This document shows, in pieces, positions 1 through 64,000 of a stretch of DNA of 64,000 bases (position 1 is the stretch's first letter; the number at the start of each line of letters is the position of its first letter). Location: contig NZ_BBXC01000010.1 in assembly GCF_001570525.1 (NCBI RefSeq), positions 124,001-188,000 on the forward strand, in the 5' to 3' direction. The notes under the pieces were generated by a model that saw nothing but the letters and a program-made list of their open reading frames with translations, was not told the DNA's origin and made no database searches. The translations under genes were made by a program, and so were the position numbers. Source of the DNA: Herbidospora sakaeratensis. Its GTDB lineage: Bacteria > Actinomycetota > Actinomycetes > Streptosporangiales > Streptosporangiaceae.

Positions 1-148
1 GCCGGCGCAGGCCGCCGCCGGCCAGACCGGCGAAACCGGCCGCCGCGAGGGCGGCGGTGCGCCGTTTCTGGATCGCGACGTACGCCGCCACCGCGCCGAT
101 CGTGAGCAGCACGGCGAGCGCCAGCACGAGGGGTTGGTCGAAGGTCAC
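1..148 (-). CDS. VWA-domain membrane protein, N-terminal fragment
   Basis: Only the first 49 codons are present; the gene runs off the left edge. It starts at GTG 148, and that GTG overlaps the TGA of the upstream DUF58 gene (GTGA), so the two are translationally coupled. The visible residues begin VTFDQPLVLALAVLL and form one hydrophobic helix followed by a basic KRR stretch. This is how the BatA/BatB-like von Willebrand factor A proteins begin that usually follow MoxR-DUF58. The VWA domain itself lies outside the window, so the family call rests on gene order plus the N-terminal helix. Confidence 0.6.
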   Translation of the reverse strand, partial: MTFDQPLVLALAVLLTIGAVAAYVAIQKRRTAALAAAGFAGLAGGGLRR

Positions 149-1005
149 CGGGCCCTCCGTCCGTTGACGAGGCCGAGGAGGGTGGCCACCAGGTCATGGT
201 CCGTCGTGACGCGGTGGGCGTCGACCCCCGCCCTGCGCATGGCGGCGGCCAGCTCGGCCTCCCGGGTCGCGACCTGCTCGGCCAGCCGCCCGCGCAGCAG
301 CGGATCGCTGGAGTCGACGAGCAGTTGCTCGCCGGTCTCGGCGTCCTCGACCACGATGAGGCCGAGGTCGGGCAGTTCGAGCTCCGACGGGTCGACGATG
401 CGGACCACCACGACCTCGTGCCGGTGGGTCAGCATGCCCAGCGGCTTCTCCCAGCCGGGGTCGCCGATGAAGTCGGACATGACGACGACCAGGCTGCGCT
501 GCCGGATCGTCGCGGCGGCCAGCCGCAACATGCCGGCCAGGTCGGTGGACGCCTTCGCGAACGCGGTCTCCCGCATCAGGTCCTTGGCCAGGCGCAACAC
601 CTGGTCCCGGCCGCCGCGCGGGGGGATCAGGCGGTGCTCGGTGTTGTCGTACAGGATGGCCCCGACCTTGTTGCCGCCACGGGAGACGACGCGGGCGATG
701 CTGACCGCCAGGTCGGTGGCGGCCTCGGTCTTCCCGGCCCGCATCGAGGCCGACCGGTCGACGACCAGCCAGGCGGTCATCTCGCGGTCTTCGGTGTAGA
801 GGCGCACGAAGGGCTCGTCGAGCCGCGCGGTGACGTTCCAGTCGATGTGCCGCACGTCGTCTTCGGGCAGGTAGCCGCGCAGGTCGGTGAAGTCGATGCC
901 GGCTCCGCGCCACACCGTGCGGTAGGCGCCCTGCAACCGGCCGTCGAGCCGTCTGTTCAGCCGCCACTCCAGGCGGCGCAGCAGCCGGTCGGGCGGGGTG
1001 GCCAT
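145..1005 (-). CDS. DUF58 domain protein
   Basis: A 286-residue soluble protein. The DUF58 signature (RGAGIDFTDLRGYLPEDD, then HIDWNVTARLDEPFVR) spans about residues 33-67. It is followed by a VWA-like fold whose metal-site motif is DRSAS (83-87). DUF58 proteins accompany MoxR ATPases and VWA membrane proteins and are thought to act with them in envelope or stress processes; the biochemical role is not established. It starts at ATG 1005, 3 bp after the MoxR stop, and its TGA overlaps the GTG of the next gene. That places it third in a four-gene minus-strand operon. Confidence 0.9.
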   Translation of the reverse strand: MATPPDRLLRRLEWRLNRRLDGRLQGAYRTVWRGAGIDFTDLRGYLPEDDVRHIDWNVTARLDEPFVRLYTEDREMTAWLVVDRSASMRAGKTEAATDLAVSIARVVSRGGNKVGAILYDNTEHRLIPPRGGRDQVLRLAKDLMRETAFAKASTDLAGMLRLAAATIRQRSLVVVMSDFIGDPGWEKPLGMLTHRHEVVVVRIVDPSELELPDLGLIVVEDAETGEQLLVDSSDPLLRGRLAEQVATREAELAAAMRRAGVDAHRVTTDHDLVATLLGLVNGRRAR

Positions 1006-1008
1006 CGG

Positions 1009-2001
1009 TCAGCGTCCCCGGCCGGCGGGCCTGGGCACCGGCAGGTTGGCCAGGATCTTCGACAGGACCAGGTCGGCCGTCACGTCGTCGGAGAGGGCCT
1101 CGTACGACAACACCAGCCGGTGCCGGAAGACGTCGAGGGCCAGGTCGAGGAGGTCCTCCGGTACGACGTACTCCCGTCCCCGGATGTAGGCCAGCGCGCG
1201 GCCCGCGAGCACCAGGTTGATCGACGCGCGGGGGCTCGCGCCGTAGGTGACGTACCGGGCCAGGTCGCCCTGGCCGACGCGGGCGGGGTCGCGGCTGGCG
1301 TGGGCGAGCTGGACGGAGTACTCGATCAGCGACGGGTCGACGTAGACCTGGTCGGCTTCTTCCTGGAGGTCCTTCAGGTGCTCGGGCTCGATGATCTTCT
1401 GGATGGCGGCCGTGCGGGTGAGGGCCCGCTCGACGACCACGAACTCCTCGGTCGCGCTCGGGTAGCCGACCACGACCTTCATCATGAACCGGTCGACCTG
1501 CGCCTCCGGCAGCGGATAGACGCCCTCGTTCTCGATCGGGTTCTGGGTCGCCATGACCAGGAACGGGTTCGGCACCCGGTGGGTCTCGCGGCCGATGGTG
1601 ACCTGGCGTTCCTGCATGACCTCCAGCAGGGCGCTCTGCACCTTCGCGGGGGCCCGGTTGATCTCGTCGGCGAGCAGCAGGTTGGTGAACACCGGCCCGA
1701 GCTGCACCTGGAACTCGCCGCTGGGCTGGTGGTAGACGCGGGTGCCGACGATGTCGGCGGGCACCAGGTCGGGGGTGAACTGCACCCGCCGGAAGTCGCC
1801 GCCCATCGCCTCGGCCAGCGACTTCACGGCCAGCGTCTTGGCCAGGCCCGGCACGCCCTCGACGAGGACGTGCCCGCGCGCCAGCAGCGCCACCAGCAAA
1901 CGCTCCAGGAGGGCGTCCTGGCCGACGATGGTCTTCTTGACCTCGTACAGGAGCTTCTCGATCGGGCCCGACGGGACGGTCTCGGGGTCGTTCCAACTCA
2001 C
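1009..2001 (-). CDS. MoxR-family AAA+ ATPase
   Basis: A 330-residue AAA+ ATPase. Walker A is GVPGLAKT (about 49-56), Walker B is LLLADEINRAP (DE at 112-113), and a sensor-1 stretch VMATQNP lies near 149-155. MoxR proteins are chaperone-like ATPases that work on partner VWA proteins, and the partner genes DUF58 and VWA follow directly. The GTG start at 2001 is preceded by a GAGGAAGGA ribosome binding site that begins at the stop of the upstream protease gene. The 16-bp gap suggests one transcript with that gene. Confidence 0.93.
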   Translation of the reverse strand: MSWNDPETVPSGPIEKLLYEVKKTIVGQDALLERLLVALLARGHVLVEGVPGLAKTLAVKSLAEAMGGDFRRVQFTPDLVPADIVGTRVYHQPSGEFQVQLGPVFTNLLLADEINRAPAKVQSALLEVMQERQVTIGRETHRVPNPFLVMATQNPIENEGVYPLPEAQVDRFMMKVVVGYPSATEEFVVVERALTRTAAIQKIIEPEHLKDLQEEADQVYVDPSLIEYSVQLAHASRDPARVGQGDLARYVTYGASPRASINLVLAGRALAYIRGREYVVPEDLLDLALDVFRHRLVLSYEALSDDVTADLVLSKILANLPVPRPAGRGR

Positions 2002-2017
2002 GGGGGAGGGTCCTTCC

Positions 2018-2764
2018 TCACAGGGGCGGGGCCGGGCCGTCGCCGATCGCGGAGCCGATGGGCATGGCGAAGCCGATCCCGATGAACGTGCCGGCGTCGG
2101 TGGGGTTCGCGAGGGAGACGACGATGCCGATCACCTGGCCTCGGTCGTTGACGAGCGGGCCGCCGGAGCTGCCCGGGTTGACCGTCGCGTCGAACTGGAT
2201 GTGGCCTTCGGTGCCCGCGACCTCGCGGTCCAGGCCGGAGACCACGCCGGCGCTGGTGCTGAAGGTGAGCCCGAGCGGGTTGCCGATCGCGACGACGCCG
2301 TCGCCGACCTGGGCGCCGCCGCCGAGCGTGGCGGGCACGAGCGTGCCGGGGAGTTTCTCCGGTTGGAGGGTCGCGATGTCCTTCTCCGCATCGCTGGCCG
2401 CGACCTTGGCGGCGGTCCGGCTGCCGTCGGTGTAGGCGACCTCGATGGACGAGGCCCCGGCCACCACGTGGGCGGCGGTGAGGATGGTGCCGTCGGCGTT
2501 GGCGATGACGCCGGTGCCGATGGCCGAGGTGGTCATGCTGGCGTGGTCGGAGCCGTCACGCTTGGTCTCGATGCGGACGACCGACGGGAGGAGCGTCTGG
2601 TAGACCTCGGCGGCGGACAACGGGGTGTCGGAGGGGGACGGCGACGGGCTGGGAGCGGCGGCCTCGGGCACGTCGCCGCCGCGGAGGAGGACCATCGCGG
2701 TGATCGCCACGGCCCAGACCACGGCGGCCGCGACGAGCAACCATGACTTCGGCCCTTTGGTCAT
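2018..2764 (-). CDS. membrane-anchored trypsin-like serine protease (HtrA-like, no PDZ)
   Basis: A 248-residue protein with one N-terminal membrane helix (about 8-27) and a Pro/Ser-rich linker (38-48). The S1 protease domain carries the triad His99 (TAAHVV), Asp129 (EKDIA) and Ser200 (NPGSSGGPL). Length and motifs match the DegP/HtrA catalytic domain, but there is no room for a PDZ domain. It probably faces the outside of the membrane. It is the first gene of the protease-MoxR-DUF58-VWA run, an uncommon lead gene for this cassette. The 46 bp upstream must hold the promoter unless it reads on from the regulator gene before it. Confidence 0.9.
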   Translation of the reverse strand: MTKGPKSWLLVAAAVVWAVAITAMVLLRGGDVPEAAAPSPSPSPSDTPLSAAEVYQTLLPSVVRIETKRDGSDHASMTTSAIGTGVIANADGTILTAAHVVAGASSIEVAYTDGSRTAAKVAASDAEKDIATLQPEKLPGTLVPATLGGGAQVGDGVVAIGNPLGLTFSTSAGVVSGLDREVAGTEGHIQFDATVNPGSSGGPLVNDRGQVIGIVVSLANPTDAGTFIGIGFAMPIGSAIGDGPAPPL

Positions 2765-2810
2765 GGAAACGACGGTACGTCCGAGTCCTGAAAACTTCCT
2801 TAACGTGTTT

Positions 2811-3116
2811 TCACGGCATTCCGGCGCCGTCGGCGATGGCCTTCAGCGCGGCCAGGTGGCGGGTGAACGCGGCGCGGCCCTCGGGGGTCAGCTTGAGCCA
2901 GGTGCGCGGACGTTTGCCCAGGTAGCCCTTGACGACCTCGACGTAGCCGGCCTTCTCGAGCGTGGTGACCTGCTTCGACAGGGTGGGGTCGGTGACCTCG
3001 ACGGCGTCGCGCACGAACGCGAACTCGACCTCGTCGGCCGCCGCCAGCACGGCGACGATGGACATCCGCACCGGCGAGTGGATGACGTCGTCGAGATCGT
3101 GGCGGGGATGGTTCAC
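2811..3116 (-). CDS. winged-helix transcriptional regulator (HTH_34 type)
   Basis: A 101-residue protein, essentially one winged-helix DNA-binding domain. It has the family pattern HSPVRMSIVAVLA, a recognition region DPTLSKQVTTLEKAGYVEV, and the wing GYLGKRPRTWLKLTPEG. Such small ArsR/MarR-like regulators usually control a neighbouring membrane protein, and here the coupled upstream gene encodes one. The GTG start at 3116 overlaps that gene's TGA (GTGA). No ligand-binding domain is present, so the signal is unknown. Confidence 0.85.
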   Translation of the reverse strand: MNHPRHDLDDVIHSPVRMSIVAVLAAADEVEFAFVRDAVEVTDPTLSKQVTTLEKAGYVEVVKGYLGKRPRTWLKLTPEGRAAFTRHLAALKAIADGAGMP

Positions 3117-3328
3117 GCGGCTCGGCTCTCCACATACGCACCGATGAGGAACGGGGTCGCCACCGCCGCCGCACCGACGAGCGCGGCCACCGGGTCGCCG
3201 CGCCAGCCGGCCTGCGTGAGGACGATCACGAAGACGACGTGCAGCATCATCCCAGCTCCCAGCGAGACGGAGTAGCGGCGGACGTAGCCGCGCGGCTTGA
3301 CGCTCTGCCGGTGGGCGTACCAGGCCAC
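3113..3328 (-). CDS. small two-helix membrane protein
   Basis: A protein of about 71 residues with two hydrophobic helices (roughly 23-42 and 46-66) joined by a short GWRGDP loop, with Arg/Lys-rich residues before the first helix. The start is uncertain: GTG 3328 is given, TTG 3334 is equally possible, and neither has a clear Shine-Dalgarno sequence. It begins just after the stop of the HNH nuclease gene and its TGA overlaps the start of the winged-helix regulator. It is therefore probably made by translational coupling and is a likely partner or target of that regulator. I do not recognise its family. Confidence 0.6.
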   Translation of the reverse strand: MAWYAHRQSVKPRGYVRRYSVSLGAGMMLHVVFVIVLTQAGWRGDPVAALVGAAAVATPFLIGAYVESRAA

Positions 3329-3342
3329 CCACAACGAGCTTG

Positions 3343-3948
3343 TCAGCAGGTATGCAGCATGACGCGCAGGGCCGCCTTCTCCCTCGGGGTGACCGACAGG
3401 TCGTAGTGGCGCTTCACGGTGATCCAGTCGCGGGCGTACGCGCACCAGTACCCGCGCACCGGCGGACGCCAGTTGGCCGGGCTGCGGCCGCCCTTGTCGA
3501 GGTTGACCTCCTCGCTCACCACGACCAGCTCGGGCCGGGTGAGGTCGTGGGCGAAGGCGTGGCGGCGGGCCGGGCTCCACCGCCAGGCCCCGGAGATCCA
3601 GGCGTTGGCGAGCGGCACGACGTGGTCGACGTCGATCTCGGCGGAGTTCGTCAGGGTGCGGCCGTCGTAGGGGCTGTGCCACAGGCCAGTCGGGCCGCCG
3701 CAGCCGCCCGAGCCGGGCGACCGGTCGTCGCGCATCAAGACGGTCTGGCGGGTGTCGCAACCGCCGGTCCCCGCCCGCCGCCAGCCGGTCATGAACTTCG
3801 CACGGTCGTAGCGGGCCAGGATCCGGGCGCTGGCGGGGTGGACGGTGAGCTGTTCCAGCGCCGAGCGGGCGGAGGCTCCGGCGGCCGGGGCGGGCCAGGT
3901 CGTCAGCAGGGCCGTCACCAGGGCCGCGCGCGGCCAGAGGGCAGTCAT
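3343..3948 (-). CDS. secreted HNH endonuclease family protein
   Basis: A 201-residue protein with an N-terminal signal peptide (hydrophobic to about residue 24). The HNH region has DVDHVVPLANAW (Asp106, Asp108, His109), then NLDKGGRSPANWRPP with the later Asn/Lys/His-type residues. Four cysteines (about 64, 83, 169 and the C-terminal residue) are conserved with the paralogue at 39622-40203 and probably form two disulfides outside the cell. It is likely an extracellular DNase for nutrition or DNA turnover; the substrate is inferred. It heads a minus-strand run with the small membrane protein and the winged-helix regulator. Confidence 0.85.
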   Translation of the reverse strand: MTALWPRAALVTALLTTWPAPAAGASARSALEQLTVHPASARILARYDRAKFMTGWRRAGTGGCDTRQTVLMRDDRSPGSGGCGGPTGLWHSPYDGRTLTNSAEIDVDHVVPLANAWISGAWRWSPARRHAFAHDLTRPELVVVSEEVNLDKGGRSPANWRPPVRGYWCAYARDWITVKRHYDLSVTPREKAALRVMLHTC

Positions 3949-3966
3949 GACCGGAGCGATACCCGG

Positions 3967-3985
3967 CGACTACTCAGGGTAGTCG
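3967..3985. promoter_or_regulatory. inverted repeat upstream of the HNH gene
   Basis: A 7-bp perfect inverted repeat, CGACTAC and GTAGTCG, around a 5-nt centre, about 19 bp upstream of the HNH start codon and between two divergent genes. It could be an operator. The pyrimidine-rich run after it on the plus strand (ending TTTT) is weaker than a normal terminator. Confidence 0.35.
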
Positions 3986-4055
3986 GCCTGCCTTTTATGG
4001 TGCCCTCACAAGCTATCTTCTACATTGGGTAAAAGTTCAGTGAAGGGAGCGGGCC

Positions 4056-4748
4056 ATGGGGAGTGTCCGTACCAAAGTCGCGGCGATGCGGGAGAAGGAC
4101 CGGCAGGCCGCGGCCCGGCGCAGGGCGCGGCTGGTCTCCGTGGGAGTCGTGGGTCTGTTCGCCGTGGTCATCGCCGCGTTCCTGGTGTTCGACCGGACCC
4201 AGACCGCCTCCGCCGACGGCAGCTACGTCCGGGAGGACAGCCACGTGTTGTCGAAGGCGGCCGACGGGAAGGTCACGCTGGTCGAGTTCCTCGACTTCGA
4301 GTGCGAGGCGTGCCGCGCCTACTTCCCGGTGGTGGAGGAGCTGCGGAAGAAGTTCGAGGGCCGGGTGACCTTCGTGGCGCGCTACTTCCCGATCCCCAGC
4401 CACTTCAACGCCGAGCGCGCCGCCCGCGCGGTCGAGGCCGCAGCCCAGCAGGGGCGGTTCGAGGACATGTACAAGCGCATGTTCGAGACCCAGCAGCAGT
4501 GGGGCGAGCAGCGGGTGCCCGCCGACCCGCTGTTCCGGACCTTCGCCGAGGAGCTCAAGCTCGACCTGGCCGCCTGGGACAAGGCCTACGCCGACCCGGC
4601 CACGCTGGAGCGCATCCGCAAGGACCAGGCCGACGGCGAGGCCCTGGGCGTGAGCGGCACGCCGACCTTCTTCCTCAACGAGAAGAAGATCCAGCCGGAG
4701 TCGGCCGAGGCGTTCGAGGCGGCGCTCGATGCGGCCCTGGCCGGCTGA
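4056..4748 (+). CDS. membrane-anchored DsbA-like thiol oxidoreductase
   Basis: A 230-residue protein with a basic N-terminus, one membrane helix (about 26-45), then a DsbA/thioredoxin-4 domain. The redox motif is FECEAC (Cys83, Cys86), and the cis-proline loop is SGTPTFFLN near the C-terminus. It should insert or exchange disulfides in proteins outside the membrane. It starts at ATG 4056 behind GAAGGGAG. Its last 20 bases overlap the VKOR gene, the expected partner that reoxidises it using quinone, so the pair forms a complete oxidative folding module. Confidence 0.92.
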   Translation: MGSVRTKVAAMREKDRQAAARRRARLVSVGVVGLFAVVIAAFLVFDRTQTASADGSYVREDSHVLSKAADGKVTLVEFLDFECEACRAYFPVVEELRKKFEGRVTFVARYFPIPSHFNAERAARAVEAAAQQGRFEDMYKRMFETQQQWGEQRVPADPLFRTFAEELKLDLAAWDKAYADPATLERIRKDQADGEALGVSGTPTFFLNEKKIQPESAEAFEAALDAALAG

Positions 4749-5259
4749 CCGGGCCACCGCGAGGTGGCTGCTGGGCGGCGGCCTGATCGGGTTGATCGCC
4801 GCGTTCGTCCTGACGGTCGAGAAGATCGCGCTGCTCAAGGACCCGTCCTACGTGCCGACGTGCAGCATCAACCCGCTGTTGTCGTGCGGGTCGATCATGA
4901 AGACGGCCCAGGCCGAGGTGTTCGGCTTCCCGAACCCGCTGCTCGGCATCGCCGGGTTCGCCGTCGTGGCCTGCGTCGGCATGGTGCTGCTGACCGGCGC
5001 GGAGCTGCCGCCGTGGTTCGGCTGGGCGGTGCGCGGCGGCCTGCTGCTCGGGGTGCTGTTCGTGCACTGGCTCATCTACCAGAGCCTGTACGTCATCGGC
5101 GCGCTCTGCCCCTACTGCATGGTGGTCTGGGCGGTCATGATCCCGATGTTCGTGTACGGCTGGTCGCGCAGCCCCTACCGGATCCTGATGGTGACCGGGT
5201 GGTACCTGCTGATCGTCGCCCTGATCCTGATCAGGTTCTGGAGTCTGGTACGCATGTGA
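4729..5259 (+). CDS. vitamin K epoxide reductase (VKOR) family membrane protein
   Basis: A 176-residue protein with four to five membrane helices. It carries both VKOR cysteine pairs: loop cysteines Cys45 and Cys53 (eight apart, as in the human 43/51 pair) and the membrane-edge CPYC motif (Cys127, Cys130). Bacterial VKOR proteins replace DsbB and pass electrons from DsbA-like partners to quinone. The ATG lies 20 bp inside the DsbA-like gene in another frame, so both should be made from one mRNA. Its 3' end overlaps the convergent M56 gene by 29 bp. Confidence 0.93.
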   Translation: MRPWPADRATARWLLGGGLIGLIAAFVLTVEKIALLKDPSYVPTCSINPLLSCGSIMKTAQAEVFGFPNPLLGIAGFAVVACVGMVLLTGAELPPWFGWAVRGGLLLGVLFVHWLIYQSLYVIGALCPYCMVVWAVMIPMFVYGWSRSPYRILMVTGWYLLIVALILIRFWSLVRM

Positions 5260-6181
5260 GCAGGTCGGCCGACGGATGGCAGTCCCACACCAGCCACGGC
5301 GCGACCAGCACGGCCACCGGCCCGCTCAGCACCAGCACCGCCGACGAGTAGGCCAGCACCGACACCCACCACACCGCCTGCCGGCCCCGGGCCAGCAGGC
5401 GGCGGACCCGCTCGACCACCCCGGCGTCGGCGAGGCCCAGCCCCCCGGCGGGGGCCGGGGCCGTCATCGCGACCAGAGCGTGGGCCAGCGGGATCGGGTC
5501 GCGGGCGTGGTCGTCGGCGATCATCTCCAGGAGCACCGCCACGGCCTGCCGGGCCGTGCGCGCGAACGGCAACCAGGCGAACGCCTTCGCCAGCGCCACG
5601 AACGGCAGCAGCACCAGGTCGTGGCGGCCGTTCGCGTGGGCGCGTTCGTGCTTCAGCACGGCCTGGAGCTCGGCCGCCGACAACACGTCGAGGGCCCCCT
5701 GGCTGAGCACCACCCGGCCGCCCGCCCCCGGCACGCAGTAGGCGAGGCGGCGGGCGCTCGGGAGGACGTACACGTCGACGTCGGGCAGGTGCTCGGCCGC
5801 CACGTCGACCAGCAGCCGCTGGCGGCGACGTTCGGCCAGCGCGACCACGGCCGCCCTGACCGTGTGGGCCGCCAGCCACAGCAGCACCCCGGCCGACCAG
5901 GCCAGCGCGGCGAACTCGGGCCAGCCCAGGCCGTGGAGGCCGTGCCCCCACGCCAGCTGGCGGACGAAGGTGTGCATGCCGTGGGGGAAGACGGCGTCGA
6001 GCGGGGCGACCGCCGCGACCAGCCCGGCGGTGATCGCCCCCAACCCGGCCGACAGGGCGACCGCCTGCCAGAGCGCGAGCGCCGCCCGGGGGTGCCGCCA
6101 GGTCCAGGCGGCGGTCGCGAGCCGGGAGGCGAAGCTCATCGGCAGCAGGGCGACCAGGGCCGACAGTAACCAGGGCGTCAT
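5231..6181 (-). CDS. M56 (BlaR1-like) membrane metallopeptidase
   Basis: A 316-residue protein with hydrophobic segments near both ends. The zinc site HERAH (His178-His182) is followed by a downstream EMIADDHARD that supplies the third ligand. It lacks a penicillin-binding sensor domain, so it is the short M56 type common in actinomycetes. Its ATG overlaps the TGA of the BlaI-like gene (ATGA), the usual BlaI-M56 arrangement in which the protease relieves repression. The signal is unknown; with no beta-lactamase nearby, antibiotic resistance should not be assumed. Confidence 0.9.
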   Translation of the reverse strand: MTPWLLSALVALLPMSFASRLATAAWTWRHPRAALALWQAVALSAGLGAITAGLVAAVAPLDAVFPHGMHTFVRQLAWGHGLHGLGWPEFAALAWSAGVLLWLAAHTVRAAVVALAERRRQRLLVDVAAEHLPDVDVYVLPSARRLAYCVPGAGGRVVLSQGALDVLSAAELQAVLKHERAHANGRHDLVLLPFVALAKAFAWLPFARTARQAVAVLLEMIADDHARDPIPLAHALVAMTAPAPAGGLGLADAGVVERVRRLLARGRQAVWWVSVLAYSSAVLVLSGPVAVLVAPWLVWDCHPSADLLTCVPDSRT

Positions 6182-6531
6182 CGGGAGTCTCTCGCGTCGA
6201 GGGCTTCGCGGAGGGCGGCGGCGACCTCGGGGGAGACCGTGCCGACGAACCGCTGCACGGCCCCTTCGAGGTCGCCCGCCTCGTCGAGAGCGGCCCGCAT
6301 CGCCTCGGCGACGACGGCGTCCTTCTCGACGGCGGCCCGGTAGAGGTGGGCCCGGCCGACCCGCTCGCGGGAGACCAGGCCCTTGTGGGTCAGCCGCACC
6401 AGCACGGTCAGGACCGTGGTGGTGGCCGGTCGCGACGGCAACTTCGCCGCCAGGTCGTGGGCGAACACCCCGTCGGGGTGGTCCCACAGGGCGTCCATGA
6501 TCGAGCGCTCGAGAGTGCCCAGCCGTGCCAT
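6178..6531 (-). CDS. BlaI/MecI-family transcriptional repressor
   Basis: A 117-residue protein. The winged helix (about 4-70) has the family pattern LGTLERSIMDALW, TTTVLTVLVRLTHKGLV and the GRAHLY wing; the C-terminal part (about 72-115) is the dimer segment. ATG 6531 is chosen because GGAGG sits just before it and the protein then has the usual length. Only 10 bp separate it from the reductase gene upstream, so its promoter is probably shared with that gene. It is coupled to the M56 protease by a 4-bp overlap. Confidence 0.92.
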   Translation of the reverse strand: MARLGTLERSIMDALWDHPDGVFAHDLAAKLPSRPATTTVLTVLVRLTHKGLVSRERVGRAHLYRAAVEKDAVVAEAMRAALDEAGDLEGAVQRFVGTVSPEVAAALREALDARDSR

Positions 6532-6541
6532 GCCCTCCAGG

Positions 6542-7129
6542 CTAACGCCGGACGCGGTAACGCAGGTGGGTGACGCCGACGCCCTGGACCACTTTGACCG
6601 GTCCGTCGAACTGGACCGGCGCGACGCCGAGGTCGGCGAACAGCGGGGTGCCACCGCCGAGCAGCACCGGGACCAGTTCCACGCCGACCTCGTCGATCAG
6701 GCCGGCCTCCAGCGCCTGGCGGGCCATCTGGCCGCCGTTGACCACGACGTCCTTGTCGCCCGCGATCTCCCTGGCCTTCGCCACGGCCGCCTCGATGCCC
6801 TCGCTGACGAACACGAAGTTCGGCCGCTCCTCGGGCACGCGGTGCGTCAGCACGACCACCGGGACGCCCATCGGGTGGACGCCGCCCCACGCGTTTGTCA
6901 TGTCGTAGAGGTGGCGGCCGACGACCAGCGCGCCGGCGTTGCCCCAGTCGTCCTTCAGCAGGTCGGCGCTGACCTGCGACAGCCGCAGCGGCGGCACGTC
7001 GGGGCTGGCGCCGGGGATCTCGACGTCGCCGTTGCCGTACCACTGGAACAGCAGGTCGAAGCCGCTCTCGCCGGGGCCGGCGATGAAGCCGTCGAGGGAC
7101 ATCGTGCCGCCGGTGATGACCTTGCCCAT
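6542..7129 (-). CDS. dihydrofolate reductase family protein (RibD C-terminal domain)
   Basis: A 195-residue single-domain protein of the DHFR/RibD-C superfamily. It begins GKVITGGTMSLDGFIAGPG and has an NADPH-site stretch VVVNGGQMARQALEAGLIDE. The family includes riboflavin-pathway and uncharacterised reductases; the substrate cannot be told from the sequence. ATG 7129 follows AAGGAGA at good spacing. It sits directly upstream of the BlaI-like and M56 genes on the same strand, so it may be under BlaI control. Confidence 0.88.
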   Translation of the reverse strand: MGKVITGGTMSLDGFIAGPGESGFDLLFQWYGNGDVEIPGASPDVPPLRLSQVSADLLKDDWGNAGALVVGRHLYDMTNAWGGVHPMGVPVVVLTHRVPEERPNFVFVSEGIEAAVAKAREIAGDKDVVVNGGQMARQALEAGLIDEVGVELVPVLLGGGTPLFADLGVAPVQFDGPVKVVQGVGVTHLRYRVRR

Positions 7130-7283
7130 CTTTGGTGTCTCCTTCGGATTCTTGGTCTTCCGTCAACGCGTCGTCCGGGTTGCCGTGGTTTCGACATCGG
7201 GTCGCCAAAAAACTTTTATCCGGGCATATCGAGCCCCCGGCTGTGGGTTGCCACAGAGTGCGAGCGATTGGGGGATCGGGAGC

Positions 7284-9122
7284 ATGTGTGGAATCACCGG
7301 CTGGGTGGACTACGAGCGCGACCTGACGGGAGCCAGGGAGGTCGCGCAGGCCATGACCGACACGATGAGCTGCCGGGGGCCCGACGACGAAGGACTCTGG
7401 CTCTCTCCGCACGCGGCGATCGGGCATCGCCGCCTCGCCATCATCGACCTCGCCGGAGGACGGCAGCCGATGATCGCCGAGGCCGACGGGCGGGAGCTGG
7501 CGGTGCTCACCTACAGCGGTGAGGTCTACAACTTCCAGGAGCTCCGCGACGAACTGGTCTCCCGGGGGCACGCCTTCCGGACGTACAGCGACACCGAAGT
7601 CCTGCTGCACGCCTACCTGGAGTGGGGCGAGGACCTCGCCGACCACCTGAACGGCATGTTCGCCTTCGCCGTCTGGGACACCCGCGACGAGCAGCTGATC
7701 CTGGTCCGCGACCGGATGGGCATCAAGCCGCTCTACTACTACCCGACCCACGACGGGGTGCTGTTCGGCTCGGAGCCGAAGGCGATCCTGGCCAACCCGA
7801 TGGCCGAGCGGGTCGTGGACGCCGACGGGCTGCGCGAGATGCTCGCGTTCGTGAAGACGCCCGAGGTGGCGATCTTCAAGGGCATGTACGAGGTCCGCCC
7901 CGGCCAGATCGTCAAGATCCGGCGCGAGGGCATCACGAAGCGGCGCTACTGGCAGCTGACCGCCTACGAGCACCCCGACGACGTCGCGGCCACGGTCCTG
8001 AACGTGCGGGGGCTGCTCGACGACATCATCGCCCGCCAGCTGATCAGCGACGTGCCGCTGTGCACGCTGCTGTCGGGCGGGCTCGACTCCAGCGCCGTGA
8101 CCGCGCTGGCCGCGCACGACCTGAAGGCGCAGGGCCTGGGCAAGGTGCGGTCGTTCTCGGTCGACTTCCTCGGCTACACCGAGAACTTCAAGCCCGACGC
8201 CGCCCGGGCGACGCCCGACGGCCCCTACGCGCACGACCTGGTCAGGCACGTCGGCTCCGACCACACCGACATCGTGCTCGACTCGGCCGACCTGATCGAC
8301 CCGGCCGTCAGGGCGGCGGTGCTGCGCGCCCGCGACCTGCCGGTCGGCATGGGCGACATGGACACCTCGCTCTACCTGCTGTTCCGTGCGATCCGCAGCC
8401 ACTCGACGGTGGCCCTGTCGGGCGAGTCGGCCGACGAGGTGTTCGGCGGCTACCAGTGGTTCCACGACCCGGTGGCCGTGCACGCCGACACCTTCCCGTG
8501 GCTGGCCGTCGGCGACATCGTGGGCCACATGAACCTGGACCTGCTCGACCAGGACCTGCTGCGGCTGCTCGACATCCCCGGCTACCAGGCCGACAGCTAC
8601 CACGACTCGATGGCCGAGGTGCCGCGCCTCCCCGGCGAGAACGGGCTGCAGGCGCGCATGCGCGAGATCAGCTACTTCAACCTGACCCGGTTCGTGCAGA
8701 TGCTGCTCGACCGCAAGGACCGCATGAGCATGGCCGTCGGGCTGGAGGTCCGCGTGCCCTTCTGCGACCACCGTCTCGTCAACTACGTGTTCAACGCGCC
8801 GTGGGCGATGAAGACGTTCGACGGCCGGGAGAAGAGCCTGCTCCGCGCGGCCTGCGCGGACATCCTGCCCGACTCGATCCTGCGCCGGGTCAAGTCGCCC
8901 TACCCGTCGACCCAGGACCCGTCGTACGGCGTCGCGCTCCGCGACGCCGCGCGCGAGCTCCTGTCCGGCGACTACCTGCCGAGCCAGGAGGTCATGGACC
9001 TCGTCGACGCCCGCAAGATGGTCAGCCGGGCCGACGGCGAGCCGCTGCCGAGGCCGCCGCTGGAGCGGCTGCTCCAGCTCGACGCCTGGCTGAAGGACTA
9101 CGAGGTCAAGGTGAGCGTCTGA
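7284..9122 (+). CDS. asnB: asparagine synthase (glutamine-hydrolysing)
   Basis: A 612-residue class II glutamine amidotransferase. It makes asparagine, or amidates a related acid, from aspartate, ATP and glutamine in the cytoplasm. Cys2 (MCGITGW) is the N-terminal nucleophile exposed by Met removal, which fixes the start. The glutaminase domain runs to about residue 200 and the synthetase domain carries the PP-loop SGGLDSS near residue 263. The length is close to AsnB-type enzymes. It is divergent from the DHFR-like gene across a 154-bp region and overlaps the LPFTG gene by 17 bp at its 3' end. No secondary-metabolite genes flank it, so primary metabolism is likely. Confidence 0.93.
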   Translation: MCGITGWVDYERDLTGAREVAQAMTDTMSCRGPDDEGLWLSPHAAIGHRRLAIIDLAGGRQPMIAEADGRELAVLTYSGEVYNFQELRDELVSRGHAFRTYSDTEVLLHAYLEWGEDLADHLNGMFAFAVWDTRDEQLILVRDRMGIKPLYYYPTHDGVLFGSEPKAILANPMAERVVDADGLREMLAFVKTPEVAIFKGMYEVRPGQIVKIRREGITKRRYWQLTAYEHPDDVAATVLNVRGLLDDIIARQLISDVPLCTLLSGGLDSSAVTALAAHDLKAQGLGKVRSFSVDFLGYTENFKPDAARATPDGPYAHDLVRHVGSDHTDIVLDSADLIDPAVRAAVLRARDLPVGMGDMDTSLYLLFRAIRSHSTVALSGESADEVFGGYQWFHDPVAVHADTFPWLAVGDIVGHMNLDLLDQDLLRLLDIPGYQADSYHDSMAEVPRLPGENGLQARMREISYFNLTRFVQMLLDRKDRMSMAVGLEVRVPFCDHRLVNYVFNAPWAMKTFDGREKSLLRAACADILPDSILRRVKSPYPSTQDPSYGVALRDAARELLSGDYLPSQEVMDLVDARKMVSRADGEPLPRPPLERLLQLDAWLKDYEVKVSV

Positions 9123-9663
9123 ACCGGCGACGGGTCAGCACGATCAGCGCGACGCCCTCCAGCGACGCGACCGCGCCCGCGAGCGCGAGCACGAGGAGGG
9201 CGTCGCCGTTCATTCCGGTGAAGGGCAACTCCTCGGGTTTCGCATGAGTGACACCGGAATCGTGCTGGACGCCGGAATCGCGGTCCGCCGCCGAATCTCC
9301 GTGAACGCCGGAATCGCGGTTAACTGCTGAATCGCGATTAATGCCCGAGTTGTCTGAGTCGCCCTCGAAGTTCAGTCCGTCGACATTGCCGTGAATGCCG
9401 TCGATGCCGCCCTTATGGCCGTCGTCGACGTGATGGGTCACCGGTTTTCCATGGTGGCGGTCCGGCTCCTCGGCTGACGGGTCGACGGGGTCCACGGGGT
9501 CGGGGTCGACCGGGTCGACCGGGTCCACCGGGTCGACCGTTCCCTCCGGGGGAAGCACCCGGATCGAGACCCCCATGCCGCCCGGATCCTCCGCCGCCAG
9601 CGCGGCTGCCGGTGTCATGGCGGCGAACATCAGTCCCGCCAGCGCGGCGATGCTTTTTCTCAT
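9106..9663 (-). CDS. small LPFTG sortase-anchored surface protein
   Basis: A 185-residue secreted protein. The signal peptide is about 1-26. A run of VDP triplets occupies about residues 45-63, then a His/Asp/Gly-rich part, then degenerate six-residue repeats built on RDS/DSGV. The sorting signal is LPFTG, then a hydrophobic helix and the basic tail RRRFRR. ATG 9663 is preceded by GGGAG. Sortase should link it to peptidoglycan; no sortase gene is in the window. It lies next to, and divergent from, the lectin/DUF11 surface genes and plays the part that small LPxTG proteins play in Firmicutes csc clusters. Confidence 0.85.
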   Translation of the reverse strand: MRKSIAALAGLMFAAMTPAAALAAEDPGGMGVSIRVLPPEGTVDPVDPVDPVDPDPVDPVDPSAEEPDRHHGKPVTHHVDDGHKGGIDGIHGNVDGLNFEGDSDNSGINRDSAVNRDSGVHGDSAADRDSGVQHDSGVTHAKPEELPFTGMNGDALLVLALAGAVASLEGVALIVLTRRRFRRSP

Positions 9664-9858
9664 TTCTCCCCCGTATATCCCTGCCCTCCGGCCCATATAC
9701 CCAATTGGCGGAAGTAAGGCGCATCGGGGGAAGCTTTACGGAATATGACCCGCTGAAAACCATGGGTGGAGACTAGGAATCCACGGACGATCTTGAGCAG
9801 TCCTCTTGGCGGTCGATTGACTACCTTCTCGAATTGATCGCTATGGGGGGCATTGCGG
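9664..9858. other. divergent intergenic region of the surface locus
   Basis: These 195 bp separate the LPFTG gene from the surface operon and are clearly richer in A/T than the flanking genes. They must hold promoters for both directions. A TTGACT hexamer at 9817-9822 is a possible -35 box for the rightward operon, but no convincing -10 follows at standard spacing. No ORF or inverted repeat of note is present. Confidence 0.5.
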
Positions 9859-10773
9859 ATGGTCAATTCGGTTCGGGGTGGCACGGCGGGATTCCTCGTC
9901 GTGTTGTGTCTTTTCTTGACCCAAGGCACACCGGTTCGGGCGGCCGAACCGGAGCCCGCCTTCTCGATGCAGGTCACGCCGACCCGGTTGGTCGTGCCGG
10001 CCGGGACGTCCGAGCACCGGTTCGAGGTGAGCAACAAGGGCCGGGAGGCGTTCCAGGTCACCGTCGAGAGGTCCGACTTCGTCGCCGGTGAGTCGGGGGC
10101 GATGCGCTTCCAGCCCGGCGCGCCCTACGCGGCGGCGGCCTGGGCCTCGGTCGATCCGATCCAGCTGACGGTGCCGCCGGGGGAGACCCGTCCGGTGACG
10201 CTGCGCGTGGTCGTGCCGCAGACCCCCGAACCCGGCGACCACCAGTTCGCGGTCATCTTCAAGGTCCCGGCGGCCAAGACCAGCGCGAACATCCGGATCA
10301 ACCGGGGGATCGCCGCGCCGGTGTTCGTCACCGTGCCCGGCGCGATCGACCGGTCGGCGGAGATCGCCGACCTGCGGGCGCCCGGGTTCGTGCTCGGCGG
10401 GCCGGTGCCGATCACCGCGAAGGTCCGCAGCACCGGCACGGTGCACCGGGACTTCCGGGGGCCCGAGCGCCTCAAGGCGCGGGCCGGCGGGTCGGAGCTG
10501 CTGTTCCCCGACTTCACCGTCGTGCGCGGGGCCACCCGCGAGGTCGCGGCCACCTGGGACGCCCCGCTCGTCTGCTTCTGCGACGTGACCGTGGCGGTGC
10601 CCGGCGGCAACACCCGGACGGTGCAGGTGGTCGTCTTCCCGCTGCACCTGCTCGTCGTCCTGGTCGCCGTCGTGATGGGCGGCGCGCTGGTCTGGGTGCT
10701 CGTCCGGCACCGGTACCGGCGCCGGGTCGAGTCGGCCGCGCGTGAGCTGGCGGGGAGTGGCAGCCGTGTTTAA
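9859..10773 (+). CDS. membrane-anchored Ig-like surface protein (DUF916/WxIP-like)
   Basis: A 304-residue protein: signal peptide (about 1-28), two beta-rich Ig-like domains, one C-terminal membrane helix (about 256-280) and a basic tail RHRYRRR. The first domain begins FSMQVTPTRLVVPAGTSEHRFEVSNKG and includes RFQPGAPYAAAAWASVDPIQLTVPPGETRPV, the pattern of DUF916-type proteins that accompany WxL proteins in Firmicutes. ATG 9859 is preferred over TTG 9853 because GGGGGG lies 8 bp before it. Its stop overlaps the GTG of the giant lectin gene, so the two are coupled. It is probably the membrane receptor for the secreted cap-domain proteins; that is inference from architecture. Confidence 0.7.
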   Translation: MVNSVRGGTAGFLVVLCLFLTQGTPVRAAEPEPAFSMQVTPTRLVVPAGTSEHRFEVSNKGREAFQVTVERSDFVAGESGAMRFQPGAPYAAAAWASVDPIQLTVPPGETRPVTLRVVVPQTPEPGDHQFAVIFKVPAAKTSANIRINRGIAAPVFVTVPGAIDRSAEIADLRAPGFVLGGPVPITAKVRSTGTVHRDFRGPERLKARAGGSELLFPDFTVVRGATREVAATWDAPLVCFCDVTVAVPGGNTRTVQVVVFPLHLLVVLVAVVMGGALVWVLVRHRYRRRVESAARELAGSGSRV

Positions 10774-13700
10774 GCGGGTTCTCGCCGTCGTCCTCGCCGC
10801 CTCGGCCGTGCACGTGCCCGCGTCGGTCTCGCACGCCGCCGGGTCGACGCTCTTCGTGCAGACGTTCAAGAACAACACCATCGACCCCGCCTATCCGGTG
10901 ACGATCCCGGCGCTGCCGGTCGGCTCGACCGGCGCCAACGCCGCCTGCCTGTCGGCCGCCGGGAACCTGACCGGGACCGGCCTGAAGAGCTGCCTCACCT
11001 CGACCGACGCCAACGGCTCGGGCGTGCTGCGGCTGACCAGCGCGGTCACCAGCCAGCAGGGCGGCATCTTCGGCGCGACGGCGGTGCCGACCTCGCAGGG
11101 CCTCGACGTGACGTTCAACATGTACCAGTACGGCGGCGGCGGGGCCGACGGCGTGGCGTTCGTCGCCGCGGCCGTCGATCCGGCCAACCCGGTGCCGCCC
11201 GCCAACATCGGGCGGCCCGGCGGTTCGCTGGGCTATTCGCCGTTCTCGTCCGGGGTCGGGCTGGCCAACGCCTACCTGGGGTTCGGCTTCGACGCGTACG
11301 GCAACTTCAGCAACTCCTCCTACCAGGGCAGCGGGTGCACGAACCCGGCCTACATCTCCACCAGCGGGATCGTCCCGGGCCAGGTCGTGGTGCGCGGGCC
11401 CGGCGCCGGCACCGTCGGCTACTGCGCGATCAACAGCACGGCCACCTCGACGAGCTCGGCGGCGCTGCGGCTGCGCGGCACCACGCGGGCGGCCTCGGTG
11501 GTCCCGGTCGCCATCGCGATCAACCCGACGTCGAGCGCGCTGACCACCGCCGCCGGCTTGTCGGTCGCGGCGGGCAGCTACACGGTCCAGTTCACCCCGG
11601 TCGGCGGTTCGCCCCGCACGCTGTCGGGCCCGCTGCCGACCGTGTCGTCGAGCCTCTACCCGTCGTCGACGTGGACGACGGCCACCGGCATCCCCCGGCA
11701 GCTCGCGTTCGGCTGGGTCGCCTCGACGGGCGGCGTCACCGACTTCCACGAGATCGACAACGTCGTGGTCAACAGCCTCAACCCGGTGCCCGACCTGACC
11801 GTGACGCAGACGAGCTACAACGGGACCGCGCCGAAGCCGGGCGACCCGGTGACCTACACGGTCCGGCCGGTGGTGTCGGCCACGGGCGCCAACGAGACGC
11901 TGCCGATCTCGGTGACCGAGACGCTGCCGGCCGGCGTGGTGCCCGTGGGCGCGTTCGGCGCCGGCTGGGTCTGCGGCGCGCCGTCCGGGCAGAAGATCAC
12001 CTGTACGAACTCCAACACCCCCTTCGCCAGCGGCACCACCCTGCCGACGATCACCGTCGTCGGCATCGTCACCGGGAGTTCGGTGACGCCGTCGACCGTG
12101 CAGACCGGTTCGACCGTGACGGTCTCCTCCAACGACGGCAACCCGGGCATCGCGACGACCACCACGGCGGGCACCATCCCGGCGGCCCCGTCGGGGATCA
12201 CGTTGTCGACCACCAGCGGCACCATCGCGGGCGGCGGGAGCGTGACCGTCAGCGGCTCGAACCTGACCGGCGCGACCGCCATCGAGATCGGCACCACGGC
12301 CGAACAACAAGCGGGCACGCCGGTCGTGCTGCTGCCGTGCTCCAGCGTGATCACCACGAACTGCTTCGTCGCCAACGCCAACGGCACGCTGACGATCCCG
12401 TCGATGCCGTCGCGTTCGACGGCCGCCGCCGTGACCGTGACGGTGGTGACCCAGGGCGTGGCGGGATCGGCCGCCTACACCTACACCTCGGCCCCGGCCA
12501 CGCCCGCCGCGCCCACCGCGACGGCAGGCGCGACCAGCGCGACCGTGACCTGGACGGCACCGGCCGCGAACGGCAGCCCGATCACGGGCTACGTCGTCAC
12601 GCCCTACCTGAACGGCGTCGCGCAGACGCCGGTCTCCTACCCCTCGACGGCGACGACCCAGACGCTCACCGGGCTGACTGCCGGGGCCTCCTACACCTTC
12701 ACCGTCGCGGCGGTGAACGCCATCGGGACCGGCACGGCCGGTCCGCAGTCGAACACGGTGGTGCCCTACACCGTGCCGGGGCGGCCGACGATCACCTCGG
12801 CGACCGCCGGAGACCTGTCGGCCACGCTGACCTGGTCGCCACCGGCCTCGAACGGCGGCAGCGCGATCACCGGCTACGTCGTGACGCCCTATCTCAACGG
12901 GGTGGCGCAGACGCCGGTCTCCTACTCGTCCACGGCGACGACGCAGACGGTCACCGGGCTGACGGCGGGGGCGGCGTACACCTTCACGGTGACGGCCGTG
13001 AACGCGGCCGGTCCCGGCCTGCCCTCGACGCCGTCGGCGACCGTGACGCCGAACGCCAACCCGCAGCTCACCTTCGGGCCGCCGCCGGGCGGGCAGGTGA
13101 ACGTGGCCTACAACGTGCCGCTGACGATGACGGGCGGCACCGCGCCGATCACCTGGTCGATCAGCGCCGGGTCGTTGCCGCCGGGGGTGACGCTCAACCC
13201 GTCGACCGGCCTGCTGTCGGGCACCCCGACGACGGCCGGCACCTACAACTTCACGGTCAGGATCCTCGACGCGAGCGGGCAGAGCGACACCCGCGCGGCG
13301 ACGGTGACGATCGCGGCGGCCCCCGTGCTGACCGTTCCGCCGCCCCCGGCCGCGCAGGTCGCCGTGGCCTACAACCTGCCGCTGTCGGTCTCGGGCGGCA
13401 CCGCGCCCTACACCTATTCGCTCGCCTCGGGGGCACTGCCGCCGGGGCTGACGCTGAACAGCACGACCGGCCTCATCTCGGGCACCCCGACCACACAGGG
13501 TGCCTACGCCTTCGCGGTCAAGGTCACCGACACGAACGGGCAGAGCGACACCAAGTCGGCGACGATCAACGTCGGGGCGGGGCCGCTCGTCATCACCAAG
13601 ACGGCCAACCAGTCGGCGGCGACGCCGGGGTCGACGCTCTCGTACACGATCACGGTGGCGAACACCGGCCCGTCGGCCTTCAGCGGGGTCACCCTGAGCG

Positions 13701-16700
13701 ACCCGCTGGCCGACGTGCTCGACGACGCCACCTACAACGGCGACCTGGCCGCCTCGCTGGGCAGCGCCTCGCTGAGCGGGCAGAACGTGACCTGGACCGG
13801 CAACCTGGCCGCCGGGGCGACCGCGACGATCACCTATTCGGTGACCGTGCGGACCGGCGGGAACGGCATCCTGACCGACACGGTCGTCTCGCCGACCTCG
13901 GGCACCAACTGCCCGGCGTCGAGCGCCGACAGCCGGTGCCGGTCGACGGTCACGCTGCAGGCGCTCTCCATCGGCAAGACCGCCGACACGGCCAACCCCA
14001 CGCCGGGGGCGACCGTGACCTACACGGTCACGGTCACCAACACCGGGAAGACGGCGTACTCCCCGGCCACGTTCTCCGACGCGCTCGCCGGAGTGCTCGA
14101 CGACGCGACGTACAACAACGACGCGACGGCGACCTCGGGCACCGTGACCTACGGTGCTCCGACGTTGTCGTGGTCGGGCAACCTGTCCGCGGGCGCGTCG
14201 GCCACCATCACCTACTCGGTGACGGTCCGCGACCCCGACCCCGGCGACCGCGCGCTGACCAACACGGTGACCTCGGCCAGCCCCGGGAACAACTGCCCGT
14301 GCACGGTCACCGTCACGACGCTGGTGCCGAGGCTGACCGTCACCACCGCCACCGACGTGTCGAGCACGACGCCCACCGGGGTGGTGCGCTACACGGTGAC
14401 CGCCACCAACACCGGGCAGACGACCTACCCGGCGGCCGACTTCACGCTGGCGCTGGCGGGCGACGCGACCTACGACAACGACGCCACCGCCACCTCCGGC
14501 AACCTGACGCTGAACCCGAACGGGACGATCACCTGGACCGGCCCGCTCGCGCCCGGCCAGTCGGTGACCGCGACCGCGTCGGTCACCGTCAACAACCCCG
14601 CCTCGGGCACCCTGACCAGCAACGTCACCTCGACGACGGCCGGCCTGAACTGCGTGTCGTGTACGACCTCCGTGCCGATCCGGCAACCCAGGCTCACCCT
14701 GACGAAGACGGCCGGTTCGCCGACCACCACGCCCGGCGGCACGGTCACCTACACGATCACCGCCGCCAACACCGGCCAGACCGCCTACCAGGGGGCCACC
14801 TTCACCGACTCGCTGGCGGGCGTGCTCCCCGACGCCGTCTACAACGGCGACGCCTCGGCCACCTCCGGCGCGGTCGCCTACAACACGCCGGTGTTGTCGT
14901 GGACGGGCGACCTCGCGGTGGGGGCCTCGGTGACGGTGACGTACACGGTGACCGTGAAGAACCCCGACCCGGGCGACCGGCTCATGTACAACACGGTCGT
15001 GTCGCCGGCCTTGGGCAGCACCTGCCCGCAGGGGTCGTCGAACCCGAGCTGCACCGCCGTGGTGAACGTGCTGCTCCCGGGCCTGACGATCACCCGGCAG
15101 GCCGACCGGGCCAGCGCCGCCCAGGGCGAGGTGATCAACTACACGATCACCGCCCAGAACACCGGCCAGACGCCCTACACCGGCGCGAGCCTGACCGACC
15201 AGCTGGCCCAGCTGCTCGACGACGCCGTCTACAACGGCGACGCCGCCGCGAGCTCCGGCACGGTGACCTACACCGCGCCGAACCTGACCTGGACGGGCGA
15301 CCTCGCCGTCGGCGCGACCGCGACGATCACCTATTCGGCGACCGTCCGCAACCCCGACCCCGGCGACGGGCTGATCACCGGCACGGTCGTGTCGACGGTC
15401 CCCGGATCGACCTGCGCGAGCGGGTGCTCGTCGACGGTCCGGTTGTCACGGCTCGCCCTGAGCCAGGCGTTCACCGAGACGAGCACCACCCCGGGTTCGG
15501 TCATCCACCTCAGCGCGACGTTCGCCAACACCGGCCAGACGCCCTACACGGGCCTCACCGTGTCGGCGTCCAGCGCCGACGTGATCGACGACGCCACCCC
15601 GAACGGCGACCAGGTCGCCACCTCGGGCAACCTGGTCCTGGGCCCGACCGGCATCAACTGGACGGGCGACATCCCCGTCGGCGGCACGGTGACCGTCACC
15701 GGCACGCTGACCGTGAAGAACCCCGACACCGGCAACAAGATCATCCGCGGCACGCTCGTCGCCGACGCGCCGGGCAGCTCCTGCCCGACCGGCGGGAGCG
15801 ACCCGGCCTGCACCGCGCGGATCGACGTGCTGATCCCGGCCCTGACGATCACCACCGTGCCCGACACCACCACGCAGGAGCCGGGAGGCGTCGTCCACTA
15901 CACGACGACGATCACCAACAGCGGCCAGACGCCCTACACGGGGATCAGCGTGACCGACGACCTGAGCGGTCTGCTCGACGACGCCGTCTACAACGCCGAC
16001 GCGTCGGCCACCGCGGGCACGGCCGTCTTCGCCACGCCGCAGCTGACCTGGACGGGCGACCTGGCCGTGGGCGCGTCGGCGGTCGTCACCTACAGCGTGA
16101 CCGTGCGCGACCCCGACCCGGGCGACAAGCAGCTCATCAACGCGGTCACCTCGGCCGCGCCGGGCAGCACGTGCGTCTCGGCCTGCGTGTCGCGGGTGGT
16201 CGTGCTGACTCCGGCGCTGACCATGGCGACCTCGGCCGACCGGCAGACCGCTATCCCGGGCGACACCGTCACCTTCACCACGACGATCACCAACACCGGC
16301 CAGACGCCCTACACGGGCGCCACGGCGCTCACCAGCCTGTCGGCCCTGCTCGACGACGCCGTGTACGGCGCCGACGCCGTCGCCACGTCGGGGTCGGTGG
16401 CCTACACCGCGCCGAACCTGACCTGGACGGGCGACCTCGCCGTCGGCGCCAGTACGACGATCACCTTCACGGCCGTGGTGAACAACCCCGACCTGGGCGA
16501 CAAACGGCTGACCGCGGTGACCACCTCGGCCGCCAGGGGCGCCAACTGCCCGGCCGGATCGGCCGACACGCCGTGCGCGGTCACGGTGGTGGTCACCGAC
16601 GTGACCGACCTGACCTTCACCAAGACGGCCGACCCGTCGTCGGTGGTCCGGGGCGGGGTCGTGACGTACACGGTCACCGTGGCCAACTCCGCCGCCACGA

Positions 16701-19642
16701 CCTACGTGGGCGCGGCCTTCACCGATCCGCTGGCGGGGGTGCTGGACGACGCCTCGTACAACGGCGACCTGGCCGCGACGTCGGGCACGGCCGCCTTCAC
16801 CTCGCCGAACGTGACCTGGTCGGGCAACGTGCCCGCCGGGGGCATGGTGACCGTCACCTACTCGGTGACGGTGAACCCGGCGCGCGGCTCCGGCGACGAC
16901 CTGCTCACCGGCACGCTCGTCTCGCCCTCGCCCGGCGGCAACTGCCCGGCGGGCGGGACCGACCCACGCTGCTCGGCCACGGTCACCGTGTCGGAGCTGG
17001 AGATCGCCGTGTCGTCCAGCGCCACCAGCGTCAAGCCGGGGCAGACGGTCCAGCTGACCGCCGTGTTCACGAACACCGGGCAGACGCCCTACCACGGGAT
17101 CCGCGTCGCGATCCCGGCCGGCGACCTCGTCGACGACGCCACGCCGACCGGCGACACGACGCTCACCTCGGGCACGTTGTCGGTCGAGGGGCTCGACCTC
17201 ATCTGGACGGGCGACCTCCCCGTCGGCGGCAGCGTCACGGTGGCGTCGCCGTTCACGGCCAACGCGCCGCCGACCGGCAACCGGCGGATCGCGACCCGGC
17301 TGACGTCGGCCGCGCCCGGCTCGAACTGCCCGGCGGGCGGGACCGATCCGGCCTGCGCGCTCGACGTGCCCGTGCTGGTGCCGCAGCTGACCATCGCCAA
17401 GACCGCCGACCGCGCGACGGCCGAGCCGGGCGACACGGTGGCGTACACGATCACGATCGCGAACACCGGCGAGACGCCCTACACGGGGATCGGCGTCACC
17501 GACCCGCTGGCGGGCGCGCTCGACGACGCCGTCTACAACGCGGACGCCGCCGCCACGACCGGCTCGGTGGTCTTCGCCGACCCGGCGCTGACCTGGACCG
17601 GCGACCTGGCGGTCGGGGCCACGGCGACGGTGACCTACACGATGACCGTGCGGTCGCCCGACCCGGGCGACAAGATCATGGCCAACGCGGTGACGTCGGA
17701 CGCCGAAGGGTTGTCGTGCGGGGCGTGCACCAGCAACGTCCAGGTGCTCACCCCGGCGCTGACCATCGTGAAGTCGGCGAGCCCGGCCTCGACGGTCCCG
17801 GGCGGGACGGTGACCTACACGGTCACGGTCACCAACTCCGGCCAGACGAACCACCCGGCGGCCACCTTCACCGACGCGCTGGCCGGCGTGCTCGACGACG
17901 CCGTCTACAACGGCGACGGCAGCGCCACCAGGGGGAGCGTCGGCTTCGCGGCCGGCGCGCTCACCTGGACGGGCGCGCTGACCCCCGGCCAGTCGGCGAC
18001 GGTCACCTACTCGGTCACCGTGCGGAACCCCGACCCGGGCGACCGCATGTTGTCGAGCCGGATCACCTCCCCGACGACCGGCGGCAACTGCGGGACCGAC
18101 CCGCGGTGCGAGACCGACGTGCCGGTGGCGGTGTTCACCGTCGTCACCGCCACCGACCGCACGGTCGCGATGCCGGGAGACGTCGTGCGCTACACGCTGA
18201 CGGCGACCAACAACGGGCAGACCACCTTCTCGCCGGCCGACTTCACCCTGTCGCTGGCCGGCGCGCTGGCGAACGCCGAGTACAACAACGACGCCATGGT
18301 CAGCAGCGGCACCCTGACCTTCAACCTCGACGGCTCGGTCACCTGGAACGGCCGCCTGGCCCCCGGTGAGTCGGTCACCGCGACCGCCTCGATCACGGTG
18401 ATCGACCCCGGCGGCGACGGGGGCACGCTGACCAGCGACGTCACTTCCACGACCCCGGGCCTCGACTGCCAGGCGTGCACGACCACAGTCACCGTGCTCA
18501 TCCCCGAGCTGACCCTGACCACGGTCGCCGACCGGCAGACCGCGACCCCGGGCGACGTCGTGACCTACACGATCACCGCCGCGAACACCGGCGAGGCGCC
18601 CTACCAGGGCGCGACCTGGAGCACGTCGCTGGTCGGCCTGCTCGGCGACGCGGTCTACGACGGCGACGCCACGGCGACCTCGGGCACGGTGACCTACACC
18701 GAGCCGCAGTTGTCGTGGACGGGCGACCTGGCCGTCGGCGCGGTCGCCGTGGTCACCTTCTCGGTGCGGATCAAGGACCCCGATCCGGGCGACGGCCACC
18801 TGGTCCAGCAGGTGGTGTCGCCGACGCGCGGCGCGACCTGCCCGGGCGGCCCGGCGTGCTCGACGACCGTGTGGGTGCTGACGCCCCGGCTCACGATCAC
18901 CAAGCAGGCCGACGTGGCGAGCATCGTGGCCGGCGGCATCGTGAACTACACGGTGACGGTGGCCAACACGGGCCAGACGCCGTACACGGGCGCGACCTAC
19001 ACCGACCCCGTCGGCACGGCGATCTACGGCGGCGACGCCTGGGCCTCCGCGGGCTTCGTGGCTCCCATCAACAACGAGCTGATCTGGACGGGCGACCTGG
19101 CGGAGGGCGCCAGCGCGACCGTGACCTACTCGGTGCGCGTCGACCCGGCCGCCGGGCACGGCACCCTGGCCACCACGATCACCTCACCCACCCGAGGTTC
19201 CAACTGCGCCGTGGGATCGGCCGACCAGCGCTGCTCGACGAGCATCGCCGTGATCGCCCAGAGCATCGCCGTGGCCGACCTGACCAGGAGCTTCACCCTG
19301 ACAGGCCCGCCTGACACCACCCAGCGCGGCGACGGCGTCGTGACGCTGAACGTCATCACCAACAGCCCGACCGGCTACACGGTGACCGTACGCTCGTCGG
19401 CGCCCGCGCTGACCTCGCCGGTGACCGGCGCCTCGATCCCGATCTCCGCGCTGAGGGTGCGGTCGCCGGAGACCGCCGGCTTCCAGCCGCTGTCGACGAC
19501 GACGCCGATCGTGGTGCACCGGCAGCCGGGGCCGTCGGCGCAAATCGGGGATTCGCTCGCGAATGATTATGAGGTCGATATTCCTTTTGTCCCGACCGGC
19601 AACTATTCAGTGACCCTCGACTACATTGCCAGCACATCGTGA
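10766..19642 (+). CDS. giant secreted L-type lectin / Fn3 / DUF11-repeat surface protein
   Basis: A 2,958-residue protein. Signal peptide about 1-26; L-type lectin-like head about 28-340 with GGADGVAFV and YLGFGFDAYGN and a closing FGWVASTGG segment; a divergent DUF11-like domain about 343-470; an IPT/TIG-like domain about 475-572; two near-identical Fn3 domains about 575-765; two putative-Ig (He_PIG) domains about 766-938; fifteen DUF11 repeats of about 125 residues to about 2830; and a C-terminal cap of about 130 residues. GTG 10766 is chosen because GGGGAG lies 8 bp upstream; it overlaps the previous stop. The protein has no membrane helix or LPxTG, so retention at the surface must depend on a partner. 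It probably binds glycans at the tip of a long stalk. Confidence 0.88.
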   Translation: MFKRVLAVVLAASAVHVPASVSHAAGSTLFVQTFKNNTIDPAYPVTIPALPVGSTGANAACLSAAGNLTGTGLKSCLTSTDANGSGVLRLTSAVTSQQGGIFGATAVPTSQGLDVTFNMYQYGGGGADGVAFVAAAVDPANPVPPANIGRPGGSLGYSPFSSGVGLANAYLGFGFDAYGNFSNSSYQGSGCTNPAYISTSGIVPGQVVVRGPGAGTVGYCAINSTATSTSSAALRLRGTTRAASVVPVAIAINPTSSALTTAAGLSVAAGSYTVQFTPVGGSPRTLSGPLPTVSSSLYPSSTWTTATGIPRQLAFGWVASTGGVTDFHEIDNVVVNSLNPVPDLTVTQTSYNGTAPKPGDPVTYTVRPVVSATGANETLPISVTETLPAGVVPVGAFGAGWVCGAPSGQKITCTNSNTPFASGTTLPTITVVGIVTGSSVTPSTVQTGSTVTVSSNDGNPGIATTTTAGTIPAAPSGITLSTTSGTIAGGGSVTVSGSNLTGATAIEIGTTAEQQAGTPVVLLPCSSVITTNCFVANANGTLTIPSMPSRSTAAAVTVTVVTQGVAGSAAYTYTSAPATPAAPTATAGATSATVTWTAPAANGSPITGYVVTPYLNGVAQTPVSYPSTATTQTLTGLTAGASYTFTVAAVNAIGTGTAGPQSNTVVPYTVPGRPTITSATAGDLSATLTWSPPASNGGSAITGYVVTPYLNGVAQTPVSYSSTATTQTVTGLTAGAAYTFTVTAVNAAGPGLPSTPSATVTPNANPQLTFGPPPGGQVNVAYNVPLTMTGGTAPITWSISAGSLPPGVTLNPSTGLLSGTPTTAGTYNFTVRILDASGQSDTRAATVTIAAAPVLTVPPPPAAQVAVAYNLPLSVSGGTAPYTYSLASGALPPGLTLNSTTGLISGTPTTQGAYAFAVKVTDTNGQSDTKSATINVGAGPLVITKTANQSAATPGSTLSYTITVANTGPSAFSGVTLSDPLADVLDDATYNGDLAASLGSASLSGQNVTWTGNLAAGATATITYSVTVRTGGNGILTDTVVSPTSGTNCPASSADSRCRSTVTLQALSIGKTADTANPTPGATVTYTVTVTNTGKTAYSPATFSDALAGVLDDATYNNDATATSGTVTYGAPTLSWSGNLSAGASATITYSVTVRDPDPGDRALTNTVTSASPGNNCPCTVTVTTLVPRLTVTTATDVSSTTPTGVVRYTVTATNTGQTTYPAADFTLALAGDATYDNDATATSGNLTLNPNGTITWTGPLAPGQSVTATASVTVNNPASGTLTSNVTSTTAGLNCVSCTTSVPIRQPRLTLTKTAGSPTTTPGGTVTYTITAANTGQTAYQGATFTDSLAGVLPDAVYNGDASATSGAVAYNTPVLSWTGDLAVGASVTVTYTVTVKNPDPGDRLMYNTVVSPALGSTCPQGSSNPSCTAVVNVLLPGLTITRQADRASAAQGEVINYTITAQNTGQTPYTGASLTDQLAQLLDDAVYNGDAAASSGTVTYTAPNLTWTGDLAVGATATITYSATVRNPDPGDGLITGTVVSTVPGSTCASGCSSTVRLSRLALSQAFTETSTTPGSVIHLSATFANTGQTPYTGLTVSASSADVIDDATPNGDQVATSGNLVLGPTGINWTGDIPVGGTVTVTGTLTVKNPDTGNKIIRGTLVADAPGSSCPTGGSDPACTARIDVLIPALTITTVPDTTTQEPGGVVHYTTTITNSGQTPYTGISVTDDLSGLLDDAVYNADASATAGTAVFATPQLTWTGDLAVGASAVVTYSVTVRDPDPGDKQLINAVTSAAPGSTCVSACVSRVVVLTPALTMATSADRQTAIPGDTVTFTTTITNTGQTPYTGATALTSLSALLDDAVYGADAVATSGSVAYTAPNLTWTGDLAVGASTTITFTAVVNNPDLGDKRLTAVTTSAARGANCPAGSADTPCAVTVVVTDVTDLTFTKTADPSSVVRGGVVTYTVTVANSAATTYVGAAFTDPLAGVLDDASYNGDLAATSGTAAFTSPNVTWSGNVPAGGMVTVTYSVTVNPARGSGDDLLTGTLVSPSPGGNCPAGGTDPRCSATVTVSELEIAVSSSATSVKPGQTVQLTAVFTNTGQTPYHGIRVAIPAGDLVDDATPTGDTTLTSGTLSVEGLDLIWTGDLPVGGSVTVASPFTANAPPTGNRRIATRLTSAAPGSNCPAGGTDPACALDVPVLVPQLTIAKTADRATAEPGDTVAYTITIANTGETPYTGIGVTDPLAGALDDAVYNADAAATTGSVVFADPALTWTGDLAVGATATVTYTMTVRSPDPGDKIMANAVTSDAEGLSCGACTSNVQVLTPALTIVKSASPASTVPGGTVTYTVTVTNSGQTNHPAATFTDALAGVLDDAVYNGDGSATRGSVGFAAGALTWTGALTPGQSATVTYSVTVRNPDPGDRMLSSRITSPTTGGNCGTDPRCETDVPVAVFTVVTATDRTVAMPGDVVRYTLTATNNGQTTFSPADFTLSLAGALANAEYNNDAMVSSGTLTFNLDGSVTWNGRLAPGESVTATASITVIDPGGDGGTLTSDVTSTTPGLDCQACTTTVTVLIPELTLTTVADRQTATPGDVVTYTITAANTGEAPYQGATWSTSLVGLLGDAVYDGDATATSGTVTYTEPQLSWTGDLAVGAVAVVTFSVRIKDPDPGDGHLVQQVVSPTRGATCPGGPACSTTVWVLTPRLTITKQADVASIVAGGIVNYTVTVANTGQTPYTGATYTDPVGTAIYGGDAWASAGFVAPINNELIWTGDLAEGASATVTYSVRVDPAAGHGTLATTITSPTRGSNCAVGSADQRCSTSIAVIAQSIAVADLTRSFTLTGPPDTTQRGDGVVTLNVITNSPTGYTVTVRSSAPALTSPVTGASIPISALRVRSPETAGFQPLSTTTPIVVHRQPGPSAQIGDSLANDYEVDIPFVPTGNYSVTLDYIASTS
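12490..13065 (+). repeat. tandem duplicated Fn3 domains in the giant surface protein
   Basis: Two consecutive fibronectin type III domains share the stretch GYVVTPYLNGVAQTPVSY and then TTQT-TGLTAGA-YTFTV with very few changes. They are much closer to each other than are neighbouring DUF11 repeats. This points to a recent in-frame duplication of about 285 bp. Confidence 0.8.
13585..19250 (+). repeat. fifteen tandem DUF11 repeats
   Basis: Protein-level repeat with a period of about 125 residues (about 375 bp). Each unit follows the pattern: L-T-ITK-AD start, PG-TVTYT-T-NTGQTPY, LAG-LDDAVYNGDA, LTWTGDLAVGA, and a closing C-x(1-9)-C pair. DNA identity between units is moderate, so the array is old rather than freshly expanded. 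DUF11 units usually build stiff extended stalks on bacterial surfaces. Confidence 0.88.
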
Positions 19643-19703
19643 GTTTAACTACGGGAAATCGCGGTGATCATGGCGTCGAGGTTAATTGAAAGGGATGGCA
19701 CAA

Positions 19704-20213
19704 ATGCCTGACATCAGAATCGCGTGCGCGGCTCTCGCCTGCCTGGCGGGCGTGCTGCACGCCGCGCCCGCGGCCGCCGACAGCGCCACCGGCAACACCG
19801 AGGCGATCGTCGTGGTCACCGACCAGATCACGCTCACCGAGCTGACCCCGTCGTTCACGCTGACCGGCGCGCCGGGCGCGGTCGTGACCACCGCTTCGCC
19901 GGTGACCATGCGCGTGACCACGAACAACTTCGCCGGTTACACCGTCACGGTGCAGCCGACGACGCCCAACCTGCTGCCCTCGATCGCCGGCAGCACCGAC
20001 GTCATCCCGGCGTCGCTGCTCCAGGTCAGCGGCCCGGCCCAGGCGGGCACCTTCACCTCGCTGAGTGCCGGGACGCCGGTCGTGGTCGACACCAAGGCGT
20101 CGGCCTCGGCGCCCACGGGAGACATCATCGCGAACAACTACCGCATCACCATTCCGTTCGTCCGCCCCGACACCTACCGGGGCACGCTGAATTACATCGC
20201 CACCACGCTGTAA
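19704..20213 (+). CDS. small secreted protein homologous to the giant protein's C-terminal cap
   Basis: A 169-residue protein: signal peptide about 1-24, then one beta-rich domain. Segments SFTLTG, GYTVTV, IP-S-L-V, a PVVV strand, GD-AN-Y---IPFV and the final TL-YIATT match the last 130 residues of the giant protein in order. ATG 19704 is preferred because AAAGGG lies about 9 bp before it; ATG 19695 abuts the site. In Firmicutes csc clusters a short and a long protein likewise share a C-terminal domain (WxL). Here no W-x-L motif is seen, so this is either a remote relative or an independent family. Confidence 0.8.
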   Translation: MPDIRIACAALACLAGVLHAAPAAADSATGNTEAIVVVTDQITLTELTPSFTLTGAPGAVVTTASPVTMRVTTNNFAGYTVTVQPTTPNLLPSIAGSTDVIPASLLQVSGPAQAGTFTSLSAGTPVVVDTKASASAPTGDIIANNYRITIPFVRPDTYRGTLNYIATTL

Positions 20214-20225
20214 ATGCCGGAGAAT

Positions 20226-20252
20226 GGCCGGCGGAATATTCGTCCGCCGGCC
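20226..20252 (+). terminator. perfect 10-bp hairpin between two surface genes
   Basis: Arms GGCCGGCGGA (20226-20235) and TCCGCCGGCC (20243-20252) around a 7-nt loop, 13 bp after the small cap-protein stop and directly before the ribosome binding site GGGGGGA of the next gene. There is no T-run after it. It may act as a partial terminator or as an mRNA 3'-end stabiliser that sets protein ratios within the operon. Confidence 0.55.
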
Positions 20253-20264
20253 TCTGGGGGGACC

Positions 20265-20825
20265 ATGGCGTTTTGGAGAAAAGTCGCGGCGATAATCGCC
20301 GTGTCGTTGGCGGTGGCGCCGGCCGCGCACGCGAAACCGAAGACCCAGCTGACCATCGCGGTCGAGGGGGGCGGCGACGCGGTCAGGCAGGGACAGCGGC
20401 TGACGTACACGACGACGGTGACCAACACCGGCGCCGCCGACGCCAGGTCCCTCGACATCAGCCAGACCGTCGACCCCGGCCTGACGCTGGTCTCGTCGTC
20501 GCCGCCGGGGAAGGCGGCCGACGGCCGGGTGCGCTGGACGCACCCGCTGCGGGCCGGCGAGACCGTGACGTTCAGCGTGACCATGGACGTGAAGCGGCTG
20601 GCCCCCGGGCTGAAGCGCCTCGCGGTGGTGTCGTGCGCGGCCCGCGCGGACGAGGCGCGGCCGCTGGTGTGCGCGACCGACTCGGCCCCCGTGACCGCCC
20701 CGGCTCCGGTGGCGATGAAGACCCAGGGGTCGTCGGTGCCGGTGGCGTGGGGGGCGGGCGCGGCCCTGCTGCTCGTGCTGCTCGGGCTCGTGTGGCGGCG
20801 CCGGACGGACGCGACTAGCCGCTGA
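20265..20825 (+). CDS. DUF11-domain surface protein with C-terminal membrane anchor
   Basis: A 186-residue protein: signal peptide about 1-22, one DUF11-like domain (about 27-140) with GQRLTYTTTVTNTG and RAGETVTFSVTMDV, a linker, and a C-terminal membrane helix (about 160-178) ending in WRRR. Two cysteines near residues 125 and 138 mirror the cysteine pair of the giant's repeats. ATG 20265 follows a GGGGGGA site. It may be a membrane docking partner for the DUF11 stalk. Its 3' end overlaps the convergent TetR gene by 11 bp. Confidence 0.8.
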   Translation: MAFWRKVAAIIAVSLAVAPAAHAKPKTQLTIAVEGGGDAVRQGQRLTYTTTVTNTGAADARSLDISQTVDPGLTLVSSSPPGKAADGRVRWTHPLRAGETVTFSVTMDVKRLAPGLKRLAVVSCAARADEARPLVCATDSAPVTAPAPVAMKTQGSSVPVAWGAGAALLLVLLGLVWRRRTDATSR

Positions 20826-21414
20826 GCGAGGTCAGATATCCCCCCAGCACTCTCTTGAGCTCGGCGATCTCGGCCGGGCGCTCCTCTTCGGCCGCCGCCG
20901 TCACCAGCGGCGTCATGGCCTGGAAGATCCGCACCAGCACCCGCGCGCTGCGCGCCCGGTCGGCCGGGGCCAGCCCCGGCGTCCGGGCACCGAGGATCGC
21001 CTCGACCTGCCCGAGCATCGCCGCCTGGATCGGCTGCGACGACTCGGCCAGCGCCGAGGGCATGTCGGGCCGGGCGAACAGCGCCTTGAACCCCGGGTTG
21101 GCGAGGTTGAACGCCACCAGCGGGTCGACCACCCGGTCGAGCAGCTCGCCGAGGTCCATCTCCGCGACGTCGGCCCCGCCGAACGCCGACGCGTGGGCGG
21201 TCGTCATGTCGGCCACGAACCGGTCGGCCAGCGCGCGGGCCACCGCCTCCTTGCTCGGGAAGAACTGGTAGAGCGAGCCGGGCGAGATCCCGGCCCGCGC
21301 GGCGATGGCGTTCGTCGACGCCTTCTCGTAGCCGAGCTCGGCGAAGGCGTCGGCCGCCGCGTCGAGGATCTCGGCCATCCGCCGCTCACCGCGCGCCTGC
21401 CGGCGTCGCTCCAT
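20815..21414 (-). CDS. TetR-family transcriptional regulator
   Basis: A 199-residue regulator. The HTH is in residues about 15-60 (ILDAAADAFAELGYEKAST, then GISPGSLYQFFPSKEAV), followed by a helical ligand domain. ATG 21414 is preferred over GTG 21417 because AAGGGAG then sits at good spacing. It is divergent from the MMPL exporter, and two palindromes lie between them, so it very likely represses that exporter and itself. The ligand is unknown but is probably something the exporter or the oxidoreductase handles. Confidence 0.92.
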   Translation of the reverse strand: MERRRQARGERRMAEILDAAADAFAELGYEKASTNAIAARAGISPGSLYQFFPSKEAVARALADRFVADMTTAHASAFGGADVAEMDLGELLDRVVDPLVAFNLANPGFKALFARPDMPSALAESSQPIQAAMLGQVEAILGARTPGLAPADRARSARVLVRIFQAMTPLVTAAAEEERPAEIAELKRVLGGYLTSLSG

Positions 21415-21433
21415 CACGATCTCCCTTGAAAAT

Positions 21434-21476
21434 GCGAGCGACCGCTCGTATTGTTCAAACGCGAGCGATTGCTCGC
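21434..21476. promoter_or_regulatory. two TetR operator-like palindromes
   Basis: Copy 1 (21434-21449) has arms CGAGCG and CGCTCG around AC. Copy 2 (21461-21476) has arms GCGAGC and GCTCGC around GATT. The centres are 27 bp apart, both inside the tetR-mmpL divergent region. The half-sites are the same, GCGAGCG, as expected for one repressor binding twice. Confidence 0.75.
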
Positions 21477-21505
21477 AAAAATCCTACCAAGGGGATCGAT
21501 TCGTC

Positions 21506-23539
21506 GTGCGCGGAGCCAGCTGGGTGCTCGTCGTGGGCCTCCTGATCACGCTCGCCGCCGGGGCCGTGGCCGCCGGAACGCTCAACGCCCTGTCCCTCAA
21601 CCGCTTCGAGGCCCCCGGTTCGCAGTCGATGCTGGCCAAGGAGGTGCTCGCCGACCGGTTCGGCACCGGCAGCCCCAACCTCGCCCTCCTCGTCACCGCC
21701 AAGCAGGGCACCGTCGACGATCCCGCCGTCGCCTCGGCCGGCCGGGAGCTCACCCGGGAACTCGCCGCGCGGACCGGCGACGCCTGGTCGTACTGGACCC
21801 GCGGTTCGGCGACCCTGCGCAGCCAGGACGCCCGGCAGGCGCTCGTGCTGGCCTGGATCCCCGGCGACGCCGACGCGGTCAGGCGGACCGTGCTGCCGGC
21901 GCTCACGCCCGAGTTCACCCGCGACGGCCCGCTGGTCAGGGTCGAGGTCGGCGGCGGCGACGAGGTGTTCCGGCAGGTCATGGAGCAGGCCAGGGCCGAC
22001 TTCCTGCGCGCCGAACTGGTCGTGCTGCCGATGGTCCTGCTGCTGCTCTGGCTGGTCTACCGCCGGTTCGCCGCCGCCCTGGTCACCCTCGCCGTCGGCG
22101 TCGCCGCCGTGGTGGGCTCGCTGGCGCTGATCCGCGGGGTGACCCTGTTCACCGACGTCTCCACGTTCGCGGCCAACCTCGCGCTCGTCATGGGGGTCGG
22201 GCTCGGCGTCGACTACGGCCTGTTCGTCGTCTTCCGGTTCCGCGAGGAGCTCGGCCGGGGCGCGGAGGTCGCCGAGGCGGTCGCCCGGACCGTCCGGACC
22301 GCCGGGCGGACCGTCGTGTTCAGCGGCGTCACCGTCGCCGCCGCGCTCGCGGTGCTGCTCGCCTTCCCGTTCCCGTTCCTGCGTTCGTTCGGGTACGCCG
22401 GCCTCGCGGTCGTCGCCGCCGCCGTGCCCAGCGCGACGGTGCTGCTGCCCTCGGCCCTGCGGCTGCTGGGCCACCGGGTCGCCCGGCGGCGGCCGGCCCC
22501 GGCCCCGGTCTTCTGGGGAGAGGTGGCCACCCGGGTCATGCGCCGCCCGCTGCTGCTGGGCGGGGCCGCGCTGGCGCTCGTGCTGCTGCTCGGCTCGCCG
22601 TTCCTCGGCATCAGGTTCGGCCTCCCCGACGACCGCGTGCTGCCCGACTCGGCCCCCGCCCGCGTTCTGTACGACCAGGTGCGGGCCGGTTTCCCGGTCG
22701 AGGAGGCGGACGCCGTCCAGGTCGTGGCCCCGGCCGGGAGCCTGCCGGCCGCCTACGCGGCGGAGCTCTCCCGGATCGCGGGCGTCGCGCGGGTCGACTC
22801 GGCCGCCGGGTCGTTCACCGGCGGCCGGCCGGTCGAGGCACCGGCGGACATCCGCTTCACCGCCGGAGGCGCGAGCCGGCTCGTGGTCCTGGCCGCCGAC
22901 GCCCGGCTCGACCTGGTCGCCGACGTCCGGGCGCATCCCGCGCCGGTCGCGGTCGTCGTCGGCGGCTACCCGGCCGAGCTGGCCGACTACCGCGACGGCG
23001 TCGTCGGCCGCCTGCCGCTGGTCGCCGGGCTGATCGTGCTGGTCACGTGCGTTGTGTTGTTCGTGATGAGCGGCAGCGTGGTCGCCCCGCTGAAGGCGGC
23101 GGTGCTCAACCTGCTCAGCCTGTCGGTCATGTTCGGCGCGCTGGTCTTCCTCTTCCAGGACAGAACGGGCAGCATCGAGCCCAGCATCCCGATCCTGATG
23201 TTCTGCGTCGCCTACGCCCTGTCCATGGACTACGAGGTCTTCCTGCTCTCCCGCATCAAGGAGGAGTACGACCGCACCGGTGACGTCGTGAGCTCCGTAC
23301 CGAACGGAATCGCGCGGAGCGCGCCGCTCGTCACCGCGGCGGCCGCGATCCTGGCGGCCTCCTTCGCCGTGTACGCCACCTCCGGCGTCGTCTTCCTCCA
23401 GATGCTCGGCGTGGGCATGGCCCTCGCGGTGGTGGTCGACGCGACGATCATCAGAGGGGTGCTGCTGCCCGCCGCGATGGCGCTGGCCGGGCAGGCGAAC
23501 TGGTGGGCCCCGCGACCACTGACAAGGAGGCGTCACTGA
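21506..23539 (+). CDS. MMPL-family membrane transporter
   Basis: A 677-residue RND/MMPL transporter with two repeats, each an extracytoplasmic loop followed by a bundle of helices (first bundle about 170-345, second about 510-660), plus helices near 5-27 and 350-370. Signature stretches are GVGLGVDYGLFVVFRFREE and the second-half YALSMDYEVFLLSRIKEEY with paired Asp/Tyr residues in the proton path. It probably exports a lipid-like or hydrophobic compound using the proton gradient. GTG 21506 follows AAGGGG. TetR control is likely through the two adjacent palindromes. Confidence 0.9.
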   Translation: MRGASWVLVVGLLITLAAGAVAAGTLNALSLNRFEAPGSQSMLAKEVLADRFGTGSPNLALLVTAKQGTVDDPAVASAGRELTRELAARTGDAWSYWTRGSATLRSQDARQALVLAWIPGDADAVRRTVLPALTPEFTRDGPLVRVEVGGGDEVFRQVMEQARADFLRAELVVLPMVLLLLWLVYRRFAAALVTLAVGVAAVVGSLALIRGVTLFTDVSTFAANLALVMGVGLGVDYGLFVVFRFREELGRGAEVAEAVARTVRTAGRTVVFSGVTVAAALAVLLAFPFPFLRSFGYAGLAVVAAAVPSATVLLPSALRLLGHRVARRRPAPAPVFWGEVATRVMRRPLLLGGAALALVLLLGSPFLGIRFGLPDDRVLPDSAPARVLYDQVRAGFPVEEADAVQVVAPAGSLPAAYAAELSRIAGVARVDSAAGSFTGGRPVEAPADIRFTAGGASRLVVLAADARLDLVADVRAHPAPVAVVVGGYPAELADYRDGVVGRLPLVAGLIVLVTCVVLFVMSGSVVAPLKAAVLNLLSLSVMFGALVFLFQDRTGSIEPSIPILMFCVAYALSMDYEVFLLSRIKEEYDRTGDVVSSVPNGIARSAPLVTAAAAILAASFAVYATSGVVFLQMLGVGMALAVVVDATIIRGVLLPAAMALAGQANWWAPRPLTRRRH

Positions 23540-24579
23540 TCCGCATCGGGATCTTCCTGGTCGGCGCGTTGTTCCCCGGCCAGACCTCCGGCGAGGTGCT
23601 GCGGAACACCGTCGAGACCGTCGTCGCCGCCGAGCGGGCCGGCTTCGACGACGCCTGGCTGGCCGAACACCACTTCATGTCCTACGGCGTGATCCCCTCG
23701 CCCGTCACGCTGGCCGGGGTCGCCCTGGGCCGCACCTCGCGCATCCACGTCGGCACCGCCGTCAGCGTGTTGTCGGCCCGCCACCCGGTCGCCCTCGCCG
23801 AGGAGGCCGCGATCCTGCACCACACGTCGGGCGGCCGCTTCGAACTCGGCGTGGGACGCGGCGGACCGTGGGTCGACCTGGAGGTCTTCGGCACCGGCCT
23901 GCCCCGGTACGAACGCGGCTTCGCAGAGTCACTAGACCTGCTCTGCTCGGCCCTGACCAGCGAGAACGTCTCGGCCGACGGGGAGTTCTTCCGGTTCCGC
24001 GAGGTGCCCATGACGCCCGAGCCGCCGGGCCTGCGCCCGGTCGTCGCCTGCACCTCGGCCGAGACCGCCGACCTGGCCGCCGCGCGCGGGCTGCCGATGT
24101 TGCTGGGCCTGCACGTCGGCGACGCGGAGAAGGCCGCGATGCTGGCCCGGTATCAGGACCGGGCGGCGCCCGGGTGTTCGTCGCCGCGCGCGGAGACGGT
24201 CCCGGCCGACCACGTCGGGGCCGCCGTCGGTTTTGTCGCTGACACCACCGAGGATGCGGTCGCCGAGCTCAAGAGGGCCATGCCCCGATGGTTGCGCCCC
24301 GGCCTGGCCGGATACGTCCCGGTCGACGGCCGCCCGCGCCCCGCCCGCGACGTCGACGCCTACGTCGACCTGCTCTGCCGCATCCACCCGGTCGGCTCGC
24401 CGGAGCACTGCGTGCGGGTCCTGCGCGAGACGATCCGGACGACCGGCCTCGACCGCGTGATCCTCCTGGTGGAGGGCGCCGGCGACCACCGGAGGACGCT
24501 GGAGAACGTGGCCCGGCTGGGACGTGACGTGCTGCCGCCGCTACGTGAACACGAGATTGCCTATAAAAGAGGTAGGTAA
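23536..24579 (+). CDS. luciferase-like (LLM class) flavin-dependent oxidoreductase
   Basis: A 347-residue protein of the bacterial luciferase-like fold. It starts (L/M)IRIGIFLVGALFPGQ and has FDDAWLAEHHFMSYG, GRTSRIHVGTAVSVL and ELGVGRGG, the usual F420/FMN-binding TIM-barrel pattern. The only start that fits both the family N-terminus and an ideal ribosome binding site (AAGGAGG, 5 nt upstream) is CTG 23536, which overlaps the MMPL stop as CTGA. GTG 23503 would add 11 residues inside the MMPL gene with no good site. It is coupled to the exporter, so it may modify the exported compound. Confidence 0.85.
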   Translation: MIRIGIFLVGALFPGQTSGEVLRNTVETVVAAERAGFDDAWLAEHHFMSYGVIPSPVTLAGVALGRTSRIHVGTAVSVLSARHPVALAEEAAILHHTSGGRFELGVGRGGPWVDLEVFGTGLPRYERGFAESLDLLCSALTSENVSADGEFFRFREVPMTPEPPGLRPVVACTSAETADLAAARGLPMLLGLHVGDAEKAAMLARYQDRAAPGCSSPRAETVPADHVGAAVGFVADTTEDAVAELKRAMPRWLRPGLAGYVPVDGRPRPARDVDAYVDLLCRIHPVGSPEHCVRVLRETIRTTGLDRVILLVEGAGDHRRTLENVARLGRDVLPPLREHEIAYKRGR

Positions 24580-24588
24580 AGTTGCCTA
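24573..24588. promoter_or_regulatory. imperfect palindrome before the FAD protein gene
   Basis: TAGGTAA and TTGCCTA (6 of 7 pairs match) around AG, in an A/T-rich patch that overlaps the stop of the oxidoreductase gene and lies 10 bp before the next ATG. It could be an operator. It faintly recalls actinobacterial iron boxes but is one base short and has a mismatch. Confidence 0.3.
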
Positions 24589-24598
24589 TCCTGAGGGC

Positions 24599-25900
24599 AT
24601 GACTCCCGTCATCGTGGTCGTGGGCGGTGGGGCCAGTGGCACCCTGGCCGCCGTTCACCTGCTGCACAACGCACGCGCCCGCCGGCTCCCGCTGCACGTC
24701 GTGCTGATCGACCGGTACGCCCGCCACGGCCTCGGTCAGGCCTACTCCACCACCGATCCCGCCCATCTCCTCAACGCCGCCGCCGTGAAGATGAGCGCGC
24801 TCCAGCACGACCCCCACGACTTCGTCCGCTGGGCCAAGGCCCCCGACTGCGCCTTCCTGCCCCGGCAGACCTACGGCCACTACCTGCGGGACGTCCTGGA
24901 GCGTGCCCAGGACGGGCCCGAGCGCACCGTCCAGCGGGTCACCGGCGAGGTGGCGGCGGTCTCGCGGCGGCCCTACCGGGTGGCGCTCGCCGACGGGAGG
25001 CGCTACGACGCCGACGCGATCGTGCTGGCCACCGGCAACGCCGCGCCCGGGCTGCGGCTGCCCGGCGAACGATGTACCAACGACCCGTGGGCGGTGGGCG
25101 CGCTCGGCGAGGTCGCCGACGGCGACGTCCTCGTCGTCGGGACCGGGCTGACCATGGTCGACATGGCCGTCACGCTCAGCCGTACGCCCGGCCGGACCGT
25201 CTACGCGGTGTCGCGGCACGGGCTGCTGCCCCGCGTGCACAAGGAGGGGCCGGTGGTGCCCCGGCCGGTCGTGCTGCCCGACGGGTCGCTGACCCTGCGG
25301 GTGCTGTTCCGCGCGGTGCGCGAGGCGGCGTCCCACGGCGACTGGCGAGAGGTGGTCGACGGGCTGCGGCCCCGGGTGCCGGAGTTGTGGTCGCGGCTCC
25401 CGCTGCGGGAGCAGCGCCGTTTCCTGGCGCTGGCGGCGCGCCACTGGGAGATCCACCGGCACCGGATCCCGCCCGTCACCGCCGCGAAGATCGAGAGCCT
25501 GCGGGCCGTCGGCCGGTTGAGGCTGCTGAGCGGCTGCGTCGACGGGGTCACGGCCCGCGCCGACGGGGTGACGGTGCACCTGAAGGACCGCGACCTGCCC
25601 GTCTCCTGGGTGGTCAACGCGACCGGGCCCGGCTCGGTCTGCGCCCGCGACCCGCTGCTGACCCGGCTCATGGGCGAGGGCCTGGTGCGGGCCGACCGGC
25701 TCGGGCTGGGCGTCGACGCCGACGCGCGCGGCCGCCTCGTCGACGCCACCGGCCGCCCCGACGACCGGCTGGTCACCCTCGGGCCGGTGCTGCGGGGCAG
25801 CCGCTACGAGACCACGGCCGTGCCGGAGATCCGGGAGCAGGCCGCGACGCTCGCCCCCCACGTCATCGACGAGATAGCGCGGTGGCCAAGTGTGATCTAG
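24599..25900 (+). CDS. FAD/NAD(P)-binding protein
   Basis: A 433-residue flavoprotein. It has an N-terminal dinucleotide fold VVVGGGASGTLAAVHLL, the family block GLGQAYSTTDPAHLLNA, and a second nucleotide motif near residue 180 (LVVGTGLTMVDMAVTL). This matches the FAD-NAD(P)-binding family (PF13454 type) often called hydroxyacylglutathione- or thiol-related in actinomycetes without real evidence; the substrate is unknown. ATG 24599 follows GAGGG. It is 19 bp after the LLM gene and may be in the same transcript, though an A/T-rich patch with a palindrome lies between. Confidence 0.85.
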   Translation: MTPVIVVVGGGASGTLAAVHLLHNARARRLPLHVVLIDRYARHGLGQAYSTTDPAHLLNAAAVKMSALQHDPHDFVRWAKAPDCAFLPRQTYGHYLRDVLERAQDGPERTVQRVTGEVAAVSRRPYRVALADGRRYDADAIVLATGNAAPGLRLPGERCTNDPWAVGALGEVADGDVLVVGTGLTMVDMAVTLSRTPGRTVYAVSRHGLLPRVHKEGPVVPRPVVLPDGSLTLRVLFRAVREAASHGDWREVVDGLRPRVPELWSRLPLREQRRFLALAARHWEIHRHRIPPVTAAKIESLRAVGRLRLLSGCVDGVTARADGVTVHLKDRDLPVSWVVNATGPGSVCARDPLLTRLMGEGLVRADRLGLGVDADARGRLVDATGRPDDRLVTLGPVLRGSRYETTAVPEIREQAATLAPHVIDEIARWPSVI

Positions 25901-25906
25901 ATCACA
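25891..25906. promoter_or_regulatory. perfect CRP-type palindrome
   Basis: TGTGATCTAGATCACA is a perfect 16-bp palindrome with exactly the TGTGA-N6-TCACA pattern bound by CRP/FNR-family regulators. It overlaps the stop codon of the FAD protein gene and lies 62 bp upstream of the glycosyltransferase start, in an A/T-rich region, where a class I or II activator could sit. Actinobacterial Crp proteins recognise this pattern. Confidence 0.7.
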
Positions 25907-25968
25907 TAAGCGAATTGTGTGTTCACCGCGTCTTAATAACGGGGAAATCACACATTTCAAAGGGGAAA

Positions 25969-27231
25969 ATGTTGCCCATTTCGGGAGCTTCACGACGGGC
26001 GGTCATCCGATTCCTGGAGAAACGCGATCAGCGACGGGCCAGAAAAGCTCCACCACCCGACACGCGCGAGATCCGTATTCTCCTGCTCCACGCCTATGGT
26101 TTGGGCGGCACCATCAGAACGGTCTTCAACCTGGCCGCCCACCTGGCCGAACGGCATGACGTCGAGATCGTCAGCGTCGTCCGCGAGCTCCCCGATTTCT
26201 TCTTCGAACCGCCGCCCGGAGTGCGGATCACGTATCTCGACGATCGGGTGAACGGCAGAAAAGGACTGCTCAACCGTTTCCGCAGCCGCCTGACCCCGCC
26301 CGACGAGGCCGCCGCCCACTGGTACACCCTGAAGACCGACCTCGCCCTGGCCCGCTACATCCGCAGCCGGCGCGGCGGCGTCCTGATCGGCACCCGCCCG
26401 GCCCTCAACCTGCTGATCGCCCGGTTCGCCGGACCCGAGGTGATCACGATCGGCCAGGAGCACGCGAACCTCCCGTCGCACGGCGAGGAGACCCGGAAGC
26501 AGATCGCCCGCCGCTACGGCCGCCTGACCGCCGTGGCGACGCTCACCGAGACCGACCTGCGGTCGTACCGGAAGGCCCTGAAGAAGCGCCCGGCCCATCT
26601 GGTGCGGATCCCGAACGCGGTGCCGAAGCTGACCGGCGCGTCGGCGCACCGCACCGCGCCGGTCGCGGTGGCCATCGGGCGGCTCGCCCACGTCAAGGGC
26701 TACGACCTGCTGATCCGCGCCTGGGCCCACGTCCACCGCGCCCACCCCGACTGGGAACTGCGCATCTACGGCTCGGGGGCCCGCCACGACAAGCTCCAGG
26801 AGTCGATCGAGAAGAAGGAGCTGACCGGCTGCGTGCGCCTCATGGGCCCGGCCACCGACGTGGGCGCGGTGCTGGCCGAGGCGTCGATCAACGTGCTCAG
26901 CAGCCGCCGCGAGGGCATGCCGATGACCATCCTGGAGGCCATGAGCGTCGGCGTCCCGGTCGTCGCCTACGACTGCCCGACGGGCCCGGCCGAGATCATC
27001 ACCGACGGCCACAACGGCCTGCTCGTGCCGGCCGGCAAGATCCACGCCCTGGCCGACGCCATCGGCCGCCTCATCGTCGACCCGGGCCTGCGCACCCACC
27101 TGGCCGAGAACGGCCTGGCCACCGCCAAGGAGTACGACATGACGACGATCGGGCCGCAGTGGGAGGACCTGCTCAGCGTGTGCTCAGCGGCGTCTCCTCG
27201 GTCAGGCGGGACAACTTCTCCGGGTTCCTGA
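25969..27231 (+). CDS. glycosyltransferase family 4 (GT-B fold)
   Basis: A 420-residue cytoplasmic or membrane-associated glycosyltransferase. The N-terminal domain has the acceptor loop YGLGGTIRTVFNLA, and the C-terminal donor domain has IGRLAHVKGYDLLIRAW and the E-x7-E motif EGMPMTILEAMSVGVPVVAYD. It transfers a nucleotide-sugar residue to an unknown acceptor, perhaps an envelope glycan. The start ATG 25969 follows AAAGGGG. The last 59 bp overlap the convergent sigma-factor gene, giving a low-complexity tail (residues about 402-420). A CRP-type site lies upstream. Confidence 0.9.
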   Translation: MLPISGASRRAVIRFLEKRDQRRARKAPPPDTREIRILLLHAYGLGGTIRTVFNLAAHLAERHDVEIVSVVRELPDFFFEPPPGVRITYLDDRVNGRKGLLNRFRSRLTPPDEAAAHWYTLKTDLALARYIRSRRGGVLIGTRPALNLLIARFAGPEVITIGQEHANLPSHGEETRKQIARRYGRLTAVATLTETDLRSYRKALKKRPAHLVRIPNAVPKLTGASAHRTAPVAVAIGRLAHVKGYDLLIRAWAHVHRAHPDWELRIYGSGARHDKLQESIEKKELTGCVRLMGPATDVGAVLAEASINVLSSRREGMPMTILEAMSVGVPVVAYDCPTGPAEIITDGHNGLLVPAGKIHALADAIGRLIVDPGLRTHLAENGLATAKEYDMTTIGPQWEDLLSVCSAASPRSGGTTSPGS

Positions 27232-28093
27232 CGTAGTAGACCTCGGTGATCAGGCCGTCCTCGACGCGCATGGACATCAGGCCGTCGAGGACGCCGTCGA
27301 GGTAGGCGAGGAAGGCCGGGCAGCCGTTGGCCTCGGTCGGCTCCAGGGTCATGACCGTGCCGAACGAGCGGAGGATGCCCGCGTAGAAGCGGATCATCTT
27401 CTCCGCGCCCACCAGCGGCCGGTGCATGGCCTGGATCTTGCCGCCGCCGTCGGCCAGCAGCACCACGTCGGGGGCCAGCAGGTCGAGCAGCCCCTGCGGG
27501 TTCCCGGTCTCGATCGCCTGCCGGAAGGCGGCCATCGCGTCTCTGGTCTCCTGCTGGGAGGGGGCGCCCCGGGGGCGGCGGGCGGCGACGTGCTCCCGGG
27601 CGCGGTGGGCGATCTGCCGGACCGCCGCCTGGGACTTGCCGACGGCTTCGGCGACCTCGGCGTACTCGAAGGCGAAGACCTCGCGCAGCACGAAGACGGC
27701 CCGCTCGGTCGGGGTCAGCGTCTCCAGGACCAGCAACATCGCCGTCGACAGGCTGTCGGCCAGCTCGACGTCGTCGGCGACGTCAGGGGCGGTCAGCAGG
27801 GGCTCGGGCAACCACGGGCCGAAGTAGGTCTCCTTGCGCCGGCCCAGCACCCGCAGCCGCCCGAGCGCCTGCCGGGTGGCGATGGTGACCAGGTAGGCGC
27901 GCTGGTCGCGGACCGCCGAGAGGTCCACGCCGGTCCACTTCAGCCACGTCTCCTGGACGACGTCCTCGGCGTCGGCGGCCGAGCCGAGCAGCTCGTAGGC
28001 GACGGTGAAGAGCAGGGTGCGGTGGGCGACGAAGGTCTCCGTCGCGGGATCGGTCATGTCCATCAGATGCCGGAACTCGTCTTTTCGTGACAT
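27173..28093 (-). CDS. ECF41-type RNA polymerase sigma factor with SnoaL-like C-terminal domain
   Basis: A 306-residue sigma factor: sigma2 region about 20-85 (ELLGSAADAEDVVQETWLKW), sigma4 about 125-175 (LTPTERAVFVLREVF, YAEVAEAVGKSQAAVRQIAHRAR), and a SnoaL/NTF2-like extension from about 185. The extension carries the DGGGK motif near residue 218, the hallmark of ECF41 proteins, in which the extension replaces an anti-sigma factor. ECF41 sigma factors usually drive a neighbouring oxidoreductase gene; the divergent FAD oxidoreductase fits. The tail overlaps the glycosyltransferase gene by 59 bp. Confidence 0.93.
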   Translation of the reverse strand: MSRKDEFRHLMDMTDPATETFVAHRTLLFTVAYELLGSAADAEDVVQETWLKWTGVDLSAVRDQRAYLVTIATRQALGRLRVLGRRKETYFGPWLPEPLLTAPDVADDVELADSLSTAMLLVLETLTPTERAVFVLREVFAFEYAEVAEAVGKSQAAVRQIAHRAREHVAARRPRGAPSQQETRDAMAAFRQAIETGNPQGLLDLLAPDVVLLADGGGKIQAMHRPLVGAEKMIRFYAGILRSFGTVMTLEPTEANGCPAFLAYLDGVLDGLMSMRVEDGLITEVYYVRNPEKLSRLTEETPLSTR

Positions 28094-28119
28094 GTCACAG
28101 GGAGGTCGTCAGAAGCATC
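28093..28119 (+). promoter_or_regulatory. candidate ECF41 promoter
   Basis: TGTCACA (28093-28099), the reported ECF41 -35 motif, overlaps the sigma factor's start codon and points toward the oxidoreductase. Sixteen bases later is CATC (28116-28119), one mismatch from the reported CGTC -10 motif. A true CGTC at 28107-28110 is too close. It fits a self-controlled sigma/oxidoreductase pair. Confidence 0.5.
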
Positions 28120-28153
28120 TCCATGTCCGAGGCGACCAGACAAGGAGACGGCG

Positions 28154-29209
28154 ATGCACATCGTGGTGATCGGAGCCGGATACGCGGGCACCTACGCGGC
28201 CAACCGGCTCGCCAGGAAGACCGAAGCACAGATCACGGTGGTCAACCCGCGCGGCCACTTCGTGGAGCGGCCCCGGCTGCACCAGACGTTGTCGGGCACC
28301 GGCCGCGACGTCACCCCGCTCACGTCGATGATGCGGGCGGGCGTCACGGTCCGGGTCGCGGCCGTCGACAAGATCGGCGACGGGGTGGTCAGGCTCGACG
28401 ACGGCGACTCGCTCGGCTTCGACCACGCCGTGCTGGCCGTCGGCAGCACGGTCCGGCCGATGCCGGGCACCGTCGCGGTGGGCACCTGGGAGGGGGCCCA
28501 GGAGGGCCGGGCCCGCCTCGCCGCGCTCGGCCCGGGGGCCTGGGTCACCGTCGTCGGCGGCGGCCCGACCGGGCTGGAGACGGCCTCGGAGGTCGCGGCG
28601 GCCCGGCCCGACCTGCGGGTCAGGCTGGTCGGCGCGCGGATCGGGGAGGCGTTCAACCCCAAGGCGCGGCGGCGGCTGTTCGCCGCGCTGGCCGGGCTGA
28701 AGGTGGAGGTCGTCGAGGACACCCTCACGGAGGCGGGCGAGGGCTTCGTCCGGGTCGGCTCGGGCCGGGAACTGGAGTCGGGCCTGACCCTCTGGGCGAT
28801 CGTGTCGGGCGTCGGCGACCTCGCGGCACGCAGCGGCTTCACCGTGAACGAGGAGGGCCGGATCGCCGTCGACGACTATCTGCGCAGCGTCGACGACCCC
28901 CGCGTCTTCGCCGCCGGCGACTGCGCGGCCGTGCCGGGGGCGCGGTTCGCCTGCCAGACCGCCATCCCGCAGGGCGCCCGCGCGGCCGACAACCTCATCC
29001 GCCTGATCGAGGGCCGCCCGCTCCGGCCGCACGAGTTCCGCTACCAGGGCATCTGCATCAGCCTCGGCCGCAAGGACGCGCTGCTCCAGGTGTCGCACGC
29101 CGACGACAGCCCGGCCCGGGCGTTCTTCGGCAGTGGCCCGGCCGTGCTGGCCAAGGAGACGGTGCTGCGGGGCATCAAGGTCGGCGTACGGATGGGCGTG
29201 GGGATGTGA
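28154..29209 (+). CDS. NADH dehydrogenase-like FAD oxidoreductase
   Basis: A 351-residue pyridine nucleotide-disulfide reductase family protein. It has FAD motif VIGAGYAGTYAANRL at the N-terminus, a second nucleotide motif VVGGGPTGLETASEV near residue 135, and the late FAD motif RVFAAGDCA near 252. It resembles type II NADH dehydrogenase-like enzymes but is shorter and has no membrane tail. ATG 28154 follows AAGGAGA. It is divergent from the ECF41 sigma factor and is its probable target, perhaps in a redox stress response. Confidence 0.9.
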   Translation: MHIVVIGAGYAGTYAANRLARKTEAQITVVNPRGHFVERPRLHQTLSGTGRDVTPLTSMMRAGVTVRVAAVDKIGDGVVRLDDGDSLGFDHAVLAVGSTVRPMPGTVAVGTWEGAQEGRARLAALGPGAWVTVVGGGPTGLETASEVAAARPDLRVRLVGARIGEAFNPKARRRLFAALAGLKVEVVEDTLTEAGEGFVRVGSGRELESGLTLWAIVSGVGDLAARSGFTVNEEGRIAVDDYLRSVDDPRVFAAGDCAAVPGARFACQTAIPQGARAADNLIRLIEGRPLRPHEFRYQGICISLGRKDALLQVSHADDSPARAFFGSGPAVLAKETVLRGIKVGVRMGVGM

Positions 29210-29378
29210 GGCCATCCCAACTACTCGAAATACATCCGACCTGTTGATCGTATTGTTGCGGGGATGAAGGGTTTTGGGGGGTTGTCGGCACGGAAACATC
29301 GGATGCCAGCCCTTGTTTCACGGTTATTTCGGTGCTATTTCCTTGACTACCCCCCTCACCCTGACCGGAGGACCCCCC

Positions 29379-32300
29379 GTGCGCCGAAGATTGTGCATCG
29401 CCGGATTGGCGGTGTTCGCCATGGTGGCCGGTATGACCGCGATCACCCAGACGCAGGCGTCCGCGCTGGCCCTGCCGCCCACCGACGACCTGACCCTCTG
29501 GTACAACTCCCCGGCCACCAACTGGGAGACCCAGGCCCTCCCGATCGGCAACGGCCCCCTGGGCGCCAAGTTGTTCGGCGGCGTCGCCTCCGAGCAGATC
29601 CAGTTCAACGAGAAGACCCTGTGGACCGGCGGGCCCGGCGCGCAGGGCGGCTACAACCACGGCAACTGGACGTCCCCGCGTCCGGGGGCCATCGACAACA
29701 TCCAGGCGCAGATCGACCAGCAGGGCCGGATCACTCCGCAGACCGTGGCCAACGCTCTCGGCCAGGGCAAGACGAACTTCGGCTCCTACCAGACCTTCGG
29801 CGACCTGTTCCTCGACTTCGCCAACCCGCCCACCAGCACCAGCGAATACCGCCGCGAGCTGAGCCTGCGCGAGGCCATCGCCCGGGTGGGCTACACGGCC
29901 GGCGGCGTCGAGTACACCCGCGAGTACTTCGCCAGCAACCCGGGCAACGTCATCGTGGCCCGCATCTCGGCCAACCAGACCGGCCGGGTGTCGTTCACGC
30001 TGCGGCACACCTCGCCGCGCACCGACAAGACGGTCACCGCTTCGAACGGGCGGCTCACCATCAAGGGCGCGCTGGCCAACAACGGGCTGAAGTTCGAGGC
30101 CCAGGTCCAGGTCGTCAACCAGGGCGGCACCCGCACCGACGCCGGCGACCGGGTCACCGTCACCGGCGCGAACAGCGTGCTGCTGGTGCTCTCGGCCGGC
30201 ACCAGCTACTCCGACGTCTACCCGACCTACCGGGGGACCGACCCGGCCGCCGGGGTCACCTCGCGGGTGACCACCGCCGCCGCCAAGAGCTGGGACGACC
30301 TGAAGGCCGCCCACCTGGCCGACTACAAGAACCTGTTCGACCGGGTGAAACTGAACATCGGCCAGAGCAACCCGACCGTGCCGACCAACACGCTGCGCGC
30401 CAACTACACCGGCGGCTCCTCGACACAGGACCGGGCGCTGGAGGCGATGTTCTTCGCGTACGGCCGCTACCTGCTCATCTCCTCGTCGAGAGAGAACGAC
30501 ATCCTCCCGGCCAACCTGCAGGGCGTGTGGAACAACGTGGTGAACCCGCCATGGGACGCCGACTACCACGTCAACATCAACCTGCAGATGAACTACTGGC
30601 CGGCCGAGCAGACCAACCTCCGCGAGACCACCCGGCCCTACGACCGCTACGTCAACTCGATGGTCGCCCCCGGCCGGGTCACCGCCCAGAACATGTACGG
30701 CGCCCGGGGCTGGGTCGTCAACAACGAGACCAACCCCTACGGCTTCACCGGCGTGCACAACTACCCGCAGTCGTTCTGGTTCCCCGAGGCCGCCGCCTGG
30801 ACGACCCAGCACCTCTACGACAGCTACCGCTTCAACGGCGACGTCAACTACCTCCGGAACACCGCCTACCCGGCGATCAAGGGCGCGGCCGAGTTCTGGC
30901 TCGACTTCCTGCACGTCGACCCGCGTGACAACCGTCTGGTGGTCTCGCCGTCGTACTCCCCGGAGAACGGCGACTTCTCGGCGGGCGCGTCGATGTCGCA
31001 GCAGATCGTGCGCGAGGTCTTCACCAACGCCCTGGCCGCCGCCCGCACCCTGGGCGTCGACACCTCACTGCAGAACGAGCTGACCACCGCGTTGTCGCGG
31101 CTCGACCCGGGCCTGCGCATCGGCCGCTGGGGCCAGCTCCAGGAGTGGAAGACCGACTGGGACTCCCAGACCGACACCCACCGCCACGTGTCCCACCTGT
31201 TCGCCCTCCACCCGGGCAACCAGATCCTGCCGGGCACGGCCGAGGCCACCGCCGCCCGTGTCTCGCTGAACGCGCGCGGCGACGGCGGCACCGGCTGGTC
31301 GAAGGCGTGGAAGATCAACTTCTGGGCCCGCCTGCTCGACGGCAACCGCGCCCACAAGCTGCTGTCGGAGCAGCTGAAGTCGTCCACCCTCGACAACCTG
31401 TGGGACACCCACCCGCCGTTCCAGATCGACGGCAACTTCGGCGCGACCTCCGGCGTCGCCGAGATGCTCGTGCAGAGCCAGCACGACACCGTGCACGTGC
31501 TGCCCGCCCTGCCCTCGACCTGGGCCAACGGCTCGGTGACCGGCCTCAAGGCACGCGGCGACGTCACCGTCGACACGACCTGGAAGTCGGGCGCGGCCGA
31601 GACGATCACGCTGAAGACCACCCGCACCGCCCCGATCAAGGTCCGCACCGCGGCCGCCACGGGCACCTACTCGGTCAAGGACGAAACCGGCGCGACCGTC
31701 GCCGCCACCCGGACCGGCGACACGCTGAGCTGGAACACGACCGCCGGGAAGACGTACACGATCAGCTTCACCACCACCGGCGGCGGCACCAGCCAGACCG
31801 TCGAGGGCGAGGCGTTCACGTCGCAGTCGGGCGTGCAGCCCGCCGGGCACGCCACCGCCAGCGGCGGCCAGACCGTCGGCTACATCGACAACGGCGACTG
31901 GGCGGCCTACTCCCAGGTCAGCACCGCGGGGCTGCGCACCTTCAGCGCCCGGGTCTCCTCGGGCGGCCCCGGCGGCACGATCACGATCAGGGCCGGGTCG
32001 CAGACCGGGACCGTGCTCGGGACGGTGGCGGTCGCCCCGACCGGCAGCTGGGACACCTTCACCACGGTGACCACCACGCTGACCGGCTCGGGCTCCGGCC
32101 CGCTCTACCTGACCTTCTCCGGCGGGTCGGGCAGCCTGCTCGACGTCGACACCATCACCGTGTCGACCCAGGGCGGCACCGGGCCGCAGCCGCAGACCGT
32201 GCAGGGTGAGGCCTGGACGTCGATGAGCGGCGTGCAGCAGGCCGACCACCCGAGCGCCCAGGGCGGCTACTCGGTCGGTTACATCGACAACGGCGACTGG

Positions 32301-32570
32301 GCGGCCTACTCGGGGGTCAACACCTCGGGCCTGCGCAACTTCAGCGCCCGGGTCTCGTCGGCCGGCGCGGGCGGCACCATCCAGGTCAGGTCGGGATCGC
32401 AGACCGGGACGCTGCTCGGCTCGGTCGCCGTCGCGCCGACCGGGGGCTGGGACACTCACGTGACCGTTTCCACGACGCTGACCGGATCGGCTTCCGGGCC
32501 GCTCTACCTGGTCTTCACGGGAGGCGCGGGCTCCCTGTTCGACGTGGACTCGTTCACCGTGTCCGGCTAG
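29379..32570 (+). CDS. secreted GH95-family alpha-L-fucosidase with two carbohydrate-binding domains
   Basis: A 1,063-residue protein with a signal peptide (about 1-28). The N-terminal GH95 domain begins LTLWYNSPATNWETQALPIGNG. The (alpha/alpha)6 catalytic domain carries NLQGVWNN, NINLQMNYWPAEQTNL, LQEWKTDWD and QIDGNFGATSGVAEML, all GH95 marks. Two CBM6-like domains follow (about 806-930 and 940-1063). It should release terminal fucose or galactose from plant or microbial glycans. GTG 29379 is chosen because GGAGGA precedes it and a proper signal peptide follows; an upstream ATG extension has no site. It is transcribed alone. Confidence 0.92.
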   Translation: MRRRLCIAGLAVFAMVAGMTAITQTQASALALPPTDDLTLWYNSPATNWETQALPIGNGPLGAKLFGGVASEQIQFNEKTLWTGGPGAQGGYNHGNWTSPRPGAIDNIQAQIDQQGRITPQTVANALGQGKTNFGSYQTFGDLFLDFANPPTSTSEYRRELSLREAIARVGYTAGGVEYTREYFASNPGNVIVARISANQTGRVSFTLRHTSPRTDKTVTASNGRLTIKGALANNGLKFEAQVQVVNQGGTRTDAGDRVTVTGANSVLLVLSAGTSYSDVYPTYRGTDPAAGVTSRVTTAAAKSWDDLKAAHLADYKNLFDRVKLNIGQSNPTVPTNTLRANYTGGSSTQDRALEAMFFAYGRYLLISSSRENDILPANLQGVWNNVVNPPWDADYHVNINLQMNYWPAEQTNLRETTRPYDRYVNSMVAPGRVTAQNMYGARGWVVNNETNPYGFTGVHNYPQSFWFPEAAAWTTQHLYDSYRFNGDVNYLRNTAYPAIKGAAEFWLDFLHVDPRDNRLVVSPSYSPENGDFSAGASMSQQIVREVFTNALAAARTLGVDTSLQNELTTALSRLDPGLRIGRWGQLQEWKTDWDSQTDTHRHVSHLFALHPGNQILPGTAEATAARVSLNARGDGGTGWSKAWKINFWARLLDGNRAHKLLSEQLKSSTLDNLWDTHPPFQIDGNFGATSGVAEMLVQSQHDTVHVLPALPSTWANGSVTGLKARGDVTVDTTWKSGAAETITLKTTRTAPIKVRTAAATGTYSVKDETGATVAATRTGDTLSWNTTAGKTYTISFTTTGGGTSQTVEGEAFTSQSGVQPAGHATASGGQTVGYIDNGDWAAYSQVSTAGLRTFSARVSSGGPGGTITIRAGSQTGTVLGTVAVAPTGSWDTFTTVTTTLTGSGSGPLYLTFSGGSGSLLDVDTITVSTQGGTGPQPQTVQGEAWTSMSGVQQADHPSAQGGYSVGYIDNGDWAAYSGVNTSGLRNFSARVSSAGAGGTIQVRSGSQTGTLLGSVAVAPTGGWDTHVTVSTTLTGSASGPLYLVFTGGAGSLFDVDSFTVSG
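31795..32570 (+). repeat. tandem CBM6-like domains
   Basis: Two copies of about 125 residues share VGYIDNGDWAAYS, LR-FSARVSS and the closing LYL-F-GG-GSL-DVD. They are joined by a short GGTGPQP linker. The close match suggests duplication to raise glycan avidity. Confidence 0.85.
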
Positions 32571-32617
32571 GAATCGGCGAGCGAGCGATCCTCACCTGAT
32601 CGACGCCGAAACGCGAA

Positions 32618-32650
32618 AGGGCGTCCTTCCTCGCACGGGAAGGACGCCCT
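32618..32650. terminator. bidirectional terminator hairpin
   Basis: A perfect 13-bp stem (AGGGCGTCCTTCC with GGAAGGACGCCCT) and a 7-nt loop lie between the convergent GH95 and membrane-protein genes. Pyrimidine-rich sequence follows on the plus strand and an A-rich stretch precedes it. It is the strongest terminator-like structure in the window. Confidence 0.85.
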
Positions 32651-32651
32651 C

Positions 32652-32677
32652 TTCTGTTACTTCCTTCTGTTACTTCC
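32652..32677. repeat. 13-bp tandem duplication over a stop codon
   Basis: TTCTGTTACTTCC occurs twice in a row (32652-32664 and 32665-32677). The second copy contains the stop codon of the minus-strand membrane protein; the first leaves a spare copy just outside the gene. It looks like a small slippage duplication. Confidence 0.8.
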
Positions 32678-33266
32678 CGGGGCGGACCAGCTCCGGCCGG
32701 AAGGCGATGATCAGGCCGAGCGTCGCGTAGCCGACGAGCAGGTGGGTCGCGCCGACGACGTTTCCGACCTCCGGGCCGAGGATGCCCATGGCCGGGATCG
32801 TCACCACGGCCCAGCTTTCGGCGACCACTGGCCAGACGCGGGCCAGGCCGCGCCACCGCCCGGCGAAGGTGACCTTGATCCCGATCACGAACATGCCGAG
32901 CATCGACAACGGCCAGAAGAGGTCGAGGACCGCCAGCCAATCGGCGTCGCGCTGGGCGGGCAGCAGGGCGTGCAGCAGGCTCCAGACCATGGCCGGCACG
33001 AGCAGCACCCGCTCGACCTGGAGCATGGCGCGGGCGACCTTGGAGGTGCCGGTCGCCTGGGTGCGGATCATGAGGGCCAGCAGGCACATCAGGCCGAACT
33101 GGAAGACCAGGCCGCCCAGGTCGGTGAGCATCCAGCCCAGGTCGGTAGTCGGTTGGAAGCCGTAGAAGAAGCTGGAGGCGGCCCAGACCAGGGCGCCGGT
33201 CGACAGGCCGAGCGCCAGGTTGCGGGTGGTCGTGTCGGTCGCGGTGGGCGTGGCGGTGAGGGTCAT
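32670..33266 (-). CDS. six-helix membrane protein of unknown function
   Basis: A 198-residue protein with about six hydrophobic helices from residue 15 to 190 (ALGLSTGALVWAASSFFYG; GGLVFQFGLMCLLALM; VLLVPAMVWSLLHALL; LDLFWPLSMLGMFVIGI; and two more). The first 14 residues are Thr-rich. I recognise no catalytic motif; it looks like DUF998- or DoxX-like small membrane proteins but I cannot assign it. ATG 33266 follows AAGGA. It is divergent from the sensor kinase gene and could be controlled by that two-component system. Confidence 0.7.
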   Translation of the reverse strand: MTLTATPTATDTTTRNLALGLSTGALVWAASSFFYGFQPTTDLGWMLTDLGGLVFQFGLMCLLALMIRTQATGTSKVARAMLQVERVLLVPAMVWSLLHALLPAQRDADWLAVLDLFWPLSMLGMFVIGIKVTFAGRWRGLARVWPVVAESWAVVTIPAMGILGPEVGNVVGATHLLVGYATLGLIIAFRPELVRPGK

Positions 33267-33405
33267 CGTCGGGTCCTTCTGTGAAGCGGATCGTGGCGCG
33301 AGCCACGGCCTTCCGCGTCTCGCTTTCGGGAACGACGACGATCCTCCGGAGTGGGCGGCCCGGGCCGTCAGGGCGCGGCGTCCCGTCTTGGTGCTCGGAA
33401 CAATT

Positions 33406-33426
33406 GGGACACGAGTCCTAGGGACT
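33406..33426. promoter_or_regulatory. interlaced GGGAC/GTCC repeats before the sensor kinase
   Basis: GGGAC at 33406, GTCC at 33415 and GGGAC at 33421 form two overlapping imperfect palindromes (AGTCC-TAG-GGACT is perfect) 30-50 bp before the kinase start. Paired half-sites of this kind suit a NarL-type response regulator dimer, so autoregulation is possible. Confidence 0.35.
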
Positions 33427-33455
33427 TCGCTGACCTGCTGAGGCATGCTTCTCGG

Positions 33456-35453
33456 GTGCGGAAGGTGCTCTTCGCGGTCGCGGTGGCCGCCCTGCCCGCC
33501 GCGGCCCTCATCGACGTACGGGTCCCGGCGGCCCATCGGGCCGGGCTGGTCCTCCAGCCGGGCGCGTTCGACGCGCTGGCCGGGATCGCGCTGGCGGCGG
33601 CCGGGATGGTCGTGCTGGGCCGGTTCCCGCGGCACGCGCTCGGCCGGCTGATGTCGGTGTTCGGCGCCTGGTGGGCGCTCGACGGGCTGGCGTCGTCGTG
33701 GCTGGCCTATTCGACGTTCGAACGACTGCCGGGCGACTCGGCGGCCTTCCTGGTCTACCAGCGCCTCGGCGCGGGCCTCCTGCTGCTGTTGCCGCTGCTC
33801 CTGCTGCTGTTCCCCGACGGGAGGCTGCCGACGGGCCGGTGGCGGGTGGTCTCGCTCGTCAGCCTGGGCCTGACGAGCCTGCTGCCGCTGGCGCTGATCG
33901 CGGCGCCGTCGGGGATCGCCCAGGCCACCTCCGAACCGGGTCCCCTCCCGGCGGCCCTGCAGAGCGTCAACCTCGACCTGCTCTACCTGCCGCTGCCCGA
34001 CGAGGTCTGGACCGTCGTGCTGCGGGTGGCCCAGTTGTGCGTGCCGCTGAGCCTGGTCGCGCCGTTCGCCGTGGTCGTCCGGCGTTATCGCGGCTCGGCG
34101 GGGCTCGACCGGACGCGGCTGCGCTGGCTGGTCTGGGCGGGCGTCGTCGACCTCATGGTCATGCTGACGTTCCGGCTGCTGCCCGGCTCGTGGACGGCGA
34201 TCGGCCTCCTGATCGGCGTCGTCCTCACCGCCGCGGCGGTCGCGGTCGGCGTCGTCCGGCCCGAACTGGTCGACGTCGACCGTCTGCTCGGCGGCACCGT
34301 CGTGTACGCCCTGCTGCTCGCCCTGACCTTCGTGCTCGACCTGGTCGTGCTGGGCAGCGTCGGGCAGTTCCTCGGCTCCCGCCTGAACGACGGCGAACGC
34401 CTGGTCATCGCGGTGTTCGCGGTCGCCATCGCGTACGCGCAACTGCGCCACCGGCTCTGGCGGCTGGTCCGCCGCTGGGTCGTGGGCGACCGCGACGACC
34501 CCTACCACGTGGTCTCGGGCCTGGCCGAGCGGCTGGAGGCGACCGACGACACGGAGGCGCAGCTCCTCACGCTGGCCCGCACGGTCAGGCGGGCGTTCCG
34601 GTCGTCGTACGTCGGCGTCGAGATCACCGACGCGCTCCTGGTCGAAGACGGCGAACGCCCGGCCGAGACCCGGGCGCTGCCCATCGCCTACCGGGGAGAA
34701 CGCATCGGCCGGCTGGTGTTGCCCGCCCGGGTCACCCGCCCGTCGTCGGCCGACGAGCGCCTGCTCGCCGACGTGATCAGGCAGGCCGCGGCGGCGGCGA
34801 GAGCCGTCCACCTGGCGGAAGAGCTGCAACGCGGCCGCGAGAGGATCGTGTCGGCCGTCGAGGACGAACGCCGCCGTCTGCGCCGCGAACTGCACGACGG
34901 CCTCGGCCCCACCCTGGCGGCCGTGGCCGCCCGCATCGACATGGCCAGGATCACCGCCCGCCGCTCGGGCGACGACGCCGACCAGATCCTCGGCCAGGCC
35001 CGCCAGGAGCTCACCGGCCTGCTCGCCGAGGTCAGACGCCTGGTCCACGGCCTGCGCCCCCCGGCGCTCGACGACGTCGGCCTGGTCGGCGCCATCCGCC
35101 AGCTCGCCCCCGACCTGACCATGACCGTCGAGGAGCACGGCGACCTGACCGGCCTGCCCGCCGCTGTGGAGGTGGCCGCCTACCGCATCGCCGCCGAGGC
35201 GATCACGAACGTCCGCCGCCACGCCCACGCGACCACCTGCACCGTGACCCTGACCCGCGCCGACGGCGCGCTGTCCGTCGAGATCACCGACGACGGCGTC
35301 GGCCTGCCCCCCGCCGCGGCCACGGGGGTCGGCCTGCTGTCGATGCGCGAACGCGCCGCCGAACTGGGCGGCACCTGCCAGGTCGGCCCACACGAACCCA
35401 GGGGAACCCGGGTGTGGACGACCCTCCCCGCCCGCGACGAGGTGACGGTATGA
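33456..35453 (+). CDS. NarL-type membrane sensor histidine kinase
   Basis: A 665-residue kinase. Some ten hydrophobic helices fill about residues 5-330, a GAF-like linker runs about 345-455, then a HisKA_3 dimerisation domain with phospho-acceptor His480 (RRELHDGLGPTL) and a GHKL ATPase with ITDDGVGL and GVGLLSMRERA near the C-terminus. The large membrane part suggests sensing of a membrane or lipophilic signal. GTG 33456 is the first start that gives a sensible N-terminal helix. Its last codons overlap the response regulator (ATGA). Confidence 0.9.
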   Translation: MRKVLFAVAVAALPAAALIDVRVPAAHRAGLVLQPGAFDALAGIALAAAGMVVLGRFPRHALGRLMSVFGAWWALDGLASSWLAYSTFERLPGDSAAFLVYQRLGAGLLLLLPLLLLLFPDGRLPTGRWRVVSLVSLGLTSLLPLALIAAPSGIAQATSEPGPLPAALQSVNLDLLYLPLPDEVWTVVLRVAQLCVPLSLVAPFAVVVRRYRGSAGLDRTRLRWLVWAGVVDLMVMLTFRLLPGSWTAIGLLIGVVLTAAAVAVGVVRPELVDVDRLLGGTVVYALLLALTFVLDLVVLGSVGQFLGSRLNDGERLVIAVFAVAIAYAQLRHRLWRLVRRWVVGDRDDPYHVVSGLAERLEATDDTEAQLLTLARTVRRAFRSSYVGVEITDALLVEDGERPAETRALPIAYRGERIGRLVLPARVTRPSSADERLLADVIRQAAAAARAVHLAEELQRGRERIVSAVEDERRRLRRELHDGLGPTLAAVAARIDMARITARRSGDDADQILGQARQELTGLLAEVRRLVHGLRPPALDDVGLVGAIRQLAPDLTMTVEEHGDLTGLPAAVEVAAYRIAAEAITNVRRHAHATTCTVTLTRADGALSVEITDDGVGLPPAAATGVGLLSMRERAAELGGTCQVGPHEPRGTRVWTTLPARDEVTV

Positions 35454-36094
35454 CGATCAGCGTCCTGGTCGTGGACGACCACCCGGTCTTCCGCGAGGGC
35501 TTCGCCGCCCTGCTCGGCAGCATCGACGAGATCGACGTGCTCGGCACCGCCGCGAACGGCGCCGAAGCGGTGGCTCAGGCCCGCCGGGAGACCCCCGACG
35601 TGATCGTCATGGACGTCTCCATGCCGGAGATGGACGGCATCGAGGCCACCCGCCGAATCTTGGCCGACCGCCCGGAGACCGGCGTGGTGGTCCTGACCAT
35701 GTCGGAGGAGGACGGCACCATCTTCGACGCCCTGCGCGCCGGCGCCCGCGGCTACCTGCTGAAGGGCGCCGAACCCGACGAGGTCGTGCGCGCCATCACG
35801 ACGGTGGCCGGAGGAGGCGTGGTCTTCGGCGCCGTCCTCGCCGCCCGCATCGCCGACTTCCTCGCCCCGCGCGGCCCTGCGACCTCGGGCGAGACCTTCC
35901 CGACCCTGACGGCCCGGGAACGGGAGGTGCTCGACCTGGTCGCGGCGGGCCTGTCGAACGCCCAGATCGCCGCCCGCCTGTTCCTCTCGCAGAAGACCGT
36001 CCGCAACCACGTGTACGCGGTCATGGGCAAACTCCAGGCGGCCGACCGGGCCGAGGCCATCATCCGCGCAAGGGACGCCGGCCTCGGCCGCTAG
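35450..36094 (+). CDS. NarL/FixJ-family response regulator
   Basis: A 214-residue regulator: receiver domain about 1-120 with phosphorylation site Asp55 ([13 protein letters not shown]) and acidic DD at 9-10, then a LuxR-type HTH about 148-205 ([36 protein letters not shown]). It is the cognate partner of the overlapping kinase gene. The target genes are unknown; the adjacent membrane-protein gene is a candidate. Confidence 0.94.
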
Positions 36095-36732
36095 CCGACG
36101 GCCAAGGCCCTCCGCCATTCGGCGAACTGCTCCCTGATCCGCCGGATGTCGGTCTCGGGGAGGCCGTAAGCCAGGAACTCGCTGTCAGGGTAGAGATCCA
36201 GCGCGGACAACATCTGTCCGAAGACGGCTCGGTCGAAGCCGAGATCACGGGACGCGGCGAGCTCCAGCAGTCGTTCCCTGGTGAATCTGCCGGTTGACAG
36301 AAACGCGTCGACGTCGATGAAGTCACGGACCTCGGCCCGGCTGAACAGTGCCTCGACCTTGCCGCCCGCGACGTCGTCGAGGTGGACGACCGGGCCGATT
36401 TCCATGGTCACCGGCGGGTGCGCACGCAGGTCGGAGGCCAGTTCGACCTTGCTGGTCTGATCGGTGGCGGGGTCGGCGACCGTGAGCCGGACGAACTGAG
36501 GGCTGTCGATCTCGACTGTTACGGCCAGACGGTGATTCGTGTACGCGTCGCGGATCTTGCCGACGCCTTCGGCGAAGTCCCTGCGGGCACTTGACGTGAA
36601 GAGGTCGAGATCCTCACTCGGACGCTGGAGTAAACCGTGAGCCTGCACGGCGTAGCCGCCGGCCAGGGCGAACCCGTGGTCGGCGGCCGCCTGCAGCGCC
36701 ACGCGCGCCAGCCGCTCATGGAAGTCGTCCAT
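36091..36732 (-). CDS. AbiEii-like nucleotidyltransferase (putative toxin)
   Basis: A 213-residue protein. The nucleotidyltransferase signature is GG (25-26) and R-x-S-x-D-L-D-L (Arg37, Ser39, Asp41, Asp43). The later K-x2-AL-x2-R-x3-RD-x2-D block (Lys125, Arg136-Asp137, Asp140) is the pattern of the AbiEii toxin family (PF08843). Family members modify tRNA or other acceptors and act as toxins or phage-defence effectors. ATG 36732 overlaps the stop of the 106-residue gene upstream (TGATG), an antitoxin-first layout. Toxicity is not shown by sequence. Confidence 0.75.
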   Translation of the reverse strand: MDDFHERLARVALQAAADHGFALAGGYAVQAHGLLQRPSEDLDLFTSSARRDFAEGVGKIRDAYTNHRLAVTVEIDSPQFVRLTVADPATDQTSKVELASDLRAHPPVTMEIGPVVHLDDVAGGKVEALFSRAEVRDFIDVDAFLSTGRFTRERLLELAASRDLGFDRAVFGQMLSALDLYPDSEFLAYGLPETDIRRIREQFAEWRRALAVG

Positions 36733-37052
36733 CAAGCCGCTCGGCGTTGAAGCTCAGGGAACCGTTCGTGCCACAGCGACCGGACCCGGGGCGGCAGCAC
36801 CAGTTCGTGCCACACCTTGCGCAGGATCGTGGCGTTCAGGAACTGCCTCAGATCATCGGGCGTGGCGCTCTCTCGGATCACCCGCATGTAGAGCAGTCGT
36901 ATGTCGGTGATCTGATCGAGCAGGTAGGCCCGCTCCGGCCCCCAGTCGATATGCCTGGGGAGCTTGACGGCGCCGGTCACCGGACCGCTGAGCTCTTCCA
37001 ACGTCGCGGGAACGACGTATGGCCGGAGTGCTCCGTACCCCTTCGGATCCAT
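36732..37052 (-). CDS. hypothetical protein, possible antitoxin partner of the nucleotidyltransferase
   Basis: A 106-residue soluble protein, basic at the C-terminus, predicted helical in the second half (YLLDQITDIRLLYMRVIRESATPDDLRQFLNATILRKVWHEL read in segments). I recognise no family; it lacks the winged-helix start of AbiEi antitoxins. It is translationally coupled to the AbiEii-like gene by TGATG, which suggests a functional pair. It starts 19 bp after the aldo/keto reductase stop, so it may also be read from that promoter. Confidence 0.65.
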   Translation of the reverse strand: MDPKGYGALRPYVVPATLEELSGPVTGAVKLPRHIDWGPERAYLLDQITDIRLLYMRVIRESATPDDLRQFLNATILRKVWHELVLPPRVRSLWHERFPELQRRAA

Positions 37053-37071
37053 GTCTCTCAGTGTGACCGAG

Positions 37072-38049
37072 TCACCAGCGATCGGCGACCTGGGGGGCGA
37101 TCAGGTCGTCGTAGATCTCGTTGACCGCGGCCAGCGTCTCGCCGGTCAGCGGCGCGAGGTCGGCGGCGGCGCTGTTCGAGCGGGCCTGGCCCGGGTTGCT
37201 GGCGCCCGGGATGATAGCGCTCACACCCGGCTGGTCGATGATCCAGCGCAGCGCGAACTGGGCCATCGTCGCGCCCTCGGGCACGAGCGGCGCGAGGCGG
37301 CGGACCGCTTCGAGGCCCGTCTCGAAGTCGACGCCCGAGAAGGTCTCGCCGACGTCGAAGGCCGCGCCGTGGCGGTTGTAGTTGCGGTGGTCGTTCTCCG
37401 GGAAGGTCGTGCGGGTGTCGTATCGGCCGGAGAGCAGGCCGCTGGCCAGCGGGACCCGGGCGATGATGCCGACCCCCGCCTTCTGCGCGGCGGGGAGGAC
37501 CTCCGCGAGCGGGCCGAGGCGGAGCATGTTCAGGATGATCTGCACGCTGGCCACGCCCGGGCGGGCGATCGCCTTGAGCGCCTCCTCGCGGGTCTCCACG
37601 CTGACCGCGTAGTTCTTCATGCGGCCCTCGGCGACCATGGTGTCGAGGGCGTCGAAGACCTCGTCGCTCGAGTAGACCGGGGTGGGCGGGCAGTGGAGCT
37701 GGACCAGGTCGAGGGTGTCGACGCCCAGGTTCTGCCGCGACCGGTCGTTCCAGGCGCGGAAATTGTCGAGGTTGTAGTTCTCGGGGGTCTGCTCGACCCG
37801 GCGGCCCATCTTGGTCGCCACCAGGATGTCGGGGTGGTCCTTGACGAAGCGGCCGATGAACTGCTCGCTGCGGCCGTCGCCGTAGACGTCGGCGGTGTCG
37901 AAGAAGTCGACGCCCGTCTCGACGGCGGTCTCCAGGACGGCGAAGGCGGTCTCCTCGCTGACGTCGCCCCAGTCGGCGCCGAGCTGCCAGGTGCCGAGGC
38001 CGACCACGGACACGTCGCGGCCGGTCCGGCCAAGTCTGCGGTGTTCCAC
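37072..38049 (-). CDS. aldo/keto reductase
   Basis: A 325-residue NADPH-dependent TIM-barrel reductase. It has LGRTGRDVSVVGLGTWQLG, the catalytic Asp/Tyr region FFDTADVYGDGRSE (Asp and Tyr in DTADVYG), a Lys in VATKMGRR, and the coenzyme-binding tail IPGASNPGQARSN. It reduces an unknown aldehyde or ketone. ATG 38049 follows a GGAAAG site. It may be the first gene of a transcript reaching the nucleotidyltransferase pair. Confidence 0.92.
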   Translation of the reverse strand: MEHRRLGRTGRDVSVVGLGTWQLGADWGDVSEETAFAVLETAVETGVDFFDTADVYGDGRSEQFIGRFVKDHPDILVATKMGRRVEQTPENYNLDNFRAWNDRSRQNLGVDTLDLVQLHCPPTPVYSSDEVFDALDTMVAEGRMKNYAVSVETREEALKAIARPGVASVQIILNMLRLGPLAEVLPAAQKAGVGIIARVPLASGLLSGRYDTRTTFPENDHRNYNRHGAAFDVGETFSGVDFETGLEAVRRLAPLVPEGATMAQFALRWIIDQPGVSAIIPGASNPGQARSNSAAADLAPLTGETLAAVNEIYDDLIAPQVADRW

Positions 38050-38085
38050 GTCTTTCCTTCCATAGTGGAATCTGCAGGTCCGAGA

Positions 38086-38715
38086 CTAGTCACCCGAGAT
38101 CAGGGCTTCTGACTCCAGGACGTCGGCGACGACGTGGTCGGCCCGGGAACCGTGCGGTTCGCGGGTGATCCAGATCGTGCGCAGCCCGGCCGCCCGGCCG
38201 CCCTCGATGTCGGCGGCGTGGTTGTCGCCCACCATCCAGCCGCCGCCCGCCAGCGGCAGGCCGCACCGCTTGGCGGCGATCTCGAAGAGGGCCACGTCGG
38301 GTTTCCTGATCCCCTCGACCCCGGCCACGGCGAACCCGTCGACCGCGTCGGCCAGCCCGGTGGCGCGGAGCTTGCCGAGCTGGTTGTCGGCCATGCCGTT
38401 GGCCACGATCCCGACCTTCCACCCGGCGGCCCGCAGCCGGGCCAGCATGGCCAGCACCTCAGGCCGGCACTCGACCAACTCCGGCATCCGGGCCCGGTAG
38501 GCGGCCCACAGTTCGTCTGCGGACGGGGCGAGGTCGAAGTGATACTTGATCCACCGGAACATCAGGTCTCGGTGGGGGATGTCCAGATCGAGGAGCCACC
38601 GCACCCCGTCGTCGCCCAGGCCGTGGGCGCCGGCGAACTCGGCGGCCCAGGCGTCGAACGCCCCGTCGAGATCGATGAGCGTGTTGTCCATGTCGAACAG
38701 GACCAGCCGTTGCAC
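38086..38715 (-). CDS. HAD-superfamily hydrolase
   Basis: A 209-residue phosphatase-like protein: motif I FDMDNTLID (nucleophile Asp near residue 8), motif II VANGM, motif III lysine in GIRKPDVALFEIA, and motif IV VGDNHAADIEGGRAAG. A helical cap fills about 20-85. Length and order match subfamily IA HAD hydrolases. The substrate is unknown. GTG 38715 gives the family N-terminus. It is divergent from the beta-propeller-like gene with 27 bp between them. Confidence 0.9.
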   Translation of the reverse strand: MQRLVLFDMDNTLIDLDGAFDAWAAEFAGAHGLGDDGVRWLLDLDIPHRDLMFRWIKYHFDLAPSADELWAAYRARMPELVECRPEVLAMLARLRAAGWKVGIVANGMADNQLGKLRATGLADAVDGFAVAGVEGIRKPDVALFEIAAKRCGLPLAGGGWMVGDNHAADIEGGRAAGLRTIWITREPHGSRADHVVADVLESEALISGD

Positions 38716-38742
38716 GCGGCCGACTCTATAGAGGTGACGTGA

Positions 38743-39564
38743 ATGAAGCGGGTGCTGGCGGCCCTGACCCTGCTGGCGACCTCCCAGTGCGCGGCCGATC
38801 CTGAGGCGGTCTACCTGGTCGAGAACCACGACCAGTCGGTGACCGTCCACAACATGATCGGGCTCGCGGTCGGCGACGACCTGAGACTGCCCGAGGTCGA
38901 GCACGTCCAGCGCATCACCGCCGCCGACGACGGTTTCCACGTGCTCGGCATGACCGGCGACTTCGAGCCGCGCTACTTCCGGCTGCGTGCGCCCTCCTAC
39001 ACGCCCGAGCCCGTCGAGGCCATGAAGGGCGTCGGCACCGCCAAGCTGGCCTGGGCGATGACCCGCGACGGGTCCAAGGTCGCCTTCGAGACGGTCGGCG
39101 GGCCGTCTGTCGTGGTCCGGGATGTCGCCACGGGCCGCCAGACGGCCACGAAGGTGACCGGCCTGAGCCGGCTGGCCTGGTCGCCCGACGGGGAACGGCT
39201 GCTTCTCACGGTCTCGCTGCCCTGCACGCCGCCGCCCCCGTCGGAGTCGAGCACCGCCATGTGCCTTCCCGAGCAGCAACTCCGGTTCCTGGACGCCGAC
39301 CGCCCCCTGCGGACGTTCAAGGAGATCACCGCAGATCCGGTGGTCACCGGCGACGGCATCCTCGTCGGCGTGCCCGGCGAGATCCTCCGCCTCGCCCACG
39401 ACGGCACGATCCTCGACCGGTTCAAGGGCGCCGGCCGGCTCTCCCCGCGGGGCGACCAGCTCATGATCCAGGGTGCTGGACGACTCTCCGTCGGCCCGCT
39501 GAGCGGCGGAAACCGGCGCGACTTGCCGTGGGACGACAAGATCATGGAAACCGCGACCTGGTGA
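38743..39564 (+). CDS. secreted beta-propeller-like protein, paralogue A
   Basis: A 273-residue protein with a short signal peptide (about 1-18, ending near Cys16, possibly a weak lipobox) and repeated beta-strand blades, including LAWSPDGERLLLTVS, typical of TolB/WD40-like propellers. The second copy at 48835-49650 matches along its whole length, with shared VFLV/VYLV-N-D start, AADDGFHV, FRLR-P-Y-PEP, and the unusual end W-D--META-W. The function is unknown. It lies directly before a secreted HNH nuclease, so a link with extracellular nuclease activity is possible. Confidence 0.75.
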   Translation: MKRVLAALTLLATSQCAADPEAVYLVENHDQSVTVHNMIGLAVGDDLRLPEVEHVQRITAADDGFHVLGMTGDFEPRYFRLRAPSYTPEPVEAMKGVGTAKLAWAMTRDGSKVAFETVGGPSVVVRDVATGRQTATKVTGLSRLAWSPDGERLLLTVSLPCTPPPPSESSTAMCLPEQQLRFLDADRPLRTFKEITADPVVTGDGILVGVPGEILRLAHDGTILDRFKGAGRLSPRGDQLMIQGAGRLSVGPLSGGNRRDLPWDDKIMETATW

Positions 39565-39573
39565 CGTCATGAT

Positions 39574-39610
39574 CACGTTCGCCGGACCACGGGGGCCCGG
39601 CGGAAACGTG
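39574..39610 (+). terminator. hairpin between propeller and nuclease genes
   Basis: A 12-bp stem (CACGTTCGCCGG with CCGGCG-AACGTG) interrupted by a 2-nt bulge, with an 11-nt loop, sits between the propeller stop and the nuclease ribosome binding site. No T-run follows, so it is more likely an mRNA processing or stability element than a full terminator. Confidence 0.45.
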
Positions 39611-39621
39611 AGGAATGACCG

Positions 39622-40203
39622 ATGAGTTGGGTTCTGGCCGCCTTTCTGCTGGCCGAGGTGCCGGGGGTGCCGACCGTCGCCGAGGCGCTCAACCAAGTGG
39701 AGACGCTGGAGGTCGCCGAGGAGCGGAACGCGTCCACCTACGACCGGGTGCTGTTCCCGCACTGGTCGACCGTGTCCGGCACCTGCAACACCCGCGAGAC
39801 CGTGCTCCGGCGCGACGGCTTCGACGTCGTCACCGACGCCGCCTGCCGGCCGGTCTCCGGCACCTGGCACAGCCCTTACGACGGCGGGATCTGGACCAGC
39901 CACTCCGACGTGGACATCGACCACATGGTCCCGCTCAAGGAGGCGTGGCGGTCGGGGGCCTGGGCGTGGACGACCGAGAAGCGCCGCCGGTTCGCCAACG
40001 ACCTCGACGGGCCGCAGTTGTGGGCGGTGACCGACAACGTGAACCAGGCCAAGGGCGACAAGGACCCGGCCGCCTGGAAGCCGCCGCTGCGGGACTTCCA
40101 GTGCGTCTACGCGAAGTCGTGGATCGCCGTGAAGCACGCGTACACGCTGACTCTGCAGGCCGCGGAGAAGGAGGCGCTCCTGGACATGCTGCTCACCTGC
40201 TGA
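39622..40203 (+). CDS. secreted HNH endonuclease family protein, paralogue of 3343-3948
   Basis: A 193-residue protein. A short hydrophobic N-terminus (about 1-21) is a probable signal peptide. The HNH core is DVDIDHMVPLKEAW (Asp98, Asp100, His101) with NVNQAKGDKDPAAWKPP further on. Its four cysteines align with those of the paralogue, including the last residue. ATG 39622 follows GAGGA at 8 bp. Predicted extracellular DNase. The two copies differ enough to be old paralogues. Confidence 0.85.
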   Translation: MSWVLAAFLLAEVPGVPTVAEALNQVETLEVAEERNASTYDRVLFPHWSTVSGTCNTRETVLRRDGFDVVTDAACRPVSGTWHSPYDGGIWTSHSDVDIDHMVPLKEAWRSGAWAWTTEKRRRFANDLDGPQLWAVTDNVNQAKGDKDPAAWKPPLRDFQCVYAKSWIAVKHAYTLTLQAAEKEALLDMLLTC

Positions 40204-40276
40204 GGCAAGGTCTCGGGAAAATGCCTTCAAACCGCCACGAATCGGTTGTTAGCTTCGGCGGTAGGGGGTGGTTGCA

Positions 40277-40705
40277 TTGGCCAGCGCGAGGGAGATCAAA
40301 ACGGTCTGCGTCGAGGCCTACAACCGGCACGACGTCAAGGCGATGGTGTGCCTGTTCGCACCCGCCGGCGTCCTGGTCACACCGGCGGGCATCCAGGAGG
40401 GCCGGGAGGAGGTCGCCTGGTACTACACCCACTGGTTCGACGCGTTCTCGGACCTGAAGGTCACCGCGTGGACGATGCCGACGACCGACGACCCCGCCGT
40501 CACCGAGTTCACGATCACCGGCACCCAGGACGGGCCGTTCCTGCTCTCCGAGGGAGTGGAACTGCCCGCCACGGGGCGGCGGATCGCGCTGCGCGGGGTG
40601 TCGGTCTGCACGATCGAGGACGACCTGGTCGTCACCGACCGCGACTACTACGACCAGCTGGAGCTCTACAGCCAGCTCGGCCTGCCGGTGGGGGTGGGGG
40701 TCTAG
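40277..40705 (+). CDS. SnoaL-like (NTF2-fold) protein
   Basis: About 142 residues with the SnoaL/NTF2 cone pattern: YNRHDVKAMVCLFAPAGVLVTPAG, then FDAFSDLKVTAWTM, and a closing RDYYDQLELYSQLGL. Family members are polyketide cyclases, isomerases or small-molecule binders; no catalytic assignment is possible. TTG 40277 is preferred because a GGGGG site lies 9 bp before it, while GTG 40268 abuts the site. The stop overlaps the convergent SGNH hydrolase gene by 4 bp. Confidence 0.75.
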   Translation: MASAREIKTVCVEAYNRHDVKAMVCLFAPAGVLVTPAGIQEGREEVAWYYTHWFDAFSDLKVTAWTMPTTDDPAVTEFTITGTQDGPFLLSEGVELPATGRRIALRGVSVCTIEDDLVVTDRDYYDQLELYSQLGLPVGVGV

Positions 40706-41433
40706 ATCGCGGGGGCGGGTTTGCGCGCCTCGACGACCAGCGGGAACGGCCGGGGATAGGGGGCGCCCACGCCGAACTGGCCCGACAGCGTGTCGGCGAA
40801 CGCCGCCGCGATGCGGAGTTCGCCCTGGCCGTTGGGGTGGGTGCCGTCCCAGGTGTGGGCCGAGGCGACGAACTCGGCGTGGGTCGCGGCGATGACGATC
40901 GGGGAGCGCGCGGTCGTCATGTCGCCCGCCGTGAGGATCAGCCGGCGGTTGAACTCCGACACGCGGGCGTTGAAATCGGGATCGACCGAGGCCCGGTGGG
41001 TGTCGAGCACGGTGCCCAGGATGATCTTCACGTCGTGGTTGCCGGTTCTGGCGTTGGAGATGAAGGCCCGCAGATTGGCCTCGTTCTGGTCGGCGGAGTG
41101 GCCGTACCAGAAGAGGTCGTTGATCCCGAGCAGGACCAGCAGGTACTGCGGCCGGTGGGCGGCCACCTTCCGGGCGATCTCGGCCATCTCGACGCAGTAG
41201 GGGCGGCCCCACTGGGCGTTGTGGTCGGGGTCGAAGTCGGGGTCGGCGTAGCTGTCGTCGCCGTCGCCCTGCTCGGGGGTGGCGATGGCGTCGAGGTCGT
41301 TGCGGGGGCCGACGAAGTCGGGGGTGACGTCGTGCTGCCTGAGGTGCTTGAACAGCCGGTAGCGCCAGGTCCAGTCGCCGCTGCTGCCGTGGCTGATGGA
41401 GTCGCCGACGATCATCAAGGTGACAACGCTCAT
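40702..41433 (-). CDS. SGNH/GDSL hydrolase
   Basis: A 243-residue esterase-like protein with block I GDSISHG (catalytic Ser), block III GINDLFW, and block V DGTHPNGQG (catalytic Asp and His). There is no clear signal peptide, so it is probably cytoplasmic. The natural substrate is an unknown ester, possibly a carbohydrate acetate. ATG 41433 gives the family start MSVVTLMIVGDS; there is no Shine-Dalgarno sequence, so leaderless translation is possible. It is divergent from the P450 gene. Confidence 0.88.
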   Translation of the reverse strand: MSVVTLMIVGDSISHGSSGDWTWRYRLFKHLRQHDVTPDFVGPRNDLDAIATPEQGDGDDSYADPDFDPDHNAQWGRPYCVEMAEIARKVAAHRPQYLLVLLGINDLFWYGHSADQNEANLRAFISNARTGNHDVKIILGTVLDTHRASVDPDFNARVSEFNRRLILTAGDMTTARSPIVIAATHAEFVASAHTWDGTHPNGQGELRIAAAFADTLSGQFGVGAPYPRPFPLVVEARKPAPAI

Positions 41434-41482
41434 AATCACTGAATGTAGCTGTATGAACACGGTTCGTCATTCAGGAGTTGTC

Positions 41483-42652
41483 ATGCTGCCGTTGCACATG
41501 CGCCGCCAGGAGTTCGACCCGCACCCCGACCTCGCCGGGCTGCTCGACCAGGAAGGGCTCGTCCGGGTCCCGACCCTCTACGGCGGGCCGGAGGCGTGGC
41601 TGGTCACCCGCTACGACGAGGTCCGCGACGTGCTGCGCGACCCGGAGACGTTCAGCAACGCGCTGAGCCTGAACCTGCGCTTCCCCGATCTGCCGCAGCC
41701 CACCCCGGAGGAGGAGGTCCAGATGCGCGCGGGCGCGATGCTGATGATGGACCCGCCCGAGCACACCCGGCTGCGGCGCATGCTGACGCCCGAGTTCACC
41801 ATGCGGCGCATCCGCCGCCTGGAGCCGAGGGTCACCGAGATCGTGCACGACCACCTCGACACCATGGAGGCCAAGGGCTCGCCCGCCGACCTGGTGACCG
41901 ACTTCGCCATGCCGGTCCCGTCGCTGGTCATCTGCGAGCTGCTGGGCGTGCCCTACCAGGACCGGGCGGCGTTCCAGGAGCGTACCGCCACGATGATGGA
42001 CCTCGCCTGCCCGCCGGAGAAGCGGCTGAGCGCGCAGCGGGAGGCCCGCGACTACATGGCCGACCTGGTCGCCCGGCACACCGCGACCCCCGGCGACGAC
42101 CTGCTCGGCATGCTCATCAGGGAGCACGACCTGGAGATCGACGAGCTGATCGGCATCGGCGGGCTGCTGCTGATCGCGGGGCACGAGACGACCGCGAACA
42201 TGCTCGGCCTGGGCACTCTCGCCCTGCTGCGCAACCCCGCCCAGCTGGCCGGGCTGACCGACGACGTCGACGGCGTGGTCGAGGAGCTGCTGCGCTACCT
42301 CACCATCCTGCACGCCGGGGTCTCCAAGGTCGCCACCCGCGATGTCGAGCTCTCGGGCACGAAGATCCGCGAGGGCGACGTCGTGATCGTCTCCCTCCCG
42401 GCCGCCAACCGCGACCCGGCGTTCGCCGCCGACCCCGACCGGCTCGACGTCGGCCGGGAGAACCGGGCGCACGTCGCCTTCGGCTACGGCGCGCACCACT
42501 GCCTCGGCGCGCCGCTCGCGCGCATGGAGCTGCGCATCGCCTTCCCCGCGCTGTTCGCCCGGTTCCCGGGCCTGCGCGAGACCGAACCGGCCGCGGAGTT
42601 CCGGGCCCATCACTTCGTGTACGGGCTCTCGACGCTTCCCGTCGCCTGGTAG
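41483..42652 (+). CDS. cytochrome P450
   Basis: A 389-residue bacterial class I P450. I-helix AGHETT (232-237), K-helix EELLR (267-271), and heme loop FGYGAHHC with ligand Cys340. ATG 41483 is chosen for the AGGAG site 5 bp upstream. The size and motifs match CYP105/CYP107-like actinomycete enzymes. The substrate is unknown; there is no ferredoxin gene beside it, so the electron donor comes from elsewhere. Confidence 0.94.
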   Translation: MLPLHMRRQEFDPHPDLAGLLDQEGLVRVPTLYGGPEAWLVTRYDEVRDVLRDPETFSNALSLNLRFPDLPQPTPEEEVQMRAGAMLMMDPPEHTRLRRMLTPEFTMRRIRRLEPRVTEIVHDHLDTMEAKGSPADLVTDFAMPVPSLVICELLGVPYQDRAAFQERTATMMDLACPPEKRLSAQREARDYMADLVARHTATPGDDLLGMLIREHDLEIDELIGIGGLLLIAGHETTANMLGLGTLALLRNPAQLAGLTDDVDGVVEELLRYLTILHAGVSKVATRDVELSGTKIREGDVVIVSLPAANRDPAFAADPDRLDVGRENRAHVAFGYGAHHCLGAPLARMELRIAFPALFARFPGLRETEPAAEFRAHHFVYGLSTLPVAW

Positions 42653-42675
42653 GCGGCGCCGAGAGCCCGAAACTT

Positions 42676-43653
42676 TCAGCCCACCCGGCAGGAGACCGTG
42701 GGCCAGGTGCTGTTGCCGTTGCGCATGATCGTCACGCCCCAGTTGTTGCCGCTGCCGTTCGGGCGCGCGGTCAGGGTCTGGGCGTTGGGGTAGCTCGCGC
42801 TGATGTTCCACGTCGAGCTGATCTTGGCGGGTGACGGCACGTTCATCGTCACCGTCCAGTTGTTCGAGCCGGTGACCGAGACGTTCAGGTTGTAGCGGTC
42901 ACTCCACGACTGGCCCGCCGAGAGGCTGGCCGTGCACGAGCCCCCGCCGCCGGTGGGCGTGGGCGTCGGCGTGGGGTTCGGGCTGGGGTTTCCGCCGGTC
43001 GGGGCCACCGCGCGGCCCGTGGAGGTGGAGATCATGCCGGCGCAGAGGTTGCGGCTCGCCAGGTTCTGGGCGATCTGCGGGATGGCGTTCACGGTGGTGG
43101 CGTAGCCGTCGTGCATGAGGATGACCTGGCCGTTCTGCAGGCGGCCGGCCGCCTGGACGATGGCCGAGGTGCTGGCGCCGTTCCAGTCCTGGGAGTCGAC
43201 GTCCCACAACACCTCGGTCAGGCCGAGGCCCTGCGCGATCGAGCGCACGGTCCCGTTGGTCTCGCCGTAGGGCGGGCGGAACAGGCGCGGGGCGGTGCCG
43301 GTGGCCGACTGGATGGCGGTCTGGGTGCGCGACAGTTCCGACTGGATCGCCGAGCTGCTCATCTGGGTCAGGTGCGGATGAGTGTAGCTGTGGTTGGCGA
43401 CCCACATCCCGGCGCTGGCCTGGGCGCGGACCAGCGAGGGGTTGGCGGCGGCGTTCTGCCCGGTGTTGAACATGGTGGCCCTCAGGCCGGCGTTGCGCAG
43501 GGCGTTCAGGAGGGTGTTGGTGTTCCCTCCCGGGCCGTCGTCGTACGTCAGGCCGACGTAGCCGGCGCTGCAGTCGGCGGCCTGCGCCGGGACGGAGACG
43601 AGGGCTCCGGCCAGGGCGACTGCCGCGGTGAGCACGATGGTTCTCAGACGCAT
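42676..43653 (-). CDS. secreted polysaccharide deacetylase (CE4) with CBM2
   Basis: A 325-residue protein: signal peptide (about 1-25), NodB deacetylase domain about 30-205 with motif 1 TYDDGP, zinc histidines in NHSYTHPHL, motif 3 RPPYGE and a late His in LMHDGY, then a Pro/Thr linker and a C-terminal CBM2 cellulose-binding domain with its end cysteines. It removes acetyl groups from xylan or chitin outside the cell; the CBM2 points to plant cell wall. It is divergent from the GH-A/CBM2 gene, and the two probably act together. Confidence 0.93.
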
Positions 43654-43694
43654 CGGGAAACCTCCGGGTGGCGAGCGGTTACCGACGCATTCTG

Positions 43695-43779
43695 GGAACG
43701 TGTTCCGAAAATTGTCAATAAGTAACAGAAAGTTTCGGGGGTTGACGGGAGAGGGCCGTCCGGCGCACGATCATCGTGC
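43695..43779. promoter_or_regulatory. cluster of palindromes between two CBM2 enzymes
   Basis: Three short palindromes lie in the 179-bp divergent region: GGAACGTGTTCC (43695-43706), GAAAGTTTC (43728-43736), which resembles the CGAAA boxes reported upstream of actinomycete xylanase genes, and GCACGAT-C-ATCGTGC (43765-43779). They are probable operators for carbohydrate repressors. A strong AGGAGGAGG at 43788-43796 has no start codon at usable distance. Confidence 0.45.
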
Positions 43780-43832
43780 CTTCTGGTCAGGAGGAGGCTT
43801 CCCGTTCACCGCTCCCGAGCCAGGTGTTTGCG

Positions 43833-45833
43833 ATGCCGAAAATCCTCCTGCGGGCCGCGTCAGTGCTGTTGCTGGCCCCGCTCCTCACTCCGACCGCCGC
43901 CCATGCCGACCCGCCCGCCCCCGTTCCGGTGACCGTCAACGCCCGGGCCGGGCTCGCCGTCGTGCCCGACACCGGAATCGGCGCCAACCACGCCATCTGG
44001 GACACCACGTTGGGCGCCAACGAGACCGCCGACCTGCTGAAGGACGCCGGAGTGCAGCTCGTGCGCTACCCCGGCGGGTCCTACTCGGACATCTACCACT
44101 GGGAGACCCACACCGCCCCCGGCGGCTACGTCGCCCCCAACACCGACTTCGACACGTTCATGGCGGGAGCACGGCGTACCGGCGCGGTGCCGATGATCAC
44201 CGCCAACTACGGCACCGGCACGGCCGAGGAGGCCGCCGGCTGGGTCGAGTACGCCAACGTCACCAAGGGCTACGGCGTCAAGTACTGGGAGATCGGCAAC
44301 GAGAACTACGGCAACGGCCGCTACGGCACGCCGTGGGAGGCCGACAACCGCGAGGACAAGAGCCCGGCCGAGTACGCCCGCCAGGTGGTCGCCTACGCCG
44401 ACGCGATGAAGGCCGTCGACCCGACCATCAAGATCGGCGCCGTGCTGACCACGCCGGGCGAGTGGCCCGACGCCATCACGGCCTCCGGCGACGCCGGGCC
44501 GTGGAACCAGGTCGTTCTCACCAACGCCGCCACGAAGATCGACTTCGTCATCCTGCACTGGTACCCGGGCGCGACCAACCGGACCGACCGCATCGCCGAC
44601 ATGGTCCAGCTCGCCAAGGAGCAGGTCGCCAAATACACCGGCCGCTCCGACATCGGCATCGCGATGACCGAGTTCAACACCGGCAGCAGCGCCAACGGCG
44701 CGACCACCCAGCCGGGCGCGGTCGCCGCCGCCGACTCCTACGCCCAGCTGCTCGCGGGCGGGGTGTTCTCGGTCGACTGGTGGAACGTCCACAACGGCAT
44801 CGGCGCGATCAGCCAGGTCGCCGGCCACACCGACTACGGCGACTTCGGCCTGCTGTCGAGCGCCGGCTGCACCAGCGACGGCACGGTCTGCGAACCGGCG
44901 TTCAACACCCCCTTCGCGCCCTACTTCGCGCTGCAGATGATGAGCAGGTTCGTGCGCCCCGGCGACCAGTTCGTGAAGGCCACGACCGGCAACCCGTCGG
45001 TGGTCGCGCACGCCGCCCGCCGCCCCAACGGCGACCTGGCGGTGCTGCTGCTGAACACCTCGCACGACACCACCCACACGGTCAGCCTCGGCTACCAGGG
45101 CTTCACCCCGTCGGCCGCCGCCCCCACCGGCTGGTCGCACACCAACGGCGCGACCGCGTTGTCCACCACGCCCTCGACCACCCTCGCGCCGCTGTCGATG
45201 ACGACGTTCGTGGTCAAGACCGCGTCGAACCCGGCGGGCCTCCCCGGCCGCCCCGGCCAGCCCGTCGTCTCCGCCGTCACGGGCACCACCGCCACGGTGA
45301 CGTGGCCCGCCGCCACCGCAGGCGCACGCCCGATCAGCAAGTACGAACTCCACAACCAGGCCGGCGGCCAGCTCGGCGAGACCCCCGGCACCACCCTGAC
45401 CCTCAACAACCTGATCCCGAACACCCGCTACGTCGTCAACGTGATCACCCGTGACGCCGGCGGCGGCACCTCCCGCCCGTCGGTCCCGCTGGTCTTCACC
45501 ACGGGGAACCCGGCACCGGGCGGCTGCAAGGTGACCGTCACCGACGCCTCGAACTGGGGCAACGGCTACGTCGGCTCCCTCGACGTCACCAACCTCGGCG
45601 ACCCGATCGACGGCTGGACCTTGACGTTCACCTGGCCCCGCGCCTGGCAGAGCCTCGGCAGCGGCTGGAACGGGACCTGGACCCAGACGGGCCAGACGGT
45701 GACGGTGACCAACGCCGACTTCAACAAGACCGTGGCGACCGACGCGACGTTCAACATCGGGTACGTCGGCAACTACTCCGGCCCCAACGTCTACCCGACC
45801 GGCTTCAAGCTGAACGGCCGCGTCTGCGGCTAA
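43833..45833 (+). CDS. secreted clan GH-A glycoside hydrolase with Fn3 and CBM2
   Basis: A 666-residue protein: signal peptide about 1-26, TIM-barrel catalytic domain about 30-360 with acid/base Glu in YWEIGNENYGNG and probable nucleophile Glu in MTEFNTGSS, a beta-sandwich to about 470, an Fn3 domain about 475-560, and a C-terminal CBM2 with paired cysteines. It resembles alpha-L-arabinofuranosidase-like enzymes, but the exact GH family is uncertain. It should attack plant cell-wall polymers. ATG 43833 has only a weak site; no better start gives a signal peptide. Confidence 0.85.
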   Translation: MPKILLRAASVLLLAPLLTPTAAHADPPAPVPVTVNARAGLAVVPDTGIGANHAIWDTTLGANETADLLKDAGVQLVRYPGGSYSDIYHWETHTAPGGYVAPNTDFDTFMAGARRTGAVPMITANYGTGTAEEAAGWVEYANVTKGYGVKYWEIGNENYGNGRYGTPWEADNREDKSPAEYARQVVAYADAMKAVDPTIKIGAVLTTPGEWPDAITASGDAGPWNQVVLTNAATKIDFVILHWYPGATNRTDRIADMVQLAKEQVAKYTGRSDIGIAMTEFNTGSSANGATTQPGAVAAADSYAQLLAGGVFSVDWWNVHNGIGAISQVAGHTDYGDFGLLSSAGCTSDGTVCEPAFNTPFAPYFALQMMSRFVRPGDQFVKATTGNPSVVAHAARRPNGDLAVLLLNTSHDTTHTVSLGYQGFTPSAAAPTGWSHTNGATALSTTPSTTLAPLSMTTFVVKTASNPAGLPGRPGQPVVSAVTGTTATVTWPAATAGARPISKYELHNQAGGQLGETPGTTLTLNNLIPNTRYVVNVITRDAGGGTSRPSVPLVFTTGNPAPGGCKVTVTDASNWGNGYVGSLDVTNLGDPIDGWTLTFTWPRAWQSLGSGWNGTWTQTGQTVTVTNADFNKTVATDATFNIGYVGNYSGPNVYPTGFKLNGRVCG

Positions 45834-47434
45834 CCGCTGATGTGCCGGGCCGCCCGGTATCCGAAGACCACGGCCGGGCCGATGGTCGAACCGGGTCCCG
45901 GGTAGGTCCGGCCCATCACCGACGCGGTGGTGTTGCCGGCCGCGTACAGGCCCTCGATGACCGACCCGTCGTCGCGCAGCACCCGGGCGTCGGCGTCGGT
46001 CAGCAGGCCGCCCTTGGTGCCGAGGTCCCCCGGGACCAGCCGCAACGCCCGGAACGGGCCCTTCTCGACCGGGCCCAGGTTGGGGTTGGGCTTGACCCGG
46101 GGGTCGCCGTAGTAGTTGTCGTAGACCGTGCGGCCCCGGCCGAAGTCCTTGTCGACGCCGTCGCGGGCGAAGCCGTTGAAGCGCTCGACGGTCGCGGCCA
46201 GCCTCTCCGGCGGTACGCCGATCTTCCAGGCCAGGGCGTCGAGGGTGTCGGCCTCGACGAGTTCGCCGTTCCGCAGGAAGGCCTTCTTGCGGCCCAGGAT
46301 GGCGGTCGACAGGTAGCGCCGCGCCTGACGGACGTCGGAGACCAGCCAGCAGGGCCCGGGGTTGGCCAGCATGGCGTGCCCGAAGTCGATGTACGACACC
46401 GACTCGTTCACGAACCGCTCCCCGTCGCCGTTGACGACCAGCGAGAACGGGAACGACCGCTCCGACAACACGAACCCGTTCCCGCCGCCGGGGTTGACTG
46501 TTCCGGCGCCCCACCAGGCGTCGTCCATCAGCTCCAGCCGGGCGCCGAGCCGCGCGCCGAGGTCGATCGCCTGGCCGAGGTCGCCCTCCGGGGCGGCGGA
46601 GTAGCCCGGTATGCCGTGGTGCCGCTGCCGCCACTCGGTGTGGTGGGCGAAGCCGCCGGCGGCCAGGACCACCCCTCGGGAGGCTCTGATCTCCTTCTCG
46701 CCCACCCGGGCGCCCACGACTCTGCCGTTCTCGACCAGGAGGTCGTCGACCGGGGACGACAACCACACCGGCGTGCCCTGCCTCAGCACGATGTGCATCA
46801 GCGAGCAGGCCAGCGCGCCGCCCATGCCGACGAGCCGCTTCCCGGTCGCGATGCCGCCGAGGGTGCGGAACACGAACCGGGCTCCCCGCACGAACCCGCG
46901 CGGCGTCGACCAGGCCCGGGTCAGCAACCAGACGTCGTTCGTCATCACGGGGGCGGGCAGGCCGTCGCGGGCGCGGGAGGTGGCGTACCAGGGACCGAGC
47001 TTCCTGCTGTCGAACGGCGCGACCTCGATGGCGCGGCCGGTCTTCCCGCCGGGCCGGTCGGGATAGTAGTCGGGGTAGTCGGGCGAGCGCCGCCACCGCA
47101 CGCCGAGCCGGCCCAGCAGGCGCACCGCGTCGGGCCCGCTGTCGAGGAAGGCGGCCCGCCGCTCGGGCGAGGAGGCGGGCCCGGCGTCGCCGATGGCCTC
47201 CTGCAGGTATTCGAGGGCCTCCGCGCGGGAGTCCCGCACGCCGTCGCGCACCATCAGCGGGTTCACCGGCATCCACAGGCCGCCGCCGGAGATGGACGTG
47301 GTCCCGCCCCACTTGCCGGTGCTCTCCACGACCAGCACCTTGAGCCCGGCCTCGGCGGCGGTGATCGCGGCGGTCAGCCCCGCCGCGCCCGACCCCGCGA
47401 CCAGGACGTCCACCTGGATGTCGCCCCTGGTCAT
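45830..47434 (-). CDS. FAD-dependent 3-ketosteroid-dehydrogenase-like enzyme
   Basis: A 534-residue flavoprotein of the FAD_binding_2/KstD group. It has the FAD motif VAGSGAAGLTAAI at the start, KWGGTTSISGGGLWMP, and the C-terminal AAGNTTASVMGRTYPGPGSTIGP (read in parts), which carries the conserved Tyr and Gly of 3-ketosteroid delta-1-dehydrogenases. It may desaturate a steroid or similar cyclic ketone. Its ATG overlaps the stop of the SDR gene (ATGA), and both are under an adjacent TetR gene. No other steroid genes are seen, so the true substrate may differ. Confidence 0.85.
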   Translation of the reverse strand: MTRGDIQVDVLVAGSGAAGLTAAITAAEAGLKVLVVESTGKWGGTTSISGGGLWMPVNPLMVRDGVRDSRAEALEYLQEAIGDAGPASSPERRAAFLDSGPDAVRLLGRLGVRWRRSPDYPDYYPDRPGGKTGRAIEVAPFDSRKLGPWYATSRARDGLPAPVMTNDVWLLTRAWSTPRGFVRGARFVFRTLGGIATGKRLVGMGGALACSLMHIVLRQGTPVWLSSPVDDLLVENGRVVGARVGEKEIRASRGVVLAAGGFAHHTEWRQRHHGIPGYSAAPEGDLGQAIDLGARLGARLELMDDAWWGAGTVNPGGGNGFVLSERSFPFSLVVNGDGERFVNESVSYIDFGHAMLANPGPCWLVSDVRQARRYLSTAILGRKKAFLRNGELVEADTLDALAWKIGVPPERLAATVERFNGFARDGVDKDFGRGRTVYDNYYGDPRVKPNPNLGPVEKGPFRALRLVPGDLGTKGGLLTDADARVLRDDGSVIEGLYAAGNTTASVMGRTYPGPGSTIGPAVVFGYRAARHISG

Positions 47435-48165
47435 GCCGCCGCCCACCCTCCGTCGACCGGCACCAGCGCGCCGTTGACGAACGCGGCCTCGTCGGAGGCC
47501 AGGAACACCGCCACGTCGGCCATGTTCTCCGGCTGCGCCATCAGCTCCCCGAGCGCGATGACCGGCCCCAGGCGACCGGCCCCCGTGGCGTCGAAGGCCC
47601 CGGCCGACCCGGCGATCCCGGTCATGGTCGGCCCCGGCAGGATCGCGTTGCAGCGGATGCCCTGCTTGGCGTAGGCCCAGGCGACGTTCCTGGTGAGCCC
47701 GATGACCCCGTGCTTCGAGGCCGTGTACGCCACTCCCGCCGCCCCACCCCTGATCCCCGCCTCCGAGGCGGTGTTGACGATCGCGCCCTTGCCCTGGCGC
47801 AGCATGTGGGGGAGCACGGCGTGGGTGACCAGGAAGGTGCCGGTCAGGTTGACGCCGAGCACCCGGTGCCACATCTCGACCGACATGTCGGCCGGAAGGG
47901 CCATGTTGTCCATGATCCCGGCGTTGTTGCAGAGCACGTCGATCCGCTGGTGCGCGCCGACGACGGTCTCGACCAGCGCCGCGACCGAACTCTCGTCGGA
48001 GATGTCGGCGGCGACCGCGAGCCCGTCCACGGCCTGCGCGGTCTCCTCGGCGGCGTCCTTGTTGACGTCGCAGGCGACCACGGAGGCCCCGGCCGCCGCG
48101 AACCTGTGGGCCATGGCGCGGCCGATGCCTGACCCGGCGCCGGTGATGAGAGCAACCCTGGACAT
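47431..48165 (-). CDS. short-chain dehydrogenase/reductase
   Basis: A 244-residue classical SDR: TGAGSGIG cofactor motif, NNAG near residue 80, catalytic Ser, Tyr and Lys in NTASEAG and YTASKHG, and the C-terminal VNGALVPVDGG. The Asp after strand 2 (CDVN) suggests NAD(H) preference. It should oxidise or reduce an alcohol/ketone pair, probably on the same substrate as the KstD-like enzyme that follows. ATG 48165 follows GAAAGG. It is divergent from tetR with a palindromic operator between. Confidence 0.92.
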   Translation of the reverse strand: MSRVALITGAGSGIGRAMAHRFAAAGASVVACDVNKDAAEETAQAVDGLAVAADISDESSVAALVETVVGAHQRIDVLCNNAGIMDNMALPADMSVEMWHRVLGVNLTGTFLVTHAVLPHMLRQGKGAIVNTASEAGIRGGAAGVAYTASKHGVIGLTRNVAWAYAKQGIRCNAILPGPTMTGIAGSAGAFDATGAGRLGPVIALGELMAQPENMADVAVFLASDEAAFVNGALVPVDGGWAAA

Positions 48166-48185
48166 GACGTGCCTTTCGGAGGGGG

Positions 48186-48207
48186 AACCGGACAACCTTG
48201 TCCGGTT
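48186..48207. promoter_or_regulatory. perfect TetR operator palindrome
   Basis: AACCGGACAA-CC-TTGTCCGGTT, a perfect 10+2+10 palindrome, is centred between the SDR start (48165) and the tetR start (48222). Its size and place are those of a TetR-family operator controlling both directions. Confidence 0.85.
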
Positions 48208-48221
48208 GTTAACGTACTCCC

Positions 48222-48782
48222 ATGGCTCACGCGCGTCGAGGGGAGAACCGCGGCCCCGGAGCGGCGGCCGAGAACCGGGCGGCGCTGATCGCGGCGGCCC
48301 GCGAGGTGTTCGCCGCCGACGGCTACCGCGCCCCGCTGGCCTCCATCACCAAGGCGGCCCGCGTCGGCCAGGGCAGCCTCTACCGGCACTTCCCCGACCG
48401 GGTGTCCCTGGCCCTGGCGGTCTTCGCCGACAACATGACCGAACTGGAGGCCCTCGCCGCCCGTCCGGGGGTGACCCTCGACGAGGTCCTCGCCCTGATC
48501 ACCCGGCACACCATCGCCTCGACGGCCTTCGTCGACATGGTCGCCGACGCGGACGTCGACGAACGGGCGGTGGCCATCCGCGACCGCGTGACGGAGCTGC
48601 TCGAAGCGCCGCTGGCCCGCGCGCAGGCCGACGGCCTGGTCCGGGCCGAGGTCGGGGCGGGCGACCTGATGCTCGCGATCGAGATGCTGGCCGGCGCGTT
48701 GCGGCACACCCCCGCGGACGACCGGGTGCGGGCGGCCGACCGGGCCTGGCGGCTGATGCGCGACGGGTTCGCCACCACCTGA
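48222..48782 (+). CDS. TetR-family regulator of the SDR/KstD-like pair
   Basis: A 186-residue regulator with the HTH about 20-65 (LIAAAREVFAADGYRAPLASI, VGQGSLYRHFPDRVSLAL) and a helical ligand domain. It lies 14 bp after a perfect palindrome and is divergent from the SDR gene, so it very likely represses that operon and itself. The inducer is probably the substrate of the two dehydrogenases. No clear Shine-Dalgarno sequence precedes ATG 48222. Confidence 0.92.
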   Translation: MAHARRGENRGPGAAAENRAALIAAAREVFAADGYRAPLASITKAARVGQGSLYRHFPDRVSLALAVFADNMTELEALAARPGVTLDEVLALITRHTIASTAFVDMVADADVDERAVAIRDRVTELLEAPLARAQADGLVRAEVGAGDLMLAIEMLAGALRHTPADDRVRAADRAWRLMRDGFATT

Positions 48783-48834
48783 CGCCGGCCGTATCCGTCA
48801 TCCGATGGAATGTCCGCCGATGATCCACGACTCG

Positions 48835-49650
48835 ATGAGACGTCTGCTGGTAGTGCTGGCCCTGATGGCGACCGCGGGGAGCTCGGTCGAATGGAGGGCC
48901 GTCTTCCTGGTGCAGAACCGGGACCACACGGTCCGGGTCTACGACACCGGCGGCGACGCCGTCACCGGTGTCATCAGGTTGCCGGGGGTCAGCAGGGTGC
49001 TGCGCGTCGCCGCCGCCGACGACGGCTTCCACGTGGTGGCCGAGGCGGTGGAGTGGGGGCCGGACACCTACTTCCGATTACGGCCACCCGGGTACGAACC
49101 CGAACCGACCGGCATTCTGGCCGCACACGGTCTGGCGATCACCCGTGACGGGACCAGGGCCGCCTACGTGACCGGCACCCCCGAAGACGCGACCCTCGTC
49201 GTCCGCGATCTGCGAACGGGGCGCGAGACGACCGCGAAGTCCGAACCCGTCTACCGGATGACCTGGACCCCCGACGGGGCACGGCTGCTCCTGTCGACCC
49301 ATCCGATCTGCGACGACACGAGCGACTGCCTGTCGCCGGAGACGCTCCGCTTCCACGGCGCCGACCGGCCCGTGAAGACGTTCAGGACCGTCACCGCCGC
49401 GCCCGTGGTCGCCGGCGACCGGATCCTCGTGCCCAAGCGGGGCGGCATCATCGAGCACTACTCACCCGGCGGCAGGCTCCTGCGCCGCGTGCGCACACCG
49501 GGCGAGATCGTTCAGATCTCCGTCAGGGGCGACCGGCTGCTGGTCGTCGTGAACGACGGCGAGACCCGCCTGGTCACCGGCCCGCTGACCGGTGGCGAGT
49601 GGCATGACCTGCCGTGGGACGCCGCGACCATGGAGACCGCCGCCTGGTGA
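48835..49650 (+). CDS. secreted beta-propeller-like protein, paralogue B
   Basis: About 271 residues; signal peptide about 1-18. It aligns over its full length with the protein at 38743-39564 (AADDGFHV, FRLRPPGYEPEP, ITRDGTRAAYVTG, WTPDGARLLLS, and the end WHDLPWDAATMETAAW). ATG 48835 is favoured because it matches the paralogue's start; ATG 48820 and 48805 are in frame upstream. The function is unknown. Unlike paralogue A it has no nuclease gene beside it. Its stop abuts the convergent LacI gene. Confidence 0.75.
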   Translation: MRRLLVVLALMATAGSSVEWRAVFLVQNRDHTVRVYDTGGDAVTGVIRLPGVSRVLRVAAADDGFHVVAEAVEWGPDTYFRLRPPGYEPEPTGILAAHGLAITRDGTRAAYVTGTPEDATLVVRDLRTGRETTAKSEPVYRMTWTPDGARLLLSTHPICDDTSDCLSPETLRFHGADRPVKTFRTVTAAPVVAGDRILVPKRGGIIEHYSPGGRLLRRVRTPGEIVQISVRGDRLLVVVNDGETRLVTGPLTGGEWHDLPWDAATMETAAW

Positions 49651-50685
49651 TCAGAGCTCCCTCGCCGGGGTCGAGCCGCGGAGGATGATCTCCGTCGACA
49701 GGATGACCTTGCGGGGGGCCGGGCCGCCGCTGATCATGGCGAACAACATCTGGGCCGCCGTCCGGCCGATCTCGTCGAGGGGCATGCGGACCGTGGTCAG
49801 CGTCGGCGTGGTGCGGGCGGCGAAGGAGCGGTCGTCGAAGCCCGTCACCGCCACGTCGTCGGGAACGCGCAGGCCCAGGCTGTGGGCGGCGTCCATGACC
49901 CCGGCGGCGATCGTGTCGGAGCCGCAGACCACACCCGTCGGTCTCGACGGGCCGCTCAGGATCTTGAGCGCTTCCGCGGTGGCGGCGTCGGTGTCGAACG
50001 GCACGCGGACCTCCCGCGCCGAGGTCACGGCGTCGCCCGCCGCCTTGACGCACTTCCAGAAGCCCGCCGAACGGAGCTTGCACGCCGACACGTGGGCCGG
50101 GCCGTTGAGCAGCACGAGTTCACGGCGGCCCGTGTCGAGCATCAGCCGGGTCAGGTCGTGGGCGGCCGAATCGTGGTCGGAGTCGACCCAGCCGACGCCC
50201 TCGCGGTTGGTGCGGTGGCCGATCAGCACGGTCGGGGCGCCGATGCCGGTGAGCTCCTTGATCAGGGGGTCTCTCGGGCCGGCGGCCGGGAGGACCACTC
50301 CGTCGACCCGCCGCCGGACGACCGTGTCGACCACGTGGGCGGCCTTCTCGGCCGACTGGGTGAGCAGCAGGATGTCGTAGCCGGCCCGTTCGGCGGCGTC
50401 GCCCAGGGCGCCGAGCAACGCCGGATAGATCGGGTGCATGACGACCTCGGAGGCGTGCAGCGGGAAGACCACGGCGAGGGTCTGGCTGCGGCCGGTCGAG
50501 AGCATGCGGGCGGTCGGGTCGACCTGGAACCGGTGCTCTTCGATGATCTGCTGGATGCGCAGCCGGGTCTCCTGGCCGACCCCGGCCTGACCGTTCATCG
50601 TGCGGGAGACGGTTCCGGCGGAGACGCCCGCCAGAGCCGCTATGTCCCTGATTGTCAGCTTTCCTTCCTTTTTGACGTTGATCAT
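49651..50685 (-). CDS. LacI-family transcriptional regulator
   Basis: About 344 residues: LacI HTH about 10-55 (LTIRDIAALAGVSAGTVSRTMNG and hinge PTARMLSTGRSQ), then a periplasmic-binding-protein-like sugar domain. The start is unclear: ATG 50685 abuts AAGGGG. CTG 50658, preceded by GGAAGG, would give the more usual LacI N-terminus LTIRDIA. It is divergent from the oxidoreductase/ABC/GH42 operon, and two overlapping palindromes lie between, so it should repress that operon until its sugar ligand is present. Confidence 0.93.
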   Translation of the reverse strand: MINVKKEGKLTIRDIAALAGVSAGTVSRTMNGQAGVGQETRLRIQQIIEEHRFQVDPTARMLSTGRSQTLAVVFPLHASEVVMHPIYPALLGALGDAAERAGYDILLLTQSAEKAAHVVDTVVRRRVDGVVLPAAGPRDPLIKELTGIGAPTVLIGHRTNREGVGWVDSDHDSAAHDLTRLMLDTGRRELVLLNGPAHVSACKLRSAGFWKCVKAAGDAVTSAREVRVPFDTDAATAEALKILSGPSRPTGVVCGSDTIAAGVMDAAHSLGLRVPDDVAVTGFDDRSFAARTTPTLTTVRMPLDEIGRTAAQMLFAMISGGPAPRKVILSTEIILRGSTPAREL

Positions 50686-50738
50686 CCCCTTGTCAGAAAC
50701 GTGGACGTAACCTCTTGTGCTCCCCCTCGGCAAGGTTC

Positions 50739-50777
50739 ACTATACAACGCAACCGGTTGCGTAAACCGGTTGCGTAA
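50739..50777. promoter_or_regulatory. LacI operators and overlapping -10 elements
   Basis: A perfect 16-bp palindrome ACGCAACCGGTTGCGT (50747-50762) is followed by a second, imperfect copy. The stretch AACCGGTTGCGTAA occurs at 50751 and again at 50764, a 13-bp shift. The central CCGG is typical of LacI-family sites. TATACA (50741-50746) on the plus strand and TATAGT on the minus strand are possible -10 boxes right beside the operator. Confidence 0.85.
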
Positions 50778-50796
50778 CCCGAGGAAGGATCCTGCC

Positions 50797-51870
50797 TTGA
50801 CTGATCTGGGGATCGGCATCGTCGGACTGCACAACCACTACCACGCGTATCCGTTCGCGGACTATCTGAAGCGAGGCGTCGACGGGCTCCGTCTGGTCGG
50901 GGTGGCCGACGAGCGCGCCGACCTGGCGAAGGAGTTCGCCGCCCAGTACTGCGACGGCGACTGGACGACCGACTACGAGCAGCTCATCCGCCGTGACGAC
51001 GTCGACGCCGTGATCGTCACGTCGTACACGTCGGCGCACGCCGACCACGTGGAACTCGCGGCCGCGGCGGGCAAGCACGTGCTGCTCGACAAGCCCATCG
51101 CCACCACCATGGCCGACGCCCGGCGGATCGTCGCCGCGAGCGGACAGGTCAAGGTGATGATGGCCTACCTGCTGCGGTATCTGCCGGCCTACCGGAAGGT
51201 GCTCGACCAGGTCCGGCAGGGGGCGGTCGGCGACCTGGTGTCGGGCTTCTACTCGATCCGGTTCCCGGTCGGCGCGATCACCGACAGCCCGAACACCGAC
51301 ACCCAGGGCTGGTACGCCGACCCGGTGCGCGGCGGTGGCGGCGGCTTCCTCGACCACGGCGTGCACTTCACCGACTTCTTCCGCTGGTTCTTCGGCCAGG
51401 ACGCCGTCTCGGTCACCGCGCACATCGGCTCGCTCACCTACCAGGACCTGGGCGTCGAGGACTACGGCATCGCGACGTACACGATGGACGGCGGCGCGAT
51501 CGTGACGGTGGAGAGCACCTGGCACGCGCCCGACTACTTCGGCCCCCTGTCGAGCCCCGACCACGCCTCGCTGAGCGGCACCCGGGGCGAGATCGAACTC
51601 CACTACCAGAAGAGCCCGCAGGTCGAGGTGCAGGGCGTCGACGACCCGTGGAAGGGCCGGCACTACTTCGACCTGGTCGGCGAGGAACGCTACGAGGCCT
51701 GCTACCGCGACCTGCTGATCGCCTTCCGCGACTGGGTGAACGGCGCAGACCTCGACGGCGTGCCCACGGCCGAGGACGGGCTGAAGGCCCTGGAAATGAT
51801 CATCGGCGCCTACGAGTCCCACGAGACCGGACGCCGCGTCTCCCTGCCGCTCGGAGAGGACGCCAAGTGA
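50797..51870 (+). CDS. Gfo/Idh/MocA family oxidoreductase 1
   Basis: A 357-residue sugar-type oxidoreductase: Rossmann domain (GIVGLHNHYHAYPFADYL is an atypical nucleotide loop), the family lysine in LLDKPIATT (DKP instead of EKP), and the D-x3-H catalytic pair in FLDHGVHFTDFF. TTG 50797 follows GAGGAAGGA at 7-8 bp. It is the first gene of the LacI-controlled operon and should oxidise or reduce a sugar or cyclitol with NAD(P). Confidence 0.9.
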   Translation: MTDLGIGIVGLHNHYHAYPFADYLKRGVDGLRLVGVADERADLAKEFAAQYCDGDWTTDYEQLIRRDDVDAVIVTSYTSAHADHVELAAAAGKHVLLDKPIATTMADARRIVAASGQVKVMMAYLLRYLPAYRKVLDQVRQGAVGDLVSGFYSIRFPVGAITDSPNTDTQGWYADPVRGGGGGFLDHGVHFTDFFRWFFGQDAVSVTAHIGSLTYQDLGVEDYGIATYTMDGGAIVTVESTWHAPDYFGPLSSPDHASLSGTRGEIELHYQKSPQVEVQGVDDPWKGRHYFDLVGEERYEACYRDLLIAFRDWVNGADLDGVPTAEDGLKALEMIIGAYESHETGRRVSLPLGEDAK

Positions 51871-51907
51871 TGATCACCACGCCCGCGACCACCGCCGGAG
51901 GTGCTCG

Positions 51908-52891
51908 ATGACCGTCAACGTCGCCCTCGTCGGTGCGGGGCGGATCGCCCGGGTCCACGCCAACGCCTACCAGGGCGTTTCGGGCGGCCGGCTGGTCGCC
52001 TGCACCGATCCCGTCGAGGCCGCCGCGCAGAGCCTCGCGAAGGACTTCGACCTCGACGTCGCCCCGAGCATGGAGGCGATCCTCGGAAACCCCGACATCG
52101 ACGCCGTGCTGATCGCCTCGCCGAACGCGCTGCACCCCGACCAGACCCTCGCCGCCCTCAGGGCGGGCAAGCACGTCTTCTGCCAGAAGCCCATCGCCCT
52201 CACCCTGGAAGAGGCCGATCGGGTGGTCGCCGAGGCCGCCACGATCGACCGGATCCTCCAGTACGGCTTCATGCTGCGCTTCACGCCGCCGATGCCGCAG
52301 CTCAGGCAGCGCGTCACCGGCGGCGAGCTGGGCACCGTGATCGCCTCGCGGGCGGCAGTGTTCGGCTGGGAGCCCACCGGCGACTGGTTCTACGACCCGG
52401 CCCAGGGCGGCGGGGTCATCCTCGACACCCTCGTCCACTTCGCCGACCTGGTGCTCTGGTTGTTCGGCCCGGCCGAGAAGGTCTACACCGACGGCGGCGC
52501 CTACGTGCTCGACGGCGCGAAGCGGTTCGGCAGCCCCGACAACGCCACCGTCCAGGTGCGCCACTCGACCGGCGTGGTCACCTCCATGTACGTCACCTGG
52601 ACCGCCGGCCACGGCAACTTCACCATCGAGACCTACGGCTCCACGGGCAGCGCCGCGGTCGACCTGGTCAGTTCGCAGATCACCCGCACCTTCGACCGGG
52701 ACAACGGCTTCGGCTTCCCCGACCTGGTGTGGGACTACGGCTACCGGGGCGAGCAGCAGCACTTCGTCGACCGGATCGCCGGGACGTCGACCGAGGTGAT
52801 CGGCGGCGGCGTCGTCGAGGCCCGCGACGCGCTGGCCCTCTGCCTGGCCGCCCAGCGTTCCCTCGACGAGGCGAGGGTGGTGACCTTCTGA
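51908..52891 (+). CDS. Gfo/Idh/MocA family oxidoreductase 2
   Basis: A 327-residue enzyme with the classical VGAGRIARVHANAY nucleotide loop, lysine motif FCQKPIALT (QKP), and D-x3-H in ILDTLVHFADLVLW. It is closest of the four to inositol-dehydrogenase-like proteins by eye. It lies 37 bp after oxidoreductase 1 behind GGAGG and overlaps oxidoreductase 3 by 1 bp (TGATG). Confidence 0.9.
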   Translation: MTVNVALVGAGRIARVHANAYQGVSGGRLVACTDPVEAAAQSLAKDFDLDVAPSMEAILGNPDIDAVLIASPNALHPDQTLAALRAGKHVFCQKPIALTLEEADRVVAEAATIDRILQYGFMLRFTPPMPQLRQRVTGGELGTVIASRAAVFGWEPTGDWFYDPAQGGGVILDTLVHFADLVLWLFGPAEKVYTDGGAYVLDGAKRFGSPDNATVQVRHSTGVVTSMYVTWTAGHGNFTIETYGSTGSAAVDLVSSQITRTFDRDNGFGFPDLVWDYGYRGEQQHFVDRIAGTSTEVIGGGVVEARDALALCLAAQRSLDEARVVTF

Positions 52892-53901
52892 TGACCATTG
52901 GAGTCGTGGTGGTCGGCGCGGGGTTCTGGGCCACCCAGATGCACCTGCCGGCCCTGGCCCGGATCCCGGGCGTGCGGATCACCGGCGTGGTGGCGACCAG
53001 CCTGGCGTCGGCCGAGAAGGCCGCCGCCCCCTACGGCGCCCGCGCCTACACCGACCTCGACGAGGCGGTCCGGGACGCCGACGTCGTCGACGTCGTGGCC
53101 CCGCCGGACGTCCACCTGCCCGCGGTGAAGACCGCCGCCCGCCACGGCAGGCACGCGATCTGCATCAAGCCGCTGGCCCGCTCGCTGGCCGAGGCCGACG
53201 AGATGCTCGCGGCGGTCGAAGCGGCCGGGACCCGGCTCTTCTACGCCGAGAACGTGCCCTTCATCCCGGCCGTGCGGGAGGCGAAGAAGGCCGTCGACGC
53301 CGGGCGGATCGGCGAGGTCTTCCGGGTGAAGGCGTGCGAGGGCATCGGGAGGCCCCACTCCGACTGGTTCTTCGACCCGGTGCGCAGCGGCGGCGGGGCG
53401 ATGCTCGACATGGCCGTACACAGCCTGGAATTTTGCCGATTCTTCGCGGACGCCCCGATCGCCAGTGTCTACGCGGACGCGGACACCTATGTATGGGGCG
53501 ACCGGACCTCCGCAGAGGACACCGCCATCCTCACCGTTCGCTTCGGCAACGGGGTTCTCGGCCAGTGCGAGGACAGCTGGAGCCTGGCGGGCGCGATGGA
53601 TTCCCGCTTTGAGGTTTTCGGCACCGAGGGTCGTATCCTCATCGACAACCTGCACAGACAGCCGTTGCAGGTCGTCGGCGCGACGGGGTGGTCGTTCCCC
53701 CTGCCGATTCCGGGGCTGCTCGCCGACGGGCACCTCGACATGCTGACCCATTTCACCGACTGCATCCGGACCGGCGAACGCTCGGTCTCCGAGGGCCTGG
53801 TCGGCCGGGACGTCCTGGCGGTCGTCGACGCGGCGACCCGCTCCCTGGCCAATGGGCGCCGGGAGAACGTACACCACCAATCTGAAGGGCAGTCGTCATG
53901 A
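52891..53901 (+). CDS. Gfo/Idh/MocA family oxidoreductase 3
   Basis: A 336-residue enzyme with VVGAGFWATQMHLPAL, lysine motif CIKPLARS (the Glu of EKP is replaced by Ile), and D-x3-H in MLDMAVHSLEF. The altered motif suggests a different proton relay or substrate from the others. Its stop overlaps the ATG of oxidoreductase 4 (ATGA). The 3' third of the gene has somewhat lower G/C at third positions than its neighbours. Confidence 0.9.
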   Translation: MTIGVVVVGAGFWATQMHLPALARIPGVRITGVVATSLASAEKAAAPYGARAYTDLDEAVRDADVVDVVAPPDVHLPAVKTAARHGRHAICIKPLARSLAEADEMLAAVEAAGTRLFYAENVPFIPAVREAKKAVDAGRIGEVFRVKACEGIGRPHSDWFFDPVRSGGGAMLDMAVHSLEFCRFFADAPIASVYADADTYVWGDRTSAEDTAILTVRFGNGVLGQCEDSWSLAGAMDSRFEVFGTEGRILIDNLHRQPLQVVGATGWSFPLPIPGLLADGHLDMLTHFTDCIRTGERSVSEGLVGRDVLAVVDAATRSLANGRRENVHHQSEGQSS

Positions 53902-54974
53902 TCCGGGTCGGGATGATCAGTTGGGCCCACGTCCACGCCGAGTTCCGGGCCAAGGCGCTGAGCGAGATCCCCGGCGTCGAGGTGGTCGCGATCTCCGACG
54001 ACGACCCCGCACGGGGCAGGGCGGCGGCCGAGCGGTGGAACGCCGAGTTCGTCGACGACTGGCGGGAGCTCGTCAGGAGAGACCTCGACATCGTCATGGT
54101 CCACTCGGAGAACTCCCGGCACCGCGACCAGGTGATCGCGGCGGCCGAGGCCGGCAAGCACGTCTTCTGCGAGAAGCCGGTCGCCACCAGCGTCGAGGAC
54201 GCCAGAGCCATGGCCGAGGCCGTGCGGAGAGCGGGAGTGGACGGCACCGCCGCCTTCGTCAGCCGCTTCAGCAAGGAGGCCGACCGGGCCAAGAAGATCG
54301 TCGAGTCGGGTGTGCTCGGGAAGGTCCTGCTGACCCGCAGCTTCATCGGCCTGGCCGGGATCGCCGAGATCGGCTGCCCGCCCGACATGGTCGAGTGGAT
54401 GAACGACCCCGCGCTCGGCGGCGGCGGCGCCTGGATCGACGAGGGATCGCACGGCGTCGACCTGCTGCGCTGGCTCGTCGGCGACCTCACCGAGGTCACC
54501 GCGATGACCGCCAACCGGAACAAGCCCGGCCTCGACGGCGAGGACATCGCGGTCGCGCTGGCCCGCTACGCCGACGGCGGCCTCGCCGAGATCGGCACGG
54601 TCTGGAGCCTGTCGGCCGACATCGGCATGCGGAACTCCCTGGAGATCTACGGGACCGAGGGCACGCTCGTCATGCGCGCCACCGACCCGTTCCCCCGGGT
54701 GGAGGTCTACCGGTCGGGCGACGACCCCCTCTACCGGGGCTGGACCACACCCCACATCGAACCCGACGTCAGCGAGCCGCACGACTACGGCTCGTGGCCG
54801 CCGCACGTGCACCACTACAAGCGGGAGGTCGCCTCCTACGTCAACCGCGTCCAGCAGGGCCTGCGGCCCTTCGGTCCCACGCTCGACGACGGCCTGGCGT
54901 GCCTGGCCGTCATCGAGGCGGGCTACGCCTCCGCCGCCTCGGGGGGCACGGCGGTGCCAGTGAAACCCCTCTAA
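53898..54974 (+). CDS. Gfo/Idh/MocA family oxidoreductase 4
   Basis: A 358-residue enzyme with the normal lysine motif FCEKPVATS and D-x3-H in WIDEGSHGVDLLRWL. The N-terminal nucleotide loop MISWAHVHAEF is unusual, lacking GxGxxG. It is coupled to oxidoreductase 3 and followed 16 bp later by the solute-binding protein gene, so the operon continues into transport. Confidence 0.9.
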   Translation: MIRVGMISWAHVHAEFRAKALSEIPGVEVVAISDDDPARGRAAAERWNAEFVDDWRELVRRDLDIVMVHSENSRHRDQVIAAAEAGKHVFCEKPVATSVEDARAMAEAVRRAGVDGTAAFVSRFSKEADRAKKIVESGVLGKVLLTRSFIGLAGIAEIGCPPDMVEWMNDPALGGGGAWIDEGSHGVDLLRWLVGDLTEVTAMTANRNKPGLDGEDIAVALARYADGGLAEIGTVWSLSADIGMRNSLEIYGTEGTLVMRATDPFPRVEVYRSGDDPLYRGWTTPHIEPDVSEPHDYGSWPPHVHHYKREVASYVNRVQQGLRPFGPTLDDGLACLAVIEAGYASAASGGTAVPVKPL

Positions 54975-54990
54975 GTAAGGAGATGCCCCG

Positions 54991-56313
54991 ATGTCTCGAC
55001 GATCCCCCCGGTGGCCGATAGCCCTCTTCACCGCACTGACCCTGACCGCCTGTGGTTCCACCGGCGGCTCGTCCGCCACCGGCGACCCGAACGCCGCGCC
55101 CGCCCAGCCCGGCGGCCCCATGGGGAAGTTCGCCGGTGCCAAGCTCGTGCTCTCGCGATGGGCGGGCGACCCCTGGACCAGCGGCCAGAAGGAGGCCGCG
55201 GCCGAATGGTCGGCCGCCACCGGCGGCACCCTCGACCTCGACGCGGTCCCCTATGAGAACCTGCACGACAAGCAGGCCCTGACCCTGTCGGGCGCCGGCG
55301 GCTACGACATCCTCTACGTCCACCCGAGCTGGTTCGGCGAGTTCGCCAAGGCGGGACACCTGGCCCCGATCGACGGCTACCTCTCCGACGCCAAACGCAA
55401 CCCGAGCGGCTTCTCCGCCGACTCCTACCTGCCCAACGTCCTGGCGCAGGGGAAGTACGACGGCAAGCAGTACTGCGTGCCCGACTTCGTGTCGACGACG
55501 CTGCTGGCCTACCGGAAGGACGTCTTCGAGGCGGCCGGCATCCCCGCGCCGAAGACCCTCGACGACGTCGCCGCCGCGGCGGCCCAGCTGAACGGCAAGG
55601 ACGGCATGGCCGGCATCGCCATCCCCGGCAAACGCGCCGGGGCGGTCGCCGACATCATGGGTTCCCTCCTCACGGCGCAGGACAACTGGTGGTACGGCGC
55701 CGACCAGAAGACCACCCTCGACCGCGCGAAGGCGGCCAAGGCGGTCGACTTCTACGTCAAGGCCGCCAAGGCGGCCCCCAGCGGCGTGCTCAACTTCCAC
55801 GTGGACGAGGCCGCGACGGCCGCCGCCCAGGGCAAGGCCGCGATGATCATCTCGACCACCCCCTCGCTCCAGGCCCTGGAGGACCCGGCGAAGTCGGCCA
55901 CCTCCGGCAAGTGGGGCTACGCGCCGATGCAGTTCACCGACGGCCACCCCGCCGGCGAGCTCATCTACTGGAACTGGTGCGTCGCGGCGAACTCGCCGCA
56001 CAAGGACGCGGCCTACTCGTTCCTCCAGTGGTACACCAGTGGCGCGCAGCAGGCGAAGGTGGCGCTGGCCGCCGCCACCGCCGGCGCGACCAAGGACTTC
56101 TACACCAACGCCGACGTGCAGGCGAAGCTGCCGTTCCTGACCGCCATGAACGACGCGCTGACCACGTCGAACCCGCAGCCCAGCCTGCCCTCGTGGCCGA
56201 AGGCGCAGGACAGGATCGAGCTCGCCGTCCAGGACGCCATCCAGGGCAAACTCACGCCCGACCAGGCGGCCGACGCGATGGTCCAGGCCGTCCAGACGAC
56301 GCTGGGCGGTTGA
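54991..56313 (+). CDS. ABC sugar transporter solute-binding lipoprotein
   Basis: A 440-residue extracellular lipoprotein. The signal peptide ends in lipobox LTAC (Cys21), followed by a Gly/Ser-rich spacer and the family 1 sugar-binding fold (YDILYVHPSWFGEFAKAGHL, VPDFVSTTLLAYRKDVFEAAGIP). It captures the oligosaccharide or glycoside used by this operon and hands it to the two permeases. A hairpin after the stop may keep its mRNA level above theirs. Confidence 0.93.
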   Translation: MSRRSPRWPIALFTALTLTACGSTGGSSATGDPNAAPAQPGGPMGKFAGAKLVLSRWAGDPWTSGQKEAAAEWSAATGGTLDLDAVPYENLHDKQALTLSGAGGYDILYVHPSWFGEFAKAGHLAPIDGYLSDAKRNPSGFSADSYLPNVLAQGKYDGKQYCVPDFVSTTLLAYRKDVFEAAGIPAPKTLDDVAAAAAQLNGKDGMAGIAIPGKRAGAVADIMGSLLTAQDNWWYGADQKTTLDRAKAAKAVDFYVKAAKAAPSGVLNFHVDEAATAAAQGKAAMIISTTPSLQALEDPAKSATSGKWGYAPMQFTDGHPAGELIYWNWCVAANSPHKDAAYSFLQWYTSGAQQAKVALAAATAGATKDFYTNADVQAKLPFLTAMNDALTTSNPQPSLPSWPKAQDRIELAVQDAIQGKLTPDQAADAMVQAVQTTLGG

Positions 56314-56319
56314 CCGAGC

Positions 56320-56348
56320 AGCGGGCCCGGAGGTCGGCCGGGCCCGCT
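56320..56348 (+). terminator. perfect 11-bp hairpin after the binding-protein gene
   Basis: AGCGGGCCCGG (56320-56330) and CCGGGCCCGCT (56338-56348) flank a 7-nt loop, 7 bp after the stop and 17 bp before the permease start. With no T-run it probably acts as an mRNA stabiliser or partial terminator, as seen between binding-protein and permease genes in many ABC operons. Confidence 0.7.
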
Positions 56349-56364
56349 CACCACGGGAGAAGGC

Positions 56365-57225
56365 ATGCGAAACAAGGGACTGGGGCACTGGATGCTGGCC
56401 CCGGCGCTGCTCCTGCTGCTCGCGCTGATAATCGGGCCGCTGTTCTATTCGGCCGGGTTGTCGGCGTACAGCTGGAATCTGACCGACATCGACCTGCCCA
56501 AGCAGTTCACCGGGCTGGCCAACTACACGAAGCTGTTCGGCGATCCGACCGTGGGGACGGCGGTCCTCAACACGGTGATCTATGTGGTGTTCGCGGTGGG
56601 GATCGAGCTCGTGCTCGGCTTCCTCGTCGCGGCGGCGCTGTTCGAGATGACCAAGGGGCGCAGGCTCGCCAACGCGTTCATCCTGCTGCCCATGATCATC
56701 GCGCCGGTGATCACGGCGCTGCTCTGGCGGTATCTGCTCGACCCGCAGTTCGGGCTGGTCGCGCAGCTCACCGGCACGTCGATCGGCTGGTTCGGGGACG
56801 CGCAGCTCGCGCTGCCCGCACTGATCGCGGTCGACGTCTGGCAGTGGACGCCGTTCGTCATCCTGATCCTGCACGCCGGGATGTTGTCGATCGGGACCGA
56901 GCAGTTCGAGGCCGCCTCCATCGACGGCGCGGGGCGGCCGACGATCTACCGGCGGATCGTGATCCCGGCGATCGTGCCGCAGGTCATGATCGTGCTGCTG
57001 TTCCGCACGATGGACACCTACCGGATCTTCGACACGGTGTTCGTGCTGACCAAAGGTGGTCCGGGTCTCTCGACCGAGACGATCGGGCTCTACACGTACC
57101 GGACCGGCTTCTCTTATTTCGACATGGGCTACGCCATGGCGCTGAGCATCTTCATCCTCGTCACAGTCGTGATCATTTCGAGCGTCTACATCAGGTTGTT
57201 GCGCCGCCGGGAGGTGCTCACGTGA
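56365..57225 (+). CDS. ABC sugar transporter permease 1
   Basis: A 286-residue MalF/UgpA-type permease with six helices and the EAA loop EAASIDGAGRPTIYRRIVIP, which docks to the ATPase. The start ATG 56365 follows GGGAGAAGG. Its stop overlaps the GTG of permease 2 (GTGA). No ATPase gene is in the operon, so it probably shares a multi-use MsiK-type ATPase, as is common in actinomycetes. Confidence 0.94.
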   Translation: MRNKGLGHWMLAPALLLLLALIIGPLFYSAGLSAYSWNLTDIDLPKQFTGLANYTKLFGDPTVGTAVLNTVIYVVFAVGIELVLGFLVAAALFEMTKGRRLANAFILLPMIIAPVITALLWRYLLDPQFGLVAQLTGTSIGWFGDAQLALPALIAVDVWQWTPFVILILHAGMLSIGTEQFEAASIDGAGRPTIYRRIVIPAIVPQVMIVLLFRTMDTYRIFDTVFVLTKGGPGLSTETIGLYTYRTGFSYFDMGYAMALSIFILVTVVIISSVYIRLLRRREVLT

Positions 57226-58046
57226 AACGACGGGACTGGTGGGTGATCGGGAGCTACGTCGTCGTCGGCGTGTTCCTGCTGTGGGTGCTGGTGCCGATCG
57301 TCACGGTGGCGCTCAACTCGCTCAAGTCGCCGCAGGACATCTTCTCCTCGACGCCCCAGCTGGTGTTCACCCCGACCGGCGACAACTACGGGAAGGTGCT
57401 CGGGGAGCTCAGCTTCCAGACCTTCCTGGTCAACAGCACGATCGTGGCCCTCGGAAGCACGTTGTTGTCGATCGTCGTCGGGGTGCCGGCCGCCTACGCG
57501 CTGGCCCGGCTGCCGGTGCGCGGGCGGGAGTGGTGGGCCTGGCTGATCCTGTTCACCCGCATGGTGCCCGCCGTCGCGCTCGTGGTGCCGATGTTCGTGA
57601 TCTTCCAGCGGCTCCAGCTGCTCGGCACGTATACGGCGCTCGTCGCCGCGCACACCACGTTCAACCTGCCGATCGTCATCTGGATGATGCGGTCGTTCTT
57701 CGAGGAGCTGCCGCGCGACCTCGAGGAGGCGGCGCAGGTCGACGGGACCGGGCGGTTCGGCGCGTTCCTTCGGGTCGCGCTGCCGCTGACCTCTCCCGGG
57801 CTGGCCGCAACCGGGGTGCTCTGCCTGCTGTTCTCGTGGAACGAGTTCCTGTTCGCGCTGGTGTTGTCGGGCCGGGAGACGCAGACGGTGCCCATCGGCG
57901 TGGCCTCGTTCATCGGGACCGTGTCGGTCGACTGGGGCGGCAGTTCGGCCGCCGCGGTGCTCGCCATGATCCCCGTCTTCGTGCTGGGGCTGGCGGCCCA
58001 GCGGTTCCTCGTACGCGGCCTGACCTTCGGAGCAGTGAAAGGGTGA
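57222..58046 (+). CDS. ABC sugar transporter permease 2
   Basis: A 274-residue MalG/UgpE-type permease with six helices and the EAA loop LEEAAQVDGTGRFGAFLRVALP. It forms the membrane channel with permease 1, to which it is coupled by a 4-bp overlap. GTG 57222 is the only start giving the first helix WWVIGSYVVVGVFLLWVLVP. Confidence 0.94.
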   Translation: MKRRDWWVIGSYVVVGVFLLWVLVPIVTVALNSLKSPQDIFSSTPQLVFTPTGDNYGKVLGELSFQTFLVNSTIVALGSTLLSIVVGVPAAYALARLPVRGREWWAWLILFTRMVPAVALVVPMFVIFQRLQLLGTYTALVAAHTTFNLPIVIWMMRSFFEELPRDLEEAAQVDGTGRFGAFLRVALPLTSPGLAATGVLCLLFSWNEFLFALVLSGRETQTVPIGVASFIGTVSVDWGGSSAAAVLAMIPVFVLGLAAQRFLVRGLTFGAVKG

Positions 58047-58048
58047 CC

Positions 58049-59980
58049 ATGATCATCGGCGCGCAGTACTACCGGCCGCCCAACCCGCCGCGCGCAGACT
58101 GGGACCGCGACCTCGGCCGGATGCGCGCGGCCGGGCTCGACACGGTGAAGTTCTGGGCCTGCTGGAGCTGGCTGAACCCCGCGCCGGGGGAGTTCGACTT
58201 CGCCGACCTCGACGAGTTGATGGACCTGGCGGCCGGGCACCGGCTGGGCGTGGTGATCAACACGATCCTGGAGAACGCGCCCTACTGGCTGGAGGAACGG
58301 TTCCCGCACGCCCGCTACGTCGACCACGAGGGCCGCGCGATCCAGCTCACCGCCGCGATGAACACCCCCGGCGGCGGCTGGCCGGGCCTGTGCTTCGACA
58401 ACGAGGAGGTGTGGACGGCGGCGTCGGCCTTCCTGGAGGCGCTGGTGAGCCGTTACCGGAACCACCCGGCCCTGCGGTTCTGGGACGTCTGGAACGAGCC
58501 CCACCTGGAGCCGGCCTCCTACTTTCCCGACCGGATCTACTGCTACTGCCCGGCCTCCCTCGACCGGTTCGCGGCCCGGCTGCGCGACCGCCACTCGCTG
58601 GCGGAGCTGAACACGGCCTGGTCGCGGCGGTATTCGTCGTGGGCGCAAGTGGCCCCGCCCCGGGTGTTCGAGGCGGTGCCCGACATGATCGACTGGCGGG
58701 AGCACTGGTTCGCCAACCTGGCGGGCTGGCTCGACCGGCGTTGCGAGATCGTACGCGGGGCCGATCCCGGGACGCCGGTCATGACCCACGTGGCGCTCAG
58801 CGGCTTCACCGGCCAGCTCGCCACCCACACGCTCGACGAGTTCGACCTGACGGGTCCGGTCGATCTCTTCGGCACGTCGAGCTTCCCCACCTGGCTGATG
58901 GGCGACGACCCGGTCGAGCACCTGTTCAACCTCGACGCGGCCCGGGGCGCCGCCGCCGGGAAGCCCTTCTGGCAGGCCGAACTCCAGGGCGGCCGGGGAC
59001 GGCGCGACGGCTACCGGAGCACCGGCCACCCGAGCGCCGACACGGTCGGGTTGTGGATGTGGAACTCGATCGCCTCCGGGGCCACGGGCGTCGTCTTCTG
59101 GCAGTGGCGGCCCGAACTGCTCGGCCCGGAGAGCCCCGGGTACGGTCTCTGCGCCCCCGACGGGTCGCCGACCGACCGGGTGAGGGCGGTCACCGACTTC
59201 GCCTCGGCGGTGCGGGACCTCGGCGAGGTCGTGCCGGAACCCGGCCGGACCGGGCTGCTGGTCTCCCGGCGGTCGGCGCTGCACGCCTTCGCCACCGACC
59301 GGGGCATGGACCTCTACCGGGACGCGGTCATGGGGGCCTACCGGCTGCTCTGCGACGCCGACGTGCCGGTCGAGATCCTGCACGACACCCGGGAGATCCC
59401 CGGTCACATCGAGGCGATCTACTGGCCGATGCCGTCGGTCGCCTCGCCCGGCCTGGTGCGGGCCCTCGAGGCGTTCGTCGCCCGGGGCGGGGTGCTCGTG
59501 GCCGAGGCCGCGCCCGGCGAATACGCCCCGAACGGCGCGCGGTCGCCGCGCATCCCGCTGGAGGGCCTGTTCGGCGTCCGTCATCTGGACGCCGACCTGG
59601 CGCAGGGAGAGATCGACTTCGCCGGTGTCGCGCTGCCCACGTGCTGGCAGCGCGACCACCTGGAACCGGCCGGCGCGCAGGTGCTGGCGTCGTTCGCCGA
59701 CGGCTCCCCGGCGATCACCCGCCACGGGACGGCCGTGCTGGCCGGGACCTACTTCTCACTCGCCTACGGACGCGAGCCCGACCCGGCGCTGCGGTCGGCG
59801 GTCACCGGCCTGCTCGGCGCGACCGAGGGCACGCCCGGCCTCTACACCCGTCCGGTGACGATCAAGGGCCGGCCGGCCGTCATCGTGGTCAACTGGACCC
59901 ACGAGGAGCAGACGACACGTGTGGGGGAGGTGACGGTCGCCGTCCCGCCCCGGCGTGGTCAGATCAGTTTCGTCAGGTGA
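58049..59980 (+). CDS. GH42-family beta-galactosidase-like glycoside hydrolase
   Basis: A 643-residue cytoplasmic enzyme (no signal peptide). The GH42 TIM barrel is about 1-370, with IGAQYYRPPNPPRADWDRDL at the start, acid/base Glu in WDVWNEPHLEP and likely nucleophile Glu in FWQAELQGG, then a GATase-like trimerisation domain (about 375-570) and a small beta domain. ATG 58049 follows AAAGGG. It should cut the imported glycoside. Galactose specificity is not assured, since GH42 also includes arabinosidases. The 3' end overlaps the shikimate dehydrogenase gene by 22 bp. Confidence 0.9.
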   Translation: MIIGAQYYRPPNPPRADWDRDLGRMRAAGLDTVKFWACWSWLNPAPGEFDFADLDELMDLAAGHRLGVVINTILENAPYWLEERFPHARYVDHEGRAIQLTAAMNTPGGGWPGLCFDNEEVWTAASAFLEALVSRYRNHPALRFWDVWNEPHLEPASYFPDRIYCYCPASLDRFAARLRDRHSLAELNTAWSRRYSSWAQVAPPRVFEAVPDMIDWREHWFANLAGWLDRRCEIVRGADPGTPVMTHVALSGFTGQLATHTLDEFDLTGPVDLFGTSSFPTWLMGDDPVEHLFNLDAARGAAAGKPFWQAELQGGRGRRDGYRSTGHPSADTVGLWMWNSIASGATGVVFWQWRPELLGPESPGYGLCAPDGSPTDRVRAVTDFASAVRDLGEVVPEPGRTGLLVSRRSALHAFATDRGMDLYRDAVMGAYRLLCDADVPVEILHDTREIPGHIEAIYWPMPSVASPGLVRALEAFVARGGVLVAEAAPGEYAPNGARSPRIPLEGLFGVRHLDADLAQGEIDFAGVALPTCWQRDHLEPAGAQVLASFADGSPAITRHGTAVLAGTYFSLAYGREPDPALRSAVTGLLGATEGTPGLYTRPVTIKGRPAVIVVNWTHEEQTTRVGEVTVAVPPRRGQISFVR

Positions 59981-60780
59981 GCGAGCATGCGCCCCACATC
60001 CGGTTCCACCCCCGTGAACAGCCGGAACGACCCGGCCGCCTGGAAGACGACCATCCCGCTCCCGTCGAGGGTGCGGCAGCCGAGCCGCCGCGCGTGCCGC
60101 AGCAACTCGGTCTCCAGCGGCCGGTAGACCACGTCGGCCACCCACAGGTCTCGGCGCAGCAGCCCGGGATCGAGGGGGAGGCCGGGGTGGGCGGCCATGC
60201 CGACCGGGGTGACGTTGACCAGGCCGTCGGCGTCGGCGAGGAGCGCGGGCAACTCCGCGGGAGGCGCCGCGCGCAGCCGGCCGGGTGTGTTCAGCCGGGT
60301 GGTCAGTTCCGTCGCCCGGGTCGAGTCGACGTCCACCACCGTCACGCGCTCGGCCCCGAGCGTCAGCAGGGCGTGGGCGACGGCCGCGCCGGCGCCGCCC
60401 GCGCCGAGTTGCACCACGTGCCGGGTGGCCGCCCCCGGGAGGCCGCGCCGGAACGACTCGGCGAAGCCGGTCCAGTCGGTGTTGTGGCCGATCGCGCGGC
60501 CGTCGCGGAAGAGCACGGTGTTCACCGCGCCGAGCTTCGCGGCGTCGGGTGACAGGTCGTCGAGGTGGTCGATCACGGTCTGCTTGACCGGGTGGGTGAC
60601 GTTGAGGCCGTCGTACCGGGCGAGGCGGGTGGCCCGGATCAGGTCGCCGATGGGGTCGGTGAACTCGATGCGGCGGTAGAGGTAGCGGAGGGCGTGGTGG
60701 TCGGCTTCGTGCTCGTGGAGGGCGGGGCTGAGGGAGGGGCCGATGCCTGCGCCGATCAGCCCGATCAGGTAGGACGTCAT
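59959..60780 (-). CDS. aroE: shikimate/quinate dehydrogenase (AroE family)
   Basis: A 273-residue enzyme interconverting shikimate (or quinate) and the 3-dehydro acid. N-terminal SxS motif GIGPSLSPALHE, catalytic Lys and Asp in GLNVTHPVKQTV and HNTDWTGF, and nucleotide loop LGAGGAGAAVAHAL. ATG 60780 lies 6-7 bp after AGGAGG. The neighbours (dehydratase, MHS transporter, shared operator) show a catabolic rather than biosynthetic job: it feeds 3-dehydroshikimate to the dehydratase at 61481-63070. Confidence 0.92.
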   Translation of the reverse strand: MTSYLIGLIGAGIGPSLSPALHEHEADHHALRYLYRRIEFTDPIGDLIRATRLARYDGLNVTHPVKQTVIDHLDDLSPDAAKLGAVNTVLFRDGRAIGHNTDWTGFAESFRRGLPGAATRHVVQLGAGGAGAAVAHALLTLGAERVTVVDVDSTRATELTTRLNTPGRLRAAPPAELPALLADADGLVNVTPVGMAAHPGLPLDPGLLRRDLWVADVVYRPLETELLRHARRLGCRTLDGSGMVVFQAAGSFRLFTGVEPDVGRMLAHLTKLI

Positions 60781-60792
60781 CACGGTCCTCCT

Positions 60793-60812
60793 ATGTACGA
60801 ACTAGTGAGTTA
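60793..60812. promoter_or_regulatory. operator copy 1 of the shikimate regulon
   Basis: ATGTACGAACTAGTGAGTTA, with inverted AACT/AGTT halves, lies between the tetR stop and the shikimate dehydrogenase start. It is identical over 20 bp to the site at 63086-63105. TATAAG, a -10-like hexamer on the minus strand, lies just upstream and overlaps the tetR stop. Confidence 0.85.
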
Positions 60813-60814
60813 AC

Positions 60815-61456
60815 TTATACCCCAGCACCCTTCAGGTAGGCCACGACCATCTCGCCGACCATGGTGCGCAGGCGTTCGCGGTGTTCGGGCGCGGTCATGT
60901 CGCGTCCGAAGAGGGCGCCGAAGGTGTGCTGGTTGGCGACCCGGAAGAAGCAGAACGAACTGATCATCATGTGGACGTCGATCGCGTCGGCCCCGGTCGT
61001 GAAGTCGCCGGTGGCGTGGCCCGCGTCGAGGATGCGCGAGATCAGGTCGAGCACCGGCGCGCCCAGGTTGGCCAGCACCTCGGACTTGCGGATGTGCTCG
61101 GCCCGGTGGACGTTCTCGATCGCCACCAGCGCGATGAAGTCGCGGTGGGCGTCGTGGTGGTCGAAGGTGAGCTGGGCGAGGGTGCGGATCGCCTCGACCG
61201 GGTCGAGGTGGTCGACGTCGACCGTCTTCTCGACCGCCCTGACCTCGGCGTAGGCCTTCTCCAGCGCGGCGATGTAGAGCTGTTCCTTGCCGCCGAAGTA
61301 GTAGTAGATCATGCGCTTGGTGGTGCTGGTCAGGTCGGCGATCTCGTCGACCCGGGCGCCGGCGTAGCCGCTGCGGGCGAACTCGGCCATCGCCACGTCG
61401 AGGATCTCGGCGCGGGTGCGGTCGGCGTCGCGCTGGCGGTCCCCGGGGGTGGACAT
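60815..61456 (-). CDS. TetR-family regulator of the shikimate regulon
   Basis: A 213-residue regulator with the HTH about 12-60 (ILDVAMAEFARSGYAGARVDEIA, TTKRMIYYYFGGKEQLY) and a C-terminal TetR_C domain. It sits between the shikimate dehydrogenase and dehydratase genes on the same strand, and three copies of one operator-like sequence flank these genes. It probably represses all of them and responds to a quinate/shikimate pathway compound such as 3-dehydroshikimate or protocatechuate; the ligand is inferred. Confidence 0.92.
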   Translation of the reverse strand: MSTPGDRQRDADRTRAEILDVAMAEFARSGYAGARVDEIADLTSTTKRMIYYYFGGKEQLYIAALEKAYAEVRAVEKTVDVDHLDPVEAIRTLAQLTFDHHDAHRDFIALVAIENVHRAEHIRKSEVLANLGAPVLDLISRILDAGHATGDFTTGADAIDVHMMISSFCFFRVANQHTFGALFGRDMTAPEHRERLRTMVGEMVVAYLKGAGV

Positions 61457-61480
61457 TCGGCTCCATGAGGTGGACGGGAT

Positions 61481-63070
61481 CTACTCGCGCCTCATTTTAT
61501 GGCCGTGCTGCGCCGCCAGCCTGACGGGCGTATTGGCCGCGCCGTAACCGGAATATCCGCCGATGCGCTGCACCACCTCGAAGAAGACCCGCCCGATCGT
61601 GGCCGTGTAGAGGTGCAGGAACTCGCCGTCGCCCGCGCGGTCGTACAGGACGTCGGTGCCGCGCAGGTCGGGGGCGCCGGGGAAGCGGGCGTCGAGGTCG
61701 TCGTAGTAGTTGGCGGGGATGCGCAGCGGCGGCTCCCCGGCCGCCGTGAGCCGCCGCGCCATGCCGACGACGTCGTCACAGACGACCGCGACGTGCTGCC
61801 ACGGGACGTTCGACGCGGTGTCGGCCATGTTGAGCGCCAGCATCACCTTGCCGTTCACGCTGGTCATGGCCCGGCTGCGGACCAGCCCGTAGGGATCGGG
61901 CAACTCCAGGCTCTCGTGGGGACGCAACCCCAGCACACACCGGCACCAGAGCGACGCCTCGGCGAAGGGAGCGGTCAGCGCCACGTGGTCGATGGCCGAC
62001 TCGCCCGGTCGGGGCGCGCAGAAGACGACGCGGGTGCCGTCGGGGGCGTGGTCGGGGGCCGACAGGGCCGCCACGTGGGCGTCGGCCGCCGCCGGATCGG
62101 GGGTGCCGATGCCGACCGCGCGCAACTCCGCCGCGTCGCCGCCGTCGACGAGCCGGACCCGGTCGACGCCGAGCACCTCGACCAGCCGGCGCAGCCGCTC
62201 GCCGTCGGGCCCGGTGGCGAGCTCGACGTAGCCGAAGTCCGTGAGGTCGGGCGGCGCGCCGCCCCCCGGATCGCGCTCCAGGAAACGCAGGGACAACATC
62301 GCGTCGGCGGCCGTCCGCACCGGGTCGGCACGCCGGAAGACGTCGTTGAACACCTCCAGCGACAGTGGCCCCCGGTATCCGGCCGCCAGGACGTGGCGGG
62401 TGAAGCCCGCCAGGTCGAAGTCGCCCTGGCCGGGGAAGCAGCGGTAGTGCCGTGACCACTGGAGGGTGTCCATGGTCAGCCGGGGCGCGTCCGCGAGCTG
62501 GAGGAAGAAGATCTTCTCGCCGGGGATGGCCTCGATGCCGACCGGGTCGGTGCCCTTCGACAGGATGTGGAAGCTGTCGAGGCACACCCCGAGCGCCGGA
62601 TGGCCGGCCATCCGGACGATGCGCCACGACCGCAGGTAGTCGTCGACGTGCCGGCCCCAGGCCAGCGCCTCGTAGGCGATCCGCACCCCGTGCGCGGCGG
62701 CCCGTTCGGCCAGCGTGTGCAGCTGCTCGGCCGCCAGGGCGTCGTCGTCGATCGCCTGGGGTGACACGTTCGAGCAGACCAGCAGCAGGTCGGCCCCCAG
62801 CCGGGTCATCAGCCGGAACTTGTGCTCGGCCCGCCGCAGGGCGTCGGCGAAGCGCTCGGGCGGCAGCGCCTCGGCGTCGCGGAACGGCTGGTAGAGCTCG
62901 ACGCGTAAGCCCAGGTCGGCGGCCATGAGGCGGACGTCCTCGGGGGAGAGCGGGCAGGCCACCAGGTCGTTCTCGAACAGCTCGAAGCCGTCGAACCCGG
63001 CCGCCGCGACGGCGTGCAGTTTCTCCGGCAGCGTCCCGCTCAGGGAGACGGTCGCGATCGACTTCCGCAC
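61481..63070 (-). CDS. 3-dehydroshikimate dehydratase, two-domain (QuiC type)
   Basis: A 529-residue fusion. The N-terminal sugar-phosphate isomerase-like TIM barrel (about 1-275) starts MRKSIATVSLSGTLPEKL and has metal ligands in RIAYEALAW, CLDSFHIL and LSLEVFNDVF. The C-terminal part (about 280-515) is a 4-hydroxyphenylpyruvate dioxygenase-like VOC pair with IDHVAL, WQHVAVVCDD and RVFFEVVQR. Bacterial two-domain dehydratases turn 3-dehydroshikimate into protocatechuate. It starts at GTG 63070 and is preceded by operator copy 2. It acts right after the shikimate dehydrogenase. Confidence 0.92.
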   Translation of the reverse strand: MRKSIATVSLSGTLPEKLHAVAAAGFDGFELFENDLVACPLSPEDVRLMAADLGLRVELYQPFRDAEALPPERFADALRRAEHKFRLMTRLGADLLLVCSNVSPQAIDDDALAAEQLHTLAERAAAHGVRIAYEALAWGRHVDDYLRSWRIVRMAGHPALGVCLDSFHILSKGTDPVGIEAIPGEKIFFLQLADAPRLTMDTLQWSRHYRCFPGQGDFDLAGFTRHVLAAGYRGPLSLEVFNDVFRRADPVRTAADAMLSLRFLERDPGGGAPPDLTDFGYVELATGPDGERLRRLVEVLGVDRVRLVDGGDAAELRAVGIGTPDPAAADAHVAALSAPDHAPDGTRVVFCAPRPGESAIDHVALTAPFAEASLWCRCVLGLRPHESLELPDPYGLVRSRAMTSVNGKVMLALNMADTASNVPWQHVAVVCDDVVGMARRLTAAGEPPLRIPANYYDDLDARFPGAPDLRGTDVLYDRAGDGEFLHLYTATIGRVFFEVVQRIGGYSGYGAANTPVRLAAQHGHKMRRE

Positions 63071-63085
63071 AGGGCCTCACCACTA

Positions 63086-63105
63086 ATGTACGAACTAGTG
63101 AGTTA
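63086..63105. promoter_or_regulatory. operator copy 2 of the shikimate regulon
   Basis: The same 20 bases as copy 1, 16 bp upstream of the dehydratase start and in the same orientation relative to the gene it controls. The repressor bound here would block the start of transcription of the dehydratase and, by read-through, tetR. Confidence 0.87.
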
Positions 63106-63120
63106 TTTGACTCCATCATC

Positions 63121-63179
63121 TTGACACGCTGAGGGCGTGAACGCAGCATTGCGGCCACACGTTATGAACTATCCAGTTA
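63121..63179 (+). promoter_or_regulatory. transporter promoter and operator copy 3
   Basis: TTGACA (63121-63126) with CAGCAT 17 bp later (63144-63149) is a plausible promoter for the transporter. Just downstream, 63163-63179 (TATGAACTATCCAGTTA) matches operator copies 1 and 2 at 13 of 17 positions and keeps the AACT/AGTT halves. It ends at the ribosome binding site of the transporter. Confidence 0.65.
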
Positions 63180-63190
63180 GGACAAGCTTC

Positions 63191-64000
63191 ATGACCCAGG
63201 CCACCCCCCGCCGCGCCGCCCTCGCCGCCTGGATCGGCAGCGCCCTGGAGTACTACGACTTCTTCATCTACGGCAGCGCCGCCGCGCTGATCTTCTCCAA
63301 GGTCTTCTTCGACGACTCCGACCCCGCGACCGCGACCCTCCAGTCGCTCGCGTCCTTCGGCGTCGCCTACGCCGCCCGCCCCGTCGGCGCCCTCATCCTC
63401 GGCCACATCGGCGACCGGTTCGGCCGCCGCCGCATCATGGTCTTCACGCTGGTGCTGATGGGGGTGGCGACGTTCCTGATCGGCTGTCTGCCGACCCGGG
63501 AGCAGATCGGCGGCCTCGCGCCCGTGCTGCTGGTCCTGCTGCGCGTCCTGCAGGGGCTCTCGGCGGCGGGCGAGCAGGCCAGCGCCAACTCCATGACGCT
63601 GGAACACGCCCCCGAGAACCGGCGCGGCTACTTCACCAGCTTCACCCTGAACGGCACCCAGTTCGGCCAGATCCTCGCCACGCTCGTCTTCATCCCGGTC
63701 GCGGCGTTGCCCGAGGAGCAGCTGCTGTCGTGGGGCTGGCGGGTGCCGTTCTGGTGCAGCGTCGTCGTGGCGGTCGTCGGCTACCTCATCCGCCGTCACC
63801 TCGACGAGACCCCGGCCTTCCAGGCGCAGGTCGACGACGGCTCGGTGCCGCGCATGCCGCTGGCCGAACTGTTCCGCACCCACTGGATCGACGTGCTGCG
63901 CGTCGTCGGCGCCGCCCTGATCGCGACGGTCAGCACCATCTTCACCGTGTGGGCGCTCAACTACGCGACGAGCGACGCCGTCGGCCTCGACCGCGCGGTC
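63191..64000 (+). CDS. MHS-family MFS transporter, 5' part
   Basis: The first 270 codons of a major facilitator protein; the gene runs off the right edge. It has the metabolite:proton symporter marks WIGSALEYYDFFIYGSAAAL, the loop GHIGDRFGRRR, and LQGLSAAGEQASANSMTLEHAP. This subfamily includes ShiA (shikimate) and similar acid importers. With the dehydrogenase, dehydratase and shared operator beside it, shikimate, quinate or a related acid is the likely cargo. ATG 63191 follows AGGA at 8 bp. Confidence 0.9.
   Translation, partial: MTQATPRRAALAAWIGSALEYYDFFIYGSAAALIFSKVFFDDSDPATATLQSLASFGVAYAARPVGALILGHIGDRFGRRRIMVFTLVLMGVATFLIGCLPTREQIGGLAPVLLVLLRVLQGLSAAGEQASANSMTLEHAPENRRGYFTSFTLNGTQFGQILATLVFIPVAALPEEQLLSWGWRVPFWCSVVVAVVGYLIRRHLDETPAFQAQVDDGSVPRMPLAELFRTHWIDVLRVVGAALIATVSTIFTVWALNYATSDAVGLDRAV

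What the first reader, a model, noticed from the sequence alone, without database searches (positions are those of the whole stretch)
9106..20825. Actinobacterial counterpart of Firmicutes csc/WxL surface clusters, built on a giant lectin
Five adjacent genes combine a small LPFTG wall protein, a DUF916-like protein with a C-terminal membrane helix, a giant secreted protein with an L-type lectin head and a C-terminal cap, a small secreted protein made only of that cap, and a DUF11 protein with a membrane anchor. Firmicutes csc clusters (CscA with DUF916, CscB/CscC with a shared WxL domain, CscD small LPxTG) have the same parts list. Here the cap lacks a W-x-L motif. I infer a modular, non-covalent display system in which the cap docks to the DUF916-like protein and/or wall. 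The parallel is seen in architecture; homology is not proven.
Basis: partly seen in the sequence, partly recalled or inferred. Interest (0 to 1): 0.78.

Follow-up and report, generated by a model that had tools for sequence, protein, structure and literature searches.

The report
Actinobacterial relative of WxL surface clusters
A soil actinomycete carries a five-gene cluster that appears to hold a giant sugar-binding protein on the cell by docking a shared end-domain onto a membrane protein, much as the WxL systems of lactic acid bacteria do, but with a strongly diverged docking domain.

Summary
In detail: five secreted or anchored proteins lie at 9106-20825 (genus Herbidospora). A: small LPFTG wall protein. 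B: two Ig-like domains plus C-terminal membrane helix. C: ~2,958-residue lectin/DUF11 giant ending in a ~145-residue cap. D: the cap alone. E: DUF11 plus membrane helix. B is a DUF916 (WxLIP) homologue: relatives of B pass the Pfam cut-off, and a profile of B with them matches solved Enterococcus WxLIP (9i25_C, E 1.3e-5). The cap is probably a very divergent WxL-type domain (profile match reached by 0 of 300 shuffles; C-terminal; beside a DUF916-type protein), but both signature tryptophans are invariant tyrosines, so it fails the defining motif. Small cap and B form the core: B directly follows the small cap at 30 of 30 fetched loci without a giant between them. E accompanies the giant (28 of 28 loci searched); LPFTG accompanies only the window-type gene order (15 of 18). 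Best explanation: B captures caps by strand complementation and so displays the giant lectin non-covalently; binding was not tested. A bolder reading, a PapD-like donor-strand fibre with the giant as lectin tip, is open but weakly supported.

The parts
9106..9663 (-). A: small LPFTG wall protein (185 aa), CscD-like by architecture, divergent from B
   Evidence: sequence; an LPFTG gene lies within 3 kb of B at 15 of 18 loci with the window-type order, 0 of 12 loci with other giant-bearing orders, 0 of 11 loci without a giant; 7 sortase matches in the genome
9664..9858 (.). divergent intergenic region between A and B (presumed promoters; not analysed)
   Evidence: sequence; inference
9859..10773 (+). 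B: DUF916/WxLIP-related protein, two Ig-like domains + C-terminal membrane helix (304 aa)
10766..10773 (+). 8-nt overlap of C start and B stop (RTG-NN-stop), suggesting translational coupling
   Evidence: seen at 16 of 16 junctions printed (9, 7); not seen in L200, L201, L202, L205
10766..19642 (+). C: giant secreted protein (~2,958 aa): L-type lectin head, 2 fn3, 2 He_PIG, ~15 DUF11/DUF7927 repeats, C-terminal cap
19214..19639 (+). cap domain of C (C-terminal)
19695..20213 (+). D: small secreted protein consisting of signal peptide + cap domain
19776..19826 (+). N-terminal extension of the D cap: alternating hydrophobics, low confidence in the monomer model; candidate beta strand completed by or donated to a partner
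   Evidence: inference
20265..20825 (+). E: one DUF11 domain + C-terminal membrane helix
   Evidence: an E homologue lies near the giant at 28 of 28 distinct giant loci searched (20, 8) and at none of the giant-free loci searched in those calls

Best explanation
This is a cell-surface display cluster, distantly homologous to the WxL/WxLIP (csc) clusters of Bacillota. B is a membrane-tethered DUF916-type protein (shown: homology and helix). The cap is the docking domain shared by a large and a small secreted protein (shown: shared domain, at the C-terminus in the loci aligned). B holds caps by supplying or completing a strand of an incomplete beta sandwich, as predicted for WxL-WxLIP (inferred; a PDB entry, 9i25, holds both a WxL chain and a WxLIP chain). 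The giant's lectin head is thereby held outside on a rod of ~15 Ig-like repeats, for non-covalent attachment to glycans (inferred). The small cap protein is the constant partner of B and may regulate, spread or space the giant (inferred). E accompanies the giant as a second membrane-anchored DUF11 protein, and in one gene order an LPFTG protein adds a sortase-linked wall element (shown: co-occurrence; roles inferred).
For: B: P0002 matches G113/G068 proteins at E 2.6e-11 and 4.3e-10; the G068 protein and three others pass the PF06030 cut-off. A 37-row profile (25 B-family rows + 12 DUF916-like relatives) hits solved EfmWxLIP1 (9i25_C, E 1.3e-5). The 25 B rows alone against six Firmicutes WxLIP: P 2.6e-5, 0 of 200 shuffles. 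Cap: against 22 WxL-type domains local score 23.5, 0 of 300 block shuffles reach it (max 22.2); global P 2e-4, full length, Tyr55 and Tyr140 aligned to the two Trp. Linkage: small cap directly followed by B in 11 of 11 distinct loci, 13 of 13 and 6 of 6 further distinct loci; ten of the 29 loci were traced to their genomes and all ten have a B match, one only in fragments. B-C 8-nt overlap: 16 of 16 junctions printed. Lectin head; CscC proteins can carry ConA-like lectins (PMC1534035, passages). WxL cluster = one WxLIP + small + large WxL (PMC10599100).
Against: No complex was predicted or measured. No cap among 26 matches Pfam WxL, the W-x-L and D-x-R-G motifs are absent, cap-WxL profile probability is low (22% global, 7.5% local), and against the seven Firmicutes domains alone P is only 0.019. 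In global mode 1 of 60 shuffles exceeded the observed score (an unexplained outlier of 132). 9i25 does not appear among the 50 rows of the structure comparison. In Streptosporangium-label genomes four giants (L154-L157) have no intact B beside them, and two B genes (L059, L061) have no small cap beside them. B-family members themselves stay below the PF06030 cut-off (L058, L118, L125 and B). PF11797 (DUF3324) was not among the matches shown for B relatives (25 of 39 families shown).
Confidence: 0.62

Rival explanations
1. Donor-strand fibre: B is a membrane-bound PapD-like chaperone; small cap proteins polymerise by inserting their N-terminal strand into the next cap; the giant is the acceptor-only lectin tip, as FimH is in type 1 pili.
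Confidence: 0.15
2. The cap binds peptidoglycan (or another wall polymer) directly and B is only an accessory; anchoring does not depend on B.
For: WxL domains are reported to bind peptidoglycan (PMC5817068, passages); four Streptosporangium-label giants are not next to an intact B.
Against: Small-cap/B adjacency at 30 of 30 fetched loci across distant actinobacteria, and a B match in all ten cap genomes tested, suggest that B is needed.
Confidence: 0.15
3. The cap is an unrelated Ig-like C-terminal domain; the likeness to WxL clusters is convergence around a shared DUF916-type partner.
For: No Pfam WxL match; motif absent; low profile probability.
Against: Co-linear profile match above shuffles; same position, size class and partner; other actinobacterial DUF916-type neighbours carry recognisable WxL-like domains.
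Confidence: 0.2

Closest known systems
csc / WxL-WxLIP gene clusters of Lactobacillales and Bacillales (CscA-D)
   Same: DUF916-type protein with C-terminal membrane helix; small and large proteins sharing a C-terminal domain; lectin-type N-terminus in some large proteins; small LPxTG protein nearby in one gene order
   Different: docking domain lacks both W-x-L and D-x-R-G motifs (invariant Tyr instead) and is not matched by Pfam WxL; giant of ~3,000 aa with ~15 DUF11 repeats; extra DUF11-membrane protein E; second domain of B not shown to be DUF3324
Actinobacterial WxL-like + DUF916 pairs (e.g. L078-L080, L082, L084-L086, L088, the last in the same genome)
   Different: their domains keep a W at the first motif (GW or PW) and some carry HtaA or phosphoesterase domains; B family and cap are a separate branch
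PapD-type chaperone / donor-strand pilins (type 1, Csu)
   Same: Ig-like fold of cap model, PapD-like N-terminal stretch of B, lectin domain + C-terminal pilin-like domain in the adhesin
   Different: no sequence match of cap to pilins, no usher looked for, membrane-anchored partner
TasA/TapA fibres of Bacillus (search listing with starts of abstracts only)
   Same: strand-complementing secreted proteins in a Gram-positive
   Different: no sequence relation was tested here

Membership tests
WxL/csc cluster | DUF916 (PF06030) domain in the membrane protein | tested here: met
   B itself is below the Pfam cut-off (11.3 bits), but homologous by profile: PDB WxLIP E 1.3e-5 with a profile that includes relatives; 25 B rows alone P 2.6e-5, 0 of 200 shuffles
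WxL/csc cluster | DUF3324 second domain | tested here: inconclusive
   PF11797 not among the 25 of 39 families shown; profile alignment to WxLIP ends near the start of domain 2
WxL/csc cluster | C-terminal membrane helix on the DUF916 protein | tested here: met
   hydropathy peak at residue 266 of the 306-aa ORF
WxL/csc cluster | two W-x-L motifs in the docking domain | tested here: not met
   invariant Tyr55 (GYxV) and Tyr140 in all rows of A1 (26) and A6 (20)
WxL/csc cluster | D-x-R-G before the first motif (PMC1534035, passage) | tested here: not met
   TTNN-type sequence there
WxL/csc cluster | docking domain homologous to Pfam WxL (PF13731) | tested here: inconclusive
   0 of 26 caps match, own genome 0; profile-profile score above all 300 shuffles but low probability
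WxL/csc cluster | small domain-only protein and large multidomain protein beside one DUF916 protein | tested here: met
   several Streptosporangium-label loci lack the large protein
WxL/csc cluster | small LPxTG protein (CscD) in the cluster | tested here: met
   present in the window and at 15 of 18 loci of its gene order, but at 0 of 12 loci with other giant-bearing orders; 185 aa against 90-140 for CscD
WxL/csc cluster | docking domain binds peptidoglycan and the DUF916 protein | not testable with these tools
   needs a complex model or binding assay (prediction switched off)
PapD-type chaperone / donor-strand pilin | chaperone N-domain homologous to PapD_N | tested here: inconclusive
   Pfam PapD_N E 0.055; profile P 0.0014, 0 of 200 shuffles, but P 0.03 for DUF916 relatives and Firmicutes WxLIP
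PapD-type chaperone / donor-strand pilin | subunit homologous to fimbrial pilins | tested here: inconclusive
PapD-type chaperone / donor-strand pilin | outer-membrane usher | not tested
   none looked for; the organism is presumed monoderm (recalled)

The most novel reading that the evidence does not exclude
Actinobacteria have a donor-strand surface system in which a membrane-anchored PapD-like/DUF916 protein assembles small cap proteins into fibres tipped by a ~3,000-residue lectin. This would link the WxL/WxLIP systems of monoderms with the chaperone-pilin principle of diderms through one ancestral strand-complementing pair.
Probability: 0.15. Interest if true: 0.85.

Novelty: new variant of a known kind. 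Interest (0 to 1): 0.56.

Why it matters
WxL/WxLIP display is described as almost entirely a Lactobacillales/Bacillales trait (PMC10599100, parts 1-2 read; over 91% of 938 WxL sequences in Firmicutes in PMC9772566, one passage). A diverged cap-DUF916 pair across Actinomycetota, with an invariant Tyr-Tyr signature instead of Trp-Trp, suggests an older and wider docking principle. It supplies diverse natural variants to test how DUF916 proteins hold their partners, proposes a display route for giant actinomycete lectins, and makes a possible evolutionary tie to PapD-type strand complementation testable.

Tried and rejected
Pfam on 26 caps: no convincing family (best E 0.0041, DUF7223, 3 members). 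PDB by sequence with the cap profile: only chance-level hits. NCBIfam: nothing for B or D. Cap against K-12 pilins: P 0.19; cap against B: P 0.5; cap against a DUF11 control: P 0.12, but that control held a single repeat because my motif found few, so it is weak. A paper on TLP-1 was sought and not found: 0 occurrences in the 12 papers listed. Not listed in the 50 VIA rows: WxL of 9i25; this excludes nothing. One global-mode hhalign shuffle gave score 132, above the observed 23.3; I did not explain it and rely on local mode, where 0 of 60 and 0 of 300 reach the observed score. Loci dropped from the adjacency count: L180 (contig end), L181, L194, L195, L126 (fragments), L196 and L199 (weak cap match), L153 (two small caps, then B cut by the contig end), and loci where the giant stands between B and small cap; L058=L116, L060=L112, L111=L212, L122=L207 were counted once. 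L117 reads B in two frames. Giant ends L184-L187, L189 and L192 were not searched for E. Prior literature: WxL + donor strand 1 paper, listing only; WxL domain + Actinobacteria 7 papers, one read as passages; DUF916 + actinomycete 0; PapD + DUF916 0; WxL + Streptomyces + surface 16 papers, 12 listed, one of them read as passages. So I claim only that these searches showed no description of this cluster.
Full report
What is there. Five genes at 9106-20825 encode secreted or surface-anchored proteins. A (minus strand) is a 185-residue LPFTG protein. B, C, D and E run on the plus strand. C starts at GTG 10766, inside the end of B. This 8-nt overlap (RTG-NN-stop) was seen at 16 of 16 junctions printed: 9 (genus labels g1, g28, g53, g73) and 7 in more distant genera. 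C has an L-type lectin head (PF18483, E 5.9e-8; 8.1e-10 in the L056 homologue; 4 of 5 heads scanned match, all below the curated cut-off), fn3, He_PIG and about 15 DUF11/DUF7927 repeats, and a C-terminal cap. D is the cap with a signal peptide. The two caps match at 44% identity, E 7.4e-22. The nearest named genomes are Herbidospora.

Conservation. D was found in 7 of 60 genomes, exactly the seven of the genus, own genome included. A pattern scan of a collection of 84,980 species genomes gave 29 loci, among them Herbidospora, Sphaerisporangium, Acrocarpospora, Streptosporangium, Nonomuraea, Actinomadura, Kribbella, Microlunatus, Actinokineospora and an Acidimicrobiaceae MAG. The cluster is therefore patchy but wide.

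Core pair. Where no giant stands between them, a small cap gene is directly followed by a B gene: 11 of 11 distinct loci (L058, L060, L111, L115, L117-L120, L122, L123, L125; B reads in two frames in L117), 13 of 13 (L168, L170-L176, L179, L191, L193, L197, L198) and 6 of 6 further distinct loci (L206, L208-L211, L213). Ten of the 29 loci were traced to their genomes; all ten have a B match, one (L126's) only in fragments. Dropped loci are listed in Tried and rejected. G061, among the genomes drawn for the family sample but not listed with a B match there, carries two small caps followed by a B fragment cut by the contig end.

Gene orders and accessories. Three orders were seen. (1) LPFTG / B-giant-small cap-E, as in the window: Herbidospora, Acrocarpospora, Sphaerisporangium, Nonomuraea, one Actinomadura and one Actinoallomurus MAG. 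(2) Small cap-B-giant: L115, L117-L120, L123, L125, and with other spacing or strand in another family of the class (L200, L201, L202, L205). (3) Small cap-B without a giant (L058, L060, L111, L122, L206, L208-L211, L213), in genomes labelled as Streptosporangium (by contig identity of L058 and L116) or, for L213, g53. An LPFTG gene lies within 3 kb of B at 15 of 18 loci of order 1 (not L053, L158; L054's is farther off), 0 of 12 other giant-bearing loci (L115, L117-L120, L123, L125, L134, L200-L202, L205) and 0 of 11 loci without a giant (L058, L060, L061, L111, L122, L206, L208-L211, L213). An E homologue lies near the giant at 28 of 28 distinct giant loci searched (20; L154-L157, L200-L202, L205) and was not found at the giant-free loci searched in those calls. 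Related genomes are not independent, so no probability is given. Exceptions to B linkage: Streptosporangium-label giants L154-L157 lie apart from an intact B, and L059 and L061 have B without an adjacent small cap.

B is a DUF916 relative. Single-sequence Pfam gives only E 0.35, and B-family members L058, L118 and L125 also stay below the cut-off. But P0002 finds proteins at E 2.6e-11 and 4.3e-10 (50 of 150 genomes of the family have a match at E 0.001), and four relatives pass the PF06030 cut-off (42.9, 42.4, 42.5 and 31.3 bits against 27.3). A profile of 25 B-family rows plus 12 DUF916-like relatives hits the solved Enterococcus WxLIP chains 9i25_C and 9i1y_A at E 1.3e-5 and 1.5e-5. The 25 B rows alone against six Firmicutes WxLIP proteins give P 2.6e-5, with 0 of 200 block shuffles reaching the score. 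The second Ig-like domain could not be assigned to DUF3324.

The cap is probably a divergent WxL-type domain. The comparison set was 7 Firmicutes domains from DUF916 loci on plasmids (3 of them annotated WxL) and 15 actinobacterial WxL-like domains (4 from Pfam WxL matches, 11 from neighbours of DUF916-type genes). Against all 22 the comparison is co-linear over the whole domain in global mode (P 2e-4) and scores 23.5 locally (P 0.0047); 0 of 300 block shuffles reach this (max 22.2). Against the Firmicutes set alone P is 0.019, against the actinobacterial set 0.009 local and 0.0037 global. As a yardstick, the two sets match each other at P 4e-8. In the alignment the two signature Trp fall on Tyr55 and Tyr140, invariant in 26 and in 20 diverse caps. 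One Firmicutes small protein next to a DUF916 protein (L149:4207-4788, annotated hypothetical) also has GYTI and ends GTYSGTIDYNIS. Against this: no Pfam match, low hhalign probability (22% at best), and one unexplained shuffle outlier in global mode. I therefore do not file the cap as a WxL domain; the system works like a WxL cluster and is most likely related to it. Pfam WxL itself occurs in 12 of 197 genomes of the class over the cut-off, not in the own genome.

How it probably works. The Protein Science paper (parts 1 and 2 of 4 read, and passages) describes WxL clusters as one DUF916/DUF3324 membrane protein plus a small and a large WxL protein, and predicts that a WxLIP hairpin strand completes the WxL sandwich. 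The PDB now holds entry 9i25 with a WxL chain and a WxLIP chain. The AlphaFold model of D (mean pLDDT 89.4) is an all-beta domain whose first residues have low confidence (1-3 and 8-12 below 50). In 28 small caps the N-terminal stretch alternates hydrophobic and mostly polar residues (positions 10, 12, 14); the 19 large caps alternate one residue out of that register (11, 13, 15), where the stretch joins the last DUF11 repeat (many rows are close relatives). The simplest reading is that B completes or is completed by the cap and so anchors both D and the giant, with the lectin head projected by the repeat rod. Function beyond this (adhesion to polysaccharide, hypha or spore surface) is inference.

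Novelty. By the searches named in Tried and rejected I found no description of this cluster; the WxL literature seen places WxL almost wholly in Bacillota. I rate it a new variant of a known kind.

Noticed in passing
L088:6263-9731 (own genome, G000:C10 about 453 kb): A second DUF916-membrane protein (PF06030 over cut-off) beside a purple-acid-phosphatase-like protein with a WxL-like C-terminus; a further DUF916 match over cut-off lies at G000:C11:186448-186726.
   Followed up: partly
L078-L080: Genus label g61 of the same family has two proteins with GW-x-L type C-terminal domains (one with an HtaA domain, PF04213 E 6.5e-49) followed by a DUF916-membrane protein.
   Followed up: partly
L198:1390-3195: A distant pair from another lineage of the phylum: 187-aa cap-like protein with a VNVNVNV N-terminus followed by a DUF916-type membrane protein; suggests an even wider family.
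   Followed up: no
L154-L157: Streptosporangium-label genomes carry cap-bearing giants of about 3,900 aa (796 aa open frame in L157), near ABC-transporter-like genes and an E homologue, without an intact adjacent B.
   Followed up: partly
window 9859-10773, second Ig domain of B: A conserved C-x-C (PLxCxC) in most of the B family, absent from the other DUF916 relatives in A3.
   Followed up: no
window 9106-9122: The LPFTG gene overlaps the 3' end of a convergent asparagine synthase-like gene (6939-9122) by 17 nt.
   Followed up: no
L082, L084, L085: DUF916 + WxL-like pairs preceded by a ~256-270 aa secreted protein with a hydrophobic C-terminus; possibly the Ang-2-type neighbours mentioned with DUF916 in PMC12537917; not tested.
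   Followed up: no
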